NCBI RefSeq assembly: GCF_900112975.1
Contig: NZ_FONQ01000002.1
Span: 62,001 to 126,000 of the forward strand
Length of the DNA stretch: 64,000 bases
DNA from: Flavobacterium xueshanense
GTDB taxonomy: Bacteria; Bacteroidota; Bacteroidia; Flavobacteriales; Flavobacteriaceae
Reading direction: 5' to 3'
Position 1 is the first letter of the stretch. Each line of letters opens with the position of its first letter. Positions 1-64,000 of this stretch are shown one piece after another. The notes under the pieces are model-generated. The model made no database searches. It was not told where the DNA came from and saw only the letters and a list, made by a program, of their open reading frames with translations. The position numbers and the translations under genes were made by a program.

Positions 1-2
1 GG

Positions 3-2585
3 ATATACTCCGGAAATCATAAAGAATTAGATGCCGATTTTATATTTTCAACCATCCAAACAATTTCTAGAGATTCACATTTAAAACAATTTAATCCAAA
101 TCATTTTGAATATATCGTAATTGATGAAACACATAGAGCAAGTGCTGAATCCTATCAAAAAATATTGAATTATTTCAATCCTAAGTTTTTATTAGGAATG
201 ACGGCAACACCCGAAAGAACAGATGGACTTGATGTTTTTAAGCTTTTTGATTACAACATAGCTTATGAAATACGTTTACACAGAGCATTAGAAGAAAAAA
301 TGCTTAGTCCATTTCATTATTATGGAGTTACAGATATAACGGTTGATGGAAAAATATTAGATGAAGATTTTAATTTCAATTTTCTCGTTTCTGAAGAACG
401 AATAGACCGAATAATTGAAAAAGCTAATATTTATGGTTGCGATAATGACAAAGTCCGTGGATTAATTTTTTGTTCCTCGAATAATGAATGTCTAGCTTTA
501 TCAAATGGTTTTAATCAACGAGGCTATAAAACTATTGCACTTTCAGGTGATAGTTCCGAAGAACAAAGAGCTCAATCAATAAAAAATCTTGAATCAAATG
601 AGAAAGAAAATCAATTGGATTATATATTCACTGTTGATATTTTCAATGAAGGTATTGATATTCCAAGTGTAAATCAAATAATAATGATTAGACCTACTCA
701 ATCTGCTATAGTCTTTATACAACAACTTGGACGTGGGCTAAGAAAGATTGACAATAAAGGATATTTAACGGTAATAGATTTTATTGGGAATTATAAAAAT
801 AATTTTTTGATTCCTATTGCATTGTATGGAGATACAACTTATAATAAAGATTCGATAAGAAAACTCATCTCAAGTGGCAGTGATTTAATCCCTGGAACAT
901 CTACAATCAATTTCGATCAAATTTCAAAAGAAAGAATATTTGAATCCATAAATTCTGCTAACATGACATTGAAAAGAGACTTGGTAAAGGACTATACTCT
1001 TTTGAAGTTTCAGTTGGGACGTATTCCTATGATGATCAACTTTTTAGAACATGGTTCTAGAGATCCGTTCCTGTATGTAAGATATTCAAAGTCATATTTA
1101 AATTTCGTGATAGAATTAGAAGATAATTTAAAATTGCATATTGACATCAGGGAAAAGAAACTTCTTGAGCTTTTTTCAAATGAAATCAATAATTCGAAAC
1201 GCATAGAAGAGAGTCTAATTTTAAAGCACTTAATTCATTCAAAAAAAATAGACATTGAAAATTTTAAATCCCAAATTAAAAAGGAATATGGATATTTAAT
1301 CTCTGACGAAACTATTGATTCTTCTTTAAATAATTTAAATTTTAAATTCATAACTGAAAACAAAGACAAGAAACTTGTTACAGTCAATAAAATTTATGGG
1401 TTTAGTATATTAGAAAAAGTAGGTGATAAAATTATTATTAATGAATCGTTCTCAAAAACTTTAAATAATTCAATCTTTTTTCAATTCTTAGAAGACAATA
1501 TTGACTACTCGATTAAAACATTTAATAAATTATTTAAGAAGAATAAATTCATTGAAGGCTTTGTCTTATATAGGAAATATTCAAGGAAGGATGTTTTTAG
1601 AATATTAAATTGGGAAAGTAATCCTTTAGCACAAAATGTTGGTGGATATTTGATTAATTCAGACAAAACAAATTGCCCTATTTTTGTAAATTATCATAAG
1701 GAAAAAAGTATTTCTAGCACTACTAAATACGAAGATCGTTTTATAAGTAATTCAGAATTTGAATGGATGTCTAAATCAAAACGCACTTTAAATAGTCCTG
1801 ATGTTAAATCAATACTAAATCACAAAAGCGAGTTGCGTTTACCTTTATTTATTAAAAAAAACAATGATGAAGGGACAGAATTCTATTTTATGGGAGATAT
1901 GAAACCTACAGAAAACGGATTTGTCCAAACTACTATTCCTGATGATAACGGAAAACTAGTATCTGTAGTTAAAATTAACTTTACAATGAATCATCCTGTT
2001 GAAGATTCGATCTACGAATATTTGACAAATGGTAAAGATATAGAATTAAATTCACAAGAAATCATTGAACCAATACCTGTTGTTGAAATCAATTTATCTC
2101 CTTTTAGAGTCTTACCTTCCGATGAAATTAATCAATATGTAAATTGCATTCCATTATACGATATTAAAGCAGCTGCCGGTAATTTTAGTGACTTGCAAAT
2201 TAATGAGGAAACTGAATGGATTGAATTAAGCAAACCTTTTAAATATAATTCAGATTATTTTGTTTGCAAAGTAATTGGAGAGTCAATGAATAAAATAATC
2301 CCAAGCAATTCTTGGTGCCTATTTAAAAAAGACACAGGTGGCTCTAGAAATGGAAAAATTGTCTTAGTTCATCAAAGTAACATTCAAGATTCCGATTTCG
2401 GAAGAGGTTTCACAGTGAAATCATACGAAAGTAAAAAAAGTATAACGGAAGAAATCTGGTCACATAATTCTATAATATTAAAACCACAATCATATAACCC
2501 TACTTTCAAAAGCATCGTATTAGTAGATGATGATGATTTGATTGATTTAAAAGTAATAGGGCTTTTTGTAGAGGTCTTAAATTAA
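3..2585 (+). CDS. SF2 DEAD/DEAH-type helicase with DUF3427 and C-terminal S24 peptidase-like domain (5' partial)
   Basis: The reading frame is open from the first bases, so the N-terminus lies outside the window. The visible part starts just before a helicase motif II (IDETHRA), then motif III-like GMTATPERTDG, and a second RecA lobe with FNEGIDIPS and QQLGRGLRK (motifs V and VI). A middle region matches DUF3427 (TKYEDRF, then LPLFIKKNNDEGTEFYFMG). The last 150 residues resemble LexA/UmuD-type S24 domains. Numbering from the internal Leu codon at 165, the nucleophile would be Ser707 in VIGESMNK and the general base Lys752 in FTVKSY. Family knowledge: DUF3427 helicases often carry an N-terminal PLD-type nuclease, but that part cannot be seen here. 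A role in DNA damage response or phage defence is inference. A terminator follows the stop directly. Confidence 0.85.
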   Translation: MYSGNHKELDADFIFSTIQTISRDSHLKQFNPNHFEYIVIDETHRASAESYQKILNYFNPKFLLGMTATPERTDGLDVFKLFDYNIAYEIRLHRALEEKMLSPFHYYGVTDITVDGKILDEDFNFNFLVSEERIDRIIEKANIYGCDNDKVRGLIFCSSNNECLALSNGFNQRGYKTIALSGDSSEEQRAQSIKNLESNEKENQLDYIFTVDIFNEGIDIPSVNQIIMIRPTQSAIVFIQQLGRGLRKIDNKGYLTVIDFIGNYKNNFLIPIALYGDTTYNKDSIRKLISSGSDLIPGTSTINFDQISKERIFESINSANMTLKRDLVKDYTLLKFQLGRIPMMINFLEHGSRDPFLYVRYSKSYLNFVIELEDNLKLHIDIREKKLLELFSNEINNSKRIEESLILKHLIHSKKIDIENFKSQIKKEYGYLISDETIDSSLNNLNFKFITENKDKKLVTVNKIYGFSILEKVGDKIIINESFSKTLNNSIFFQFLEDNIDYSIKTFNKLFKKNKFIEGFVLYRKYSRKDVFRILNWESNPLAQNVGGYLINSDKTNCPIFVNYHKEKSISSTTKYEDRFISNSEFEWMSKSKRTLNSPDVKSILNHKSELRLPLFIKKNNDEGTEFYFMGDMKPTENGFVQTTIPDDNGKLVSVVKINFTMNHPVEDSIYEYLTNGKDIELNSQEIIEPIPVVEINLSPFRVLPSDEINQYVNCIPLYDIKAAAGNFSDLQINEETEWIELSKPFKYNSDYFVCKVIGESMNKIIPSNSWCLFKKDTGGSRNGKIVLVHQSNIQDSDFGRGFTVKSYESKKSITEEIWSHNSIILKPQSYNPTFKSIVLVDDDDLIDLKVIGLFVEVLN

Positions 2586-2598
2586 CAAAATTGTCACA

Positions 2599-2630
2599 AA
2601 AAAACGCTACTCTTTCGAATAGCGTTTTTT
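2599..2630 (+). terminator. Intrinsic terminator after the helicase gene
   Basis: An 11-base stem (AAAAAACGCTA with TAGCGTTTTTT) encloses a 10-base loop and ends in a T-run on the plus strand, 14 bases past the helicase stop. The same stem and the same loop (CTCTTTCGAA) recur at 6572-6597, and a truncated copy lies at 5206-5229. Confidence 0.85.
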
Positions 2631-2658
2631 GAATTTCTTATCAATTTATGATGTGAAT

Positions 2659-2808
2659 GCTTTGCCACGTACCTCGCAACTCCTCGCATTGACAATCGTC
2701 TGGAGAATCGAATGCCCTAGCCCTGATAGCAGTGAAAATCCTTTTTCTTAACGCTGTCAGGGTTTTGAACCCTGACAGCGTTGAAAAAGATTGTAACGGA
2801 TAGCAGGA
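2659..2808 (+). repeat. Dispersed hairpin repeat, copy 1
   Basis: The core at 2719-2808 starts AGCCCTGATAGCAGTG and ends AACGGATAGCAGGA. Between these flanks is a perfect 15-base inverted repeat (2750-2764 with 2768-2782, loop TTG). A module resembling TTGCCACGTACCTCGCAA (2662-2679) lies upstream; in copy 2 the related module is downstream. Other copies are at 20471-20599, 43581-43652 and 57464-57641. The copy fills most of the 303-base gap between the helicase and the prolyl oligopeptidase. Short CTGAA/TTCAG palindromes follow at 2816-2858. Confidence 0.8.
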
Positions 2809-2888
2809 AATAGCTCCTGAAAAAAATTCAGTATAAATTCAGAATAAATCCTGAAATATCCGGTGGCGTCGGGACAGAATAATCCCTA

Positions 2889-5036
2889 TTATTCCAACTC
2901 TGGCAATAACACCACTCCCATATTATACAAGGTAAAGGCCTGAATATCGACATTTTCCTGAATGGTCGCCGCAACGGACTTTCCGGCGCCGTGTCCTGCA
3001 TTGATGTCAATACGGATTAGGGTTGGATTTGTTCCGGTTTGTTTTTCCTGTAATTCGGCAGCAAACTTGAAACTGTGTGCCGGCACTACTCTATCATCGT
3101 GATCGCCCGTCGTTACCATCGTCGCCGGATATTGTATCCCTTTTTGTATGTTGTGTACGGGAGAATAACCTTTGATGTAGTTGAACATTTCCTTGCTGTC
3201 CTGCGCCGTTCCGTAATCATACGCCCAACCTGCTCCTGCTGTAAAGGTGTGGTAGCGCAACATGTCCATCACTCCCACTGCCGGCAAAGCAACTTTCATC
3301 AAATCCGGACGTTGCGTCATGGTAGCACCCACTAGCAATCCTCCGTTTGACCCACCACGAATGGCCAGGTATTGTGAAGACGTATATTTCTGAGCAATCA
3401 AATATTCAGCTGCTGCGATGAAATCATCAAATACATTTTGTTTTTGCATTTTGGTCCCGGCATCGTGCCATTTTTTCCCGTATTCGCCACCACCACGTAA
3501 ATTTGGCACGGCATAAACGCCTCCGTTTTCCATCCAAACGGCATTGGCAATACTGAAACTTGGTGTCAAACTCACGTTAAACCCTCCATAACCATACAAC
3601 ATGGTTTGATTTGTCCCGTCGAGCTTCAATCCTTTTTTGTGGGTGATAATCATCGGGATTTTGGTTCCGTCTTTAGAGGTATAAAACACTTGTTTGGACT
3701 CGTATTTCTCACTGTCAAAATCTACTTTTGGTTTTTGATACACCGCTGAAGTTCCGGTTTGTGGTTCGAATGAAAAAGTAGAACCCGGTGTAATGTAATT
3801 CGTGAAGGAATAATACAATGTTTTCTCTTTTTTCTTTCCGCCAAAACCACCGGCGGTTCCTACGCCCGGCAATTTAATTTCACGCAGCAGTTTTCCGGAA
3901 TAATCGTATTGTTTTACTACTGAAACGGCATCTTTCATATAATTAGCAAAGAAATACCCGCCACCTGTTGAAGGAGACAACACATTCTCAGTTTCTGGAA
4001 TAAAATCTTTCCAGTTTTCCGGTTTCGGGTTGTTGACATCCACGGTAACGATGCGTTTGTTGGGCGCATTCCAGTCGGTTTCTATGAATAATTTTCCACC
4101 TTCGTTTTCAATGATGTTGTTGTCGCTCTTGAAATTATCCACAATCGTCACAATAGGACTGTTGGGCTTTGTCAAGTCTTTGATGTATAATTCGTTTCCA
4201 TACGTAGAATTTGACGCGGTGATAACTAAATAACGATCATCTTCCGTAACTCCACCACCTACGTATCGGCGTTTTTGGTCGGCACCAAAAACCACTTGGT
4301 CCTGTTTTTGTGCGGTTCCCAACTTGTGGAAATACAATTTATGCTGATCGGTTTTCGCCGATAATTCGCTTCCTTTTGGTTTGTCATAACTGGAATAGTA
4401 GAATCCTTCATTTGCTTTCCAAGACACACCGCTGAATTTTACATCGACTATAGTGTCTTCGATAATTTTTTGAGTGATGGCATCCATGATAATAACTTTT
4501 CTCCAGTCGCTTCCCCCCTCTGAAATGGCATAGGCTACTTTAGAACCGTCTTTGGAAAAATCCAAGCCGCCAAGCGAAGTAGTTCCGTCTTTAGAAAACG
4601 TATTGGGATCCAAGAACACCTTTTCGGTTCCTTTGGCATCTTTTCTGTACAACACCGATTGATTTTGCAAACCGTTATTTTTATAATAATATGTGAAATT
4701 TCCTTCTTTGAAAGGCGCTCCTATTTTTTCATAATTCCACAGTTTTTCCATCCTTGCTTTCAGTACATCACGAAACGGAATTTGAGCTAAATAACCATAG
4801 GTCACTTCGTTTTGGGCTTTTACCCAGGCACCGGTTTCCACTGATTTGTCGTCTTCGAGCCAGCGGTATGGATCCGGAAGTTTAGTATCGAAATACACAT
4901 CCACGGTTTCCCCTTTATTTGTGACAGGATAGGTTATGGGTTTTGGATTTGGATTTTGGCCAAAAGTCGCCATTGCAGATGATACAGCCATTATTAAAAA
5001 AGTGTTTTTCATATGTTGATATTTATTGTTTTTCAT
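2889..5036 (-). CDS. Prolyl oligopeptidase (family S9A), secreted
   Basis: Serine peptidase that cleaves short peptides after proline. It has a signal peptide ([19 protein letters not shown]), a seven-bladed propeller region with DPYRWLEDD and IPFRD near its start, and a C-terminal alpha/beta hydrolase domain. The catalytic triad is visible: Ser563 in [13 protein letters not shown], Asp in GDHDDRVVP and His in NAGHGAGKS. The 715-residue length is normal. From memory it strongly resembles the known prolyl endopeptidase of Elizabethkingia (formerly Flavobacterium) meningoseptica. A second ATG at 5012 gives a cleaner signal peptide and may be the true start. The promoter is probably at 5151-5180, leaving a leader of about 110 bases that contains a short open frame overlapping this start. 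Confidence 0.95.
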
Positions 5037-5124
5037 CGGTCATTTGTAATTGTTTCACCTGTTCGTTATGCTCGAGTCGCATATCATCATTGGGGTTTTC
5101 GACCCAATTACCGTCATGCTCATT
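5023..5124 (-). other. Short open frame overlapping the prolyl oligopeptidase start
   Basis: A 33-codon frame bounded by stops ends with TAA inside the first codons of the peptidase gene. Its translation is charged and protein-like (EHDGNWVENPNDDMRLEHNE, then [12 protein letters not shown]). Its only in-frame Met is at codon 15. An ATG just upstream would enter this frame if one A were missing from an AAA run (ATGAAATGAG), so it may be a frameshifted small gene, a gene tail, or a leader peptide. I do not recognise it. Confidence 0.35.
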
Positions 5125-5150
5125 TCATTAGATTCTGTTTTAGGTTGTTA

Positions 5151-5180
5151 CAAAAATAGGGAAAATAGTTAGTCTTGTAA
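5151..5180 (-). promoter_or_regulatory. Bacteroidetes-type promoter for the prolyl oligopeptidase
   Basis: On the minus strand TATTTTTG (5158-5151) matches TAnnTTTG, with TTA 19 bases upstream (5180-5178) in place of the usual TTG. It lies about 115 bases before the peptidase ATG. Confidence 0.5.
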
Positions 5181-5205
5181 CGGTGAGAAAGTCTTAAATA
5201 AAACT

Positions 5206-5229
5206 AAAAAACGCTACTCTTTCGAATAG
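5206..5229. repeat. Truncated copy of the CGCTA/TAGCG terminator element
   Basis: Twenty-four bases are identical to the left stem, the loop and the first bases of the right stem of the terminator at 2599-2630, then the sequence diverges (AATAGGATTTG instead of AATAGCGTTTT). It can no longer form the full stem. It lies in the 424-base gap between the prolyl oligopeptidase and the DUF1016 gene, which otherwise holds the peptidase promoter, the palindrome at 5335-5361 and no convincing gene. Confidence 0.7.
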
Positions 5230-5334
5230 GATTTGGGATGAATGAGATTGCTACTATTTTTTTCTTACCACGAATTGCTCGAATTATGCTCTAATTATGG
5301 TTTTGGTTAGAGTTGTGGATTTCAGAACTAATAC

Positions 5335-5361
5335 AATTGTGTCCGCACTGCGGACATAATT
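5335..5361. repeat. 27-base palindrome matching one inside the DUF1016 gene
   Basis: Arms AATTGTGTCCGCA and TGCGGACATAATT surround a single C, with 12 of 13 positions pairing. The core GTCCGCA-n-TGCGGAC is identical to the palindrome at 6178-6206 inside the adjacent gene. This copy lies 100 bases beyond that gene's 3' end. Confidence 0.75.
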
Positions 5362-5460
5362 CAAACTAGCCCACAGAAGCCGCTTACTGAACTGATTTAC
5401 AGTGGTTTTGCAGGTAGATGATTCTCATCTTCAACTCAATATTTTTGTGCAGACGTTAGA

Positions 5461-6474
5461 TTATTCACTCTCTTTTCCTTGCTCAAAATTCTGTAATTCA
5501 ATATTCATAGCTTCCAACAACTGTTGTTCCGTTGGCAGGTATAATTTATATTGACTGGCTACAATATTTTTTTCGTTTTCCGGCAGCGTGAATTTCACGA
5601 CACCTTCATTTTTATTGGCACAAAGCAAAATACCAATAGTTGGATTTTCACGAGGCAGTTTTTCTACTCGGTCGTAATAATTGACATACATCTGTAGTTG
5701 ACCAATATCCTGATGCGTGAGTTTATCTGTCTTGATTTCGATAATGACGAAGCATTGTAATATTCGATTATAAAAAACTAAATCTGTAAAAAATTCATCG
5801 CCGTCAATGTGTATTCTTTTTTGTCTCGCGACAAATGAAAAACCATTTCCCAGTTCCAATAAAAAATCTTGCAAATGCGTAATTATTGCGCTTTCTAAAT
5901 CTCTTTCGTAATAAGCCGCTTCCCGTTTTAGTCCCAAAAATTCTAAATACATCGGGTCTTTTATAATCTCTTTAGCATCCGAAGGCAGTTTTTCATTTTT
6001 AGCTACAGCAAGTACGCTTTCTTTATCATTGCTGATTAAAAGGCGTTCGTATAAGCTACTGTTGATTTGACGTTCGAGTTGTCTTGATGTCCAATTATTC
6101 TTTACACTTTCCGCAACATAAAACTCTCTTTTATATTGATTGTCAATTGTCAAAAGGAATTTATATTGTGTCCAACTCAATTGCGTCCGCAGTGCGGACG
6201 CAATTGGAAACATTCGATAAAACTGTCGGTATCTCTCTAATTGCCTCACTGAAAAACCACTTCCATATTCTGGTTGTAATTGTTGCGAAAGAAATTTAAT
6301 TAAATACGTTCCATAGACCGCACGTTCCTTTCCGTCTTGTTCTTCCAAGAAAATACGTTGCCCAATATACCAATACATCAAGGTTCTTTCATTGTCCACC
6401 GCTTTAATCGCTTTGTCTTTCGAAGCTGCTATAATGGCTTTAATATCAGGAATTACAGATTGGTTTTGTAGCAT
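5461..6474 (-). CDS. DUF1016 / YhcG-family PDDEXK nuclease-domain protein
   Basis: A 337-residue protein with the two-part DUF1016 architecture: an N-terminal helical region (YWYIGQRI; FSVRQLERYRQFYRMFP; LSWTQYKFLL; REFYVAESVKNNWTSRQLER) and a C-terminal PDDEXK nuclease core with Asp in FFTDLVFYN and the E-x-K motif in FVIIEIKT, followed by GQLQMYVNYYD. Family knowledge: DUF1016 proteins are common accessory genes, sometimes near restriction systems; their substrate is poorly defined. It appears monocistronic. Codons for the stretch IASALRTQL are made of a perfect 29-base palindrome (6178-6206), which is unusual for coding DNA. Confidence 0.9.
   Translation of the reverse strand: MLQNQSVIPDIKAIIAASKDKAIKAVDNERTLMYWYIGQRIFLEEQDGKERAVYGTYLIKFLSQQLQPEYGSGFSVRQLERYRQFYRMFPIASALRTQLSWTQYKFLLTIDNQYKREFYVAESVKNNWTSRQLERQINSSLYERLLISNDKESVLAVAKNEKLPSDAKEIIKDPMYLEFLGLKREAAYYERDLESAIITHLQDFLLELGNGFSFVARQKRIHIDGDEFFTDLVFYNRILQCFVIIEIKTDKLTHQDIGQLQMYVNYYDRVEKLPRENPTIGILLCANKNEGVVKFTLPENEKNIVASQYKLYLPTEQQLLEAMNIELQNFEQGKESE
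6178..6206. repeat. Perfect 29-base palindrome within the DUF1016 coding sequence
   Basis: Arms CAATTGCGTCCGCA and TGCGGACGCAATTG pair at all 14 positions around one central base. The element is in frame and encodes part of a conserved stretch just before LSWTQY. A near copy is at 5335-5361. Confidence 0.9.
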
Positions 6475-6571
6475 TATTATTTTGGTTTATATAATTCATT
6501 CGATTCTGTACACAATAATACGAAAAAAGCACTGAAACAGTAATAAATGCTTTTTGTTCTTAAACCAAAAA

Positions 6572-6597
6572 AAACGCTACTCTTTCGAATAGCGTTT
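6572..6597 (-). terminator. Intrinsic terminator after the TonB receptor gene
   Basis: Stem AAACGCTA/TAGCGTTT with loop CTCTTTCGAA. On the minus strand it is followed by a run of eight T. It lies 26 bases past the receptor stop and repeats the element at 2599-2630, loop included. Confidence 0.85.
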
Positions 6598-6623
6598 CTT
6601 GGTTTTTTTCGCAAGCAAATAAA

Positions 6624-8861
6624 TTACAAATTAAAATTCACACCCAAAACGATGTTTCTTCCAATGTTTGGAATACCATCTGTTTTTAGGCGAGAAAGAT
6701 GCGCAATGTATCTTTTATCAAATAAATTATTCCCGTTGATGTTAACATCAAAAGCGGTTTTACCCAGTTTTACAGTTCCGCCAAAACCTAAATTCACTAA
6801 GTTATATCCATTTGATTCTGTTTCAAAACCGCTTACATTTTTTTGATTGAACGTACTGGAAACATTTAAGGTTGCAAAACCATCTTCTAACCAGTTTTTG
6901 ATTTTGAATTCGGTTCTAATGGTGTTGTTCCAATTGTTAGCCGGGATTAACGGTAAGTAATCTCCGTTTTGCTTCTCGCCGGTTACAGTTTCCAAACTCG
7001 TTTCAAAATGCAACCAATCCAATGGATGCGGATGAAAATGCAGTCCGATTTCGCCTCCATACAATTTAGCGTTATTCTGAATATAATCAAAAACAGCGTT
7101 CTCTGCAACCATTTCTCCAGTTGGTGAGGTGTAGATATAATTGTTGATATGATTGTAAAATCCGTTTACAAAAAACTCAAAATGATCCGTTTTGTATTCT
7201 AAATTTAAATCCGTTTGCACATTTTGCTCGGTTTCTAAATCGCTATTTCCTACTTCATAGCGATTCGTTCCTTCATGAACTCCATTAGAAGTTAATTCGG
7301 CTAAATTTGGCGCTCTAAATCCTGAAGCTACATTCAAACGCAACGTCAAATCATCGGCCAGATTGGTTTTGTAACCCAACGATGCATTAAAACTGTCGTA
7401 CGATTTATTAATGGCTTCAAAGGAACCTTCTTCGCCTGCGATTCCTTGTGCATCCGTAATAATATTTCTATTATCGAAACGCAAACCGGCTTGCAACACA
7501 TTCGTATTCCACTCATAATTAGCGGTCCCAAAAACACCAAAATCATTGGTAACCGCATCCGGAATTAAATATTCTTCCCCTGAATTTGTATTGGTTTGGT
7601 GCATTCCCTGAACTCCAACAATGGTTTCTATTTTTCCCATTTTTGGTAGATGGTATTTTGCATTATAATTGAATGTCTTTAATTTCATGTGTAAAACCGC
7701 CACCTCGCTGTCTTCAAACTCGCTTCGATCATTGGCAATATACCCTAAGTCGACATCCAACTTTGATTTTTCGAAAAAGAAAACATTGTTTATACTCAAC
7801 AAATGATTAAAAATTCCTTGTTTTGGAAAACCAGTTTTCTTGCTAGACGTTTGCTCCGCAATTCCATCTTCTGGAATTCCTAAATCTAATTCATTGTAAT
7901 TGTAACGCAGTACACTTGAGAATTTGGCATTGCTGTAGCCAACTCCTGTTTTGAAATCGGTTTCATTGTAACGGGTATTTGTCACTCGGTCACCATCGGC
8001 ACCCGAGGTCGAAGACCGAACTGGCGAAGCACTTTTATAATCAGAATGGGTGTTGTAACTTCCCCGAGCCATGAATTTCCAATTATCTGTGGAGGTTTTC
8101 AAACCCAAAGAGGAATTGCTTCCCGCGGTATTCGAGAAATATTTTTGACTGAAGTTTGTTTTAAAAGTATTCGCATCAGCAAATTTTTCGGGGTTAAAAT
8201 ACAAAACGCCTCCCAAAGCATCGGAACCGTACAATAAAGAAGCCGGTCCTTTAATCACCTCAACACTTTCTATTCCAGAATCGTTCAATCCCAAACCGTG
8301 TTCGTCACCAAACTGTTGGTTTTCTATTCGAACGCCTTGCGAATACACCAAAACACGATTGCCGCTCAAACCACGAATTACCGGTTTCCCAATGGACGTT
8401 CCGGTAGAAACCTGAGAAACTCCGGGAATAGTCGCCAATCCTTCAATTAAAGTGGCAGTTCCTTTCCGTTGTAAATTTTTGATGCTTTCGTGCTCCACTT
8501 TCATTACATTTTGCGATTGTATTTTATTGAAAGCGGTTGAAACAATAACTTCATCCATTTCGAAAATTGCTTCCTCAAGGATAACATCAAGTGTGGTTTC
8601 GTTTTGAAGACTGTTTATGGTTTTATTTTGGGTTGCAAATCCTAAGAAAGTAAAGCTGATTTTTACGTTTCTATTTGGAAGATTTGAAAATGCATATTTT
8701 CCGTTTTCATCTGTTGTGGTTCCTTTATGCAATTCTGATGCATATACTGAAACACCCTTTATGGGTTGGTTCCTTAAATCGGTTACGGTTCCCGAAAGAG
8801 TATTTTGCGCTTGAAGCATTGCCGAAAACCCCAAGAATAGGGCTATAATAAATTTTTTCAT
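6624..8861 (-). CDS. TonB-dependent outer-membrane receptor
   Basis: A 745-residue outer-membrane transporter. It has a signal peptide (MKKFIIALFLGFSAMLQAQ), a carboxypeptidase-like regulatory domain at about residues 20-105 (GTVTDLRNQPIKGVSVYASE), a plug domain with RGLSGNRVLVYSQGVRIENQ, GLGLNDSGIESVEVIKGPAS and LLYGSDALGGVLYF, then a beta-barrel with LRLNVASGFRAPNLAEL and a terminal NIVLGVNFNL ending in an aromatic-free Leu. The substrate is not evident. The small protein with HQHHKLDHCYVC encoded upstream (128-base gap) suggests a metal, possibly zinc or copper, but that is inference. A strong terminator follows. Confidence 0.93.
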   Translation of the reverse strand: MKKFIIALFLGFSAMLQAQNTLSGTVTDLRNQPIKGVSVYASELHKGTTTDENGKYAFSNLPNRNVKISFTFLGFATQNKTINSLQNETTLDVILEEAIFEMDEVIVSTAFNKIQSQNVMKVEHESIKNLQRKGTATLIEGLATIPGVSQVSTGTSIGKPVIRGLSGNRVLVYSQGVRIENQQFGDEHGLGLNDSGIESVEVIKGPASLLYGSDALGGVLYFNPEKFADANTFKTNFSQKYFSNTAGSNSSLGLKTSTDNWKFMARGSYNTHSDYKSASPVRSSTSGADGDRVTNTRYNETDFKTGVGYSNAKFSSVLRYNYNELDLGIPEDGIAEQTSSKKTGFPKQGIFNHLLSINNVFFFEKSKLDVDLGYIANDRSEFEDSEVAVLHMKLKTFNYNAKYHLPKMGKIETIVGVQGMHQTNTNSGEEYLIPDAVTNDFGVFGTANYEWNTNVLQAGLRFDNRNIITDAQGIAGEEGSFEAINKSYDSFNASLGYKTNLADDLTLRLNVASGFRAPNLAELTSNGVHEGTNRYEVGNSDLETEQNVQTDLNLEYKTDHFEFFVNGFYNHINNYIYTSPTGEMVAENAVFDYIQNNAKLYGGEIGLHFHPHPLDWLHFETSLETVTGEKQNGDYLPLIPANNWNNTIRTEFKIKNWLEDGFATLNVSSTFNQKNVSGFETESNGYNLVNLGFGGTVKLGKTAFDVNINGNNLFDKRYIAHLSRLKTDGIPNIGRNIVLGVNFNL

Positions 8862-8894
8862 TGAAAATGATTGTATAGTTTTTCCTCTCCCCAG

Positions 8895-8913
8895 CCCTCT
8901 CCAAAGGAGAGGG
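8895..8913. repeat. GC-rich 8-base hairpin upstream of the TonB receptor
   Basis: Perfect inverted repeat CCCTCTCC-AAA-GGAGAGGG in otherwise A+T-rich intergenic DNA, 33 bases upstream of the receptor ATG. No T-run follows on either strand, so it is not a standard terminator. Confidence 0.6.
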
Positions 8914-8956
8914 AGCCGAGACCGGAATTATTTAGTAAATAAAACGTGTAAAAAGT

Positions 8957-8994
8957 GCTGAAATAAATTCAGCAGAAGCTGAAATAAATTCAGC
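8957..8994. repeat. Tandem pair of identical 17-base hairpins
   Basis: The palindrome GCTGAAATAAATTCAGC occurs at 8957-8973 and again at 8978-8994, separated by AGAA. The second copy overlaps the stop codon of the small Cys/His protein gene. Related CTGAA-A/T-TTCAG palindromes occur at 2816-2832 and 10662-10677. Confidence 0.8.
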
Positions 8995-9343
8995 TTACAC
9001 TATTTACGGGTGGACCTCGGAGGGAATACAAACTGCCGGAAAACGAAATAACCGTCTCCGCTGCAGTAAAAAAATAAGGGATTTCTTCAATACTGGCGTA
9101 CAATTGATAAGAGAAATCTTTTGGAGTGGTGTAACTTCCCAAAGAGAATTCACAAACGTAACAATGATCTAATTTGTGGTGTTGGTGCGTTATCTCTGTA
9201 CCGGTAACATTGTATTTATGGTGGCATTGCTTTTCGGAAAGCTGTTTTTGCAAATGCTCATAGGTGTGCAATGACTGAAACAGCATTGAGAACAAGACTG
9301 TAACAATCAGAGAAAGACCTACTATGAGTTTATTCTTTTTCAT
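8990..9343 (-). CDS. Small membrane-anchored Cys/His protein upstream of TonB receptor
   Basis: About 117 residues from the ATG at 9343, with one N-terminal hydrophobic segment (LIVGLSLIVTVLFSMLF) and a Cys/His cluster (CHHKYN, HQHHKLDHCYVCEF). It ends SLRGPPVNSVS. The layout resembles small proteins of the DUF2946 type, with an N-terminal membrane segment, Cys-x-x-Cys and a terminal RGPP/RAPP. The start at 9343 is preferred to the upstream ATG at 9361 because a TACCTTTG promoter element lies only six bases before it, inside the longer frame. It is probably cotranscribed with the receptor and may take part in metal handling, which is inference. Confidence 0.7.
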   Translation of the reverse strand: MKKNKLIVGLSLIVTVLFSMLFQSLHTYEHLQKQLSEKQCHHKYNVTGTEITHQHHKLDHCYVCEFSLGSYTTPKDFSYQLYASIEEIPYFFTAAETVISFSGSLYSLRGPPVNSVS

Positions 9344-9376
9344 TCGAGCCAAAGGTAACAAAAACAGGAAAAAAGA

Positions 9377-9421
9377 AAACCATTTGTCTCACAAAATATA
9401 TTTTTGCGAAACAAATGGTTT
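9377..9421 (-). terminator. Terminator after asd
   Basis: An 11-base stem (AAACCATTTGT with ACAAATGGTTT) has a 23-base loop and a T-rich stretch downstream on the minus strand, starting 23 bases past the asd stop. Confidence 0.7.
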
Positions 9422-9443
9422 CATTTTAAAAATAAAAATCGAT

Positions 9444-10433
9444 TTAAACCAATTTGGCTGCAATCAAATATTCTGCAATTTGTATTGTGTTAGTCGCTGC
9501 TCCTTTTCTCAAGTTGTCCGCAACAATCCACATATTCAAAGTGTTTTCCTGGCTTTCGTCACGACGAATTCTGCCTACAAAAACGTCATCTTTTCCTTGT
9601 GCATACATTGGCATTGGGTACGTATAAGTGTCATTATTATCCTGAACCACTACGCCATCGGTATGATGCAAAATGTTTCGTACTTCGTTTAGGTCAAAAT
9701 CATTCGAGAATTCTACGTTTACCGCTTCACTGTGTCCGCCTACAATTGGCACACGAACTGCAGTAGCCGTGACAGCAATTGTATTATCGCTTAAGATTTT
9801 TTTGGTTTCACGAACCAGTTTCATCTCTTCTTTAGTGTATCCATTTTCTTCAAAAGAATCACATTGTGGAATCGCATTTCTGTGAATTGGGTACTTATAC
9901 GCCATCTCACCTGAAACACCTGCGTATTCATTTTCCAATTGCTGCACTGCTTTTACGCCAGTTCCAGTGATAGATTGGTAGGTAGAAACAATTACGCGTT
10001 TGATGTTGTATTTTTTATGCAAAGGAGCCAAAACCAATACCATTTGTATCGTAGAACAGTTTGGATTTGCAATGATTTTATCTGCTGCAGTCAATTCTGA
10101 TGCATTGATTTCAGGAACGATTAATTTTTTGGTTGGGTCCATTCTCCAAGCCGATGAATTATCAATAACAGTAGTTCCTGCCGCCGCAAATTTTGGAGCC
10201 CACTCTAATGATGTATCTCCACCTGCAGAAAACAAAGCAATATCTGCTTTCATGTCTACCGCCGTTTGCATGCCCACTACTTTATATTTTTTGCCCTTAT
10301 ACTCAATTTCTTTACCCACCGATCGCTCAGAAGCAACCGGAATTAATTCTGTTACAGGGAAATTTCTTTCTGCCAAAACTTTCAACATCACTTCGCCAAC
10401 CATTCCGGTAGCGCCTACAACTGCTATTCTCAT
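9444..10433 (-). CDS. asd: Aspartate-semialdehyde dehydrogenase
   Basis: Reduces aspartyl phosphate to aspartate semialdehyde with NADPH, the branch point towards lysine/diaminopimelate, threonine and methionine. The 329 residues show the nucleotide loop VGATGMVGEVM at the N-terminus, catalytic Cys126 in NPNCSTIQ, STYQSITGTG, and the catalytic His in RVPIVGGHSEAV. Length and motifs are typical. It is monocistronic, with a consensus promoter (10469-10498) and its own terminator. Confidence 0.97.
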   Translation of the reverse strand: MRIAVVGATGMVGEVMLKVLAERNFPVTELIPVASERSVGKEIEYKGKKYKVVGMQTAVDMKADIALFSAGGDTSLEWAPKFAAAGTTVIDNSSAWRMDPTKKLIVPEINASELTAADKIIANPNCSTIQMVLVLAPLHKKYNIKRVIVSTYQSITGTGVKAVQQLENEYAGVSGEMAYKYPIHRNAIPQCDSFEENGYTKEEMKLVRETKKILSDNTIAVTATAVRVPIVGGHSEAVNVEFSNDFDLNEVRNILHHTDGVVVQDNNDTYTYPMPMYAQGKDDVFVGRIRRDESQENTLNMWIVADNLRKGAATNTIQIAEYLIAAKLV

Positions 10434-10468
10434 CTTATATTTTATTACTGAATATTAAATTTGAAGTA

Positions 10469-10498
10469 CAAAAGTAACTAATATTGAAATCAAAACAA
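10469..10498 (-). promoter_or_regulatory. Bacteroidetes-type promoter for asd
   Basis: Minus strand: TTG (10498-10496), 19 bases, then TACTTTTG (10476-10469), a full match to TTG-N17-23-TAnnTTTG. It lies 36 bases before the asd ATG. Confidence 0.75.
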
Positions 10499-10702
10499 GT
10501 GGCTTCACAAAAAATAACAAAATGTTATATTTATAACAAATGCTATTAAGAGTAATTATTTGGCTTTAGAATTCCATCGCCAGTCTCAAAATCTAAGGAA
10601 TAATTTAATAAAGATAAGCATGAAGAAAAATCGCCTTAACTGCGACAGGATTTAGTCCTGAAATTAATTCAGGAAAAATTAGAATAGATAGTGTAGCGGA
10701 AA

Positions 10703-11119
10703 TTACTTTTTCAATAAATCTCTAATCTGAGTCAATAATTCTTCTTGAGTTGGCCCAGCAGGAATAGCTACAACAACCACTTCTTTTTTCTTCGCTTTTT
10801 CGGCGGCTCTTAATATTACAAAAACAAAAAATGCAATAATAACAAAGTTAATAATAGCTTGGAGTAAATTTCCATAAGTAATCACAGCAGCCCCAGCCTT
10901 TTTTGCTGCAGCCAAATCAGGATAACTGTTCCGATCCAAAGTGATGAATTTTTGGGTAAAATCGATACCGCCAGTTATCAAACCTACGATAGGCATTATG
11001 ATATCATCAACAGCGGATCCAACAATTTTGCCAAATGCACCAGCAATAACAACCGCAGTTGCTAAACTTAAAACGTCTCCTTTCATCAAAGAAGCTTTAA
11101 AATCCTTGAAAAATCCCAT
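10703..11119 (-). CDS. mscL: Large-conductance mechanosensitive channel
   Basis: Inner-membrane pentameric channel that opens under membrane tension during osmotic downshock. The 138 residues show the conserved [20 protein letters not shown] start, TM1 with [25 protein letters not shown], a periplasmic loop, TM2 ([15 protein letters not shown]) and a C-terminal helix ending [15 protein letters not shown]. The 269-base gap between it and asd holds a CTGAAATTAATTCAG-type palindrome at 10662-10677 and no gene. Confidence 0.97.
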
Positions 11120-11211
11120 AATTTATTTAATTTTAGGGTTACTATTTATCTTTGCAAAATGAATTTAATAAAAATTTTACCCCAATTAACCGTCTTTTGC
11201 CCAATACTTAA

Positions 11212-13656
11212 TTACTCCCTGTAAAATACCCGTTTCACTCGTTGAGAAATACTCGTTAGAATTTCATAGGGAATTGTGTTTAGTTTCTGCGCCATATATG
11301 TCACCGTTGGGCTTTCGCCAAAAACAATCACCTGATCTCCTTCTGCACATTCTATATCAGTGACATCAACCATCAGCATGTCCATACAAATACTGCCAAC
11401 AATGAAAGCTTTTGATTTGTTAATTATTACATAACCTGAACCGTTTCCCCAGCCTCTGGAAATACCATCGGCATATCCAATAGGAATCGTGGCAATTTTT
11501 GTGGGTTTATCCGCAATAAATCGTCTGCCATAACCAACACTTTCGCCAGAAGCAATACGTCTGACTTGTGAAATTACCGATTTTAGTGTACCCACGTTTT
11601 CCAACTTCTTCTGCTCTTCAACATCATTTGAAACACCGTAAAGTCCAATTCCCAACCGAACCATATCGTATTGTGAATCTGAATAATTGCTGATTCCCGA
11701 AGTATTCAAAATATGTCGCAAAGGTTTTATTTGTAATTCTGTCATCAATTTACACGATAATTTTTCAAATAAATCAATTTGTGAATGTGCAAAATCCTTG
11801 AATTCCAAGTCATCACTTGTGGCCATGTGAGACAAAATACTTTTTACCTTAACAGTTTGATTTCCTCTTAAAGTCGCAATCAAATCAGCAATCGTATTGT
11901 CCTCAAAACCCAAACGATGCATTCCAGTATCGAGTTTAATATGTATCGGAAATTGATTTAAATTCTTTTGTTCTGCAATCTTAAGGAAAGCATGAAGTCC
12001 TTTTAAACTATAAATTTCAGGTTCTAATTGATGCTGAATAATCGCAGGAAAACTGGTCGTTTCCGGATTTAAAACCATAATAGGCAAATGAATTCCAGCA
12101 CTTTTCAGCGAAATTCCTTCATCGGCGAAAGCCACACCGAGATAATCCACTTTGTGATGTTCTAATAATTTAGCGATTTCAAAACCGCCATTTCCGTATC
12201 CAAAAGCCTTCACCATAACCATAATCTTCACATTCGGCTTCAATTTCGATTTAAAGAAATTCAGGTTATGACTAATCGCATTCAGATTGATTTCCAGAAC
12301 GGTTTCATGTGTTTTTTCCTCTAATAAAGAAACGATTTCTTCAAATTGAAACGTTCTCGCTCCTTTGATTAGAATAGTTTCATTGGCAAAATTCAAATCA
12401 TCGAATTTTGAAATAAACTCGGCTGTATTTTTATAGGTGATGCAATTGGCAAACTTTTTTTCGAATGCCGTAATGGTTTCTCCAATCCCGATAACACGAT
12501 CAATTTTATTCGAAATAATCAACTGCGAAACTTTAGTATACAATTCGTCATTGGATAAACCACTTTGAAAAATATCCGAAAGAATCAACGTTTTCCTCTT
12601 GTATTGCTTCTGACTTTCGAGAAAATCCAACGCTATTTTCAAGGATTGAAAATCCGAGCTGTAACTGTCGTCAATAATACTACAGTTGTTGATTCCGTTC
12701 TTGACCTTCAAACGCATTTCTACCGGATACAACAATTCCATTCGGTTTTGAATGGTTTCTTCATCGTATTTAAAATACAACAAAACCATTACACACGAAA
12801 TTGCATTTTCGACCGATGCCATATCCTGAAAAGGAATTTTTATATCAAAACGTTGCTTACCAAATTGAACATTCAAAAAGGTCTTGTCTAAAGCACTTTT
12901 TTTTGAAACAAAAACATCAGCATCTTTGCAGTCAAAACTCCACGAAAAAATTTTCATTTCGGGATTGATAAAGGTATTGATGATTTCATTTTTATTGTAA
13001 ATTAAAACTTGAGCATGCTCAAAAAGTTTTAATTTTTCCGCTATTTTATTTTCTAAATTTACAAAACCTTCATCGTGCGCAGAACCAATGTTAGTCAGAA
13101 TCCCAATCGTAGGCTTGATTATTTTCTCCAGTTTTTCCATTTCATAATGAGTGGAAATTCCGGCTTCAAAAATCCCCAAATTGTGTTGCTCATTGATTGC
13201 AATCACGGACAACGGAACACCAATTTGTGAGTTGTAGCTCTTTGGACTTCGAATTATGTTGTAATCAGGGCTCAATAAAAAATTAAGCCATTCTTTAACT
13301 ATCGTTTTACCATTACTTCCCGTCAATCCTATAATAGGGAAATCAAAAAGACTGCGATAGTTTGCTGCAAATTGCTGTAAAGCAGTCAGCGTATTTTCGA
13401 CAACAAAGAAATTAGCTTGACCTTCACATTCCAACGGAATATGTGTAACCACAAAATTCTGAACGCCAATTGCAATTAAATCCTTAATGTATTGATGCGC
13501 GTCATTATTGGCTCCGACCAATGCGAAAAATAAGGTCTGCGGTCCGTTTTGCAAAGAACGGCTGTCTATAGCAATAGCATCAATAGTCAAATCAGTGTTG
13601 TTACCAATGAATGTAGCGGGGACATCTTGAATGCTTTTTAGAATTTTCTGGCTCAT
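11212..13656 (-). CDS. murF/alr: Bifunctional MurF ligase / alanine racemase
   Basis: An 814-residue fusion of two peptidoglycan precursor enzymes, as is usual in Bacteroidetes. Residues 1 to about 445 are MurF, which adds D-Ala-D-Ala to UDP-MurNAc-tripeptide: ATP loop GLTGSNGKTIVKEWL, GIFEAGIS, IGSAHDEGF, and IIDDSYSSD. Residues from about 450 are PLP-dependent alanine racemase: PLP lysine Lys483 in VMVKAFGYGNG, RLGIGLYG, catalytic-type Tyr in SVGYGRRF, and SICMDMLMVDVTD. One polypeptide therefore makes D-alanine and uses the dipeptide derived from it. A TATTTTTG element (minus strand, 13740-13733) lies 77 bases upstream. Confidence 0.97.
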   Translation of the reverse strand: MSQKILKSIQDVPATFIGNNTDLTIDAIAIDSRSLQNGPQTLFFALVGANNDAHQYIKDLIAIGVQNFVVTHIPLECEGQANFFVVENTLTALQQFAANYRSLFDFPIIGLTGSNGKTIVKEWLNFLLSPDYNIIRSPKSYNSQIGVPLSVIAINEQHNLGIFEAGISTHYEMEKLEKIIKPTIGILTNIGSAHDEGFVNLENKIAEKLKLFEHAQVLIYNKNEIINTFINPEMKIFSWSFDCKDADVFVSKKSALDKTFLNVQFGKQRFDIKIPFQDMASVENAISCVMVLLYFKYDEETIQNRMELLYPVEMRLKVKNGINNCSIIDDSYSSDFQSLKIALDFLESQKQYKRKTLILSDIFQSGLSNDELYTKVSQLIISNKIDRVIGIGETITAFEKKFANCITYKNTAEFISKFDDLNFANETILIKGARTFQFEEIVSLLEEKTHETVLEINLNAISHNLNFFKSKLKPNVKIMVMVKAFGYGNGGFEIAKLLEHHKVDYLGVAFADEGISLKSAGIHLPIMVLNPETTSFPAIIQHQLEPEIYSLKGLHAFLKIAEQKNLNQFPIHIKLDTGMHRLGFEDNTIADLIATLRGNQTVKVKSILSHMATSDDLEFKDFAHSQIDLFEKLSCKLMTELQIKPLRHILNTSGISNYSDSQYDMVRLGIGLYGVSNDVEEQKKLENVGTLKSVISQVRRIASGESVGYGRRFIADKPTKIATIPIGYADGISRGWGNGSGYVIINKSKAFIVGSICMDMLMVDVTDIECAEGDQVIVFGESPTVTYMAQKLNTIPYEILTSISQRVKRVFYRE

Positions 13657-13879
13657 GGAATTAGAAAGAGATTGAGGTAGATTTTTTATAGAGATTACTT
13701 TTTTAATAGTTTGTATATTTGTAAAACTTCCTCAAAAATAACACTTCTTTTCAAAACGATGACTTAGATCCACTATAATTATGAGCAATTCCGTTTATTT
13801 AAGAAAAAGAAACAATAGCAATTGCTTTACTAATTTTCGCAGATTACTTATATTTGTTTTTAGATAAAAATCAGCAGTT

Positions 13880-14485
13880 TTGAAAAAAATACTCCCATTG
13901 TTTTCCTATGTTTTCCATCCGATATTCATACCGGTAATGGCAACACTATTTTATCTTTTTTATAATGGGACTGATTTTGTAAGTCAGGAAAAACTATTTG
14001 TTTTTTTTCAAGTTGCGATTGTAACAGTATTTATTCCTGTCCTGGCATTCCTGCTTTTGCGAGCAACTGGAAATATGGATTCGATTATGGCGTTTAAAAT
14101 ATCCCAACGCAAAATTCCATTAGTACTACATTCTTTTTTGCTTATTTTTTTGGTACGAAAAAGCATTACCATAGACCGATATCCTGAACTGCACTTTTTT
14201 TTGTTGGGGGCACTTTTGAGCACAATCTTAGCACTTATCCTTTTGTTTACAAATATCAAAGCGAGCCTTCACATGATAGCAATCAGTTCCTTGACGGTAT
14301 TTATAATTGGATTAAGTATGCATCTCCAAATTCAGAGTACGTTTACTATTGCAACACTGATTTTGCTGAATGGTTTTGTGGCCTCATCCCGGTTAGAAAT
14401 GAAAGCACACACCAATAATGAACTGATTTTAGGTTTTTTTCTGGGAGCAATACCTCAGTTGCTTTTGCTGGTTCTGTGGTTATAA
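13880..14485 (+). CDS. Membrane protein, degenerate PAP2-like
   Basis: A 201-residue protein with about six membrane segments. Weak echoes of PAP2 phosphatase motifs appear in order: KISQRKIPL (cf. K-x6-RP), NIKASLHMIAISS (cf. PSGH) and SRLEMKAHTNNELILGFFLG (cf. SR-x5-H-x3-D), but several catalytic positions differ, so activity is doubtful. Translation seems to begin at a TTG, since an in-frame stop lies just upstream and no earlier ATG fits. A TATATTTG promoter element is at 13849-13856. The last six bases overlap the 3' end of the convergent gene. Confidence 0.7.
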   Translation: MKKILPLFSYVFHPIFIPVMATLFYLFYNGTDFVSQEKLFVFFQVAIVTVFIPVLAFLLLRATGNMDSIMAFKISQRKIPLVLHSFLLIFLVRKSITIDRYPELHFFLLGALLSTILALILLFTNIKASLHMIAISSLTVFIIGLSMHLQIQSTFTIATLILLNGFVASSRLEMKAHTNNELILGFFLGAIPQLLLLVLWL

Positions 14486-15181
14486 AATGTAGAATATGAT
14501 CCCAAAATTTAAAGATCGCATATCAATGGATTCGTCGTTGACCTTCGCGGACTTAAACAACGAATTCAACCCATAATACGCATATAAATTAATCGTGTTG
14601 TAACCCGATGAAATATAAGCGCCATACTGAAATTTACTGAAATCTTTATTTCCAGTAACCGACACTTTACCAGTACTTCCATCATAAACAGACTTACCAT
14701 ACAATAAATAACTAAACTTTATTCCGGTGTAAATTCTCCAAAATTTATGACTTTCATAAGTAGAACTCCTCCATCTAAATTCAACAGGTACATCAACAGA
14801 GAGTAAGGAGAATTTGTTTTTATTGTACTTTGTATTCGGATCGATAAGGGCATAAACCGGCCCTGCATCCGTTGGCGAAATAATTAAATTCTGATTGTAA
14901 TTATTATATGTAAAACCAAAACCCGAAGCTATGGCAATAGTTCTGTTTTTATTAATGGGCATATCTCTCAGAAAACCCGCTGAAAACCCGGAAGAAAATT
15001 TATTTTGAGACAAGCCTGTTGGCTTATCGACCAGCGTATTATACGTTATCGCAAAATAAAACTGATCTTCTCTATATAAGGAATCAACTTTTACAATTGG
15101 AGCCTCAACACCAGTTGTGTTTTCTTGCGAAAAAACATTAAAAACAAATAAAAGCAGGAAACAACTAAGAACTATTCGCAT
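14480..15181 (-). CDS. Outer-membrane beta-barrel protein, PorT-like
   Basis: A 233-residue protein with a signal peptide (MRIVLSCFLLLFVFNVFSQ) followed by alternating amphipathic strands (FYFAITYN, AIASGFGFTYNNY, FWRIYTGIKFSYLLY, INLYAYYGL, LNFGIIFYIL), as in small outer-membrane beta-barrels of Bacteroidetes often named PorT family. Whether it is the PorT of the type IX secretion system cannot be decided from motifs. Its stop overlaps the convergent membrane-protein gene by six bases. Confidence 0.75.
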   Translation of the reverse strand: MRIVLSCFLLLFVFNVFSQENTTGVEAPIVKVDSLYREDQFYFAITYNTLVDKPTGLSQNKFSSGFSAGFLRDMPINKNRTIAIASGFGFTYNNYNQNLIISPTDAGPVYALIDPNTKYNKNKFSLLSVDVPVEFRWRSSTYESHKFWRIYTGIKFSYLLYGKSVYDGSTGKVSVTGNKDFSKFQYGAYISSGYNTINLYAYYGLNSLFKSAKVNDESIDMRSLNFGIIFYIL

Positions 15182-15338
15182 ATTGTTTTTTGTTTTAAAA
15201 TGGCTTGTTGCGCAAAAACAAAAATTGTGGTTTTTTATTTCGCGTGATCGCTTTACAAATATACCATTTTGTAGTATTTCTTACAGCCAGAAAGCATAAT
15301 TATTGATTTTTACATCCTTCTCAAAGTTGAATAAAAAA

Positions 15339-15366
15339 AATCCTGCTAAAATTACTTAGCAGGATT
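15339..15366 (-). terminator. Terminator of tRNA-Ser
   Basis: An 11-base perfect stem (AATCCTGCTAA/TTAGCAGGATT) with a 6-base loop. On the minus strand an eight-T run follows immediately. It starts ten bases past the tRNA 3' end. Confidence 0.9.
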
Positions 15367-15375
15367 GTCATTTTG

Positions 15376-15460
15376 CAGAGAGGAAGGGATTCGAACCCTC
15401 GATATGTTGCCATATACACGCTTTCCAAGCGTGCGCCTTCAGCCACTCGGCCACCTCTCT
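15376..15460 (-). tRNA. tRNA-Ser (GGA)
   Basis: Cloverleaf read by eye on the minus strand: acceptor AGAGAGG/CCTCTCT, anticodon arm CACGC-TTGGAAA-GCGTG with anticodon GGA, a long variable arm typical of class II serine tRNAs, T arm GAGGG-TTCGAAT-CCCTT, discriminator G. CCA is not encoded. Confidence 0.95.
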
Positions 15461-15518
15461 ATTTTATAAGATTGCAAAGAACACGAAAAAAAATGAGTTA
15501 GAAAAGTAAAATCTAAAA

Positions 15519-16547
15519 TTATATCATTTCTCCACGTAAAGAAGTTTCAAAAATAGTTTTGAAATCCTTTGCTTCAATATTTTGACCTAACAAATACATT
15601 AATTTTGTGATTGCGGCTTCGGTTGTGATGTCTTTTCCAGAGATTACTCCAATTTTCTTCATGCCCGTACTGGTCTCATATTGCCCCATACTGACGCTTC
15701 CAGCAGAACACTGGGTAACATTGATAATGTGCAAACCTTCGGCAATTGCTTTCCTTAATAGGTTTAAAAACCAATCCTCTGTAGGTGCATTTCCAGCTCC
15801 ATACGTTTCTAAAACAATTCCTTTGAGATTTGGAATATTTAAAATAGCGGATAAAACAGCTTCACTGATACCTGGAAACATTTTTATAATCGCTACGTTG
15901 TTATCCAAGTTTTTATGAACCTTGAATTCTTTATTTTCATTTTTATACAGGAATAATTCGGAATTTAATTTTAAATGTACGCCAGACTCCACCAATTCAG
16001 GATAATTGGGAGATGTAAATGCTTTAAAATGTTCCGCATTAATCTTTGTAGTTCTATTCCCTCGATATAATTTATATTCAAAATAAAGACATACTTCGCT
16101 GATAACTGGTTCATCATTGTTTCGTAAAGACGCAATTTGAATGGCGGTGATTAAGTTTTCTTTGGCGTCTGTACGTAAATCTCCAATCGGTAATTGCGAA
16201 CCGGTAAAAATTACGGGTTTCGATAAATTTTCAAGCATAAAACTCAATGCCGAAGCCGAATAGGACATCGTATCCGAACCATGAAGCACAACAAACCCAT
16301 CAAATGAAATATAGTTATCCTCAATAATGATCGCAATTTTAGCCCATTTTTCAGGATTCATATTCGAGGAATCAATTGGATTTTCGAAAGAAATGGTTTC
16401 GATTTCACAATCCAATTGTTTCAACTCCGGAATGCGCTGTAATAATTTACTAAAATTGAAGGCCGTGAGCGCTCCCGTCTCAAAATCTTTCCTCATACCG
16501 ATGGTTCCACCGGTGTAGATTAAAAGTATTTTGGCTTTATACAACAT
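15519..16547 (-). CDS. ansA: Type I (cytosolic) L-asparaginase
   Basis: Hydrolyses L-asparagine to aspartate and ammonia. The 342 residues carry both threonine motifs of the family, IYTGGTIGM near the N-terminus and VVLHGSDTMSYSASAL at about residue 90, plus FTGSQLPIGDLRTDAKEN and VLETYGAGNAPT. There is no signal peptide, which fits the cytosolic type I group. Its start overlaps the end of the acyltransferase gene by 11 bases, so the two are probably translated from one message. Confidence 0.93.
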   Translation of the reverse strand: MLYKAKILLIYTGGTIGMRKDFETGALTAFNFSKLLQRIPELKQLDCEIETISFENPIDSSNMNPEKWAKIAIIIEDNYISFDGFVVLHGSDTMSYSASALSFMLENLSKPVIFTGSQLPIGDLRTDAKENLITAIQIASLRNNDEPVISEVCLYFEYKLYRGNRTTKINAEHFKAFTSPNYPELVESGVHLKLNSELFLYKNENKEFKVHKNLDNNVAIIKMFPGISEAVLSAILNIPNLKGIVLETYGAGNAPTEDWFLNLLRKAIAEGLHIINVTQCSAGSVSMGQYETSTGMKKIGVISGKDITTEAAITKLMYLLGQNIEAKDFKTIFETSLRGEMI

Positions 16548-17673
16548 CGTGGTATTTTAATTTATTGACAACCGGATTCGCATACATAGCCAGAAAACCG
16601 TCTAAGGCAATTGGATTATCATGATCTATCCGCATTTCAAGTCTGCGTTCGAATAATGATTTTTCATTTTCGGTATACAAATGCGAAAAGCGATTGGTCT
16701 TGTTTACAATGTCATAAGCAATAAAATTCGTAGGCCACAATTTATAATTGCTCAATATGGCATCGTCAATCACTTGTGCCAATGCTAATATTTGCTTGTT
16801 GCAATTACCATTCTCGGAGCTTATTGAATCAATTTCAGCGTCTAGAACCTTCCCAACATGGATATGGATTCTTTTTTTCTGACCCAAAGCTCCACTAAGA
16901 ATCGTCATGAAATCTTCGTTTTTTTCTTTAATGTAAACTTCATTATTGGCTTCAGCCATCAATTGAGGCATTTTTAAAGCATCTGTGGGATCATATTCAT
17001 ACGAAATAGAAACGGGTACAATTTTTATTTTCTTGAAATAATCCATCAAGTTCTTTTCATCAGAACCCATTCCAAGCATTTTCAAAACGCCAGGATTGGT
17101 CTCGTCATTGCCGTCTTTTGTTCTTCCTTCGCGTTGAGCAATCCAGACAGAGCGGTTTTCATGCAGCAATAAATTACCAATATATTCCGACAATAACTTT
17201 GAACTTTGCAGCATTTCTCTTGGCGTTAAGCCACGTTGCACCAGAAAGTTCCGATTCAGTTTTGCTAACGTATTCAAAAATGCTTTTTTGACTAAATTAT
17301 CGCCAATTGCTGAAGCAGTCATCACTAAACCATGCTCAAATAAAGCCGTGTTCAACAACGTTGTGTCTAAAAGAATATCGCGATGATTGGATATAAATAA
17401 GTAAGAAGTATTAGGTTGTAAGTTTTCAAAACCGCAAGTAGTAAGTCCTTCGGAGCTTTTTTCTAAAACTTTTTGAACCGATTTGTAAATGAAATTACAT
17501 TGAAAATCACGTATGGAATGTGTTTTTCCGAGTTGTTCTTTCCAAACTTCATCCGCAACTTCCGGGAAAGTGAAATTCATCAATGCTTTCATCATTGGAT
17601 GATTAACAACATTCTGAAGTGCTTCGTTTATTTCAGAATCATAAAATGGCCGAATAGCGTCAAATTTCTGCAT
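16537..17673 (-). CDS. 1-acyl-glycerol-3-phosphate acyltransferase family protein
   Basis: Predicted acyltransferase for phospholipid or lipid assembly. The H-x4-D motif is NHRDILLD, followed by a second block WIAQREGRTKDGNDETNPGV. Total length is about 378 residues, with C-terminal text beyond the core domain. I place the start at 17673 (MQKFDAIRPFYDSEI), because proteins of this group begin with that segment; an upstream ATG at 17700 would add nine residues. The substrate is not shown by sequence. It overlaps ansA by 11 bases. Confidence 0.85.
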   Translation of the reverse strand: MQKFDAIRPFYDSEINEALQNVVNHPMMKALMNFTFPEVADEVWKEQLGKTHSIRDFQCNFIYKSVQKVLEKSSEGLTTCGFENLQPNTSYLFISNHRDILLDTTLLNTALFEHGLVMTASAIGDNLVKKAFLNTLAKLNRNFLVQRGLTPREMLQSSKLLSEYIGNLLLHENRSVWIAQREGRTKDGNDETNPGVLKMLGMGSDEKNLMDYFKKIKIVPVSISYEYDPTDALKMPQLMAEANNEVYIKEKNEDFMTILSGALGQKKRIHIHVGKVLDAEIDSISSENGNCNKQILALAQVIDDAILSNYKLWPTNFIAYDIVNKTNRFSHLYTENEKSLFERRLEMRIDHDNPIALDGFLAMYANPVVNKLKYHDVV

Positions 17674-17738
17674 TTTGGTTCTCAGTTTTTGTGTGGGCAA
17701 ATGAACAAAAAAAATATCAAAATAAGGTGAATTCTAAT

Positions 17739-18518
17739 TTAAATCCCAAAAATAGCTTTCGAATTCTCCGTGGTTATCGCCGCAATTTCATTTGCCGAAA
17801 GGCTGTAAATCTGGGCTAGCTTCTCTACTACGTTTAAAATATAGCTGCTTTCATTTCTTTTACCTCGGAAGGGGACTGGCGCTAAGTAGGGAGAATCTGT
17901 TTCCAGAACAATGTGTTTAAGATCAATTTGGTTTAGGAACTGGTCGATTTTTCCGTTTTTAAAAGTCACCACACCACCAATGCCCAACTTCATATTATAT
18001 GAAATTGCTTGTAACGCCTGCTCATAGGTTCCTGAAAAACAATGAAAAATACCAAATAAATCAACTGATTTTTCTTCCTCTAAAATTTCAAAAATTTCGT
18101 CGAAAGCTTCTCGGCAATGAATCACAATGGGTAATTTATAGTGTTTCGCCAACTGAATTTGTCTTTTGAAAGCGATTCGTTGCTGTGGCAAATGGGTTTT
18201 GTCCCAATACAAATCGATTCCAATTTCGCCTATGGCGTAGAATTTCCTTCTGGCCAATTCGTTTTCTACATGTTGTAATTCTTCGAGATAATTGTCTTTT
18301 ACATACGTTGGGTGTAAACCCATCATTAAAAAAATAGTATTGGGATGATTTTTCTCCAAATCATACATCGCTTCCGTGCAGGTAGAATCGATTGCGGGAA
18401 TAAAAAAACGCGAGACACCGGCATCAATGGCGCGTTGTATCATTTCGTTCCGGTCTTGATCAAATTCCTCTGAATATAAATGAGTATGTGTATCGGTGAT
18501 GGTTATAGTTGCTTTCAA
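17739..18518 (-). CDS. TatD-family metal-dependent hydrolase
   Basis: TIM-barrel metallohydrolase of the TatD DNase family, 259 residues. Metal-binding and active-site motifs are visible in order: DTHTHLYSEEF, GEIGIDLYWDKT, IVIHCREAFDE, GIFHCFSGT and LETDSPYLAPVPFRGKRNE. Members act as 3'-5' exonucleases or in quality control; the exact role here is unknown. It lies just upstream of the acyltransferase gene on the same strand, with a 65-base gap. Confidence 0.93.
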   Translation of the reverse strand: MKATITITDTHTHLYSEEFDQDRNEMIQRAIDAGVSRFFIPAIDSTCTEAMYDLEKNHPNTIFLMMGLHPTYVKDNYLEELQHVENELARRKFYAIGEIGIDLYWDKTHLPQQRIAFKRQIQLAKHYKLPIVIHCREAFDEIFEILEEEKSVDLFGIFHCFSGTYEQALQAISYNMKLGIGGVVTFKNGKIDQFLNQIDLKHIVLETDSPYLAPVPFRGKRNESSYILNVVEKLAQIYSLSANEIAAITTENSKAIFGI

Positions 18519-18655
18519 GTGTAAAGTTTAAGAGCACAAAATTACATGAATAAATGTTGTCGAAAAAATGGTTTTAAAAAGATTCGTACAATTCCTTAAG
18601 CAACTCCATGTATCTTTGTAAACAGTTAAAAATTACTGAAATAAATTCTGCATAA

Positions 18656-19096
18656 ATGAAGAACCTCCACGATATTCTCAAAAAAGAAAACTACAAAAAA
18701 GTAAAATTTAAAATTACTAAAACGCAACATCTTTTGATAAAAGCAAAAATAAATGGTGTGACAGGGAATTTTATTCTTGATACAGGAGCTTCAAACAGTT
18801 GTGTGGGATTTGAAAGTGTCGATTTATTTTTATTGGATGCAAAAAAATCAAAGACGAAAGCCGCTGGCGCAGGAGCCACCGGAATGTTTACGCAACTGGC
18901 TTTAAAAAATCAATTGCAGCTTGGTTCCTGGAAAAATTCTAATTTCGACCTCGTTATTTTTGATTTGTCTCATGTAAATGAAGCGCTAACGCAACACAAG
19001 GCCAAACCTGTTCATGGTATTATTGGCGCTGATATTTTGATGAAAGGAAAGGCGATTGTCGATTATTACAACCATTATTTGTATTTGTTAAAATAG
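18656..19096 (+). CDS. Retropepsin-like aspartic protease, single domain
   Basis: A 146-residue protein with the aspartic-protease active-site motif FILDTGASNSCVGFE at about residue 43 and the second conserved block HGIIGADILMKGKAIVDY near the C-terminus, as in bacterial clan AA single-lobe proteases that work as dimers. There is no signal peptide, so it is probably cytosolic. Its substrate is unknown. A TATCTTTG promoter element lies at 18611-18618, 37 bases upstream. A bidirectional terminator separates it from odhB. Confidence 0.85.
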   Translation: MKNLHDILKKENYKKVKFKITKTQHLLIKAKINGVTGNFILDTGASNSCVGFESVDLFLLDAKKSKTKAAGAGATGMFTQLALKNQLQLGSWKNSNFDLVIFDLSHVNEALTQHKAKPVHGIIGADILMKGKAIVDYYNHYLYLLK

Positions 19097-19098
19097 AA

Positions 19099-19128
19099 AA
19101 TCCTGTTTAGCACATACTAAACAGGATT
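19099..19128. terminator. Bidirectional terminator between the retropepsin gene and odhB
   Basis: A 12-base perfect stem (AATCCTGTTTAG/CTAAACAGGATT) with loop CACATA. T-runs or A-runs on both sides serve the two convergent genes. Confidence 0.85.
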
Positions 19129-19152
19129 CTTTTATATTCTAAAACCTTAGAA

Positions 19153-20391
19153 TTACAATTCAAACGCTTTTTTAGGATTGTTGTCTAACAATAATTCCAT
19201 TGGGTTTTCTAAAGCTTCTTTCACAGCAACTAAAAATCCAACTGACTCACGACCATCAATAATTCTGTGATCATAAGACAAAGCTACGTACATCATTGGG
19301 TGGATTTCCACTTTTCCGTTTACTGCAATTGGACGCTCAATAATGTTGTGCATTCCTAAGATTCCAGATTGTGGAGGATTGATAATTGGCGTACTCAACA
19401 TACTTCCAAAAACACCACCGTTAGTAATTGTAAAGGTTCCACCAGTCATATCATCAACTGTGATTTGTCCGTCACGTGCTTTAAGCGCTAATCGTTTAAT
19501 ATCTGCTTCAACACCACGGAAAGTTAAGTTTTCCGCATTGCGAACTACGGGAACCATTAATCCTTTTGGTCCTGAAACCGCAATTGAAATATCGCAAAAG
19601 TCGAAAGCGATCTTATGATCACCATCCATCATTGAGTTTACATCTGGGAATAATTTTAACGCTCTGGTTACTGCTTTCGTAAAGAAAGACATGTATCCTA
19701 AACCAATTCCACCGTGTTTAGCTTTGAATGCATCTTTGTATTCATTACGAATCAAGTTGATTGGCGTCATGTTTACTTCGTTAAAAGTAGTTAACATAGC
19801 CGTTTCGTTTTTAGCGGCAACTAATCTCTCAGCCACTTTACGACGCAACATCGATAATTTAGTACGTTCCGATCCACGAGAACCACCTGTAGGAGTTCCC
19901 ATTGAAGGCACAGCATTTACGGCATCGTCTTTAGTGATTCTTCCGTCTTTTCCCGTTCCGGTTATAGAAGCTGGCGCTATATTTTTTTCGTCTAATATTT
20001 TTCTTGCTGCCGGAGATGGAGTTCCTGAAGCATACGTTGCTACTGGAGCTGCCACTACCGGAGCCGCTTTTGGCGCTTCTGCTTTAACTTCAGCTTTTGG
20101 CGCTTCAACTGTTTTTGTAGCTTCAGCAACTGGTGCATCTCCAGCTGGTTTTGCTCCGGCAGTATCAATATGACACACTACTGCTCCTACTGCTACTGCA
20201 TCGCCTTCTTCTGCTTTTAAAGTAATGATTCCGCTGGCTTCTGCTGGCAATTCTAATGTTGCTTTATCAGAATCAACTTCAGCAATTGCTTGGTCTTTTT
20301 CTACATAATCTCCGTCTTTTACCAACCAAGTTGCAATTTCAACTTCCTTTATAGATTCCCCTGGTGATGGGACTTTCATTTCTAAAATCAT
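19153..20391 (-). CDS. odhB: 2-oxoglutarate dehydrogenase E2 (dihydrolipoyl succinyltransferase)
   Basis: E2 core of the 2-oxoglutarate dehydrogenase complex in the TCA cycle; transfers succinyl groups to CoA. The 412 residues run: lipoyl domain with lipoyl lysine in [14 protein letters not shown], an Ala/Pro/Glu/Lys-rich linker, an E1/E3-binding domain ([25 protein letters not shown]), and the catalytic domain with the terminal [15 protein letters not shown]. It lies 207 bases downstream of sucA on the same strand, with a dispersed hairpin repeat in the gap. Confidence 0.96.
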
Positions 20392-20470
20392 GTTCTATTA
20401 TTTTAAATTATGAATTTTAAGTTTTAAATTGTTCTCGAACAACCTATGTTTATTGTGTGAACTGTTTTTT

Positions 20471-20599
20471 AGCCCTGATTGCAGTGAAAATCCTTTTTAT
20501 TTTTTTTGAAAAATAAAAAGATTGCAACGTAAAGCAGGTTCCTGGCTCCTAAAAATAATTATTTTAGTGAGATTACTTTGCCACGTTCCTAGCAATGAC
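20471..20599 (+). repeat. Dispersed hairpin repeat, copy 2
   Basis: Flanks AGCCCTGATTGCAGTG (20471) and GCAACGTAAAGCAGG surround a perfect 12-base inverted repeat made of A and T (20493-20504 with 20509-20520). A tail module GAGATTACTTTGCCACG followed by TTCCTAGCAATGAC (20569-20599) runs up to and shares one base with the sucA stop codon. It separates sucA from odhB. Confidence 0.8.
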
Positions 20600-23373
20600 T
20601 ATCTATATAAATTTTTATCAAAAACCATTCGCAAAGCATCGGCCTGACGGCGTTTTGCTCTTGTATAACTTCCTGCTGCCGGAGCCGCGTATGCTTTTAG
20701 TGACGCCAATCTCCATTTTACTAAATCGAAATTCATCAACATAAAGCTGTACGCTCCCATGTTTTTTGGCTCTTCTTGTGCCCAAACATAATCGTCAGCA
20801 TTTGGATATTTAGCAATAATTTCTTTTAATTGATCCACCGGCAATGGGAATAATTGTTCGATTCTAACGACCGCAACATCATTTCTACCAAGATTTTCTC
20901 TTTCGGCAGTAATATCATAATAGAATTTACCAGTACAGAAAACTAGTGTTTTCACCTCGTCTTTATTCACTGTTTGGTCATCGAATGTTTCCTGGAAAGA
21001 TCCGTTTGCAAATTCTTCAACGGTAGAAACCACTCTTGAATCACGCAACAAACTCTTTGGTGTAAAAACAATAAGCGGTTTACGGAACGTTGTTTTCATT
21101 TGTCTTCTCAACAAGTGAAAGAAATTGGCTGGCGTTGTACAATCCGCAACATACATATTATGTCTGGCGCAGAGTTGCAAATAACGCTCCATTCTAGCCG
21201 AAGAATGCTCTGCTCCTTGTCCTTCATAACCGTGAGGCAATAGTAAAACGATTCCGTTCTGGTTATTCCATTTGTCTTCTCCACAAGAGATATATTGGTC
21301 AATCATAATTTGGGCTCCATTACTGAAATCTCCAAATTGTGCTTCCCAAATGGTTAATGTATTTGGGTTTGCCAAAGCATATCCGTAATCAAATCCTAAA
21401 ACTCCGTATTCAGATAACAGTGAATTGTAGATATTGAACTTTCCAGTTGTTCCTTCTAAATTACTTAGTAAAGTTACTTCTTCTTCTGAATCTTCCACTT
21501 TTACAACGGCGTGACGGTGAGAAAATGTTCCGCGCTCCACATCTTGTCCGGAAATACGAACATCGTATCCTTCTTTTAAAAGTGAACCATACGCTAAATG
21601 TTCAGCCATAGCCCAATCCAGCTTATTCGTTTCGAAAAACATTGTTTTTCTGTCGTTGATCAGTTTTTGTATTTTGCTGATGAATTTTTTGTCTGAAGGT
21701 AAGTTACAAATTACGTTTGCTACCTCAGTAAGTCCTGCCACAGGGAAAGTAGTATCAACTTTTTTTAGCATTTCCACATCAGAAACTTGTTCAAAACCTT
21801 TCCATTCATTTTTCATGAACGGTGTGATGATAGTTAAATCTTTTTTACGGGATTCTTCTAAGTTTATCTCCAAGTTTGATTTGTATTCTTGCTCCAATCC
21901 TTTTACAAAAGTGGAATCAATTACTCCCTCAGCAAGTAATTTCTCCATATAAATGTCCCTTGGATTTTTGTGCTTGGCAATAATTTTATACAATACCGGT
22001 TGGGTAAAACGAGGCTCATCACCTTCGTTATGTCCGTATTTTCTATATCCTAATAAATCTATAAACACATCGCGACCAAATTGCATTCTGTAATCCAATG
22101 CAAATGACATTGCGTGAACTACGGCTTCCGCATCATCCGCATTTACGTGTAATACCGGTGAAAGTGTTACTTTGGCAACATCCGTGCAATACGTAGAAGA
22201 ACGCGCATCAAGGTAATTAGTTGTAAATCCTACTTGATTATTGATTACAATATGAATTGTACCACCGGTTTTATAACCGTCTAGTTGTGCCATTTGCACT
22301 ATTTCATAAAGAATTCCCTGAGCAGCAATTGCGGCGTCTCCGTGAACGGCGATTGGCAATACTTTTGAGAAATCGTTAGGAAAATATTTGTCTTGTTTTG
22401 CTCTTGTGATTCCTTCAATTACTGCACCTACAGTTTCTAGATGCGAAGGATTTGGCGCTAAATTGATATTAATTTTTTTACCAGTACTAGTAACTTTATC
22501 AGCTGTAAGTCCTAAATGGTATTTTACGTCTCCGTCGAAATATTCCTGGTCGTAATCTTTACCATCAAACTCTCCAAATATGTCTTGGGTTGATTTGCCA
22601 AAAATATTGGCCAAAATATTCAATCGGCCACGATGTGCCATTCCCATTACAAATTGTTCCACTCCTTTTTCAGCTGCTTTTTCTATTAAAGCATCTAAAG
22701 CCGGAATGATTGATTCTCCACCTTCCAAAGAAAAACGTTTTTGACCTACATATTTTGTATGCAAGAAGTTTTCAAAAGAAACGGCTTGGTTCAGTTTATT
22801 CAGAATTGATTTTTTTTCATCCAAAGAAAATTTAGGCTGATTATCATTGACACCTAACTTTTTCTGAATCCACTCCACTACTTCCGGTTTACGGATATAC
22901 ATATATTCCACCCCAATGTGCTGGCAGTATATTGTATCAAGATGTGTTATGATTTCCTGAAGCGTGCAAGGCTGAATATTAATCACCTTTGCAGCATCAA
23001 AAATAGTGTATAAATCTGCGGAGGAAAGTCCGAAATTTGTGATTTCTAACGTTGGTGATGACATACGTCTTTCTCGAACCGGATTCGTTTTAGTAAACAA
23101 ATGACCGCGAGAGCGATACCCATCTATTAATTTCAATACGTTGAATTCTTTTTGAAGCTTTTCAGAGATCAAACTTACATCCGTATTATTAGAGGCAAAA
23201 TTCGCTATTTGTTCCACAGGGTTTTCCTCATTGTAAGTTGTCATCCCAAAGTCAAAACCTTGAAAAAAACTTCTCCAACTTGGCTCGACGCTATCTGGAT
23301 TCTCTAAATATTGATCGTATAATTGTGCGAAAAATTCTGTGTGTGCTGCGTTTAAAAATGAAAACCTATCCAT
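20599..23373 (-). CDS. sucA: 2-oxoglutarate dehydrogenase E1
   Basis: Thiamine-diphosphate-dependent decarboxylase that starts the 2-oxoglutarate dehydrogenase reaction. The 924 residues show FLHTKYVGQKRFSLEGGES, GMAHRGRLNILANIFGK, AVHGDAAIAAQGILYE, TIHIVINNQVGFTT (cofactor region), YRKYGHNEGDEPRFTQP and the transketolase-like C-terminal half (FSHRHAVVK; WEAQFGDFSNGAQIMIDQYI). Length is normal. A TACTTTTG promoter element with TTA 19 bases further up lies about 40 bases before the start. The gene after it is odhB. Confidence 0.97.
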   Translation of the reverse strand: MDRFSFLNAAHTEFFAQLYDQYLENPDSVEPSWRSFFQGFDFGMTTYNEENPVEQIANFASNNTDVSLISEKLQKEFNVLKLIDGYRSRGHLFTKTNPVRERRMSSPTLEITNFGLSSADLYTIFDAAKVINIQPCTLQEIITHLDTIYCQHIGVEYMYIRKPEVVEWIQKKLGVNDNQPKFSLDEKKSILNKLNQAVSFENFLHTKYVGQKRFSLEGGESIIPALDALIEKAAEKGVEQFVMGMAHRGRLNILANIFGKSTQDIFGEFDGKDYDQEYFDGDVKYHLGLTADKVTSTGKKININLAPNPSHLETVGAVIEGITRAKQDKYFPNDFSKVLPIAVHGDAAIAAQGILYEIVQMAQLDGYKTGGTIHIVINNQVGFTTNYLDARSSTYCTDVAKVTLSPVLHVNADDAEAVVHAMSFALDYRMQFGRDVFIDLLGYRKYGHNEGDEPRFTQPVLYKIIAKHKNPRDIYMEKLLAEGVIDSTFVKGLEQEYKSNLEINLEESRKKDLTIITPFMKNEWKGFEQVSDVEMLKKVDTTFPVAGLTEVANVICNLPSDKKFISKIQKLINDRKTMFFETNKLDWAMAEHLAYGSLLKEGYDVRISGQDVERGTFSHRHAVVKVEDSEEEVTLLSNLEGTTGKFNIYNSLLSEYGVLGFDYGYALANPNTLTIWEAQFGDFSNGAQIMIDQYISCGEDKWNNQNGIVLLLPHGYEGQGAEHSSARMERYLQLCARHNMYVADCTTPANFFHLLRRQMKTTFRKPLIVFTPKSLLRDSRVVSTVEEFANGSFQETFDDQTVNKDEVKTLVFCTGKFYYDITAERENLGRNDVAVVRIEQLFPLPVDQLKEIIAKYPNADDYVWAQEEPKNMGAYSFMLMNFDLVKWRLASLKAYAAPAAGSYTRAKRRQADALRMVFDKNLYR

Positions 23374-23492
23374 AATATTTAGTGAATATACCTTTTTTGT
23401 TAAAATAGTCTTGCAAAAGTACGATAATACAATAAATTTATAATTTAATTTAAGATACTTTTACATTGAATATTGTTAAAAAACTAAAACTT

Positions 23493-24035
23493 ATGACTAA
23501 GAATTGCTTTTTGAAGGAATCCAAATCATTTTTCACACTAATTGCCGTTTTTTTTTCATGTTGCTTATTTGCACAACAAGATGATTTGCAATCAGAAACG
23601 GAGAATGAATTTTGGAGAAATGTCCAATTTGGAGGCGGAATTGGTTTAGGATTTGGTTCCGGTTATACTGATATCTCTTTGGCGCCCAGTGCTATTTATA
23701 ATTTCAATAAATACGTGGCTTTTGGTGTTGGTGCGCAATATAAATACTTAAAGCAAAAGGATTATTACGCTTCGCATTTGTATGGGGGAAGTTTAATCGG
23801 ATTGTTAAATCCAATAAATCAAATCCAACTTTCGGCTGAACTCGAACAATTAAGAGTCAATGTAAATTTGGATGGGTCCAATAGCAATTCACAAGATTAT
23901 TGGAATACCGGATTATTTATTGGTGCCGGTTACCGATCCGGAAATGCGACAATTGGCGCCCGTTATAATGTTTTGAACGATAAAAACAATATTTACGGCA
24001 GTGCCTTTATGCCATTCTTCAGAATGTATTTTTAA
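23493..24035 (+). CDS. Small outer-membrane beta-barrel protein divergent from sucA
   Basis: From the ATG at 23493 it encodes 180 residues: a hydrophobic signal (FFTLIAVFFSCCLFAQ), then glycine-rich alternating strands (VQFGGGIGLGFGSGYTDIS; YVAFGVGAQYKYL; TGLFIGAGYR; ATIGARYNVL) ending in FMPFFRMYF, a terminal aromatic as in outer-membrane barrels. A TTG at 23466 is a possible earlier start. Homologues next to sucA in related genomes are, as I recall, often labelled alpha-ketoglutarate decarboxylase. The sequence shows no enzyme motif to support that name, which probably spread from the neighbour. Confidence 0.75.
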   Translation: MTKNCFLKESKSFFTLIAVFFSCCLFAQQDDLQSETENEFWRNVQFGGGIGLGFGSGYTDISLAPSAIYNFNKYVAFGVGAQYKYLKQKDYYASHLYGGSLIGLLNPINQIQLSAELEQLRVNVNLDGSNSNSQDYWNTGLFIGAGYRSGNATIGARYNVLNDKNNIYGSAFMPFFRMYF

Positions 24036-24044
24036 TTATCTGCT

Positions 24045-25376
24045 ATGAAAAAAACCTTTCAATTATTCTGTATATTGTTTGTAAGTTACAGTTTTGCTCA
24101 AAATAATATATTACAATCTGGCCCTATGGTGGGTTATTGCGAAATGACGGAGGCGGTGATTTGGCTTCAAACCAACAGAAAAGCTTCGGTGAAAATAGCT
24201 TATTTTGCCCTTGACAATCCTAGCAAAATTTTCTATTCTGAGGTCTATTCGTCTTCAAAAGAAGTTGGCTTCACGCACCATATTATTTTAGATCAATTAA
24301 GTCCCGGAAAAAAATATAAGTATGAGGTTCTCATAAATGACAAAAAAATCATGTTGCCATACGAAACTTCTTTTTCATCAAAAAAATTATGGGAGTGGCG
24401 CGAAGATGCTCCTGATTTTACAGTAGCAATTGGGAGTTGTTCCTATTTTAACGAAACTCCTTTGGACAGACCGGGAAAAGCCTATGGAAGTGAGTATGGA
24501 ATTTTTGAAAGTATTGCCAAAAAAAATCCAGAAATTATGATATGGAGTGGCGACAATATTTATCTCAGAGAAGCGGATTGGGATAGTAAAACTGGGATTT
24601 ATCATCGCTATACTCATTCAAGGTCAATAAAAGAAATACAGCCTTTGCTGGCAAAAACACAGAATTTTGCCATTTGGGATGACCATGATTTTGGTCCGGA
24701 TGATAGCGATGGCAGTTTTTACAACAAATTTCTGACTCAAAAAGCGTTTAAAGATTTCTGGGCAAATAAAAGTTACGGCATGAATTCAGCGCAAAACGAA
24801 GGTATTTATTCGACCTTTAGCTGGGGTGACGCTCAATTCTTTTTATTGGATGACCGGTTTTTCAAAACTCCAAACAACAGAATCACCGGCGAAAGAACAG
24901 TTTTAGGAAACACACAATTAGAATGGCTGATTAATGCCTTAAGCTTTTCCAAAGCCAGTTTTAAAATAATTGTAATTGGCGGGCAAGTATTAAATTCAGT
25001 GGCAGAAAAAGAAAACTACAGCAATTATCCTAAAGAGAAAGAACGATTGTTAAAAGAAATTCTTGATAATAAAATAAAGGGCATTCTGTTTATAAGCGGT
25101 GACCGACATTTTACTGAATTCTCTGAGGTTCCTCGAGACAATACCTATCCGTTATACGACTGGACTGTTTCGCCGTTAACTTCTGGCGTTGCATCTGAAA
25201 ATATCTTAAAGGAAAACAACATTTACAGAATAAAAGGCAGTTTGATTGCGCAACATAATTTTGGAACCCTTTCTTTTTTAGGTTCAAAAGAAAATCGCCA
25301 AATGAAATTAACTGTTTTTGATACTGCAGGAATTGAATTATGGAATAAAACAATCTCAAAAAAAGACTTACAATAA
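24045..25376 (+). CDS. PhoD-like alkaline phosphatase / phosphodiesterase, secreted
   Basis: A 443-residue exported metallophosphoesterase. It has a signal peptide (MKKTFQLFCILFVSYSFAQ), an N-terminal fibronectin-like domain (residues 20-115) and the PhoD catalytic domain with IGSCSYF, IMIWSGDNIYLREADW, FAIWDDHDFGPDDSDG and LFISGDRHFTEFSE as metal and phosphate ligands. It starts nine bases after the preceding barrel gene and is probably cotranscribed with it. Likely role: phosphate release from phosphodiesters or phosphoproteins outside the cytoplasm. It ends flush with the convergent next gene. Confidence 0.92.
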   Translation: MKKTFQLFCILFVSYSFAQNNILQSGPMVGYCEMTEAVIWLQTNRKASVKIAYFALDNPSKIFYSEVYSSSKEVGFTHHIILDQLSPGKKYKYEVLINDKKIMLPYETSFSSKKLWEWREDAPDFTVAIGSCSYFNETPLDRPGKAYGSEYGIFESIAKKNPEIMIWSGDNIYLREADWDSKTGIYHRYTHSRSIKEIQPLLAKTQNFAIWDDHDFGPDDSDGSFYNKFLTQKAFKDFWANKSYGMNSAQNEGIYSTFSWGDAQFFLLDDRFFKTPNNRITGERTVLGNTQLEWLINALSFSKASFKIIVIGGQVLNSVAEKENYSNYPKEKERLLKEILDNKIKGILFISGDRHFTEFSEVPRDNTYPLYDWTVSPLTSGVASENILKENNIYRIKGSLIAQHNFGTLSFLGSKENRQMKLTVFDTAGIELWNKTISKKDLQ

Positions 25377-25727
25377 CTAATACTTGTTCCTAAACCACAC
25401 TTTTTGCCATTCTCTTTTTAGAATTAAAAAAGATACCTGTTCGGCAAGAACTACTAAATCTGATCCGTCCAGTTTTTTTATTTCTTCTTCAGAAACATCA
25501 ATTATGTAAAGTAAATTGAGGTATTCGGCAAACTTGTATTGAATGAGTCGATAGATTTTTTCATGCAATAGCAACTTCAATTCGTCAGGTGTACTATTCA
25601 AAGAACAATCAATTGCTTCGTTAGCGAGATTGAAATCCTTATTCATTTGTTCGATTAATTTCAAATATAAGTTTTCGCCTTCTGCTTCAGTAAGTAGTAA
25701 ATCGGTATTTTTTGGAACTATAAACAT
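25377..25727 (-). CDS. Conserved hypothetical protein, cytosolic, alpha-helical
   Basis: A 116-residue protein without signal or membrane segment, rich in Glu, Leu and Lys; most of it reads as amphipathic helix (GENLYLKLIEQMNKDFNLAN, ELKLLLHEKIYRLIQYKFAE, EVSFL-like LAEQVSFLILKREW). I do not recognise a named domain. Its stop directly abuts the stop of the PhoD gene. It lies 133 bases downstream of the polyprenyl synthase gene on the same strand and could be cotranscribed with it. Confidence 0.7.
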   Translation of the reverse strand: MFIVPKNTDLLLTEAEGENLYLKLIEQMNKDFNLANEAIDCSLNSTPDELKLLLHEKIYRLIQYKFAEYLNLLYIIDVSEEEIKKLDGSDLVVLAEQVSFLILKREWQKVWFRNKY

Positions 25728-25860
25728 ATCTTTAAAATTTCAATGGCAATATCAATAGCAATTTTCAATATTGTTGTTATGGTACAATTTACTTTTTGTT
25801 AATTTTAAATATCAACTTTCAAAGTCAACGTTGCTATTGATTTTTGAAATTGAAATTGAA

Positions 25861-26835
25861 TTACACTTTCCTTCCCATTAAATTTTCACCAAAAGCTTTC
25901 AGCATTTCTTTTTTATCGGTACCAATATTCATTTTATCTAAAGTACGGAAAGCCTTCAAAGTAAAATCCTGAATCGCATCCTGCGTTGCCTTTGACGCAC
26001 CAGAACTATTAAAAAGCACTTTCACTCTCTCTATTTTATTGGTATTATCTTCAGGCTGAACTGAAAACAAGCTTCTCAATTCTTTTGCTTCCTCATCTTT
26101 TGAAAAATCAACTGCTTTGAGATATAAATATGTTTTTTTGTTTTCGATGATATCTCCTCCTACTTGTTTTCCAAAGGTTTCTGGATTTCCAAAAGCATCT
26201 AGAAAATCATCCTGTAATTGAAAAGCCAACCCTAAATTGAGTCCGAAATCATAAATCAAATTTGCGTTTTCTTCAGAGGTCTCCGCAATAATTGCCCCCA
26301 TTTTCATGGCTGCAGCTACTAAAACAGCAGTTTTATATTCAATCATTTTCAAGTATTCCGAAATAGTAACATCATTACGCTCTTCAAAATCAACATCCCA
26401 TTGTTGACCTTCACAAACTTGGAGTGCAGTTTTGCTGAAGAGTTTAGCTAAAGCTTTAAAAATAATTGGTTCGTACTGTTCGAAATATTGGTATGCTAAA
26501 ATCAGCATTGCATCACCCGATAAAATCCCCGTGTTCAAATTCCATTTTTCATGAACCGTTTCATGCCCTCTTCGCAAAGGCGCATCATCCATAATATCAT
26601 CATGTACCAGCGAAAAATTATGAAAAACCTCAACAGCCAAAGCCGCCGGTAACGCTTTTTTATAATCTGCGTCAAAAACCTCAGCACTCATTAATGTAAG
26701 TACTGGACGCATTCGTTTACCGCCAAGATCTAATATATAATGTATAGGCTCATATAAATTTCTAGGTTCTTTGGTTTCATATTGTGATTGCAAATAATCC
26801 GAAAGGAACTCCTGATACTGGTAAATAGAATGCAT
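25861..26835 (-). CDS. Polyprenyl diphosphate synthase family protein
   Basis: Trans-isoprenyl diphosphate synthase, 324 residues, making the isoprenoid chain for quinones or carotenoids from IPP and an allylic diphosphate. The two aspartate-rich motifs are present: FARM in HDDIMDDAPLRRG (with the usual GGKRMRP upstream and LVHD before it) and SARM in FQLQDDFLDAFG. Exact chain length cannot be told from motifs with confidence. It is divergent from the yceI gene, whose product family binds isoprenoid quinones; the two starts are about 210 bases apart. Confidence 0.92.
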   Translation of the reverse strand: MHSIYQYQEFLSDYLQSQYETKEPRNLYEPIHYILDLGGKRMRPVLTLMSAEVFDADYKKALPAALAVEVFHNFSLVHDDIMDDAPLRRGHETVHEKWNLNTGILSGDAMLILAYQYFEQYEPIIFKALAKLFSKTALQVCEGQQWDVDFEERNDVTISEYLKMIEYKTAVLVAAAMKMGAIIAETSEENANLIYDFGLNLGLAFQLQDDFLDAFGNPETFGKQVGGDIIENKKTYLYLKAVDFSKDEEAKELRSLFSVQPEDNTNKIERVKVLFNSSGASKATQDAIQDFTLKAFRTLDKMNIGTDKKEMLKAFGENLMGRKV

Positions 26836-26923
26836 AAAATAAATTTTTTGGCTAATTTACAGTATTCAATTTGCATTACAAACTCCGTTTCATTATCAAA
26901 TGTTAAATAAATCAAAATACGTT

Positions 26924-26951
26924 GGAAACTATTTTGGTATTCAAAGTTTCC
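26924..26951. promoter_or_regulatory. Putative TetR operator at the yceI promoter
   Basis: GGAAACTATT, eight bases, CAAAGTTTCC: an inverted repeat with 8 of 10 positions matching the perfect version at 27612-27639 upstream of the tetR gene. It covers the -33 element of the yceI promoter and ends five bases before the TACATTTG element, exactly as at the tetR promoter. Confidence 0.7.
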
Positions 26952-26963
26952 ATCTTACATTTG
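26934..26963 (+). promoter_or_regulatory. Bacteroidetes-type promoter for yceI
   Basis: TTG (26934-26936), 19 bases, TACATTTG (26956-26963): a full consensus match. It lies inside the longer open frame that begins at 26922, which argues for the downstream ATG at 27048 as the true start. Confidence 0.85.
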
Positions 26964-27047
26964 CAGTCGAATTTAACCGTTCAAAGCCTAACAGAATTTT
27001 TTGAGCGGTTGTACGAATCGATTAAATTTTTAATACACCCGAGAATT

Positions 27048-27569
27048 ATGAAAACTAAATGGACAATTGACTCGAATCAATCTGATGTTCTGATTAAAAT
27101 GAGACACTCTATAATTGCTTATTTAGCGGGTACAATCAACAAATTCAGCGGACACATAGACATAGAAAATAATGAAATTGAAGACGCATCGATTGAGTTT
27201 TCTTTGGATGTAAACAACAAAGACACTAAACTGGAACAAATTGACACGCATTTAAAAATTAATGATTTATTTAATGTCAACGAATATCCAATCATCAGCT
27301 TTAAGTCGACTTCATTCGAAAAAGTAAATAAGAATATCAATTTTTTAAAAGGAAATCTGACTATCAAAAACATTACTAAAGCAGTTGAACTAGATGCGGA
27401 ATTCATTGGAATCAATGCTTACAATGGGGATCAAAAGGCAGGATTTGAAATAACCGGAAAAATTAACCGTAAAGATTTTGGGCTAACCTTTAATTCATTC
27501 ACTCAAACTAGCGGATTAGCTCTGGGTCAGGATATTAAACTGATTGCCAATTTAGAATTTACCGTTTAA
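27048..27569 (+). CDS. YceI-family lipid/isoprenoid-binding protein
   Basis: A 173-residue lipocalin-like beta-barrel of the YceI family: WTIDSNQSDVLIKMRHSI at the start, then INKFSGHIDIENNEIEDASI, DTHLKINDLFNVNEYPIISF, NLTIKNITKAVELDAEF and ITGKINRKDFGLTF. Family knowledge: YceI proteins bind long isoprenoids such as quinones or other amphiphiles. No signal peptide is seen from this start, so it is predicted to be cytosolic. It has its own promoter overlapped by an operator shared with the downstream tetR efflux operon. Confidence 0.92.
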   Translation: MKTKWTIDSNQSDVLIKMRHSIIAYLAGTINKFSGHIDIENNEIEDASIEFSLDVNNKDTKLEQIDTHLKINDLFNVNEYPIISFKSTSFEKVNKNINFLKGNLTIKNITKAVELDAEFIGINAYNGDQKAGFEITGKINRKDFGLTFNSFTQTSGLALGQDIKLIANLEFTV

Positions 27570-27611
27570 AACTTCAACCGTAGTCGAATGTTAAATAATT
27601 ACAAAATTAAT

Positions 27612-27639
27612 GGAAACTATTTCAGTGCTAATAGTTTCC
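27612..27639. promoter_or_regulatory. Putative autoregulatory TetR operator
   Basis: Perfect inverted repeat GGAAACTATT-N8-AATAGTTTCC. A TACATTTG promoter element follows at 27644-27651, five bases after the operator. The site is repeated with the same geometry upstream of yceI at 26924-26951. Confidence 0.8.
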
Positions 27640-27714
27640 TTTGTACATTTGTACTCCATTTTCAAACTTAATTAATTGATTTAAAGCATAATAAACTATT
27701 TCAGATTACAAAAA

Positions 27715-28311
27715 ATGAAAGAAAAAATTATAAATAAAGCAAAAGATATGTTTTTGAAACTAGGTTTCAAAAGCATCACTATGGATGATATTGCTGGTGA
27801 AATGTGTATTTCAAAAAAAACAATTTATAAATATTTTGCCAACAAAGAATTGTTGATACAAGAAAGCACACAAGTGCTTCACAAGGAAGTTCATGAAATT
27901 ATCACCGAAATTATTTCTAGAAACTACAATGCTATTGAGGAAAACTTCCAGATTAGGAAAATGTTTGCCGATATGTTTAAATCAACTGATACTTCCCCAA
28001 TTTATCAACTGAAGAAACATTATCCGGAAGTTTACGAAACGGTTTTAGAGTATCAAGTTCAAGAATGTGAAAGCTGTTTCAAGCAAAATATCGAAAAAGG
28101 AATTGCTCAGGGCTTGTACAGAAAAAACCTAAATATTGAAGCCTACATCAAACTTTATTATGCATTGATTTTTAGCATAAACGAAAACACCCGCTCTGAA
28201 AGAGAGGCTTTTGCACTAGAAATGGAGGCTTTAGAATACCACACTCGAGCAATGGCAACAGAAAAAGGAATTGCCGAACTAGAAAAAAACTTACTTAATC
28301 CAATTACATAA
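27715..28311 (+). CDS. TetR/AcrR-family transcriptional regulator
   Basis: A 198-residue regulator with an N-terminal helix-turn-helix of TetR type (KAKDMFLKLGFKSITMDDIA, then EMCISKKTIYKYFANKELL) and a helical C-terminal ligand domain. It heads an efflux operon: the TolC gene begins two bases after its stop. It probably represses its own promoter and that of yceI through the shared palindrome. The ligand is unknown. Confidence 0.93.
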   Translation: MKEKIINKAKDMFLKLGFKSITMDDIAGEMCISKKTIYKYFANKELLIQESTQVLHKEVHEIITEIISRNYNAIEENFQIRKMFADMFKSTDTSPIYQLKKHYPEVYETVLEYQVQECESCFKQNIEKGIAQGLYRKNLNIEAYIKLYYALIFSINENTRSEREAFALEMEALEYHTRAMATEKGIAELEKNLLNPIT

Positions 28312-28313
28312 TA

Positions 28314-29654
28314 ATGAAAAAAACAGTTCTATTAATAATTTTGACATTTGCGCTTGGTGCCAATGCACAAAATGTAAAATCGCTTACACTGAAAGAAGCT
28401 ATCAATTACGCTTTAGAGAATAAAGCCGATGCTAAAAAAGCAAAACTGAAAGTGGAAAACAGCGAATACCAAATTCAGGAAGTACGCTCCAGAGCTTTAC
28501 CACAAATTTCAGCTAACGGTAATCTGACTTACAACCCTGTTTTACAGACAACTGTAATTGATGGAGCAAATTTTGGTCAACCAGGAAGTACTATTCAAGC
28601 TAATTTTGGTCAAAAATGGATTTCAACTGCTGGCGTTTCTGTGACACAAGCGTTATTTGACCAATCCGTTTTTACCGGCTTGAAAGCAGCGAAATCTACC
28701 AGAGAATTTTATCAAATCAATGAACAACTAACCGAAGAACAAGTAATTGAGCGCGTGGCCAATAATTATTATCAGGTGTATGTGCAAAGACAAAAACTTA
28801 CAGTCATTGATAGTACATATAAAAATACTACCAAAGTAAGAAACATAATTAAAGGACAATTTGACAACGGATTAGCTAAAAAAATTGATTTGGATCGAAT
28901 TTTAGTTAAAATTTCAAACATCAATACGCAACGCCAACAAGTGTTGAACGCAGTCCAAATCCAAGAAAACGCGTTGAAATTCTACATGGGAATGCCAATA
29001 GAAACTCAAATCGTGATTCCTAATACTGCTTTCGAAGTGAGTCCGCAATCATTGTCTGAAGTTCCGAACACGTCAAACAGAACAGAATATTTGCTTTTGA
29101 AAAAACAAGAACAATTGTTGACTTATCAAAAAAAGGCTGTTGAAGCTGGTTATTACCCAACAGTATCATTGAGCGCCGGGTACAATTATATTGGTCAAGG
29201 TCCTGTAATGCCTATTGGAGGAAAACCGGCTGATGGCGTATATTGGTCAGATTTCTCCTCAATTGGTTTAAATTTAAAAGTGCCTATTTTTACTGGATTT
29301 GGTACCCGTGCTAAAGTAAGACAAGCTGATATCGATTTACAATCCATAAAAGAAGATCTAAACGATACAAAATTATCCCTTGACCTGGCTTTCGCCAATG
29401 CAAAAACTCAAATCGACAATAGCCTAACTATCATTAACAATCAAAGAGAAAATGCGCAATTAGCCAAAGAGGTTTTAGATAACACCAGAAACAATTACAT
29501 TCAAGGATTAGCTTCTTTAACTGATTTATTAGATGCTGAAAACTCATTGACTGAAGCGCAAAACAACTACACATCAGCCATATTAGACTATAAGCTGGCA
29601 GAAATACAATTAATCAAATCAAAAGGAGAATTAAAATCACTTATAAATAACTAA
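28314..29654 (+). CDS. TolC-family outer-membrane efflux protein
   Basis: A 446-residue outer-membrane channel of a tripartite pump. It has a signal peptide (MKKTVLLIILTFALGANAQ) and two repeats of long helices typical of TolC (LTLKEAINYALENKADAKKA; ANAQTQ-like DLAFANAKTQIDNS), with a terminal LLDAENSLTEAQNNYTSAIL block. It starts two bases after tetR and is followed after five bases by the adaptor gene, so translation is probably coupled. Confidence 0.93.
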   Translation: MKKTVLLIILTFALGANAQNVKSLTLKEAINYALENKADAKKAKLKVENSEYQIQEVRSRALPQISANGNLTYNPVLQTTVIDGANFGQPGSTIQANFGQKWISTAGVSVTQALFDQSVFTGLKAAKSTREFYQINEQLTEEQVIERVANNYYQVYVQRQKLTVIDSTYKNTTKVRNIIKGQFDNGLAKKIDLDRILVKISNINTQRQQVLNAVQIQENALKFYMGMPIETQIVIPNTAFEVSPQSLSEVPNTSNRTEYLLLKKQEQLLTYQKKAVEAGYYPTVSLSAGYNYIGQGPVMPIGGKPADGVYWSDFSSIGLNLKVPIFTGFGTRAKVRQADIDLQSIKEDLNDTKLSLDLAFANAKTQIDNSLTIINNQRENAQLAKEVLDNTRNNYIQGLASLTDLLDAENSLTEAQNNYTSAILDYKLAEIQLIKSKGELKSLINN

Positions 29655-29659
29655 AAAAA

Positions 29660-30721
29660 ATGAAAAAAAACATACTAATCGTTGTAGCAATCGTAGCCAC
29701 TTTAGGCGTGATCGGATATGTATTGATGAATAACAAAAAAGAAAACGAAGCTAAAACTGCTATTGTCGCAGAGAAAAATGCCAGAATTTCTGTTAAAGTT
29801 GCAACGGTAAAAACTGAAGAAGTTTCGCTCGATTTCTCTGCCAATGGAAATTTCGCACCACTACAAGAATTAAGTTTTTCTGCTGAGAAATCAGGAAGAG
29901 TAGTTCGCGTTTTAGTTGATGAAGGCGACAAAGTGCGCATTGGTCAAACGTTAGCAATTGTAAGAAGCGAACAAATTACGGCTGACTTACAAACGGCACA
30001 AGCTTCTTATCAAAATGCTTTGACCGATTACGGTCGTTTTGAAAATGCTTTTAAAACGGGTGGTGTCACAAAACAACAATTAGACCAAGCGAAATTGAAT
30101 TTAGTAACTTCAAAATCAAGATTGCAACAAGCGAAAGTAAATATTGGTGATACCAATATCAAGGCGACAATAAACGGAATTGTAAACAAGAAATATATTG
30201 AACCGGGATCTGTTCTTGGTGCCGGAACACAAATGTTTGACATTGTAAATGTTTCAAAATTGAAATTGAAAGTCAACGTCAATGAAAATCAGGTTGCAGG
30301 TTTAAAATTAGGCAATACGATTACCGTAAAAGCAAGCGTGTATCCTGATGCTACCTTCTCCGGAAAAATTTCGTTCATCGCTCCAAAAGCGGACGCAAGT
30401 TTGAACTTTCCGGTAGAAATAGAAATTGCTAATAATGCTGCAAATGATTTGAAAGCCGGTATGTACGGAACTGCCGAATTTTCTGCAAATCAAGGAAAAA
30501 AATCTTTGATGATCGTTCCTAGAAATGCTTTTGTAGGAAGTGTGAGCAGCAATGAAATATTTGTAATCGAAAACGGAACTGCTAAACTGAAAACGGTTAC
30601 AGCCGGAAGAATTCTTGGTGATAAAGTAGAAATTTTAAACGGGCTTTCAGAAGGCGAAACTGTAATTGTTACCGGTCAAATCAACCTTCAGGACGGATCT
30701 AAAGTGGATGTTATAAAATAA
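29660..30721 (+). CDS. RND efflux periplasmic adaptor (membrane fusion protein)
   Basis: A 353-residue adaptor linking the RND pump to the outer-membrane channel. It has one N-terminal membrane anchor (ILIVVAIVATLGVIGYVLM), a lipoyl-like half-motif (SAEKSGRVVRVLVDEGDKVR), a coiled-coil hairpin (QTAQASYQNALTDYGRFENA), the second lipoyl half (IKATINGIVNKKYIEPGSV) and a beta-barrel with GMYGTAEF. The third gene of the tetR operon. Confidence 0.94.
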   Translation: MKKNILIVVAIVATLGVIGYVLMNNKKENEAKTAIVAEKNARISVKVATVKTEEVSLDFSANGNFAPLQELSFSAEKSGRVVRVLVDEGDKVRIGQTLAIVRSEQITADLQTAQASYQNALTDYGRFENAFKTGGVTKQQLDQAKLNLVTSKSRLQQAKVNIGDTNIKATINGIVNKKYIEPGSVLGAGTQMFDIVNVSKLKLKVNVNENQVAGLKLGNTITVKASVYPDATFSGKISFIAPKADASLNFPVEIEIANNAANDLKAGMYGTAEFSANQGKKSLMIVPRNAFVGSVSSNEIFVIENGTAKLKTVTAGRILGDKVEILNGLSEGETVIVTGQINLQDGSKVDVIK

Positions 30722-30745
30722 GTCGAAAAGTCGAAAGTCTTAAAG
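30721..30745. repeat. Short periodic AGTC repeat between adaptor and pump genes
   Basis: AGTCGAAAAGTCGAAAGTC and following TTAAAG show the unit AGTC(n3-4)A repeated three times. Similar tracts occur at 45770-45798 and 56684-56716, each in an intergenic gap. The remaining 68-base gap holds no gene. Confidence 0.5.
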
Positions 30746-30789
30746 AAATCGCTTCAAGCCTAAAGCTTTCAGACACAAAATATAAATAT

Positions 30790-33700
30790 ATGAAATTAGC
30801 AGAAATATCCATAAAACGTCCTTCATTAGTCATCGTACTATTTACGATACTAACTTTAGGAGGACTGTTCAGTTACAGCCAATTGGGCTACGAATTAATT
30901 CCAAAATTCGAAACCAATGTAATTACTGTTGCCACTATCTACCCTGGAGCGTCTCCAAGTGAAATAGAAAACACGGTAACAAAAAAAATTGAAGATGCCG
31001 TTGCTTCATTAGAAAACATCAAAAAATTAGATTCTAAATCATACGAAAGTTTGTCTACGGTTTCTATCACTTTGAATTCCGGTGCCAATGTTGACATTTC
31101 AATGAATGATGCGCAACGAAAAATAAACTCCATCATCAGCGAATTGCCGGACGATGCTGAAGCGCCTTCTTTGACTAAATTCTCCCTAAGCGATTTACCA
31201 ATTATGACTATTGGTGCCAACGGAAAAATGGATGAAGCCGCTTTTTATGACTTAATAGATAAAAAAATAGCTCCTGTACTTTCTCGTGTAGCCGGTGTGG
31301 CGCAAGTAAATATCATTGGTGGACAGGAAAGAGAAATTCAAGTCAATCTTGATGCAGTAAAAATGCAAGGATACGGACTTTCTGTTCCGCAGGTACAACA
31401 AAATATTTTAACTTCCAATCTTGACTTTCCAACAGGAAATATTCAAACAAGAGAACAAAAAATCTTAATTCGTTTAGCTGGAAAATACAAAAATGTTGAA
31501 GAACTAAAAAACTTGGTAGTGTCCTCAAAAAACGGAATTCAAGTTCGTTTAGGCGATATTGCTGATGTTCAGGATACGCAAAAAATCACTGAAAAAATAG
31601 CCCGTGTCGATCAAAAAAGTGCGATTATTTTACAAATTGTAAAACAATCTGATGCAAATGCAGTTGCTGTAAGTGAGGAATTATTAAAAGCAATTACTGC
31701 TCTTGAAAACGATTATAAAACCACTCAACTTAAGCTGGAAGTTGCAAAAGACAGTACGGTTTTCACACTGGAAGCAGCTGACTCTGTAGTACACGATTTG
31801 CTGATAGCAGTGTTCTTGGTGGCTTTTGTAATGTTGTTTTTCTTGCATAGTATTAGAAATTCATTGATTGTAATGGTTTCTATACCTGCTTCATTGATTG
31901 CAACTTTTATTGGAATATACTTATTGGGTTACACGCTGAATTTAATGAGTTTACTGGGATTATCACTTGTTGTTGGTATTCTTGTGGATGATGCAATTGT
32001 GGTTTTGGAAAACATTTACCGACACATGGAAATGGGAAAAAGCCGAATTCGAGCTTCCTATGATGGAACCGCAGAAATTGGCGGGACAGTAACCTCAATC
32101 ACATTAGTAATCGTTGTTGTGTTTTTACCAATTGCAATGAGCTCCGGATTGGTTTCTAATATTATTACACAATTTTGTGTGACCGTAATTATATCAACGT
32201 TGTTCTCTTTGTTGGCTTCCTTTACCATTATTCCTTGGTTATCTTCCCGTTACGGAAAATTAGAACATATTGAGGGTAAAAATGTTTTTGGAAGAGTTAT
32301 TCTTGGATTTGAAAGTTACTTAACCCGATTTATCAACTGGATTTCTGGTTTATTGACTTGGTGTTTGGACCATTACAAAACTACTCTGGCAATTGTTCTG
32401 TTCATTTTCTTTAGTTCTATCGCGCTTGTGCCGGCAGGATTTATTGGTGGAGAATTTTTTGCCGCATCAGATAGTGGTGAGTTTTTAGTTCAAATTGAAA
32501 TGCCAAAAGACGCTTCATTGGAACAAACCAATTTCATGACTCAAAAAGCAGAAGCTTTCTTGGAAAAAGAAGAATATGTGAAAAGTCAAATTACAACCGT
32601 GGGTCAAACCAGTGAAGGTTTAGGAGCATCACAAGCTACCGCATACAAATCAGAGATTGACGTCAAAATGATCGAGCAAAAAGACCGTTCTGATGAAGCC
32701 TCAGTATACGCTGCGAAAATAAAACGTAAACTGGAAAAAGTACTGGTTGGTGCAAAAGTAAAAACCGTCCCTGTGGGTCTTTTAGGAACTGCCGAAGACG
32801 CGACATTAGGATTAATCGTAACCGGTTCATCTCTTGAAAGCGCCATGGCTTTCGCCAAAAAAGCCGAAGCTGAATTGTATAAAATTCCTGGTGCTACAGA
32901 AATTAGATTATCTGTAGAAGATGGAAACCCAGAAATAAATGTACAAGTTGACAGAGATAAAATGGCGGCTTTGGGATTAAGTTTACAAACTGTAGGTATG
33001 ACCATGCAAACTGCGTACAGCGGAAACACTGACGGAAAATTCAGAGCTGGTGAATATGAATATGATATCAACATCAAATACAACGCTTTTGACAGAAAGA
33101 GTATTAATGATGTGAGCAACTTGATTTTCATTAATGAAAGAGGCGAACAAATCAAATTATCACAATTCGCCACTGTAAAAGAAGGTTCTGGACCCAGCCA
33201 GTTAGAACGTAGAGATAAAACGGCATCGGTTACGGTAAAAGGACAAAACGTAGGAGTTCCGGCAGGAACAATTGTCGCGCAATGGCAAGAAAAAATAGAC
33301 CAAATCAAGAAACCAACTGGTGTAAACTACATTTGGGGTGGAGATCAGGAAAACCAGTCCGAAGGTTTTGGAACATTAGGAATTGCTTTACTGGCCGCTA
33401 TTATCTTAGTTTACCTTGTAATGGTTGGATTGTACGACAGTTTTGCTCACCCGTTTGTGGTATTGTTTGCTATTCCGCTTTCGTTTATTGGAGCACTATT
33501 GGCTTTGGCTTTAACCAATAATACGCTGAATATCTTTACAATTCTAGGTCTGATTATGTTAATTGGTTTAGTATGTAAAAATGCGATTATGCTTGTGGAT
33601 TACACCAATCAGCGAAGAGCAGCTGGTGAAACTATAAGAACCGCATTGATTCAGGCGAATCATGCACGTCTTCGTCCAATTTTGATGACCACTATTGCGA

Positions 33701-33963
33701 TGGTATTTGGTATGGTGCCAATTGCACTTGCAAGTGGAGCCGGTGCGGAATGGAAAAATGGATTGGCGTGGGTTATTATCGGAGGATTGATTTCGTCCCT
33801 ATTTTTAACCTTAATTATTGTTCCGGTAATTTATGAAATCATGGAGAAATTAATTGCTAAATTCAGTAAAGGAGAAAAAGTTGATTACCAAGCTGAAATG
33901 GTTGCTGATTATAACCATATTGAACTAAGTGAGGATGGTTTTAATCCAAAACATACCGTTTAA
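30790..33963 (+). CDS. RND efflux pump permease (AcrB/HAE1 type)
   Basis: A 1057-residue proton-driven drug efflux transporter. It starts with the usual ISIKRPSLVIVLFTILTLGG and shows 12 membrane segments in two halves, the proton-relay aspartates in GILVDDAIVVLENIYRHME, and the second half FTILGLIMLIGLVCKNAIML. Porter domains carry IYPGASPSEIENTVTKKIED. It is the last gene of the TetR-controlled operon and is closed by an 18-base-pair terminator. Substrate unknown. Confidence 0.95.
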   Translation: MKLAEISIKRPSLVIVLFTILTLGGLFSYSQLGYELIPKFETNVITVATIYPGASPSEIENTVTKKIEDAVASLENIKKLDSKSYESLSTVSITLNSGANVDISMNDAQRKINSIISELPDDAEAPSLTKFSLSDLPIMTIGANGKMDEAAFYDLIDKKIAPVLSRVAGVAQVNIIGGQEREIQVNLDAVKMQGYGLSVPQVQQNILTSNLDFPTGNIQTREQKILIRLAGKYKNVEELKNLVVSSKNGIQVRLGDIADVQDTQKITEKIARVDQKSAIILQIVKQSDANAVAVSEELLKAITALENDYKTTQLKLEVAKDSTVFTLEAADSVVHDLLIAVFLVAFVMLFFLHSIRNSLIVMVSIPASLIATFIGIYLLGYTLNLMSLLGLSLVVGILVDDAIVVLENIYRHMEMGKSRIRASYDGTAEIGGTVTSITLVIVVVFLPIAMSSGLVSNIITQFCVTVIISTLFSLLASFTIIPWLSSRYGKLEHIEGKNVFGRVILGFESYLTRFINWISGLLTWCLDHYKTTLAIVLFIFFSSIALVPAGFIGGEFFAASDSGEFLVQIEMPKDASLEQTNFMTQKAEAFLEKEEYVKSQITTVGQTSEGLGASQATAYKSEIDVKMIEQKDRSDEASVYAAKIKRKLEKVLVGAKVKTVPVGLLGTAEDATLGLIVTGSSLESAMAFAKKAEAELYKIPGATEIRLSVEDGNPEINVQVDRDKMAALGLSLQTVGMTMQTAYSGNTDGKFRAGEYEYDINIKYNAFDRKSINDVSNLIFINERGEQIKLSQFATVKEGSGPSQLERRDKTASVTVKGQNVGVPAGTIVAQWQEKIDQIKKPTGVNYIWGGDQENQSEGFGTLGIALLAAIILVYLVMVGLYDSFAHPFVVLFAIPLSFIGALLALALTNNTLNIFTILGLIMLIGLVCKNAIMLVDYTNQRRAAGETIRTALIQANHARLRPILMTTIAMVFGMVPIALASGAGAEWKNGLAWVIIGGLISSLFLTLIIVPVIYEIMEKLIAKFSKGEKVDYQAEMVADYNHIELSEDGFNPKHTV

Positions 33964-33982
33964 ACAGTAATCAATTTAAAAT

Positions 33983-34021
33983 AAAACAAGGGCTTCCAAT
34001 AGTATTGGAAGCCCTTGTTTT
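33983..34021 (+). terminator. Terminator of the efflux operon
   Basis: An 18-base perfect stem (33983-34000 with 34004-34021) with loop AGT and a T-run on the plus strand, 20 bases past the permease stop. Confidence 0.95.
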
Positions 34022-34053
34022 TAATGGTATTTAATTAAAAGCAAAAGATTTAA

Positions 34054-34260
34054 CTAAAACTTCTTACTCACATCTATCCCAATTCTCCAAATGATCAATT
34101 GGTTTTCTTTGATGCCTTTTATCGGAGCATAATTGGAATTTTCAGGCATGAGATAAAAACAATCTTTCTCGACTTGCCCACGTTTTACGGTAAATTTTCC
34201 TTCAATAACACAAATCGCCACTTAATTGTTTTTCGGTTCCAAACTTCTTTTCGCACTCAG
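34054..34260 (-). pseudogene. Remnant of a UmuD-like S24 peptidase gene
   Basis: On the minus strand one frame reads LSAKRSLEPKNN, an in-frame TAA (34224-34222), then VAICVIEGKFTVKRGQVEKD, CFYLMPENSNYAPIKGIKEN and QLIIWRIGIDVSKKF before a stop. This matches the C-terminal half of UmuD-type proteins, with the catalytic-type Lys in FTVKR and the conserved LMPEN-x-Y-x-PI and IIWRIG strands. The N-terminal half with the catalytic Ser is not found, and no umuC lies nearby. The 694-base gap between the pump and the next gene holds this remnant, the terminator and otherwise nothing convincing. Confidence 0.75.
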
Positions 34261-34657
34261 AACATAGTTGTCATTGCTCCCATAGCAGTACTGATATTTC
34301 CTATAACTACTGTAAAAAGTAACCAACGGATTTTCACTAAGTTTTTTGATCAAATTAATGATGGCTATTTTAATAGCGTTATTGCATTGCTAACACCCCA
34401 AAAAAAACGTATCAAATCCAACAGAAAACATGTTAAAAAATCTTAACATTTGCCTTTGAATAAAATTATTTTTCGCTATTTTTAAAATATAAAGTACTGT
34501 ATTTAAACGTTTTAAATTTAAAAAGAAATCTTCAATTTAAAAACACAACATCTTGATTCAAAAGTTTGGCATACTACTTGGATATTGCTTATCAAATAAA
34601 ACAAAAAAGCGAAAGCCGAAAAGCTCAAGAGTAGGCAAAATTCAAAATAGATGTATC

Positions 34658-35332
34658 ATGAAAAAAATTACCTTTTTAGTAGCTAGTATCTTCGTATTTG
34701 GAGGTAATGTAGCGACAGCCACAGAAAAAATAGATTTTTCTGTAGAAAGAAGATCTGCAGTAGATTTTAGAGATGCCGACCCGATTGTGTTCATAGAAAG
34801 AGGAATTGAGTTCTTCGTGTTTCATGACGGACAATTTGATTTTAATACACGTCCTTCAATCAGTTCAAATGACGGTATGTATTATAAAATGGGTAAAAAA
34901 AACGGTTTCAATACAACATACGGTGCGCCCTCAAATAGCAGGAACGGAAATTATGGCGTAAAAGTAGAACACGACAATTTGGGCAGAGTAAGACGTATTG
35001 GAAATGTGTTTATCAACTATGACTCAAATGATAGAATAAAACGAGTAGGTTCTGTCTACATGACATACAACCGTTATGCGTTGGAACAAGTAGGCGGATT
35101 ACAAATTATCTACAACCGTCGTGGTCAAATTGTTGATATGGTTGGAACTGTAAAAGGTGGCAGAGGATATCAATATGCCCAAAACAACAGTTACGACAAC
35201 GATTATGATTATGATCATAACCAAAACTCCAATGATCAAGAGCACTACTATTATAAAAACAATGGTACGAAAGCCAAAATTGAAGACACTAAAGTATCCA
35301 ATAATACTGCAATTGTAATAAACAGAAGATGA
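34658..35332 (+). CDS. Secreted hypothetical protein of Flavobacteriaceae
   Basis: About 224 residues from the ATG at 34658, chosen because a signal peptide (MKKITFLVASIFVFGGNVATA) starts there; 35 upstream codons in frame look non-coding. The mature part begins with RDADPIVFIERGIEFFVFHD and DGQFDFNTRP, then imperfect repeats of a strand unit (LGRVRRIGNVFINYDSNDRI; IKRVGSVYMTYNRYALEQVG; GGLQIIYNRRGQIVDMVGTV) and an Asn/Asp/Tyr-rich tail. I do not recognise a named domain. Likely periplasmic or surface-exposed. Confidence 0.75.
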   Translation: MKKITFLVASIFVFGGNVATATEKIDFSVERRSAVDFRDADPIVFIERGIEFFVFHDGQFDFNTRPSISSNDGMYYKMGKKNGFNTTYGAPSNSRNGNYGVKVEHDNLGRVRRIGNVFINYDSNDRIKRVGSVYMTYNRYALEQVGGLQIIYNRRGQIVDMVGTVKGGRGYQYAQNNSYDNDYDYDHNQNSNDQEHYYYKNNGTKAKIEDTKVSNNTAIVINRR

Positions 35333-35413
35333 TTGTTTGGTTTGGATGATTGGTTTGAAAAATCCCGTTGGTATTCGTATCAGCGGATTTTTTGTTTGAA
35401 CAATTGAGAACTA

Positions 35414-36397
35414 CTAAAGATTCCCAATAATCTTGTCCATAACCCAGCTTGTATGCGATCCTGTTAAACCCGTGGAAGGATGCTTACTATTCCCCAAAAG
35501 GTCTTCTCGCATTTGCTTTACATGATACATCTGAATATTTTCAGGATGTTCAATAAATAATTCCGTTTGCCCCAGTTCGTTAGAAAGCAGTATCGGTTCA
35601 TTTTCAAATACAGAAAACGTTATTTTTCCTTTGCTCCCAAAAATCTCCACTTTATCTTCCCGTTCATAGCAACCAAAATTCCAACTTCCAGAACCCGTAA
35701 TTCCAGAGTCATGAACCCAGCACGCAGTCACGGCATCTTTAGCAGAATACAATCCTTGCTGATTGAGACTAAAACCAGAAACCTCTTTTATATTTCCTAA
35801 AAAATGAATAAACAAATCCAGCCCATGACTCGCTAAATCATCAAAATAACCGCCTGTAGCAATAGCGGCATCGGTTCGCCAATTATAATCTCCGGATACA
35901 TCTGTAGAATTTGCCGGTTTACTCAAATGCCATCTTATGTGTCTGATTTCACCAATGCTATTGGTATCAAGCCAAGTTTTAATCTGTTCAAAACGAGGTA
36001 AAGTACGTCTGTAATAAGCAACAAACAAAGGAATGTTTTTTGTGGCAAAAGCATTATGAATTGCTAGACAATCTTTATAGTTTGGCGCCAAAGGTTTTTC
36101 GATACAGCATATTTTTCCGGCTGCTGCTACCTTGAGTCCGTAAAATTTATGGACATCCGGAGGCGTGGCAATGTAAATCGCATCGATTTCAGGATCATCA
36201 ATCAAATCATCAGCATTGGTGTAATACGTACTTATTCCGTGTCTTTTAGCATAATCTGCGGCTTTTACCGCATCTCTTCGCATTACTGCTACCACCTCAA
36301 AGCCATCCGTTTTCTGGTATGCAGGACCACTTTTCAGTTCGGTAACAGCACCACATCCCAATATTCCCCAACGAATTACTCCTGTACGTTCACTCAT
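35414..36397 (-). CDS. Gfo/Idh/MocA-family oxidoreductase
   Basis: NAD(P)-dependent dehydrogenase of the Gfo/Idh/MocA family, about 327 residues from the ATG at 36397. The N-terminal Rossmann fold begins IRWGILGCGAVTELKSGPAY; the conserved EKP motif is in CCIEKPLAPNY, and the C-terminal substrate domain has GGYFDDLASHGLDLFIHFLG with the usual D-x3-H. An upstream in-frame ATG at 36475 would add 26 residues that do not fit the family. Substrate, probably a sugar or cyclitol, is unknown. Confidence 0.9.
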   Translation of the reverse strand: MSERTGVIRWGILGCGAVTELKSGPAYQKTDGFEVVAVMRRDAVKAADYAKRHGISTYYTNADDLIDDPEIDAIYIATPPDVHKFYGLKVAAAGKICCIEKPLAPNYKDCLAIHNAFATKNIPLFVAYYRRTLPRFEQIKTWLDTNSIGEIRHIRWHLSKPANSTDVSGDYNWRTDAAIATGGYFDDLASHGLDLFIHFLGNIKEVSGFSLNQQGLYSAKDAVTACWVHDSGITGSGSWNFGCYEREDKVEIFGSKGKITFSVFENEPILLSNELGQTELFIEHPENIQMYHVKQMREDLLGNSKHPSTGLTGSHTSWVMDKIIGNL

Positions 36398-36538
36398 AAT
36401 AAATAATTTTTCATTACTTCTGACGATTGTGCGCGACTGTAAATGTTTCGCAAAATAATTAAACCATTCAGACATTGAGTTTCATTTAGATATAACGCTT
36501 CATGGAACTTAGTTTCTGAATGGTTTGAAATTTTATTT

Positions 36539-37255
36539 TTAATCACATCCATCGATTCCACAACTCTTGCCATCAGTAGCTTTCAATACTGTAAGCTTTG
36601 AAACAAATTTGCCTTCTTCCCATACTTTTTCCAATGTATTCACAAATGTTTCTACATGTTGAGCCCCAGAAACGGAATATTTGTTATCGAAAACAAAAAA
36701 AGGAACCCCTTGAACACCGATCGCTTGCGCCTCTTTAATGTCCTCTTGCACTTCATTTGCGTAGGCATCAGAATTTAGCACTTCATCAATAGCTTCGGCA
36801 TTTAGTCCTGCCACCAGTCCTAACGCTTTCAAAGTATTCAAATCATTAACGTTCTTACCATCGGTCAAATAGGCTTTAAACAATAATTCTTCTAAGTCAT
36901 TGGCCAGATTGTGTTTTTTAGCCAAATGCAACAGTCGGTGCGCATTCAAAGAATTGGCCAAAATAGATTTCTCGAAATGAAAATCCAATCCTGAATTTTT
37001 AGCATTTTCGGTCATACTGTCCAGCATATTTTGAGCCCAATCACTATCTTTTCTGTATTTTTCTGCCAGATGTTCTACCATATTATTCTCCGGAGACGCT
37101 ATGAAACCGGCGTCTAACTGAAAACTTTTCCATTCAATTTCAACAGCATCTTTATGTTCAAAGAGCGCTAAAGCACCTTCTATCCTCCTTTTTCCTATGT
37201 AACAATATGGACACATAATATCCGACCAGATTTGTATTTTTAATGTATTTCCCAT
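36539..37255 (-). CDS. DsbA-family oxidoreductase, FrnE-like
   Basis: A 238-residue thioredoxin-fold protein with the redox motif C-P-Y-C in IWSDIMCPYCYIGKRRIEGA, a helical insertion, and the cis-proline segment IGVQGVPFFVFDNKYSVSGA. It lacks a signal peptide and so resembles the cytosolic FrnE group rather than periplasmic DsbA. It ends with an extra Cys pair (KSCGIDGCD). Substrate unknown. Confidence 0.9.
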   Translation of the reverse strand: MGNTLKIQIWSDIMCPYCYIGKRRIEGALALFEHKDAVEIEWKSFQLDAGFIASPENNMVEHLAEKYRKDSDWAQNMLDSMTENAKNSGLDFHFEKSILANSLNAHRLLHLAKKHNLANDLEELLFKAYLTDGKNVNDLNTLKALGLVAGLNAEAIDEVLNSDAYANEVQEDIKEAQAIGVQGVPFFVFDNKYSVSGAQHVETFVNTLEKVWEEGKFVSKLTVLKATDGKSCGIDGCD

Positions 37256-37398
37256 GTTTTTAAATTTAGTAAAAGATTAAATCATTTGTATACAAAAATA
37301 ATCAATTCAGTTTTGAGATTTTTGAGTTTTAATATTTAATTATATATAACTGAATAGTAAATATTTATTTGAATCACAAAAGCGCTTTTAAACCAAAA

Positions 37399-37426
37399 AA
37401 ACCACCAAAATTGCTTTTGATGGTTT
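37399..37426 (-). terminator. Terminator of the nuo operon
   Basis: On the minus strand AAACCATCAAAA pairs with TTTTGGTGGTTT (12 pairs, one G-U) around a 4-base loop, followed by TTTT. It lies 25 bases past the nuoN stop. Confidence 0.8.
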
Positions 37427-37450
37427 CCGATATATTTTTAAAACTTTGGT

Positions 37451-38821
37451 CTAAGCCAACAAATCCAAAACTAAAGAAGGAAATAACCCTAATGCGATAT
37501 TCAATACAATCGCTACAACTGCTACCGCATAAATTAAGAATGGTTTTCCTGTTCGTTCTTCATTTGATTCTTTAGTATACATCGCCAAAATCAATTTGAA
37601 GTAGTATCCAACGCTTATAATAGAATTCACAACTGCAACAATCACTAAAGCTAAATAACCCGTTTGAATCACTTCGTTGAACAAAACCAACTTAGCAAAG
37701 AAACCAGCGAAAATTGGAATACCAGCCATAGAAAGTAAAGCCGCTGTAAGAATAGCTGCTAACAACGGATTGGTTTTTCCCAGTCCGTGGAAGTTAGTAA
37801 TATCTTCGTTATTTCTATTTTTACAAACGTATAAAATCACACTAAAAGCAGCGATACCAGATAAAGAATAAGCGGAGGCATAATACAACAAACTTCCTGC
37901 AGAAGTGGATAAACTTAATAAAGTCATTAACATAAAACCAGCATGAGAAACTCCTGAAAAGGCCAACATTCGTTTCACATTCGTTTGTCTCAAAGCCATA
38001 ATATTTCCAACTGTCATTGAAGCCATAGAAAGGACAACAACAACTATTTTGAATGCTTCAGAAATATCAGCATTCATAACCGATAATAATTTGTATAATG
38101 TTGCCATCGCAACTACTTTTGCTAAGGTGCTCATTAATGCTGTTGTCAAAGCAGGAGAACCTTCATAAACGTCCGGTGCCCAAAAATGAAAAGGAACTGC
38201 AGCAATTTTAAACAACATCCCAATCGTTACCAATACAATCCCAATTGGAAACCAAATTGGTAATTCAGCAGACTGCGATAATTCACTGATTTCGGTAACA
38301 TCAAAACTTCCCATCGCTCCGTAAATTAAACAGATACCAAACAAAATAATTCCCGAAGCAAAAGATCCCATAAGAAAATACTTCATTCCCGCTTCGTTAC
38401 TTTTTAAGTTCATACGGTCACTTGCCGCAAGAATGTAAAGTGATATTGATAATACTTCGATTCCTAAAAAGAACATCGCCAAGTTTCCAAAAGAGACCAT
38501 TGCAACCGATCCCGCTAATAAGAAAACTTTTATGGCAATAAAATCTGATATTTTTGATTGGTGATTTTCGTAAAAATTATGACTTAAAGCCACCAAGAAA
38601 ATAGTAAGTATGATAAACAAACCAGAAAATGTAGTTGAAAATTTACTTACAACAATCATGTTATTATAGTAACTTTCTGTCGAATTAAATTCAGAGATGG
38701 TTAGGCCAAGAACACCTAACAATCCGATGATTGTTATAGGCACAATGGCTTTTCTTAAATTAAAAATTTCAAATAAAAGGCATAAAACACCTAATCCTAT
38801 TATAGCTATTAATGTATTCAT
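37451..38821 (-). CDS. nuoN: NADH-quinone oxidoreductase subunit N
   Basis: Antiporter-like proton-pumping membrane subunit of complex I, 456 residues, about 14 membrane segments. Recognisable by FLGIEVLSISLYILAA, the conserved Lys/Glu segments, WAPDVYEGSPALTTALMSTL and RMLAFSGVSHAGFMLM. Last gene of the operon; the terminator lies directly downstream. Confidence 0.96.
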   Translation of the reverse strand: MNTLIAIIGLGVLCLLFEIFNLRKAIVPITIIGLLGVLGLTISEFNSTESYYNNMIVVSKFSTTFSGLFIILTIFLVALSHNFYENHQSKISDFIAIKVFLLAGSVAMVSFGNLAMFFLGIEVLSISLYILAASDRMNLKSNEAGMKYFLMGSFASGIILFGICLIYGAMGSFDVTEISELSQSAELPIWFPIGIVLVTIGMLFKIAAVPFHFWAPDVYEGSPALTTALMSTLAKVVAMATLYKLLSVMNADISEAFKIVVVVLSMASMTVGNIMALRQTNVKRMLAFSGVSHAGFMLMTLLSLSTSAGSLLYYASAYSLSGIAAFSVILYVCKNRNNEDITNFHGLGKTNPLLAAILTAALLSMAGIPIFAGFFAKLVLFNEVIQTGYLALVIVAVVNSIISVGYYFKLILAMYTKESNEERTGKPFLIYAVAVVAIVLNIALGLFPSLVLDLLA

Positions 38822-38833
38822 TGTTTTATTTGA

Positions 38834-40276
38834 CTAGTTAATTCTATTAATTTGAGTTAAAATTTCTTGAAGACTTGGTGTGATCAAATCTATAATTGGT
38901 TTTGGATACATTCCAAAAAAGAATAAAACGGCAATTATTATTACTAAAGTTGTTCCTTCGCCGAAAGTTACATCTGCAAATATTTTTGTATTGGTTTCGC
39001 CCAACATCGCGTGTTGAAACATTTTCAACATATAATACGCTCCTAAGATTATGGTTGTTCCTCCTAAAATCGCAAACCAAATATTAATTTGAGATAAGCT
39101 GTATAAAACGGTAAATTCTCCAACAAAGTTAAAAGTAGAAGGCAACGCTACCGAAGCCAAAACCAAGATTAAAAACATGGAAGTGAATTTTGGTGTCTGG
39201 GAACGAATACCACCCATTTCAGCAATTGCTCTGGTTTCATATCTTCTGAAGATAATCTCAGCAACAAAGAACAATCCAACAACTACAAAACCGTGAGCGA
39301 TCATTTGTAAAACAGCTCCACGCAATCCGTCTAATGTTAATGTATACGCTCCAGCTGCAATTAAACCAACGTGTGCCAATGAAGAATACGCTAATAATTT
39401 CTTTAAATCCTTTTGTCTCAAAGCAACGATCGACCCATATATTACACCAGCTATACCTAAACCAATAAATATAAACATGTATTCTTTAGCAGCAAGCGGC
39501 GCCAATGGCAATTGCCAACGGATGACGCTGTACAATCCCATTTTTAGCATAATACCAGATAAAAGCATGGTTCCAACAGTTGGCGCTTTTTGATACACAC
39601 TAGCCTGCCAAGTATGGAAAGGAATTAATGGGATTTTGATGGCATATGCTAAGAAGAAAGCCAAGAATATCCATAATTGTTCCGTTGCTGATAAATTCAA
39701 CTTGTATAAATCTTCAATTAGCAAGCTTCCCGCTTTTTGATACAAATAAACAAATGCCACTAACATAAATAAGGATCCTGCAAATGTGTAGATAAAAAAT
39801 TTAACTACTGCTTTTTTACGTTCTGCAGCATCTCCATTACCCCAAATTAATGCGATAAAGTAAATAGGAATAAGAGATAATTCCCAAAAAATGTAATATA
39901 AAAGCCCATCAGATGCCAAGAATGTTCCTGCCATTGCAAATGACATAAACAAGATTAATGCATAAAATGATTTTGAATTTTTATAGTCATTCCCAAAAGA
40001 AGAGAAAATAATAATTGGAGTCAAAACTGTAGTCAGTAAAAGCATCGCCATTGATAATCCATCCGCTTTCAATGCAAAAGAAATATTAGGCTGCATAATC
40101 CACTGGTTGATGAAACTGATGTTTTCACCTAAATTATAGTGATTTAATAATACAATAGAACAGGCTGCAGCAGCCAGACCAAAGAACAAAGCCACTTTTG
40201 AAGCTAATTTATCGCCTGCAAGAAAAGTTGCAAACGCACCAACTAAAAGTATAATTAATATTAGAGATAAATTCAT
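38834..40276 (-). CDS. nuoM: NADH-quinone oxidoreductase subunit M
   Basis: Antiporter-like membrane subunit of complex I, 480 residues. Diagnostic segments are YIFWELSLIPIYFIALIWG, PFHTWQASVYQKAPTVGTML, LAYSSLAHVGLIAAGAYT and IAHGFVVVGLFFVAE. It begins nine bases after the nuoL stop. Confidence 0.97.
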   Translation of the reverse strand: MNLSLILIILLVGAFATFLAGDKLASKVALFFGLAAAACSIVLLNHYNLGENISFINQWIMQPNISFALKADGLSMAMLLLTTVLTPIIIFSSFGNDYKNSKSFYALILFMSFAMAGTFLASDGLLYYIFWELSLIPIYFIALIWGNGDAAERKKAVVKFFIYTFAGSLFMLVAFVYLYQKAGSLLIEDLYKLNLSATEQLWIFLAFFLAYAIKIPLIPFHTWQASVYQKAPTVGTMLLSGIMLKMGLYSVIRWQLPLAPLAAKEYMFIFIGLGIAGVIYGSIVALRQKDLKKLLAYSSLAHVGLIAAGAYTLTLDGLRGAVLQMIAHGFVVVGLFFVAEIIFRRYETRAIAEMGGIRSQTPKFTSMFLILVLASVALPSTFNFVGEFTVLYSLSQINIWFAILGGTTIILGAYYMLKMFQHAMLGETNTKIFADVTFGEGTTLVIIIAVLFFFGMYPKPIIDLITPSLQEILTQINRIN

Positions 40277-40285
40277 AGTATAAAA

Positions 40286-42169
40286 TTATTGAGCTAAAAA
40301 TAAATAAGAAACAATGGCACAAAGCCCTAGTACGAAAACCAGAAGATAAAGCCCGATACTTCCGTTTTGAATTTTCTTTCCTTGAAAACTTATTTCATTG
40401 GTTACTTTTCCGAATCCAAAAACCAAAGCTGACAAAGTCGTTTCAACATTGTCTCTGAAAAAACGTGACATTACATTAATCGTTTTTACAAAAATAGCAT
40501 CATAGATTTCATCTACATAATATTTATTGTAAAGCACTTTTGAAAAACCTGTAATTGCAGCATCTTCGCTAGGAACTGCATTTTGTTTGATGTATTTGGC
40601 GTAAGCAATACCAATTCCTACTAATCCGCCTACAACGGCAATAGCCATCAAGATATATTCTGTAGTTCCTAAATGGTGTTCTGCGTTTGCTAATTTTGGT
40701 AAAATTGGCGTTAAATATTCATTCAACCAACTGTTTCCTGGTAAACTAATCAAACCACCTATTGTTGCCAATATTGCTAAAACAATTAAAGGAAAAGTGA
40801 TCAAGGAAGGGCTTTCATGTAAATGATGCTTTTGTTCCGCTGTCCCTCTGAACTCTTGAAAGAACGTTAAAAACATTAATCTAAACATATAGAAAGCGGT
40901 CATGATAGAAGCAACCGAAGCCACAACCCATAACGGAATGTTAGTATGAAAAGCCACTAATAAGATTTCGTCTTTCGAGAAAAAACCCGAGAATAATGGA
41001 ACTCCTGAAATTGCTAAAGAAGCAATCAACATCGTTGCAAAGGTAATTGGCATCGCTTTTTTCAAGCCACCCATTTTACGCATGTCTTGTTCCCCATGCA
41101 ATGCGTGAATCACAGAACCCGAACCTAAGAACAAACAAGCTTTGAAGAAAGCATGTGTGATTACATGAAAAACGGCCACTTCGTAAGCGCCTAAGCCTAA
41201 AGCTAAGAACATTAATCCCAATTGAGAAACGGTAGAATAAGCTAATACTTTTTTGATATCATTTTGAACCAATCCAATTGTTGCGGCTACCAAAGCAGTA
41301 ACGGCTCCAACTATCGCAATTATAGATTGAACATCTGGTGTCAAATCAAACAAGAAATTCAATCTTGTAATCATAAAAATCCCCGCAGTAACCATCGTAG
41401 CTGCGTGAATCAATGCAGATACCGGAGTTGGACCCGCCATCGCATCCGGCAACCAAGTATACAATGGAATTTGAGCCGATTTACCACAAGCCCCAATAAA
41501 TAAAGCAAAAGCAGCAATAGAAAGCCAATACATATTAAGATCAGTTGCACTGGCAATAGCCGTTTTTAAAGTAGCATAATCTAAAGTAGAAAATAAATTT
41601 CCAATAATGAAAATTCCAACTAATAATCCTAGATCGCCAATACGATTCATGATAAATGCTTTCTTTGCCGCATCATTAAATTCTTGGTTTTTATACCAAA
41701 ATCCAATTAACAGATACGAACAAAGACCAACGCCTTCCCAACCAATGAACATCACTAATAAATTACTTCCTATTACCAATGTGATCATAAAAAATACAAA
41801 CAGATTCAAATACGCAAAGAAGGTATGCATTTTCTCATCGTCATGCATATAGCTGATCGAATACAAATGAATCAAAGAGCCAATCCCGGTCACAAAAAGC
41901 AACCACAAAAGCGACAGTTGATCTAAAAGAAAACCGAAACTTACTTTGAAATTACTAATTTGAATCCAATCAAATAAATCAATACTGATCGATTGTTTAG
42001 TTTGGTTTATCTGTAAGAAAAAATAAATTGTAACAGCAAAAGAAATCGCAACAGAAAGCGTTCCGATAATTCCAGAAATAGATTTCCCTAAAGTTTTTCC
42101 GAAGAAAACATTTATTAAAAATCCTAAAAAGGGTGCAAATAATAAGACTAAAGCTAAATTGGTATCCAT
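40286..42169 (-). CDS. nuoL: NADH-quinone oxidoreductase subunit L
   Basis: Largest antiporter-like subunit of complex I, 627 residues, with the long C-terminal lateral helix region. Diagnostic segments: MFIGWEGVGLCSYLLIGFWY, PLYTWLPDAMAGPTPVSALI, HAATMVTAGIFMITR, KVLAYSTVSQLGLMFLALG and HAFFKACLFLGSGSVIHAL. Adjacent to nuoK with a 6-base gap. Confidence 0.97.
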   Translation of the reverse strand: MDTNLALVLLFAPFLGFLINVFFGKTLGKSISGIIGTLSVAISFAVTIYFFLQINQTKQSISIDLFDWIQISNFKVSFGFLLDQLSLLWLLFVTGIGSLIHLYSISYMHDDEKMHTFFAYLNLFVFFMITLVIGSNLLVMFIGWEGVGLCSYLLIGFWYKNQEFNDAAKKAFIMNRIGDLGLLVGIFIIGNLFSTLDYATLKTAIASATDLNMYWLSIAAFALFIGACGKSAQIPLYTWLPDAMAGPTPVSALIHAATMVTAGIFMITRLNFLFDLTPDVQSIIAIVGAVTALVAATIGLVQNDIKKVLAYSTVSQLGLMFLALGLGAYEVAVFHVITHAFFKACLFLGSGSVIHALHGEQDMRKMGGLKKAMPITFATMLIASLAISGVPLFSGFFSKDEILLVAFHTNIPLWVVASVASIMTAFYMFRLMFLTFFQEFRGTAEQKHHLHESPSLITFPLIVLAILATIGGLISLPGNSWLNEYLTPILPKLANAEHHLGTTEYILMAIAVVGGLVGIGIAYAKYIKQNAVPSEDAAITGFSKVLYNKYYVDEIYDAIFVKTINVMSRFFRDNVETTLSALVFGFGKVTNEISFQGKKIQNGSIGLYLLVFVLGLCAIVSYLFLAQ

Positions 42170-42175
42170 TGAAAT

Positions 42176-42496
42176 TTATCCTTTTAAGTTTTTTAGATTA
42201 TCGATAGTAATTGAGCCTAAATTTCTAAATATTGAAACTAATATTGCCAATCCAACAGCAACTTCAGCAGCGGCAACTGCCATCGAGAAAAACACAAAAA
42301 CTTGTCCTTGGGCATCCTGATGATAAGTAGAAAATGCCACGAACAAAAGATTCACTGCATTCAGCATTATTTCGATTGACATAAATACGATAATGGCATT
42401 TCGTCTGTACAACACTCCAAAAACGCCAATACAAAAAAGTATTACGCTAAGGAATATGTAGTTTTCAATACCAATTTGGTTTAAAATATTGTTCAT
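42176..42496 (-). CDS. nuoK: NADH-quinone oxidoreductase subunit K
   Basis: Small three-helix membrane subunit of complex I, 106 residues. The proton-path glutamates lie in [19 protein letters not shown] and [19 protein letters not shown]. One base separates it from nuoJ. Confidence 0.97.
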
Positions 42497-42497
42497 A

Positions 42498-43010
42498 TTA
42501 CTTTTCTAATTTTTCTTTTTTAGACAATAAAACAGTACCGATCATAGCAACCAAAAGCAATATAGAAGCAAATTCAAAAGGAACCATATATTCATTTAGG
42601 AGAATCTTACCCAATACTTTTATAGATTGATAATCTTCGCCAGTCGAAGTGTATTCACCAACAATGGGTTTTGAGTTTATAAATATTGTTATCAAAACCA
42701 AACATATCAAACAGAAAGAAACAATTGCGCCCAGTCTTGTAATCCTGGGTCTGTAAACCTCCCGTTGCTCATTCAAATTCATTAGCATGATGGTGAATAA
42801 AAACAAAATCATAATCGCTCCAGAATAAACAATAACGTGAACCATTGCCAAGAATTGCGCATTCAATAATAGATAATGACCTGCAATCGTAAAGAAACAA
42901 ATCACTAAATAAATAGCACTGTGTATTGGATTTTTACTGAAAATTGTCAAAAATGCAGTTGACAAAGTTATAGCTGATAATACACAAAATATAATAAGTA
43001 CTGTAGACAT
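42498..43010 (-). CDS. nuoJ: NADH-quinone oxidoreductase subunit J
   Basis: Membrane subunit of complex I, 170 residues, five membrane segments. The conserved [20 protein letters not shown] (TM3 with the pi-bulge region) is visible. Its first base is shared with the last base of nuoI, which suggests coupled translation. Confidence 0.96.
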
Positions 43011-43555
43011 TAGTTAGCGTTTTTAAGTTGAGCGTTTTTCATTGCGATATCTAAAGGCATGACCAATTTGTCTTTTCCAAAAATAAAATCTTCTCTTTCA
43101 TAACTGGAGGGAACCAATACTTTGGATGTAGTCAGGTAAATAGCGTCTTTTGGACAAGCCTCTTCACACAAACCACAGAAAATACAACGCAACATATTGA
43201 TCTCATATATCGACGCATATTTTTCTTCTCTGTACAAATGTTTTTCATCTCCTCTGCGCTCTTCAGCTTTCATTGTAATGGCTTCAGCAGGACAGGACAA
43301 TGCGCATAAACCACAAGCCGTACAGTTTTCACGACCTTGCTCATCCCTTTTCAATTGGTGTTGACCTCGGTAAACAGGACTCATTTCACGAACTTGTTCC
43401 GGATATTGAATAGTTACTTTTCTGGTAAACAAATGCTGAATCGTAATTATCAAACCTTTGACAATCGCAATAAGATACATTCTTTCCCAAAAAGTCATCT
43501 CCTTGTTAGAGACCAGCTTTTTTCTTCCCGATAAGGATATACTTTCTATTGACAT
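43010..43555 (-). CDS. nuoI: NADH-quinone oxidoreductase subunit I
   Basis: Peripheral-arm subunit of complex I with two 4Fe-4S clusters, 181 residues. The ferredoxin motifs are CTACGLCALSCPAEAI and CIFCGLCEEACPKDAI. A dispersed hairpin repeat separates it from nuoH (115-base gap), the largest gap in this part of the operon. Confidence 0.97.
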   Translation of the reverse strand: MSIESISLSGRKKLVSNKEMTFWERMYLIAIVKGLIITIQHLFTRKVTIQYPEQVREMSPVYRGQHQLKRDEQGRENCTACGLCALSCPAEAITMKAEERRGDEKHLYREEKYASIYEINMLRCIFCGLCEEACPKDAIYLTTSKVLVPSSYEREDFIFGKDKLVMPLDIAMKNAQLKNAN

Positions 43556-43580
43556 TTTTTATTTTTATTTGAAGCTTAAT

Positions 43581-43652
43581 CCTGCTATTCGTTTCAATCT
43601 TTATTGTTTTTCAAAAAAAAAACAATAAAGGATTTCCACTGCTATCAGGGCT
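43581..43652 (-). repeat. Dispersed hairpin repeat, copy 3
   Basis: Read on the minus strand it begins AGCCCTGATAGCAGTGG and ends GAAACGAATAGCAGG. Between these flanks is a perfect 13-base inverted repeat (43599-43611 with 43618-43630). It lies between nuoH and nuoI inside the operon, so it is transcribed. Its hairpin has A-rich and T-rich arms but no separate T-run tail. Confidence 0.8.
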
Positions 43653-43670
43653 AGGCCTTTTCGGTATTAA

Positions 43671-44723
43671 TTAAAATCCTAAATAAGTAGCAATTTCTGC
43701 TCTCAAAATTACAATTCCAGTGATGATAATATTAATAATCGCCAATGGAATTAATATCCTCCAACCCAAATGCATCAATTGATCGTATCTGAATCTTGGA
43801 ATAGTCCAACGAACCCACATATAGAAAAATATGAATCCACACAATTTGATAAACAAAGCAGCAAATCCTAAAATATTGGCAATATTTACTCCCCAATTTT
43901 CAACAACCCAACTCATTCCAGGATAATTATAACCTCCAAAGAATAAAACTGCTAAAATCGTAGAAGAAATAAACATATTCGCATATTCAGCAAATAAATA
44001 AAATCCCATTTTCATCGATGAATATTCGGTGTGATATCCTCCAATAAGTTCTGTTTCGCATTCCGCTAAGTCAAAAGGAGTTCTGTTTGATTCTGCAAAA
44101 GCACAAATTAAAAATATAATAAAAGATAACGGTTGGTAAAACACATTCCAATTCATTCCCGCTTGCTGTTCAGAGATCTCTCTTAAACTCAACGTTCCGG
44201 TCATCATCAATAATGCAATTATGGACAATCCCATGGCAATCTCATACGATACCATTTGCGAAGCAGCTCGAACGGCACCAATCAATGAAAATTTATTGTT
44301 CGACGCCCAACCACCAATCATAATTCCATAAACACCCACGGAAACAACACCAAAAAAGTATAACAATCCAATGTTTAAATCAGTGGCCTGCAGTAAAATA
44401 TCTCTTCCAAACAAATGCAGTCTGTCTCCCCAAGGAATTACGGCACTCGTCATTAAAGCAGTACTCATAGCAATTGCCGGGCCTACAAAAAACAAAAATC
44501 GGTTCGGAGTGTTTGGCTCAAATTCTTCTTTCGAAAATAATTTTAAACCATCGGCAAGCGGTTGAAACAGTCCAAAAGGACCGGCTCTATTCGGTCCAAC
44601 ACGATCCTGAAGCCAAGCGGCTACTTTTCGTTCAGCCCAAGTGGAATACATTGCCATCAACATTGTCAAAGCAAAAACTGCAACAATAATGACACTTTTT
44701 TCTATGATAATTGTACTATCCAT
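43671..44723 (-). CDS. nuoH: NADH-quinone oxidoreductase subunit H
   Basis: Membrane subunit of complex I that borders the quinone site, 350 residues, about eight membrane segments. Diagnostic: ERKVAAWLQDRVGPNRAGPF, GLFQPLADGLKLFSKEEF, ESNRTPFDLAECETELIGGY and WVRWTIPRFRYDQLMHLGW. It overlaps nuoG by eight bases. Confidence 0.97.
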   Translation of the reverse strand: MDSTIIIEKSVIIVAVFALTMLMAMYSTWAERKVAAWLQDRVGPNRAGPFGLFQPLADGLKLFSKEEFEPNTPNRFLFFVGPAIAMSTALMTSAVIPWGDRLHLFGRDILLQATDLNIGLLYFFGVVSVGVYGIMIGGWASNNKFSLIGAVRAASQMVSYEIAMGLSIIALLMMTGTLSLREISEQQAGMNWNVFYQPLSFIIFLICAFAESNRTPFDLAECETELIGGYHTEYSSMKMGFYLFAEYANMFISSTILAVLFFGGYNYPGMSWVVENWGVNIANILGFAALFIKLCGFIFFYMWVRWTIPRFRYDQLMHLGWRILIPLAIINIIITGIVILRAEIATYLGF

Positions 44724-45765
44724 TATTACCCAAGCTTTTTTGATTAATGATGTCTTCTTCGGTCAATGGAATTTCGGCCATGCTTATTTTCTTGCGGTCT
44801 TCTTCTCTACCTAAAAGGATATGATCTTCGGTAGCGATTTCTACTTTTTGTAATTTTCTGTTGTATTTATTTTGATTGATCACCGAATCTTTTTCGAATG
44901 CTCTCGGTCCTTCAATCGTCCAATCTGCAATTTCTTTGTGATCAAAACGACATCCATTACAAATAAATTCATCTACTTCATGATACTCATCTTTTCTTCC
45001 TGTTACACGTTGGATTTCGTCACCAAACATCCAAACGGTAGTTTTTCCAGAACAACTAGGGCAATCTCTGTGTGCATTATAAGGCTTGCTAAACCAAACT
45101 CTAGATTTAAATCTAAACGTTTTATCTGTTAAAGCGCCTACAGGGCATACGTCAATCATATTTCCAGAAAACTCATTATCAATCGCTTTTGAGATACAAG
45201 TCGATATATTCGAATGATCGCCTCTATCCATTACTCCGTGTACCCGATCATCAGTTAATTGATCCGCCACCATTACGCATCGGTAACAAAGAATACAACG
45301 GTTCATGTGCAATTGAATATTTGGGCCAATGTTTTCAGGTTCAAATGTTCTTTTCTCTTCTATAAAACGACTTTCTGATTTCCCGTGTTCAAAGCTTAAA
45401 TTTTGCAAATCACATTCCCCAGCTTGGTCACAAACGGGACAATCTAACGGGTGATTGATCAATAAAAACTCTGTAACCGATTTTCTGGCTTCAGTTACTC
45501 TTTCAGAAGATTTGCTATTCACTTCCATTCCATCCATACAACCGGTTACACAAGAAGCCATTAATTTTGGCATTGGTCTTGGGTCGGCTTCACTTCCTTT
45601 TGCAACTTCCACTAAGCAGCAACGGCATTTTCCGCCGCTTCCTTTTAGTTTAGAATAATAGCACATCGCAGGGGGAACTACTTCTCCACCTATCATGCGT
45701 GCTGCCTGAAGGATTGTGGTTCCTGGTTCTACTTCTATTGACTGTCCGTCTATTGTTACTTTCAT
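44716..45765 (-). CDS. nuoG: NADH-quinone oxidoreductase subunit G, short form
   Basis: Iron-sulfur subunit of complex I, 349 residues. Clusters are visible: a 2Fe-2S ferredoxin domain (CYYSKLKGSGGKCRCCLVEV, with a fourth Cys in ASCVTGC), the His-Cys site HPLDCPVCDQAGECDLQ, and a 4Fe-4S site beginning CILCYRCV. The large molybdopterin-oxidoreductase-like domain of the E. coli-type protein is absent, replaced by a short tail with CPSCSGK and ICNGCRFDH. The short form is usual in Flavobacteria as far as I know. Separated from nuoF by a hypothetical gene. Confidence 0.93.
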   Translation of the reverse strand: MKVTIDGQSIEVEPGTTILQAARMIGGEVVPPAMCYYSKLKGSGGKCRCCLVEVAKGSEADPRPMPKLMASCVTGCMDGMEVNSKSSERVTEARKSVTEFLLINHPLDCPVCDQAGECDLQNLSFEHGKSESRFIEEKRTFEPENIGPNIQLHMNRCILCYRCVMVADQLTDDRVHGVMDRGDHSNISTCISKAIDNEFSGNMIDVCPVGALTDKTFRFKSRVWFSKPYNAHRDCPSCSGKTTVWMFGDEIQRVTGRKDEYHEVDEFICNGCRFDHKEIADWTIEGPRAFEKDSVINQNKYNRKLQKVEIATEDHILLGREEDRKKISMAEIPLTEEDIINQKSLGNNG

Positions 45766-45826
45766 TTTTAAAGTCTTAACGTCTTAATGTCGAATATCTA
45801 TCGACCTTATTTTTTTGATCTAATTT

Positions 45827-46402
45827 TTAATTTTTGAAATGTTCATTATATATATTTACCACTTCTTCCCTTTGATATACTTTATAAAAATTATTTGAAT
45901 CCATCCATTTTTGATGTAATTCTGGATAATCAGATATTACTTCTCCTAATGATTTTCTTTGGTTGAATGCTGCTAGTTTATTAAATTTGTTTTCTTTGTA
46001 AACGAAAACATCAAAGCCTGAATTTGGACCACCACTATATAGGTCAGCCTTGTATAACTTATAATACGAGATTCTTCCTTTAATAACTTCATGGTAAAAA
46101 TAGTTATATCCATCTTCTTGAAAACTGACAAACTTAAAATCACCAAATTTAGTTCCTTTAATAATAAAAGAATTTAATTGACTTGGTTCAAAACTGATTT
46201 TTTCTCCTTTTTCATCCAATATTTTTACTTTTTTTCTAACAGAATTTGCATAAAACATTGAGTCATTAAACAGATTTGTTTCCACAAAAAAATTGCATTT
46301 TATCGTGTCGTTAACATTAGTTACAACATAACCATTAAATTTTTGAGCATAAAAATTAATGCTTGTTAATGCTAACACAAAGAGTAATAATGTTTTTTTC
46401 AT
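45827..46402 (-). CDS. Secreted hypothetical protein inserted in the nuo operon
   Basis: A 191-residue protein with a signal peptide (MKKTLLLFVLALTSINFYAQ). The mature part is rich in Phe, Tyr, Asn and Lys and reads as beta strands (FNGYVVTNVNDTIKCNFFVE; KISFEPSQLNSFIIKGTKFG; GYNYFYHEVIKGRISYYKLY), resembling uncharacterised secreted Bacteroidetes proteins. I see no link to complex I. It lies nine bases from nuoF and 61 bases from nuoG on the same strand, so it is almost certainly cotranscribed with the operon. Confidence 0.8.
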   Translation of the reverse strand: MKKTLLLFVLALTSINFYAQKFNGYVVTNVNDTIKCNFFVETNLFNDSMFYANSVRKKVKILDEKGEKISFEPSQLNSFIIKGTKFGDFKFVSFQEDGYNYFYHEVIKGRISYYKLYKADLYSGGPNSGFDVFVYKENKFNKLAAFNQRKSLGEVISDYPELHQKWMDSNNFYKVYQREEVVNIYNEHFKN

Positions 46403-46411
46403 ATTAAAACT

Positions 46412-47779
46412 TTATACGATTACTTTAGAAACCAAATACTTTACCTTTTCAAAAGGTTCAGTAATAAAATGATCTCTGTTTTTTATTTTTTCAGGGAAAC
46501 GAATGTGGTATTCAAACTCATCTCTAAAGTGACGAATCGCTGCTGCCACTGGCCAAGCTGCCGCATCACCTAATGGACAAATTGTATTTCCTTCTATTTT
46601 GCTTTGAATGCTCAATAGCAAATCAATATCTTCTTCACGACCGTGACCATTTTCTATTCGGTGTAATACTTTTTCCATCCAGCCGGTACCTTCACGACAA
46701 GGGGAACATTGCCCACAACTTTCATGGTGGTAAAAACGAGAGAAATTCCAAGTATTACGAACAATGCAAGACGTATCATTATAAACGATAAATCCACCTG
46801 ATCCTAACATAGAACCAGTTGCAAATCCACCGTCACTTAACGATTCGTATGACATCAAACGATCTTCGCCAGCGGCAGTTTTATAAATTAAATGAGCAGG
46901 TAAAACGGGAACTGAACTTCCTCCCGGCACAAAAGCTTTTAAAGGTCTGTCAGAACTCATTCCGCCTAAATATTCATCAGAATTCATGAATTCGTAAACA
47001 CTTAAACCCAATTCAATTTCATAAACACCCGGGTTTTTAACATGCCCTGACGCTGAAATTAATTTGGTTCCTGTAGAACGTCCAATACCAATTTTAGCAT
47101 ATTCCGCACCTGAATTATTAACAATCCAAGGCACAGCGGCAATCGTTTCTACGTTATTCACAACCGTTGGATTTGACCAAAGTCCTGAAATAGCAGGAAA
47201 TGGTGGCTTTATACGAGGATTTCCCCTTTTTCCTTCCAAGGATTCAATTAACGCTGTTTCTTCACCACAAATATAAGCACCCGCACCACAATGAACATAA
47301 AGTTCTAAATCGTATCCTGAACCTAATATATTTTTACCCAAAAATCCAGCAGCTTTTGCTTCATTAATGGCTCTTTCTAATATTTTATAAACCCACATAT
47401 ATTCCCCACGGATGTAGATATAAGATAGGTTTGCACCCAATGCATAACTGGAAGTAATCATTCCCTCAATCAATAAATGAGGAATAAATTCCATCAAATA
47501 ACGATCTTTAAAAGTTCCCGGCTCTGATTCATCCGCATTACAAACTAAATGTCTTGGTTTTCCTGATTTTTTATCAATAAAACTCCATTTCATGCCAGCA
47601 GGGAAACCCGCTCCACCACGACCACGTAATCCGGAAGTTTTCACTTCTTCAACCACTTCATCAGGCGTTAAGGTTTTTAATGCTTTTTCAACAGAAGCGT
47701 AACCTCCGTTCTGACGATAAACTTCATAGGTTTTAATTCCCGGAACGTTTATTTTATCTAATAATATTTTTTGTGACAT
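46412..47779 (-). CDS. nuoF: NADH-quinone oxidoreductase subunit F
   Basis: NADH- and FMN-binding subunit of complex I, 455 residues. Visible sites: GLRGRGGAGFPAGMKWSFID (FMN), CNADESEPGTFKDRYLME (NADH), GAGAYICGEETALIESLEG and the 4Fe-4S ligands ESCGQCSPCREGTGWMEK with a later Cys in NTICPLGDAAAWP. One base separates it from nuoE. Confidence 0.97.
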   Translation of the reverse strand: MSQKILLDKINVPGIKTYEVYRQNGGYASVEKALKTLTPDEVVEEVKTSGLRGRGGAGFPAGMKWSFIDKKSGKPRHLVCNADESEPGTFKDRYLMEFIPHLLIEGMITSSYALGANLSYIYIRGEYMWVYKILERAINEAKAAGFLGKNILGSGYDLELYVHCGAGAYICGEETALIESLEGKRGNPRIKPPFPAISGLWSNPTVVNNVETIAAVPWIVNNSGAEYAKIGIGRSTGTKLISASGHVKNPGVYEIELGLSVYEFMNSDEYLGGMSSDRPLKAFVPGGSSVPVLPAHLIYKTAAGEDRLMSYESLSDGGFATGSMLGSGGFIVYNDTSCIVRNTWNFSRFYHHESCGQCSPCREGTGWMEKVLHRIENGHGREEDIDLLLSIQSKIEGNTICPLGDAAAWPVAAAIRHFRDEFEYHIRFPEKIKNRDHFITEPFEKVKYLVSKVIV

Positions 47780-47780
47780 A

Positions 47781-48311
47781 TTATTTATCGTGTAAAACTA
47801 TTTTATTGTCTTTGCAATCTACAATCAACTGGTCGATTTTTGCCGCCGTCAAATGTTCTTTGTAAAAATCGCCTAACTGCATAATTGGAGCGTAACCGCA
47901 GGCCCCCAAGCACTCCACACCTCTAACTTCGAAGAGACCGTCTGGAGTAGGTTCCCCCACTTTTACCCCTAATTTTTCACAGGTATAGTCCATTAAATCC
48001 TCCACTCCATTCAAACAACATGGTGAAGTTTGACAAAATTCGAACATGTATTTCCCACTTGGTTTTTGGTTGTACATCGTATAAAATGATACTACTTCGT
48101 AAACTTCAATTGGCTTGATTAAAAGAATTTCAGCTACTTTGTCCATTAATTCAATACTCAACCAATTCTCGTGAGCATCTTGAACTTCATGTAAAACAGG
48201 CAACAAAGCTGATTTTCTTTTATCTTCAGGATAATGACTTATCAATTCATTGATGCGAGTAATCAATGCTTCGGTCATATTTATTTCTTGTTTGTGATAC
48301 GTTCTTTCCAT
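47781..48311 (-). CDS. nuoE: NADH-quinone oxidoreductase subunit E
   Basis: 2Fe-2S subunit of the NADH-oxidising module, 176 residues, thioredoxin-like fold. The cluster ligands lie in EFCQTSPCCLNG and ECLGACGYAP. The first methionine (48311) is kept; an ATG at 48278 (MTEALITRINELI) is an alternative 11 residues on. An 82-base gap to nuoD contains GCCGCGAAGGCGC and no gene. Confidence 0.95.
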   Translation of the reverse strand: MERTYHKQEINMTEALITRINELISHYPEDKRKSALLPVLHEVQDAHENWLSIELMDKVAEILLIKPIEVYEVVSFYTMYNQKPSGKYMFEFCQTSPCCLNGVEDLMDYTCEKLGVKVGEPTPDGLFEVRGVECLGACGYAPIMQLGDFYKEHLTAAKIDQLIVDCKDNKIVLHDK

Positions 48312-48393
48312 TTTTATTTTTTTTGCCGCGAAGGCGCAAAGTCACAAAATTTTATTTTAAAATCTAAAATCGGTAATCAATAATCTGAAATCT

Positions 48394-49632
48394 TTATGCG
48401 TCTAACTCTCCGGCAATAACATTTAAACTTGACAAAATAACAATTGCATCCGATAGTAATGAACCTTTAATCATTTCTGGATACGCTTGATAGTAAATAA
48501 AACATGGTCTGCGGAAATGTAATCTGTAAGGAGTACGACTCCCATCAGTCACCAAGTAGAAACCTAATTCTCCGTTTCCACCTTCAACAGGATGGTATAT
48601 TTCGGCAACTGGAACAGGAACTTCTCCCATAACAATTTTGAAATGGTAAATCAACGATTCCATACTCGTGTAAACATCTTCTTTTGGAGGAAGGTAATAA
48701 TCTGGAACATCAGCATGGAATTCATTTCCTTCCGGCATTTTTGCCAATGCTTGACGAATGATACTCAAACTCTCCCAAACTTCGGCGTTACGAACACAAA
48801 AACGATCGTAAGTATCTCCAGATTTTCCAACAGGAATAATAAAGTCAAAATCTTCATAAGAAGAATATGGTTGCGATACACGCACATCATAATCAACTCC
48901 GGCAGCACGTAAATTTGGACCTGTAAAACCGTAAGCCATCGCTTGTTCAGCAGTTATCGCTCCTACATTTACCGTTCTGTCAATAAAAATTCTATTTCTT
49001 TCGAATAAGTTTTCAAATTCTTTCCAAGCTGCAGGAAATTCTTCTAAAAACACATCTAATTTTCTAAAAGCTTCTGGTGACCAATCTCTTTCAAAACCAC
49101 CAATTCTTCCCATATTAGTAGTCAAACGCGCTCCACAAATTTCTTCATAGATTTCATAGACTTTTTCTCTAAATTGGAACACATATAAAAATCCGGTATA
49201 CGCTCCGGTATCCACACCAAGGATTGAATTACAAATAATATGATCCGTGATTCTCGCCAATTCCATTACAATCACTCTTAGATACTGCGCTCTTTTAGGA
49301 ACTTCAATATCCAGCAATTTTTCTAAAGTCATCCACCAGCCCATATTGTTTATAGGCGATGAACAATAGTTCATTCTATCAGTAAGAGGAGTGATTTGGT
49401 AAAAAGGACGATTTTCCGCGATTTTCTCGAACGCTCTGTGGATATAACCAATGGTTGGCTCCGCTTCCAGAATTCGTTCTCCATCCATCAACAATATATT
49501 TTGAAAAATACCGTGTGTTGCCGGATGAGTAGGTCCTAAATTCAGAATTGAAAGTTCGCTTCCATCTTCATTTAATTGGGCTGCAATTCTTTTAGCATAC
49601 CGATGCTCTGGTGGTAATAATAGTTCTGACAT
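48394..49632 (-). CDS. nuoD: NADH-quinone oxidoreductase subunit D
   Basis: Quinone-site 49-kDa-type subunit of complex I, 412 residues. Diagnostic: NLGPTHPATHGIFQNILLMD, GYIHRAFEKIAENRPFYQ, ERDWSPEAFR, GFTGPNLRAAGVDYDVR and the C-terminal IVILSSLNVIAGELDA. It is separate from nuoC, not fused. Confidence 0.97.
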   Translation of the reverse strand: MSELLLPPEHRYAKRIAAQLNEDGSELSILNLGPTHPATHGIFQNILLMDGERILEAEPTIGYIHRAFEKIAENRPFYQITPLTDRMNYCSSPINNMGWWMTLEKLLDIEVPKRAQYLRVIVMELARITDHIICNSILGVDTGAYTGFLYVFQFREKVYEIYEEICGARLTTNMGRIGGFERDWSPEAFRKLDVFLEEFPAAWKEFENLFERNRIFIDRTVNVGAITAEQAMAYGFTGPNLRAAGVDYDVRVSQPYSSYEDFDFIIPVGKSGDTYDRFCVRNAEVWESLSIIRQALAKMPEGNEFHADVPDYYLPPKEDVYTSMESLIYHFKIVMGEVPVPVAEIYHPVEGGNGELGFYLVTDGSRTPYRLHFRRPCFIYYQAYPEMIKGSLLSDAIVILSSLNVIAGELDA

Positions 49633-49667
49633 TTATTTAATGTGAAAAATTATAATAATAAGTATTT

Positions 49668-50189
49668 TTAATAATTGTCGGTTGTTCGTCCAAAGAAACG
49701 GTCATCTTTATCCGTTCTTCCGCTGTCTTCCATTGGAAATTCTTTTCGCATTGGAAAAGAAATCATTTCATCCATATTCAAAATACGTTTTAACTGTGGA
49801 TGACCGATGAAGTTTATTCCATAAAAATCAAACGTTTCTCTTTCCATCCAGTTCGAACTCAAGAAAATGTTTGATATCGTTTTTATTTCTGGGTTTTCAC
49901 CGTTGATAAATGCCTTGATTTTAATCCTTTTGTTTTCGTACCAATTGTGCAAATGATACACAATCGCAAATTGATGATCAACATCATTGTCAGGATAATG
50001 AATTCCACATAAATCAGTTAAAAAATGAAAACGTAATGTTGGGTCATTTTTCAAAAAAAGAATTACCGCCGTAATTTTATCAGCAGCGACTTCAAATGAA
50101 AATATATCTTTTTCCTGTTTAAATTCAAAAACTTCCGAATCAAATGTTTCGACTAATTTTTCTTGGATTTGTATTGTTTCTAGCGCCAT
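49668..50189 (-). CDS. nuoC: NADH-quinone oxidoreductase subunit C
   Basis: 30-kDa-type peripheral subunit of complex I, 173 residues. The family signature ERETFDFYGINFIGHPQLKR is present, followed by MRKEFPMEDSGRTDKDDRFF. It starts three bases after the nuoB stop. Confidence 0.96.
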   Translation of the reverse strand: MALETIQIQEKLVETFDSEVFEFKQEKDIFSFEVAADKITAVILFLKNDPTLRFHFLTDLCGIHYPDNDVDHQFAIVYHLHNWYENKRIKIKAFINGENPEIKTISNIFLSSNWMERETFDFYGINFIGHPQLKRILNMDEMISFPMRKEFPMEDSGRTDKDDRFFGRTTDNY

Positions 50190-50192
50190 TAT

Positions 50193-50741
50193 TTATTTGA
50201 TATTATATGAAGCCAATAATTCTTGGTACTCCGGAGAACTTCTTCTTCGCACCGATTCATTTCTTACTAATTCCTGTAATTTCATAACACCATCAACAAT
50301 TTGCTCTGGTCTTGGCGGACAACCAGGAACATATACATCAACCGGAATTACTTTATCGATTCCTTGCAAAACAGAATAGGTGTCAAAAATTCCGCCAGAA
50401 CAAGCACATGCACCCACCGCGATTACCCAACGAGGTTCTGACATTTGTTCGTAAACCTGTCTTAAAATAGGCGCCATTTTCTTAGATATTGTTCCCATGA
50501 CCATTAGCATATCCGCTTGACGAGGAGAAAAACTCACTCGCTCTGAGCCAAATCGAGCCAAATCATAATGAGAAGCCATCGTAGCCATAAATTCAATCCC
50601 ACAACAAGAAGTTGCAAAAGGCAAAGGCCACAACGAATTTGCACGAGCCAATCCTACAACATCATTCAATTTTGTAGCGAAGAAACCTTCACCAACAACA
50701 CCTTCCGGAGGGGCAACCATATTTATATTTGAATCACTCAT
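50193..50741 (-). CDS. nuoB: NADH-quinone oxidoreductase subunit B
   Basis: Carries the terminal 4Fe-4S cluster N2 that passes electrons to quinone, 182 residues. Ligands: FATSCCGIEFMAT (adjacent cysteines), GACACSGGIFDTYS and VPGCPPRPEQ. Confidence 0.97.
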   Translation of the reverse strand: MSDSNINMVAPPEGVVGEGFFATKLNDVVGLARANSLWPLPFATSCCGIEFMATMASHYDLARFGSERVSFSPRQADMLMVMGTISKKMAPILRQVYEQMSEPRWVIAVGACACSGGIFDTYSVLQGIDKVIPVDVYVPGCPPRPEQIVDGVMKLQELVRNESVRRRSSPEYQELLASYNIK

Positions 50742-50827
50742 TTTTTATTATTTAGAATCATAAAATTTGAATTATAAATTACAATGACCTCATTTATAAT
50801 TTATAACTCAACATTTAAAATAAATCT

Positions 50828-51193
50828 TTATTCCCACTCCAACGCTTTCTTTTTGATGATGTAGAAAAACCCCACCAGAAGCAAAAGCATAAAAATTACC
50901 ATTTTAACCATTCCTTCCATTCCCAGCTCTTTGAAATTAACAGCCCATGGATACAAGAAAATTACCTCAACGTCAAACAAAACGAATAATATGGCAACTA
51001 CAAAATACTTTACTGAAAATGGAATCCTTGCGTTACCAACGGATTCGATACCACATTCGAAGTTCTTATCTTTGATTTCAGAAGATCTTTTTGGACCTAA
51101 TTTTCCAGAAACGAATATTGTTCCTACAACAAATCCTACAGCTAGAATAAACTGCATTAAAATAGGAATATAATTTAACTGATCGGATTGCAT
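50828..51193 (-). CDS. nuoA: NADH-quinone oxidoreductase subunit A
   Basis: Three-helix membrane subunit of complex I, first gene of the operon, about 121 residues. Diagnostic: LGPKRSSEIKDKNFECGIES and YFVVAILFVLFDVEVIFLYP. The ATG at 51193 is chosen over the frame's first start at 51253 because the operon promoter (51223-51253) lies between the two, so the upstream codons would not be transcribed. Confidence 0.95.
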   Translation of the reverse strand: MQSDQLNYIPILMQFILAVGFVVGTIFVSGKLGPKRSSEIKDKNFECGIESVGNARIPFSVKYFVVAILFVLFDVEVIFLYPWAVNFKELGMEGMVKMVIFMLLLLVGFFYIIKKKALEWE

Positions 51194-51222
51194 AGTACGG
51201 ATTTTTGAATGAGAATAAGCGA

Positions 51223-51253
51223 CAAAGATACCTTTCAAATTATTAAATAGCAA
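51223..51253 (-). promoter_or_regulatory. Promoter of the nuo operon
   Basis: Minus strand: TTG (51253-51251), 20 bases, TATCTTTG (51230-51223). This is a full match to TTG-N17-23-TAnnTTTG, about 30 bases before the nuoA ATG at 51193. Confidence 0.85.
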
Positions 51254-51420
51254 TTAAAACTTAAAAATACATCTAAACTACATCGTTGTAAATTTACAAT
51301 TTTTATTAATTATAAATAAGGAAAGATTTTAATCTTAGGAAGTGTTTAACGTTTATAAAAATTAATAATCGTAAAAAGAAGGGTCATTGATGTTGAAAAA
51401 CGATTAAATATTTTAAAAAA

Positions 51421-51450
51421 AAAACGTTCCGAAATAAATCGGAACGTTTT
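51421..51450 (-). terminator. Terminator of the cold-shock gene
   Basis: A 12-base perfect stem (AAAACGTTCCGA/TCGGAACGTTTT) with loop AATAAA, and a long T-run on the minus strand. It ends 35 bases past the csp stop. Confidence 0.9.
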
Positions 51451-51484
51451 AAACATTCGTAGGCAAAAAAATAATTTTTTCTGC

Positions 51485-51679
51485 TTAGATAACTGCTACT
51501 TTCGCAGCAACTTTTCCTTTTCTTCCTTCTTCTTCTTCATAGCTAACTCTGTCACCTTCGCGCAATTCTTCCGCGTTGATTCCTGATGCATGAACAAAAA
51601 TGTCTTTTCCTGTTTCTTCGTCTGTAATGAATCCGTAACCTTTAGATTCATTGAAAAATTTAACTGTACCTGTACGCAT
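51485..51679 (-). CDS. Cold-shock protein (CspA family)
   Basis: A 64-residue single-stranded nucleic-acid-binding protein and RNA chaperone. It has the five-stranded CSD fold with RNP1 (SKGYGFITDEE) and RNP2 (DIFVHASGI), and a C-terminal half with GDRVSYEEEEGRKGKVAAKV. A TACATTTG promoter element lies 30 bases upstream (minus strand, 51716-51709). Confidence 0.96.
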   Translation of the reverse strand: MRTGTVKFFNESKGYGFITDEETGKDIFVHASGINAEELREGDRVSYEEEEGRKGKVAAKVAVI

Positions 51680-51810
51680 TGTAATAGTAATAATAATTTA
51701 TAATGGAGCAAATGTAATATTTAATATAATACGAAAGCCATTCTTCTCTTTTTATTTTGAAAAATATTGATATTCAACGTTTTCTGACAAATTTAATCGA
51801 TAAACGACAA

Positions 51811-53556
51811 TTACGCCAATTTTATATGCAGCTCTTTTAACTGTGATTCGGCTATTATAGATGGTGCATCAATCATAACATCTCTTCCTGAATTGTTTTT
51901 CGGAAAAGCAATAAAGTCCCGAATCGTTTCCTGACCGCCTAAAATCGCAACTAATCGATCCAATCCAAAAGCTAAACCCCCGTGTGGCGGCGCACCAAAC
52001 TGAAAGGCATCCATTAAGAATCCGAACTGTGCCTTAGCTTCTTCTTCAGTAAAACCTAAATATTTGAACATCAATTGCTGTGTCGCTTTATCATGAATAC
52101 GAATTGATCCACCGCCAATTTCATTTCCATTCAAAACCATATCATATGCATTCGCACGAACTTTCCCCGGATCAGTTTCTAATAAATGCATGTCTTCCGG
52201 CTTTGGCGATGTAAAAGGATGGTGCATGGCATGGTATCGACCGCTTTCTTCTTCAAACTCCAACAAAGGAAAATCAACTACCCAAAGCGGTGCAAATTCG
52301 GCTGGATTTCTCAATCCCAATCGAGTTGCTAATTCCATACGCAATGCACTCAACTGCGTGCGTGTTTTATCGGCTGGACCAGAAAGCACAAAAATCATAT
52401 CTCCCACTTTTGCACCGGTAATTTTTGCCCAATGGGTTAAATCATTTTGGTCGTAAAATTTATCTACTGATGATTTATAGCTTCCATCCTCATTGCATTT
52501 TACATAAACCATTCCACTTGCGCCAACTTGTGGACGTTTTACCCAGTCAATTAGTCCGTCAATTTCTTTACGGGTATAATTTCCAACTCCCGGAACTGCA
52601 ATTCCCACCACTAATTCGGCAGCGTTGAATACCGTAAATTCTTGATGTTGCGCTACTTCATTCAACTCGCCAAATTCCATTCCGAAACGAATGTCCGGTT
52701 TATCATTCCCGTACGTTTTCATAGCATAATCGTAGGTAATTCTTGGAAATTTATCTACTTCAATACCTTTTATTTCTTTTAATAAATGTCTGGTGAGTCC
52801 TTCAAAAACATTTAAAATATCTTCTTGTTCCACAAAAGCCATTTCACAATCGATTTGTGTAAACTCCGGCTGTCTGTCTGCACGTAAATCTTCGTCACGG
52901 AAACATTTTACGATTTGGAAATATTTATCCATTCCGCCCACCATCAATAATTGTTTGAAAGTCTGAGGCGATTGTGGCAATGCATAAAACTGTCCTTCAT
53001 TCATTCGGGAAGGCACTACGAAATCTCTGGCTCCCTCTGGAGTTGATTTAATTAAGTAAGGTGTTTCTACTTCACAAAAATCCAAATCAGAAAGATATTT
53101 TCTAACTTCCATTGCTACTTTATGGCGAAAAAGCAAATTGTTTTTCACCGGATTCCTTCTAATGTCGAGGTAACGGTATTTCATTCGGATGTCTTCTCCA
53201 CCATCCGTTTCATCTTCAATGGTAAATGGAGGCGTCAAAGCAGCATTTAAAACAGTTAGCTCTGTCACTAAGATTTCGATATCACCGGTTGCCATGTTTT
53301 TATTTTTGGCTTCACGCTCAATAACGGATCCTTTTACTTGAATTACAAATTCACGACCGAGTGTTTTAGCCAGTTCAAAAACGGACTTTTCAGAACGACT
53401 TTCGTCAAAAATTAATTGCGTAATACCATAACGATCGCGCAAATCGACCCAATTCATAAAACCTTTATCACGCGATTTTTGAACCCATCCCGCAAGGGTA
53501 ACTTCTGTATTAATATGAGTGGCATTTAATTCGCCACAATTATGACTTCTATACAT
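51811..53556 (-). CDS. aspS: Aspartyl-tRNA synthetase
   Basis: Class II synthetase charging tRNA-Asp, 581 residues, bacterial type with the GAD insertion. N-terminal OB fold with [20 protein letters not shown]; motif 2 in [19 protein letters not shown]; bacterial insert; motif 3 in [29 protein letters not shown] promoter element lies 41 bases upstream (minus strand, 53604-53597). Confidence 0.97.
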
Positions 53557-53782
53557 GATTCAAATTTTAGATTATTTTCCCCTTTGGAGACGGGTGCAAA
53601 TTTAGGACTAATTATGAATAATGAATTGAGAAACAAGAAATTTTAGTAATTGGTTTTTTGGCAAACTTTATAACTAATGTTAAATTTTACTCCAATGTTA
53701 TTAAATTGTTAACTAAAAGTTTTTTTATTGTAAAGTGTTTTATACATTTGTTAAGCTAATATGAATTTAAAAAACCAAACAC

Positions 53783-54127
53783 ATGAAAAAATATATAATA
53801 TTAACCGCACTGCTTTTTTCAGGAATAGCATTCGCTCAAGAAAATAATCCAAAATTAGAAGCTGTAGGTGAATTAGTTAAAACTACTTACTACTTTGAAA
53901 ATGGAAAAGTACAACAAGAAGGTTTCTTTAAAAATGGAAAATTGGAAGGGGCTTGGACTTCATACGATACAAATGGAAACAAAAAATCGGTTGCTACCTA
54001 TAAAAACGGAGAAAAAACTGGAAAATGGTTATTCTGGAATGGCAATAACTTAAGCGAAGTAGATTATTCCAACAGCAGAATTGCTTCTGTAAAAACTTGG
54101 AAACAAGACGCATTGGTGAATAATTAA
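53783..54127 (+). CDS. Secreted MORN-repeat protein
   Basis: A 114-residue exported protein with a signal peptide (MKKYIILTALLFSGIAFAQ) and about three MORN-type repeats (YYFENGKVQQEGFFKNGKLE; GAWTSYDTNGNKKSVATYKN; GEKTGKWLFWNGNNLSEVDY). Similar proteins are sometimes labelled YwqK-like antitoxins, but the sequence shows only the repeats and no toxin gene is adjacent. A TACATTTG element lies at 53743-53750. Confidence 0.85.
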   Translation: MKKYIILTALLFSGIAFAQENNPKLEAVGELVKTTYYFENGKVQQEGFFKNGKLEGAWTSYDTNGNKKSVATYKNGEKTGKWLFWNGNNLSEVDYSNSRIASVKTWKQDALVNN

Positions 54128-54148
54128 AAAGAAATTCAAATATCACAC

Positions 54149-54177
54149 AAAGCTTTCGTAATTCGAAGGCTTTTTTT
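54149..54177 (+). terminator. Terminator after the MORN-repeat gene
   Basis: Stem AAAGCTTTCG/CGAAGGCTTT (one G-U pair) with loop TAATT, followed by a T-run on the plus strand, 21 bases past the stop. Confidence 0.85.
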
Positions 54178-54360
54178 GTGCCTTATATTTTTTGATTTGG
54201 CTACACATCAGAGTTTTGTTGCTTCCAATAAAAACAATTTACGTAAAAGACAACTTGCAAACACATATTTTCTTAAAAAAATATGAATCAGGTATTAAAC
54301 AAACTTTACACGAATCTAAATTACTTCTACCAATTCTTTTTATACCTTACTTTTAAATAA

Positions 54361-54398
54361 AAAAGCGATGAATTCAATATAATTGAACGCATCGTTTT
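54361..54398 (-). terminator. Terminator of the decayed symporter gene
   Basis: AAAAGCGATG pairs with CATCGTTTT-type arms around a partly self-complementary loop (TTCAATATAATTGAA). An A/T-rich run follows on the minus strand. It lies 19 bases past the end of the symporter pseudogene and would have served it. Confidence 0.6.
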
Positions 54399-54417
54399 TT
54401 AGAATTTAGGCTATTTT

Positions 54418-55216
54418 CTAACAAAAAATTGTATAGAAAGCAGCAATAATCGAAAGTACAATCAACAACCCGACAGTAAAACCTGGTGACATTTTAAACA
54501 TCGTACGGTCAATTTCAAGACCATTTGTTTTAACGCCTCTCGCTGTTTCGTACATACTTATGCTGTACATTCCGATTACGCAAATTAAGAATACAAATCC
54601 CATTCGGCCAATAAAAGGAATTTCATAAACACCATCAGCATTTGGTACTGAAAAACCAGTTGAATGGAGGAACGATAAGTCTACAAAAGCTGGCATGAAT
54701 TTGAAAAGGATAGACAGCATAAATCCACCAATTGTTGCAAACAAAAGCCGCATTAGAAGTTGTTTTTTTCCAAAAGAAGCCTAAAATAAACATAGCGAAA
54801 ACTCCCGGACTTACAAATCCCGTATATTCCTAAATGTACTGAAATCCTCCTTTTTTATCAATTCCTAAAAAAGGTGCCACCACAACTGCAATCAACATCG
54901 CCACTACAATTACTTTTTTGCCCACATTAACTAATTTTTTTTCATCGGCATTTACGTTCAGTTTTGTTTTATAAATACCCAATGTAAAAATAGTAGCGAT
55001 ACTATTCGCTTTTCCAGCCAATGACGCTATAATCGCCGCAGTCAAAGCAGCAAATGAAAGCCCTTTTAATCCCACCGGAAGCAAGTTTAGCAAAACAGGA
55101 TACGCACGATCAGGATTTACAGTACCGTCTTGTAACATTTCGGTTCCAAAATGTCCGTTCTGATACAAGACAAAAGCCGCAATTCCCGGCAAAACAACAA
55201 TTACAAGCTTTAACAA
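54418..55216 (-). pseudogene. Na+/sugar symporter (SSS family), truncated and broken
   Basis: Two fragments read as the C-terminal half of a sodium:solute symporter. The first gives VIVVLPGIAAFVLYQNGHFG, then LPVGLKGLSFAALTAAIIAS and ends at GGFQYI with a TAG (54832-54830) where the frame continues EYTGFVSPGVFAMFILGFFW. A second lesion, apparently one extra T in a short T-run near 54743-54746, shifts the frame before FATIGGFMLSILFKFMPAF. The 5' half is missing; the break joins directly to a LacI fragment on the other strand. It is therefore disabled at least three times. Confidence 0.85.
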
Positions 55217-55326
55217 TTATAATCAATTTTGAAGTCATGGGAAAGTTACTGGCACAAATGATTTTGAAAGGCAAAAAAGAGCAAATTGAGAACAAAAGTG
55301 CTTTGATTATCAGGAATTCATTGTGA
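55217..55326 (+). pseudogene. C-terminal remnant of a LacI-type regulator
   Basis: The plus-strand frame reads IINFEVMGKLLAQMILKGKK and EQIENKSALIIRNSL before TGA, which matches the end of LacI/GalR regulators (MGKLAAxMIL...ELIIRNSL). Everything upstream is lost at the junction with the symporter fragment. A pair of regulator and sugar symporter is a normal carbohydrate-utilisation arrangement, so this looks like the scar of such a locus. Confidence 0.65.
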
Positions 55327-55337
55327 TATAAAACCAA

Positions 55338-55365
55338 AAAAACCGCTTCTTTCGAAGCGGTTTTT
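55338..55365 (-). terminator. Terminator of tRNA-Leu
   Basis: A 12-base perfect stem (AAAAACCGCTTC/GAAGCGGTTTTT) with a 4-base loop. On the minus strand its T-rich arm runs on into two more T. It starts two bases past the tRNA 3' end. Confidence 0.9.
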
Positions 55366-55366
55366 G

Positions 55367-55446
55367 TACCCGGAGCCGGAGTCGAACCGGCACGGTTTCC
55401 CACAGGTGTTTGAGACCAGCGCGTCTACCAATTCCGCCATCCGGGC
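55367..55446 (-). tRNA. tRNA-Leu (CAA)
   Basis: Cloverleaf read by eye on the minus strand: acceptor GCCCGGA/TCCGGGT, D arm with GAATTGGTAGACGC, anticodon loop CTCAAAC giving anticodon CAA, a class II variable arm (TGGGAAACCG), T arm GCCGG-TTCGACT-CCGGC, discriminator A. One T-T mismatch is seen in the anticodon stem. CCA is not encoded. Confidence 0.9.
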
Positions 55447-55608
55447 TTAGCAGACATGAAATAACGACAGTTATTTCAACGCAATAAAAGAGGTGATTGT
55501 GTTTAAATCAACCATCAATTCCTTTAACACGGTGCAAATGTAAAAAATAATATTAAATGTTCAACTAAAAATACTTAATTTTTTCCTTTCAGAGTTGAAT
55601 AAATTTTA

Positions 55609-55616
55609 TAAATTTG
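55609..55616 (+). promoter_or_regulatory. TAnnTTTG promoter element upstream of prs
   Basis: TAAATTTG lies 120 bases before the prs ATG. No TTG at the usual spacing is seen, so the call rests on the -7 element only. Confidence 0.45.
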
Positions 55617-55685
55617 CACCTCGTTAAAAACGGAACACACAACTAACTACACCCGAGGTATATACAAACTTACGGCTTTATTCAA

Positions 55686-55735
55686 ATGACAAAGCCAACA
55701 GTATGAAGCGCAGCGGAATAAAAACAATAAATTAA
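55686..55735 (+). other. Two chained mini-ORFs in the prs leader
   Basis: ATG at 55686 encodes MTKPTV and stops with TGA at 55704-55706, overlapping an ATG at 55703 that encodes MKRSGIKTIN. That frame stops with TAA at 55733-55735, immediately before and in frame with the prs ATG. A 6-base hairpin (GGCTTT/AAAGCC) surrounds the first ATG. They may be leader peptides, or may be chance. Confidence 0.35.
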
Positions 55736-56677
55736 ATGTCACACCTAGAACCAGAAGCTAAAATTTTTGCTTGTTCACAAAGTGTCTATCTGGCTGATAA
55801 AATCGCAGAGCAATACGGAATCCCATTAGGGAAAATCACCATGTCAAAATACAGCGACGGTGAATTTCAACCTTCTTACGAAGAGTCTATCAGAGGATTA
55901 CGCGTTTTTATCGTTTGTTCAACTTTTCCAACGGCAGATAATTTGATGGAAATGTTACTGATGATTGATGCTGCAAAACGAGCTTCGGCAAGACACATTA
56001 CAGCAGTAATTCCTTACTTTGGTTGGGCGAGACAAGATAGAAAAGACAAGCCAAGAGTTCCGATAGGAGCTAAATTAGTAGCTAATTTATTAGATGCTGC
56101 AGGCGCAACAAGAGTAATGACCATGGATTTGCACGCAGATCAAATTCAAGGGTTCTTTGAAAAACCGGTAGATCATCTTTTTGCATCAACTATCTTTTTA
56201 CCTTACGTAAAAAGTTTAGGTTTAGACAATCTGACTATTGCTTCTCCAGACATGGGAGGTTCAAAAAGAGCCTATGCGTACTCTAAATTCTTAGAATCGG
56301 ATGTGGTGATTTGCTACAAGCAAAGAAAAGAAGCCAACATTATCGACACCATGGAATTAATTGGTGAGGTAAAAGGTAGAAATGTAATCTTAGTGGATGA
56401 CATGATTGATACCGGAGGCACTTTGGCGAAAGCCGCAGATTTAATGATCGAAAAAGGAGCATTGAGCGTAAGAGCGATTTGTACCCACGCGATTTTATCT
56501 GGGGATGCTTACGAAAAAATAGAAAATTCTAAATTATTAGAATTAATAGTTACCGATTCTATTCCGTTGAAGAAAGAATCAAGCAAAATAAGAGTGTTGA
56601 GTTGTGCACCTCTTTTTGCTGAAGTTATGCACATGGTGCACCACAACAATTCCATTAGTGGAAAATTTATAATGTAG
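55736..56677 (+). CDS. prs: Ribose-phosphate pyrophosphokinase
   Basis: Makes PRPP from ribose 5-phosphate and ATP for purine, pyrimidine, His, Trp and NAD synthesis. The 313 residues show FACSQSVYLADKIAEQYGIP, KYSDGEFQPSYEESIRG, the ATP region YFGWARQDRKDKPRVPIGAK, VMTMDLHADQIQGFF and the PRPP-binding loop NVILVDDMIDTGGTL. It precedes rplY by 106 bases, probably in one operon. Confidence 0.97.
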   Translation: MSHLEPEAKIFACSQSVYLADKIAEQYGIPLGKITMSKYSDGEFQPSYEESIRGLRVFIVCSTFPTADNLMEMLLMIDAAKRASARHITAVIPYFGWARQDRKDKPRVPIGAKLVANLLDAAGATRVMTMDLHADQIQGFFEKPVDHLFASTIFLPYVKSLGLDNLTIASPDMGGSKRAYAYSKFLESDVVICYKQRKEANIIDTMELIGEVKGRNVILVDDMIDTGGTLAKAADLMIEKGALSVRAICTHAILSGDAYEKIENSKLLELIVTDSIPLKKESSKIRVLSCAPLFAEVMHMVHHNNSISGKFIM

Positions 56678-56783
56678 TACATTAGTCGTAAAGTCAAATG
56701 TCTTAAAATTATAAAGTCATGCTGATAGCCAAAAGCTAGAAGCCAAACAAGTAATATTATTTAATAACTATATTTTTTTTACA

Positions 56784-57395
56784 ATGAAATCGATTACAAT
56801 TAAAGGATCAGAAAGAGAAAGCGTGGGTAAAGTTGCGACTAAAGCCCTACGTAATGCTGGATTGGTTCCTTGCGTACTATACGGAGGAAATCAGGCAGTT
56901 CATTTCTCAGCAGAAGTTATGGCTTTCAAAAACTTGGTTTACACTCCAAACGCTCACACAGTTGAGATCGATCTTGGAAAAGGAAAATCATTTAACGCAA
57001 TTTTACAAGACATTCAGGTTCACCCGGTGTCTGACAAGATTTTACACATTGACTTCTTTCAATTATTTGATGATAAAGAAATCACTATGGAAGTTCCTGT
57101 GAAAATTGTTGGAACTTCTCAGGGAGTTCTTGCTGGTGGTGTTTTACGTTTGAATACTCGTAAACTTAAAGTAAAAGCTTTACCAAAAAATCTTCCAGAT
57201 TTTATTGAAGCTGACATTACTCCACTTGAAATGGGGAACAAATTGTACGTTACTAAATTAGTTAACGACAACTACAAGTTGGTTCACCCAGACAACACTG
57301 TTGTTGCTCAAGTAAGAATTTCTCGTGCGGCTATGAAAGCAGCTCAAGAAGCAGCAAAAGCAGCAAAAGCTCCTGTAAAAGGAAAGAAAAAATAA
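56784..57395 (+). CDS. rplY: 50S ribosomal protein L25 / Ctc-type
   Basis: Binds 5S rRNA in the large ribosomal subunit; 203 residues, the long TL5/Ctc form with an N-terminal L25 domain ([49 protein letters not shown]) and a C-terminal beta domain ([38 protein letters not shown]), ending in an Ala/Lys-rich tail. The 106-base gap to prs carries a tract of AGTC-type repeats (56684-56716). Confidence 0.96.
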
Positions 57396-57415
57396 TATTT
57401 TTTCAATCATTCAAG

Positions 57416-57447
57416 AAAGCATCAGTTGTAAAACTGGTGCTTTTTTT
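57416..57447 (+). terminator. Terminator after rplY
   Basis: Stem AAAGCATCAGTT/AACTGGTGCTTT (one G-U pair), loop GTAA, then a T-run, 21 bases past the rplY stop. Confidence 0.9.
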
Positions 57448-57463
57448 ATGCGCATTACTTTTT

Positions 57464-57641
57464 GTCATTGCTAGGAACGAAATAATCTCATTATTCCATT
57501 CTTTATTATTAGGAGCACAAATATCTCCATTTCAATCACGAATCTTCCTGCTGTCCGTTGTATCTTTTACCTATTTACCCGGTCAGGATTTTGAACCCTG
57601 ACCCGGTAAATAGGAAAAAGGATGCCACTTCCATCAGGGCT
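57464..57641 (-). repeat. Dispersed hairpin repeat, copy 4, hairpin inverted
   Basis: Read on the minus strand: AGCCCTGATGGAAGTGGC, a 17-base inverted repeat with one mismatch (57571-57587 with 57597-57613), then ACAACGGACAGCAGG and, further on, the tail GAGATTATTTCGTTCC and TAGCAATGAC. Its apex reads GGGTTCAAAATCC, the reverse complement of the GGTTTTGAACCC-type apex of copy 1, so the hairpin is flipped relative to the flanks. It fills the 326-base gap between rplY and pth. Confidence 0.8.
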
Positions 57642-57721
57642 ATTCAGAACTATTTTGTTCTCAATAACGATTTTTTAAAAATCTAATAGTCCGATACTCT
57701 AATTAAGTCTATTTTTGCAGC

Positions 57722-58396
57722 ATGATAAAATGGTTTTCAAATTTATTCTCATCACCAAAAACAGAGGACATTACAGATTGTATGAAACCGGAGGTTCACG
57801 AACACCAAAAAAACAATATAGAAAGCGTGAGTAATAAATTTTTAATAGTTGGACTCGGCAACATTGGCGCCGAATATGTAAACACAAGACACAACATCGG
57901 ATTTAAAATAGTGGATTTCCTCGCCCGAAAAGAAGGAGTCAATTTCGAAACCGTAAAACTTGGCGCACTGGCCGAATTTAGATTCAAAGGAAGAACCTTT
58001 TTACTGCTAAAACCCAACACTTACATGAATTTGAGTGGCAAAGCAGTTCAATATTGGATGGACAAAGAAAATATTCCGCTAGAAAATATTCTGGTTATTA
58101 CCGATGATTTGAATCTTTCCTTTGGAACTATTCGCATCCGACAAAAAGGAAGCGACGGCGGGCACAACGGACTTAAAAACATCAACCTTGTGCTGAATAC
58201 ACAAAATTACGCACGATTCCGTTTTGGCATCAGCGATGAATTTAAAAAAGGAAAACAAGTTGATTATGTTCTTGGCGACTGGGACGATACTGAAAAAACA
58301 GCGCTTCCGGAGCGATTAGAACTAGCTTCAGAAATCATAAAATCTTTTGGAACAGCAGGATTAGAAATTACAATGACCGCATTTAACGGGAAATAG
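57722..58396 (+). CDS. pth: Peptidyl-tRNA hydrolase
   Basis: Releases peptides from peptidyl-tRNA that has dropped off the ribosome. The conserved core starts at about residue 41: [20 protein letters not shown], with the catalytic His in TRHNIGF, then [35 protein letters not shown] and [10 protein letters not shown]. The first 40 residues are an extension beyond the usual 190-residue enzyme. The start at 57722 is only four bases after a TATTTTTG promoter element (57710-57717), so either the message is nearly leaderless or translation begins at the ATG at 57782. Confidence 0.95.
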
Positions 58397-58430
58397 AAAA
58401 AGGGAAGCGTTTTACAACGCTTCCCTTTTT
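58397..58430. terminator. Bidirectional terminator between pth and the metallopeptidase
   Basis: A 15-base perfect stem (AAAAAGGGAAGCGTT/AACGCTTCCCTTTTT) with loop TTAC. T-rich on both outgoing strands, it serves the two convergent genes. Confidence 0.95.
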
Positions 58431-58447
58431 TAGTACTTCTATTTTAA

Positions 58448-61129
58448 CTACTTAATTAAAATTTTTCTAACCTCTTTCCTATTTCCGTCAATAACCGTCA
58501 ATAAATAAAGTCCGGGTTGAACATTTTTCAATTGGATGTTTTCATTAAAAATTGACTTGTTTTCAAATTCATTTTCGAAAAGCTTTCTTCCTAATAAATC
58601 ATGCACCATTACCTTTACTCCAGCAGAGGATTTGTTTGTAAATTGAATATTAAAATTCCCTTTGTTTGGATTAGGATACACCACAAAATCATTGATTTCT
58701 ACATCTGATATTCCTAAAGTATATGTTTTCGTACAAATTGTTATTGATGCCTGATCTACAGTCCCTATTTTTGTAGCATCCACATCTCGAACCCTAAAAG
58801 TCCAGACTCCTTGTGGATTTTGCCCATTAAATGCTGCCAATGGCTCAAATGGAGAAACGGTTTGAGCAGTAGTGCTTCCACAAACAAGTGAGCCTCCTAA
58901 GTCATCATAATCAAGTATCAAAGCATTGTTGGTACTTCCACAACTTCTATCAAATAATTTCACCTTAGTGCCTAGCGGACTTACTATCTCCATTTGTACA
59001 TCAGACAAATACGAATGCGTAAGACTAACAGCAAAATTCACATCGGATATACTTCCTGTTGAAGTTGGAACTGTTATCGTTCTTGTAGTATAAGTAGCTA
59101 TTGCATCCGGAATTACAACAGGAGTTGCAAACGTATATGTAGCACAGGATGAGGCAACTGAATAACCAATCGCAAAGGATTTGCTATTCACAGCATAATA
59201 AATATTTGCCGTAGGCTCAATTAAAATCCTACAATTGGTTGCTGTAATATTGGGTACAGTTATCGTTTCTGATCCGTCATTTGGAGTATTGGCGATTAAA
59301 AGTGTTGAAAACGTCAAACCTCCATCAGTAGAAAGCTTAATATTTATAGAGGCAGAACCTTCTAAACCATTTGATCCATTCACATTCCAAGTAATTGTTT
59401 GATTTGTGCCTTGGACCCAACTTAAATTTTCTGTATTTTGTGATGTAACTGCAAATGGGCCAACTGTTCCGTTTACAGTAACAATCATTTCATCGGTATT
59501 AGTTTGGGCAGTGCCAAGGGCAGCATTGTCTCTGCCTGTTAAAACAAAGTGAAGCGTTCTAGCAACTGTGGAAACGGATTCCCAAGTTGTGGTTAATTTA
59601 TTGGACAATACCGTGCTGTAAGCAGGCATATAGCGAATTGGCGAACTACTTGGATATAAAGACCTAAAAAGAGGACCATCAATTTTAGTGGGAAAAGCGA
59701 CGCTATTAACCCCACTCGTTGTTATAGCGCTATCATTTTGCTCCCAACAGTACGTAATAACATCACCATTACTGTCAGATCCCGAGCCTTTTAATATAAA
59801 GGCCGTACCATTAGGAATTGTATAATCTAAACCTGCACTGATTGCTGGAGGATTATTGGTAAGAACAGTACTCACGGGGCAAGTTTTAGACAAAAGATTA
59901 TCTTGTATTTGCTTTATACTTGCATACGCAAAGTAATCGTCGGAACTAGCCTGAACATCATAATCCGAAGTAATTCCGGCATACCCCATAATGGTAGAAC
60001 CACTTCCCGGCTCTACACTTATACCTGTTCCTTCTATTTCATAAGAAAAGGTATGATTCGCCCCTAACTGATGCCCCATTTCATGAGCGACAAAATCAAT
60101 ATCAAACGTATCTCCTTCCGGTTTCGCATCACTTGGTGATGTAAAGGCACTCCCTTTTGCTAATGGTTTAACCGTTGAAGGATTTACACATACGCAGCCT
60201 ATACACCCTGCATTACCTCCACCTCCCGAGGCACCAAATAAATGTCCTATATCATATCCGCCATTTGTAATCACATTAGTTAAATTATCCTGCAACTCCT
60301 GATTCCAAGAACCCCCTGCTCCGGCAGTGGCATTAGAATACGGATCCGTAGCGGCATTGGTATAAATTATGAGATTGTTATTTGCAATGATTTGTAATTT
60401 TATGGCGAGGTCTTTATTAAATACACCATTAACTCTGGTCATAGTGGCATTCATAGCTGCCAAAGCTAAAGAAACAGTACCTCCATGATACGCAGTATAT
60501 TCACCCGTACATGACAAAGCCAATCTCAAAGTTTTAAAAACTTTATTATTCGCTGAAATTTTGCCTGTTGTATTTAGCAACTGTTTGTTTAAAACTATAT
60601 CCTCCGTTTTGCAGGTAAAGGGCAAACTACCTTTATTTCTGTTTTTGGAACGAAAAAGTACATAAACAGTACTATCTTTAGAATAGGGTTCAATAAATTC
60701 AGAACCACTATCCCCTCTTAAAATCATGCTCTGAATTCCCTTTGGTGATAAACTAAAATAAAGAGAAGCATTTCGATCTGTAATTCCAATACCGTTGTAA
60801 GCTCTTATATTAGGAAATTGCGTTTGCAGTTCCGGTTCAAAATTAGAAGATTCCCAAACTAAAAATCGTTCTAAATCACCATTCATGTTTGGAATAGTAA
60901 TTTCAATTTTGCCCTCCGCAACTGTTTTATTTTGGAGTAATTCCAAAGTTTTTTTTATAGCAACTTCATTCAAATTAAACAATAACTGATTAGCAGCAAT
61001 TGACTTTATATCGCTTCGATCAGAAACGCTACCGTTATTTTGAGCAATTTTTTTCCAATAAGTACCTTCTTGCGCATGAATTGCTGTAGTTGAAAAAATA
61101 ATTATAAAAAACAGTAAAATTCTTTTCAT
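58448..61129 (-). CDS. Secreted reprolysin-like metallopeptidase with type IX secretion tail
   Basis: An 893-residue exported protease. It has a signal peptide (MKRILLFFIIIFSTTAIHAQ), a propeptide-like region, a zinc domain with H-E-x2-H-x5-H in AHEMGHQLGANHTF (His349, Glu350, His353, His359) and the Met-turn region STIMGYAGI, Ig-like linkers (AGLDYTIPNGTAFILKGSGS), a proprotein-convertase P-type beta domain (LTHSYLSDVQMEIVSPLGT; GVWTFRVRDVDA), and a C-terminal sorting domain (VYPNPNKGNFNIQF, LLGRKLFENEF, PGLYLLTVIDG). The tail predicts export by the type IX system. Likely role is extracellular protein degradation. Confidence 0.95.
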   Translation of the reverse strand: MKRILLFFIIIFSTTAIHAQEGTYWKKIAQNNGSVSDRSDIKSIAANQLLFNLNEVAIKKTLELLQNKTVAEGKIEITIPNMNGDLERFLVWESSNFEPELQTQFPNIRAYNGIGITDRNASLYFSLSPKGIQSMILRGDSGSEFIEPYSKDSTVYVLFRSKNRNKGSLPFTCKTEDIVLNKQLLNTTGKISANNKVFKTLRLALSCTGEYTAYHGGTVSLALAAMNATMTRVNGVFNKDLAIKLQIIANNNLIIYTNAATDPYSNATAGAGGSWNQELQDNLTNVITNGGYDIGHLFGASGGGGNAGCIGCVCVNPSTVKPLAKGSAFTSPSDAKPEGDTFDIDFVAHEMGHQLGANHTFSYEIEGTGISVEPGSGSTIMGYAGITSDYDVQASSDDYFAYASIKQIQDNLLSKTCPVSTVLTNNPPAISAGLDYTIPNGTAFILKGSGSDSNGDVITYCWEQNDSAITTSGVNSVAFPTKIDGPLFRSLYPSSSPIRYMPAYSTVLSNKLTTTWESVSTVARTLHFVLTGRDNAALGTAQTNTDEMIVTVNGTVGPFAVTSQNTENLSWVQGTNQTITWNVNGSNGLEGSASINIKLSTDGGLTFSTLLIANTPNDGSETITVPNITATNCRILIEPTANIYYAVNSKSFAIGYSVASSCATYTFATPVVIPDAIATYTTRTITVPTSTGSISDVNFAVSLTHSYLSDVQMEIVSPLGTKVKLFDRSCGSTNNALILDYDDLGGSLVCGSTTAQTVSPFEPLAAFNGQNPQGVWTFRVRDVDATKIGTVDQASITICTKTYTLGISDVEINDFVVYPNPNKGNFNIQFTNKSSAGVKVMVHDLLGRKLFENEFENKSIFNENIQLKNVQPGLYLLTVIDGNRKEVRKILIK

Positions 61130-61344
61130 AATTTTATATTATTTGAACTTCAAAATTAAGGCATTTATAGTAATGGTTGATTCATTTGTTTGATATTTTA
61201 AATCAAATATTGGAAAATTCAACAATTTTTTATTTTTAAAGCTTTTTTTTATGTTTTTTCTTAAAATTATATTGAAATTCAATCAGTCATACCGTTACTT
61301 TTGAATTAGATACCTTATTTTTGCACTTTTATAAAACACTTGCT

Positions 61345-62298
61345 TTGAAGATTTTTCATTCTATAAACGATTTTGCTTCCACAAAAAAAACAATCTTAAC
61401 GTTGGGTACCTTTGATGGAGTTCACATTGGTCACAAAAAAATTCTTAATAAACTAACACAATCTCGTCCCGACGCTTCGGGATCGGGGACGGAGAACGAG
61501 AAATATGAAAGCGTGGTGCTTACCTTTTTTCCACATCCTCGCATGGTTTTACAGGAACATTCTGATATAAAATTGCTCAACACCATAGATGAAAAAATAG
61601 ATTTGCTGAAAAAAATTGGCATCGAAAATTTAGTGATTCATCCTTTCGATGAAACATTTTCGAGATTGACTGCCGAAGAATTCGTAAGCACTATTCTTGT
61701 TGATCGATTTCACATTCACAAGATAATCATTGGGCATGACCATCGATTTGGAAGAAATCGAACGGCTAATATTGATGATCTTATCGATTTTGGAAAACAA
61801 TATGATTTTAAAGTAGAACAAATATCCGTTCAGGAAATCAATGATATTTCCGTAAGTTCCACCAAAATCAGAAATGCTTTAATGGAAGGAGATATGGCTT
61901 TGTCCAACGAATATTTAGGGTATGAATATTTTTTAACGGGAAATATAATTCAAGGGAAACAATTGGGAAGAACCATTGGTTTTCCAACGGCTAATTTAAA
62001 AATCGACGAAAATTACAAATTAATTCCCAAAAACGGAGTTTATATTGTAAAAAGCTTAATTGATGGACAGACCATTTTTGGAATGATGAATATTGGTTTT
62101 AATCCTACTATTAACGGAAAAAAACAGTCTATTGAAATTCATTATTTCGATTTTAATTCTGATTTGTATAATCAAAAAATCAAGGTTTCAATACTGCAGA
62201 GGATTCGTTCAGAACAAAAATTTGAATCGGTAGATCTCCTAAAAGAACAACTTAAAAAAGACAAAAAAACAGCACTCAGTTTCTTGCAAAAATTTTAA
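61345..62298 (+). CDS. ribF: Bifunctional riboflavin kinase / FAD synthetase
   Basis: Makes FMN and FAD. The N-terminal adenylyltransferase domain has LTLGTFDGVHIGHKKIL, VVLTFFPHPRMVLQ and IIGHDHRFGRNR; the C-terminal kinase domain has GRTIGFPTANL and NGVYIVKSLI. No ATG fits; a TTG at 61345 starts KIFHSINDF, which fits the family, 21 bases after a TATTTTTG promoter element (61316-61323). An in-frame insert (SRPDASGSGTEN) lies between KILNKLTQ and the next conserved strand, encoded by a GC-rich palindromic element (61462-61501). Confidence 0.94.
   Translation: MKIFHSINDFASTKKTILTLGTFDGVHIGHKKILNKLTQSRPDASGSGTENEKYESVVLTFFPHPRMVLQEHSDIKLLNTIDEKIDLLKKIGIENLVIHPFDETFSRLTAEEFVSTILVDRFHIHKIIIGHDHRFGRNRTANIDDLIDFGKQYDFKVEQISVQEINDISVSSTKIRNALMEGDMALSNEYLGYEYFLTGNIIQGKQLGRTIGFPTANLKIDENYKLIPKNGVYIVKSLIDGQTIFGMMNIGFNPTINGKKQSIEIHYFDFNSDLYNQKIKVSILQRIRSEQKFESVDLLKEQLKKDKKTALSFLQKF
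61462..61501 (+). repeat. 40-base palindromic element inserted in frame within ribF
   Basis: Outer arms TCTCGT/ACGAGA and inner arms TCCCGA/TCGGGA (loop CGCT) form a nested hairpin that is far richer in G+C than the surrounding gene. It adds about 13 residues without breaking the frame. Confidence 0.7.
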
Positions 62299-62413
62299 AT
62301 CGGAATAAAATCTTTTCTGTTTTTCATAAAAATTTATTATTTTTTCTGTAAATTTGATATAATATACCTATTTTCTCATAAAGGTATAATTCTTAAATTT
62401 TAAAACTGGATGT

Positions 62414-62869
62414 ATGAAACTACCTAAAGAATTAATAAACGGATTCATTATTTTTATAGGAATAGGCTTTTATTTCTTATTAATGGAGCTTTTAGGTCTG
62501 GCAGATATTTATTTACTACGTCTGTTTAATGTTTTATTTGTGTTTTATGGAACGTACAGAACATTAAAATCTAATTTCATCGAAGGAAAAGCCGTATTAG
62601 TTACTAATGCTGTTTCGGCACTTTTTACAGCACTAACAGGAATATTCTTGAGCATTATTGGTTTAATTGCATACAGTTATATCAAAGGTGGAGACGCATA
62701 CGTTGGGTCATTATCAAAAACTTTTTTATTTGGTGGTGAGCCATCTGTAATGACGTATTCTATTTCCTTATTGTTTGAAGGAATTGTATCCGCAGTAATT
62801 GTTACATTCATGCTCATGTTATACTGGGATACGCGTTATTCCTCAGACAAACACGGTGCTGAATCTTAA
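62414..62869 (+). CDS. Four-helix membrane protein, hypothetical
   Basis: A 151-residue protein with about four membrane segments (FIIFIGIGFYFLLMELLGL; LLRLFNVLFVFYGTYRTL; SALFTALTGIFLSIIGLIAY; SLLFEGIVSAVIVTFMLMLY) and a short charged tail. I do not recognise a named family. It stands between ribF and bioB on the same strand, 115 bases after ribF. Confidence 0.75.
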   Translation: MKLPKELINGFIIFIGIGFYFLLMELLGLADIYLLRLFNVLFVFYGTYRTLKSNFIEGKAVLVTNAVSALFTALTGIFLSIIGLIAYSYIKGGDAYVGSLSKTFLFGGEPSVMTYSISLLFEGIVSAVIVTFMLMLYWDTRYSSDKHGAES

Positions 62870-62950
62870 GTCAAACTACTGTTTACAGCCCGTAATTCTC
62901 TACTAAAACAAGCACCCCAATCAGAACATTAAAATCTATTTTTACGATGT

Positions 62951-63061
62951 TTATTTCTTAATAATTCCCAAATCCTTATACCCTTTAAGTGTAGTATTAA
63001 AATCCCCGTAACCCGAATTTAAAAATTCCAGAAAAAGCCTTACCCAATTGCATAACTTTAG
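62951..63061 (-). other. Possible coding remnant upstream of bioB
   Basis: A 36-codon minus-strand frame closed by stops on both sides reads WVRLFLEFLNSGYGDFNTTL and KGYKDLGIIKK, which looks protein-like and may be the tail of a lost gene. It has no start codon. No other coding signal is seen in the 284-base gap between the membrane protein and bioB. Confidence 0.25.
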
Positions 63062-63101
63062 TCATTAAAAATTTTACATCAGGCTTTTCAATACTATTGC
63101 A

Positions 63102-63132
63102 TTGGTTCTTTAGAACAATTTAACTACTTTTG
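63102..63132 (+). promoter_or_regulatory. Promoter of bioB with an inverted repeat between its elements
   Basis: TTG (63102-63104), 20 bases, TACTTTTG (63125-63132): a full consensus match 21 bases before the bioB ATG. The spacer holds the perfect inverted repeat GTTCT-TT-AGAAC (63105-63116), which could be a repressor site. Confidence 0.8.
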
Positions 63133-63153
63133 AAGCATCAAAAACCAGTATCG

Positions 63154-64000
63154 ATGAGCATTACAAAACACAATTGGACCAAAGACGAAATTATCGCAAT
63201 ATATAACAAACCCATGATGGACTTGCTTTATGAAGCAGCTTCTATTCATAGGGAACATCACGATCCTAACGTGGTTCAGGTTTCAACTTTACTCTCTATA
63301 AAAACAGGTGGGTGTCCAGAAGATTGCGGCTATTGCCCGCAAGCTGCACGATATCATACTGAAATTGAAGGCAATGATTTAATGTCTGTTAGTCAAGTAA
63401 AAGCGCAAGCTTTACGTGCAAAATCCAGCGGATCGTCTCGTGTATGTATGGGAGCGGCTTGGAGAAATGTAAAAGATGGTCCTGAATTTGACCAAGTTCT
63501 TGAAATGGTGCGTACCATAAACAAACTGGACATGGAAGTGTGCTGTACCCTTGGAATGATTACTGAAAATCAAGCACATCGATTGGCGGAAGCTGGTTTA
63601 TATGCCTACAATCACAATTTAGATACCTCTGAAGAATATTATAAAGAAGTAATCTCGACCCGTGGATTTGAAGACCGTTTGCAAACCATAGAAAATGTTC
63701 GTAAAACAAATGTTACCGTTTGTAGCGGCGGAATAATCGGGATGGGAGAAAGTATTGAAGACCGAGCCGGAATGCTTGTAGCTCTTTCTACTTTAAATCC
63801 GCAACCGGAATCAGTGCCTATAAATGCGTTGGTTGCCGTAGAAGGAACTCCGATGGAAGAAGAAAAACCAGTTGAAATATGGGAGATGATCCGAATGGTA
63901 GCAACAACCAGAATCATCATGCCCGAAACCCAAGTTCGTCTTTCCGCAGGAAGAATGAACATGAGCCGCGAAGGTCAAGCCATGTGCTTTTTTGCTGGTG
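63154..64000 (+). CDS. bioB: Biotin synthase (3' partial)
   Basis: Radical-SAM enzyme that inserts sulfur into dethiobiotin. The gene runs off the end of the window after 282 codons and has no stop within it. The radical-SAM cluster motif C-x3-C-x2-C is in GGCPEDCGYCPQAARYHT; further family blocks are SRVCMGAAWRN, MEVCCTLGM, YNHNLDTSEEYY, VCSGGIIGMGES and RLSAGRMNMSREGQ. It starts at the ATG at 63154. Confidence 0.96.
   Translation, partial: MSITKHNWTKDEIIAIYNKPMMDLLYEAASIHREHHDPNVVQVSTLLSIKTGGCPEDCGYCPQAARYHTEIEGNDLMSVSQVKAQALRAKSSGSSRVCMGAAWRNVKDGPEFDQVLEMVRTINKLDMEVCCTLGMITENQAHRLAEAGLYAYNHNLDTSEEYYKEVISTRGFEDRLQTIENVRKTNVTVCSGGIIGMGESIEDRAGMLVALSTLNPQPESVPINALVAVEGTPMEEEKPVEIWEMIRMVATTRIIMPETQVRLSAGRMNMSREGQAMCFFAG

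What the first reader, a model, noticed from the sequence alone, without database searches (positions are those of the whole stretch)
3..2585. Helicase-DUF3427 protein fused to a LexA/UmuD-like S24 domain with an intact Ser-Lys pair
The helicase motifs and DUF3427 region are seen directly, and the C-terminal 150 residues carry GESM (Ser) and FTVKSY (Lys) at a spacing close to that of LexA and UmuD. A self-cleaving damage-sensing domain on a helicase would allow activation or shut-off after DNA damage or phage attack. I know DUF3427 helicases with PLD nuclease domains but do not recall an S24 fusion as a described system. A function in defence is inference.
Basis: partly seen in the sequence, partly recalled or inferred. 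Interest (0 to 1): 0.65.

Follow-up and report, generated by a model that had tools for sequence, protein, structure and literature searches.

The report
Restriction enzyme with self-cleaving damage sensor
A bacterial enzyme that shreds foreign methylated DNA carries, fused to its end, the self-cutting domain that cells normally use to sense DNA damage, which suggests a built-in switch that changes the enzyme's activity once DNA damage appears.

Summary
The ORF at 3-2585 is the 3' part of a 1155-residue gene: a SauUSI-type type IV restriction enzyme (PLD nuclease, SF2 ATPase, coupler, methylcytosine-reading SRA domain; 42% identical to SauUSI). A LexA-type S24 domain follows, with Ala1020|Gly1021, Ser1056 and Lys1101; its model matches LexA at Z 15.2.

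The fusion recurs: 10 of 14 complete SauUSI-type genes in two Bacteroidota surveys carry the tail, all with intact cleavage residues. The same tail sits on GIY-YIG/Schlafen-group-3 helicases and on type I HsdR. A NUDIX gene directly precedes 59 of 59 complete fused genes from the genome scan, and S. aureus SauUSI.

Most likely: RecA filaments trigger self-cleavage, exposing a C-terminal Ala-Ala-Ala resembling the LexA degron and the host ssrA tag (GENNYALAA), so the enzyme is destroyed: restriction alleviation built into the enzyme. Cleavage and its direction are inferred; activation by tail removal is the main rival. No described S24-restriction fusion was found in the open-access library searched.

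The parts
3..2585 (+). 3' part (residues 296-1155 and stop) of the SauUSI-type restriction enzyme gene with S24 tail; the start lies 885 bases upstream of the window's first in-frame codon (L002:5119), and a NUDIX gene (L002:4725-5117, 130 aa, outside the window) directly precedes it
   Evidence: phmmer to SauUSI 7clg E 5e-234 over residues 8-971
3..218 (+). C-terminal part of the ResIII (ATPase 1A) domain, with DETH motif
   Evidence: Pfam ResIII 217-367; coordinates; motif
438..743 (+). Helicase_C (ATPase 2A) domain
   Evidence: Pfam; coordinates
1173..2027 (+). DUF3427: coupler part and SRA domain
   Evidence: Pfam DUF3427 686-970, E 6e-84; coordinates
1560..2030 (+). SRA (methylcytosine-reading) domain, about residues 815-971
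   Evidence: model aligned to SauUSI 803-953, Z 15.7; pocket residues Tyr844, Phe856, Val857, Trp883
2031..2144 (+). unconserved linker, residues 972-1009
   Evidence: 15% mean identity among 62 fused proteins; low pLDDT in the model
2145..2582 (+). S24 (LexA-type autoprotease) tail, residues 1010-1155
   Evidence: Pfam Peptidase_S24; LexA 1jhe Z 15.2
2175..2180 (+). codons of the predicted scissile bond Ala1020|Gly1021
2283..2285 (+). codon of the predicted catalytic Ser1056
2418..2420 (+). codon of the predicted catalytic Lys1101

Best explanation
The gene encodes a SauUSI-type, ATP-dependent, methylcytosine-directed restriction enzyme with a LexA-type autoprotease tail that works as a damage-triggered off-switch. 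The enzyme reads m5C through its SRA domain, translocates, and shreds DNA with PLD nuclease dimers (homology to SauUSI: shown by sequence; activity: inferred). If breaks accumulate, above all in the cell's own DNA, RecA filaments form and stimulate self-cleavage at Ala1020|Gly1021 by Ser1056/Lys1101 (residues shown, cleavage inferred). The released body ends in -Ala-Ala-Ala, a LexA-like and ssrA-like end that ClpXP would take up (inferred), so restriction stops: restriction alleviation written into the enzyme itself. The NUDIX gene in front probably hydrolyses modified pyrimidine nucleotides such as 5-methyl-dCTP, keeping them out of host DNA where the enzyme would attack them (inferred).
For: Enzyme class. 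Tail fold: LexA Z 15.2, RecA-bound LexA 14.7, lambda CI 13.9. Cleavage residues intact in 10 of 10 fusions found through DUF3427, without reference to the tail, and over 97 tails on several protein types: Lys 97 of 97, Ser 96 of 96, Ala/Cys-Gly 95 of 96. The tail is better conserved (67%) than the SRA (58%) and coupler (56%) of the same proteins. Off-direction: Ala at P2 and P1 in nearly all tails, giving an -AA end; LexA cleavage reveals latent ClpX motifs (PMC10584840, passages); the host's ssrA tag is GENNYALAA and RecA and ClpX are encoded; the tail also sits on HsdR, the subunit whose class is alleviated through ClpXP in EcoKI (PMC11109961, abstract). A restriction enzyme that had to wait for damage would act late (inference).
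Against: No cleavage has been observed. Tail-less SauUSI is active, so tail removal by itself need not inactivate. In EcoKI, restriction alleviation is reported not to be an SOS function (section heading of PMC11109961). Not all LexA-like proteins use RecA (IrvR; start of an abstract in the listing, PMC7101444). Ala at P1/P2 may be kept only as cleavage-site sequence. Four of 14 complete SauUSI-type genes in Bacteroidota do without the tail. The loci were selected by the Ser or AAAG motif, so conservation of those in that set is partly built in. Met829 of SauUSI, said to be inserted into the DNA, is Gly in the window protein.
Confidence: 0.48

Rival explanations
1. On-switch: the tail inhibits the enzyme, and RecA-triggered clipping during phage-inflicted damage releases a fully active SauUSI-like body.
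For: Cleavage at Ala1020|Gly1021 would leave almost exactly the domain layout of SauUSI (body ends with the SRA at residue 971), which is active without a tail (PMC7913695, abstract). The residues for cleavage are intact.
Against: The new end -AAA resembles a degron. Restriction of incoming DNA must be fast, before a damage signal builds up (inference). No contact between tail and body is seen in the model (low confidence, pTM 0.42), which is uninformative rather than against.
Confidence: 0.25
2. Docking or dimer domain: the tail binds RecA filaments or another tail to place or pair the enzyme, and proteolysis is secondary.
For: The fold matches RecA-bound LexA, lambda CI and UmuD (8gms, 8trg, 8gmu, 8gmt).
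Against: Docking alone does not need Ser, Lys and scissile Gly, yet these are kept in 10 of 10 fusions found without a motif requirement. SauUSI already dimerises through its nuclease domains (PMC7913695, abstract and passages).
Confidence: 0.12
3. Constitutive processing: the tail is clipped off during folding, like a pro-sequence, with no signal.
For: S24 and signal-peptidase-like folds cleave spontaneously in some settings (recalled). Weak Foldseek matches to signal peptidases are listed.
Against: The full LexA-like fold and the strong conservation of the tail surface, 67% overall, are more than a disposable pro-sequence would need (inference).
Confidence: 0.1

Closest known systems
SauUSI (type IV, m5C/hm5C-dependent restriction enzyme of S. 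aureus; PDB 7clg; PMC7913695)
   Same: Same domain order (PLD nuclease, SF2 ATPase, coupler, SRA), 42% identity over 985 alignment columns; motifs and most pocket residues kept; NUDIX gene directly upstream, also in S. aureus.
   Different: SauUSI ends with the SRA domain and has no S24 tail.
LexA / lambda CI / UmuD (S24 autoproteases cleaved with RecA)
   Same: Fold (Z 15.2 to LexA, 13.9 to CI, 9.9 to UmuD'); Ala-Gly bond, Ser and Lys.
   Different: Those carry a DNA-binding or short N-terminal part; here the cleaved partner is a 1010-residue restriction enzyme. Ser-Lys distance 45.
GIY-YIG/Schlafen-group-3 helicase proteins with S24 tail (about 730 aa)
   Same: Same kind of S24 tail, and the nearest tail to the window's (58% identity); N-terminal nuclease plus helicase; upstream nucleotide pyrophosphohydrolase.
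   Different: Different nuclease and helicase; MazG-like instead of NUDIX; Pfam shows no DUF3427.
Type I restriction: HsdR with S24 tail (L170, L171), and ClpXP-dependent restriction alleviation of EcoKI
   Same: Same C-terminal tail with scissile bond, Ser and Lys; a motor-nuclease known to be shut off by proteolysis (PMC11109961, abstract).
   Different: Type I enzyme; in EcoKI the proteolysis needs no S24 tail and is reported not to be an SOS function (abstract and section heading).

Membership tests
SauUSI-type type IV restriction enzymes | PLD nuclease, SF2 ATPase, coupler and SRA domain in one chain, homologous over the full length | tested here: met
   SRA fold of the model, Z 15.7 to 7clg
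SauUSI-type type IV restriction enzymes | HKD-type nuclease motif and ATPase motifs | tested here: met
   HSK..GSSN at 121, GTGKT 248, DETH 336, TATP 362, GRGLR 538
SauUSI-type type IV restriction enzymes | methylcytosine pocket residues Tyr831, Phe841, Ile842, Trp868 (named in PMC7913695) | tested here: met
   Tyr844, Phe856, Val857 (conservative change), Trp883; Met829, which inserts beside the pocket, is Gly842
SauUSI-type type IV restriction enzymes | ATP-dependent cleavage of m5C DNA | not testable with these tools
   needs an assay
S24 / LexA-type self-cleaving domains | S24 fold | tested here: met
   Pfam above cut-off; LexA Z 15.2. The LexA-specific NCBIfam model is not met (12.9 bits against 110.95), as expected for a non-LexA protein
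S24 / LexA-type self-cleaving domains | scissile Ala-Gly (or Cys-Gly) bond and Ser-Lys dyad | tested here: met
   Ala1020-Gly1021, Ser1056, Lys1101; closeness of Ser and Lys in space not measured
S24 / LexA-type self-cleaving domains | RecA-stimulated self-cleavage | not testable with these tools
   needs an assay
Member of the known Bacteroidetes SOS regulon (PMC8565304) | GGA-N5-TCC or CTAA-N5-TTAG box upstream of the operon | tested here: not met
   exact matches in 2 of 59 and 0 of 59 upstream regions, means in shuffles 1.0 and 0.47; none upstream of the window gene

The most novel reading that the evidence does not exclude
A portable, LexA-type self-cleaving tail has been fused to at least three different classes of ATP-driven restriction-type motors (type IV SauUSI, type I HsdR, GIY-YIG/Schlafen-group-3 helicases), so that RecA filaments switch restriction off from inside the enzyme: a general, built-in form of restriction alleviation.
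Probability: 0.4. Interest if true: 0.85.

Novelty: new variant of a known kind. Interest (0 to 1): 0.7.

Why it matters
How type IV enzymes, which attack suitably methylated DNA and need no partner methylase, avoid harming their own cell is, as far as I know, poorly understood. An enzyme that carries the cell's own damage sensor would couple restriction directly to genome integrity, and makes restriction alleviation testable with one point mutation. The presence of the tail on three kinds of nuclease-motor, with the catalytic residues kept, argues for a general design. The constant pairing with a nucleotide pyrophosphohydrolase (NUDIX or MazG-like), also next to S. aureus SauUSI, points to a second gene of these systems that the SauUSI mechanism paper does not mention (no occurrence of 'nudix' or 'MutT').

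Tried and rejected
A single-gene reading was rejected: a NUDIX frame directly precedes 59 of 59 complete fused genes. Artefact of assembly or frameshift was rejected: the 1155-codon frame is uninterrupted and the architecture recurs in 59 complete loci. A split system (separate S24 gene beside unfused enzymes) was looked for in the stretches held of 13 unfused loci and not found. SOS-box control of transcription was tested with two published motifs and not supported. Phage origin of the tail: a viral-contig scan gave 5 relatives only, at 22-35% identity.

One versus several fusions: the core tree puts the window enzyme with unfused enzymes, apart from 61 other fused ones, but one origin is not rejected (AU p 0.076). 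In the tail tree the window tail is nearest to the GIY-YIG-type tails, unresolved (p 0.405 for window with GIY-YIG tails, 0.618 for window with SauUSI tails). An independent second fusion is possible, not shown. The profile search of the tail against PDB sequences found nothing relevant (best 1zhh, E 0.24), and Foldseek's own list showed only SRA relatives at E <= 0.001; the LexA matches come from the re-alignment of its candidates. The full-length model is too uncertain to place the tail on the body (pTM 0.42).

Rows dropped: frameshifted copies L162 and L167, and two distant proteins (L041, L042), from the core tree; 5 phage repressors from the residue counts; 19 entries from the tail tree, which are duplicates of entries kept, except the tail of G118 (L035/L007), left out without a stand-in also in the 62 (its residues are intact); 26 of the SauUSI tails besides the window's were kept and 21 fused bodies besides the window's. 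Alignment A2 used 58 of the 59 complete fused proteins plus the window, A3 36 of 59. L153, L172 and L176 are fragments assigned to a class by their tail alone.

Full report
WHAT IS THERE. The open frame at window 3-2585 is the 3' three quarters of a gene whose start lies upstream of the window on the same contig (window = G000:C16:62001-126000). The full frame, L002:5119-8586, codes for 1155 residues. Pfam finds PLDc_2, ResIII, Helicase_C, DUF3427 and Peptidase_S24 in that order. Residues 8-971 align with the whole of SauUSI (7clg, E 5e-234), and PADLOC's mREase_IV model matches residues 5-971 (E 4e-241). A Staphylococcus copy that matches 7clg over residues 1-953 with 2066 bits is 42% identical to the window protein over 985 alignment columns. 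The HKD-type PLD motif and the ATPase motifs are kept. Of the four residues named for the SauUSI base pocket, Tyr, Phe and Trp are kept and Ile842 is Val; Met829, said to insert beside the pocket, is Gly (residue names from PMC7913695, passages read). The protein is therefore a SauUSI-type type IV enzyme.

THE TAIL. Behind the SRA domain come a variable linker and an S24 domain (residues 1010-1155) with the sequence marks of LexA-type self-cleavage: Ala1020|Gly1021, Ser1056 and Lys1101. An AlphaFold2 model of residues 806-1155, on 59 aligned sequences, has mean pLDDT 79.6 and pTM 0.51. Re-alignment of Foldseek's candidates gives LexA 1jhe Z 15.2 (rmsd 2.0 A, 119 residues), RecA-bound LexA 8gms 14.7, lambda CI 8gmu 13.9 and UmuD' 1ay9 9.9 for the tail, and SauUSI 7clg 15.7 for the SRA part. 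Foldseek's own list showed only SauUSI and one SRA protein at E <= 0.001. The Ser-Lys distance in space could not be measured.

HOW COMMON. DUF3427 was searched in 395 genomes drawn from the phylum (47 with a match) and in 397 of the family (33 with a match). Fifteen distinct genomes have a strong, SauUSI-type match (over 200 bits). One, G380, holds only a piece of the gene on a short contig; of the other 14, 10 carry the tail and 4 do not. All 10 have AAAG, the Ser and the Lys. These 10 were found without reference to the tail. A scan of the species genomes with tail motifs gave 299 relatives, of which the best 80 (79 loci) were kept. Of the 79, 71 are on SauUSI-type proteins (59 of them at least 1100 residues long), 7 are on another kind of protein and 1 is a fragment. 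That scan requires the Ser motif or the AAAG motif, so conservation of those two is partly built in; the Lys was in no pattern. Over 62 long fused proteins, Ser, Lys and AAA are kept in 62 of 62 and the scissile Gly in 61. The Ser-Lys distance is 45 in all 80 proteins in which it could be measured by motif. Mean pairwise identity is 67% for the tail, 58% for SRA, 56% for the coupler and 15% for the linker. The loci are mainly Bacteroidota, with Balneolota and a supported group of four from Pseudomonadota, among them the isolate Psychrosphaera sp. B3R10.

THE TAIL ON OTHER ENZYMES. A profile of the tail searched in 395 phylum genomes (E <= 1e-20, my threshold) hits 18. Six are SauUSI-type. Nine are of the GIY-YIG/Schlafen-group-3 helicase kind, 722-800 residues: eight were confirmed by Pfam and the ninth, in G316, is a 203-residue piece. 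Three are of HsdR type: two were confirmed (HSDR_N, SWI2_SNF2, T1R_D3-like, S24; PADLOC REase_I) and one is cut by a contig end. So all 16 tails whose host protein could be read sit on an ATP-dependent nuclease-helicase or restriction motor. Counting 97 tails from all calls, Lys is kept in 97 of 97, Ser in 96 of 96, Ala/Cys-Gly in 95 of 96 and Ala at P2 in 95 of 96; one truncated row lacks the first part. One HsdR-type locus (L170) also holds a type I specificity subunit and Septu PtuA/PtuB genes.

PARTNER GENES. A NUDIX frame directly precedes the enzyme (gaps of -38 to +13 bp) in 59 of 59 complete fused loci (in L095 it is cut by the contig start), and lies 1 bp upstream of the window gene. 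It is also there in 4 of 4 unfused Bacteroidota loci and, by annotation, in 5 of 9 plasmid or phage-collection records fetched, S. aureus among them; the other 4 carry no annotation and were not tested. Of four more distant DUF3427 proteins, two have it (L040, L043) and two not (L041, L042). The protein matches PADLOC's candidate PDC-S07 (E 2e-46) and is nearest in PDB to a 'putative CTP pyrophosphohydrolase' (3gwy, E 3e-39). The 7 GIY-YIG/Schlafen-type loci show no NUDIX (one has no upstream sequence). All 10 of that type whose upstream frame was tested by Pfam have a MazG-like nucleotide pyrophosphohydrolase there (8, 2). NudG and, weakly, MutT hydrolyse 5-methyl-dCTP (PMC3744803 and PMC5158307, passages), so removal of methylated or otherwise modified dCTP is a reasonable guess for the NUDIX gene. 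This is inference.

CONTEXT. In a congener (G218) the same flanks (4.3 kb at 81.5% and 2.4 kb at 84.6% identity) enclose a different type IV enzyme (PADLOC PDLC03659, E 7e-237) with its own NUDIX gene, in the opposite orientation. The slot looks like a hotspot for such systems.

MECHANISM. Shown by sequence: enzyme class, tail fold, cleavage residues, partner gene. Inferred: RecA-stimulated cleavage at Ala1020|Gly1021. Bacteroidetes have S24 SOS regulators with the same elements (PMC8565304; abstract, one section and passages), and RecA and ClpX are encoded in this genome. Direction: I favour shut-off. The body would end in -AAA. LexA cleavage is known to reveal latent ClpX motifs (PMC10584840, passages), and the host's own ssrA tag is GENNYALAA. 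Type I enzymes, on which the tail also occurs, are alleviated by ClpXP in the case of EcoKI (PMC11109961, abstract), although the same paper's section heading says that this is not an SOS function. The opposite, activation, is not excluded, because tail-less SauUSI is active. No SOS box enrichment upstream of the operon was found (2 of 59 and 0 of 59, as in shuffles), so any control would be at the protein level.

EVOLUTION. The window enzyme's body groups with unfused enzymes rather than with the other 61 fused ones, but a single fusion followed by losses is not rejected (AU p 0.076). Its tail is most similar to GIY-YIG-type tails (58%), unresolved statistically.

LITERATURE. Searches of the open-access library: SauUSI with S24 (one paper, a review of staphylococcal phage resistance seen in the listing only), SauUSI with nudix (one paper, PMC7159879, where the Nudix passage concerns other systems), S24/LexA-like with restriction, helicase and anti-phage (none), S24/type IV restriction/LexA/fusion with at least 3 terms (68 papers, 12 listed, titles and abstract starts only). 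None of what I saw describes such a fusion. PMC7159879 and PMC3874153 mention DUF3427 as the presumed reader of modified DNA (passages). The original SauUSI paper (PMC3141236) is not held, so a remark on the NUDIX neighbour there cannot be excluded.

Noticed in passing
window 5461-6474 (-): A 337-residue protein matching PADLOC candidate family PDC-S02 (E 4e-140) and a PD-DExK model lies 2.9 kb behind the restriction gene.
   Followed up: no
window 34054-34353 (-): A broken S24 (UmuD-like) gene: a profile match at 34093-34269 with one in-frame stop.
   Followed up: no
L002 and L040: Hotspot: the same flanking genes enclose a different type IV enzyme with its own NUDIX gene in a congener.
   Followed up: partly
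L162:2607-2999: The S. aureus SauUSI gene has an annotated (deoxy)nucleoside triphosphate pyrophosphohydrolase gene directly in front; the SauUSI mechanism paper does not mention it.
   Followed up: partly
L147-L150, L152, L154, L173-L175, L177-L181, and in L092 and L129: GIY-YIG/Schlafen-group-3 helicase proteins with the same S24 tail, preceded by a MazG-like gene wherever tested (10 of 10).
   Followed up: partly
L170:4025-7570 and L171:3036-6584: Type I HsdR subunits with the S24 tail; L170 also holds HsdS, PtuA and PtuB in one run of genes, and L171 a PtuA match.
   Followed up: partly
L090, L107, L112, L129 (4 of 59), L092, L165: Schlafen-group-3 helicase proteins lie beside the SauUSI-type gene; on the Lactiplantibacillus plasmid (L165) the order is NUDIX, SauUSI-type, MazG-like, GIY-YIG helicase.
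   Followed up: partly
L148:6425-7582 and L173:4149-5099: Neighbours of the GIY-YIG type: a PD-Lambda-2_B match (E 4e-38) and a partial RdrA match (E 1.5e-15).
   Followed up: no
L090: Labelled a Rhizobium MAG, but its enzyme groups inside the Bacteroidota clade: probably a misbinned contig.
   Followed up: no
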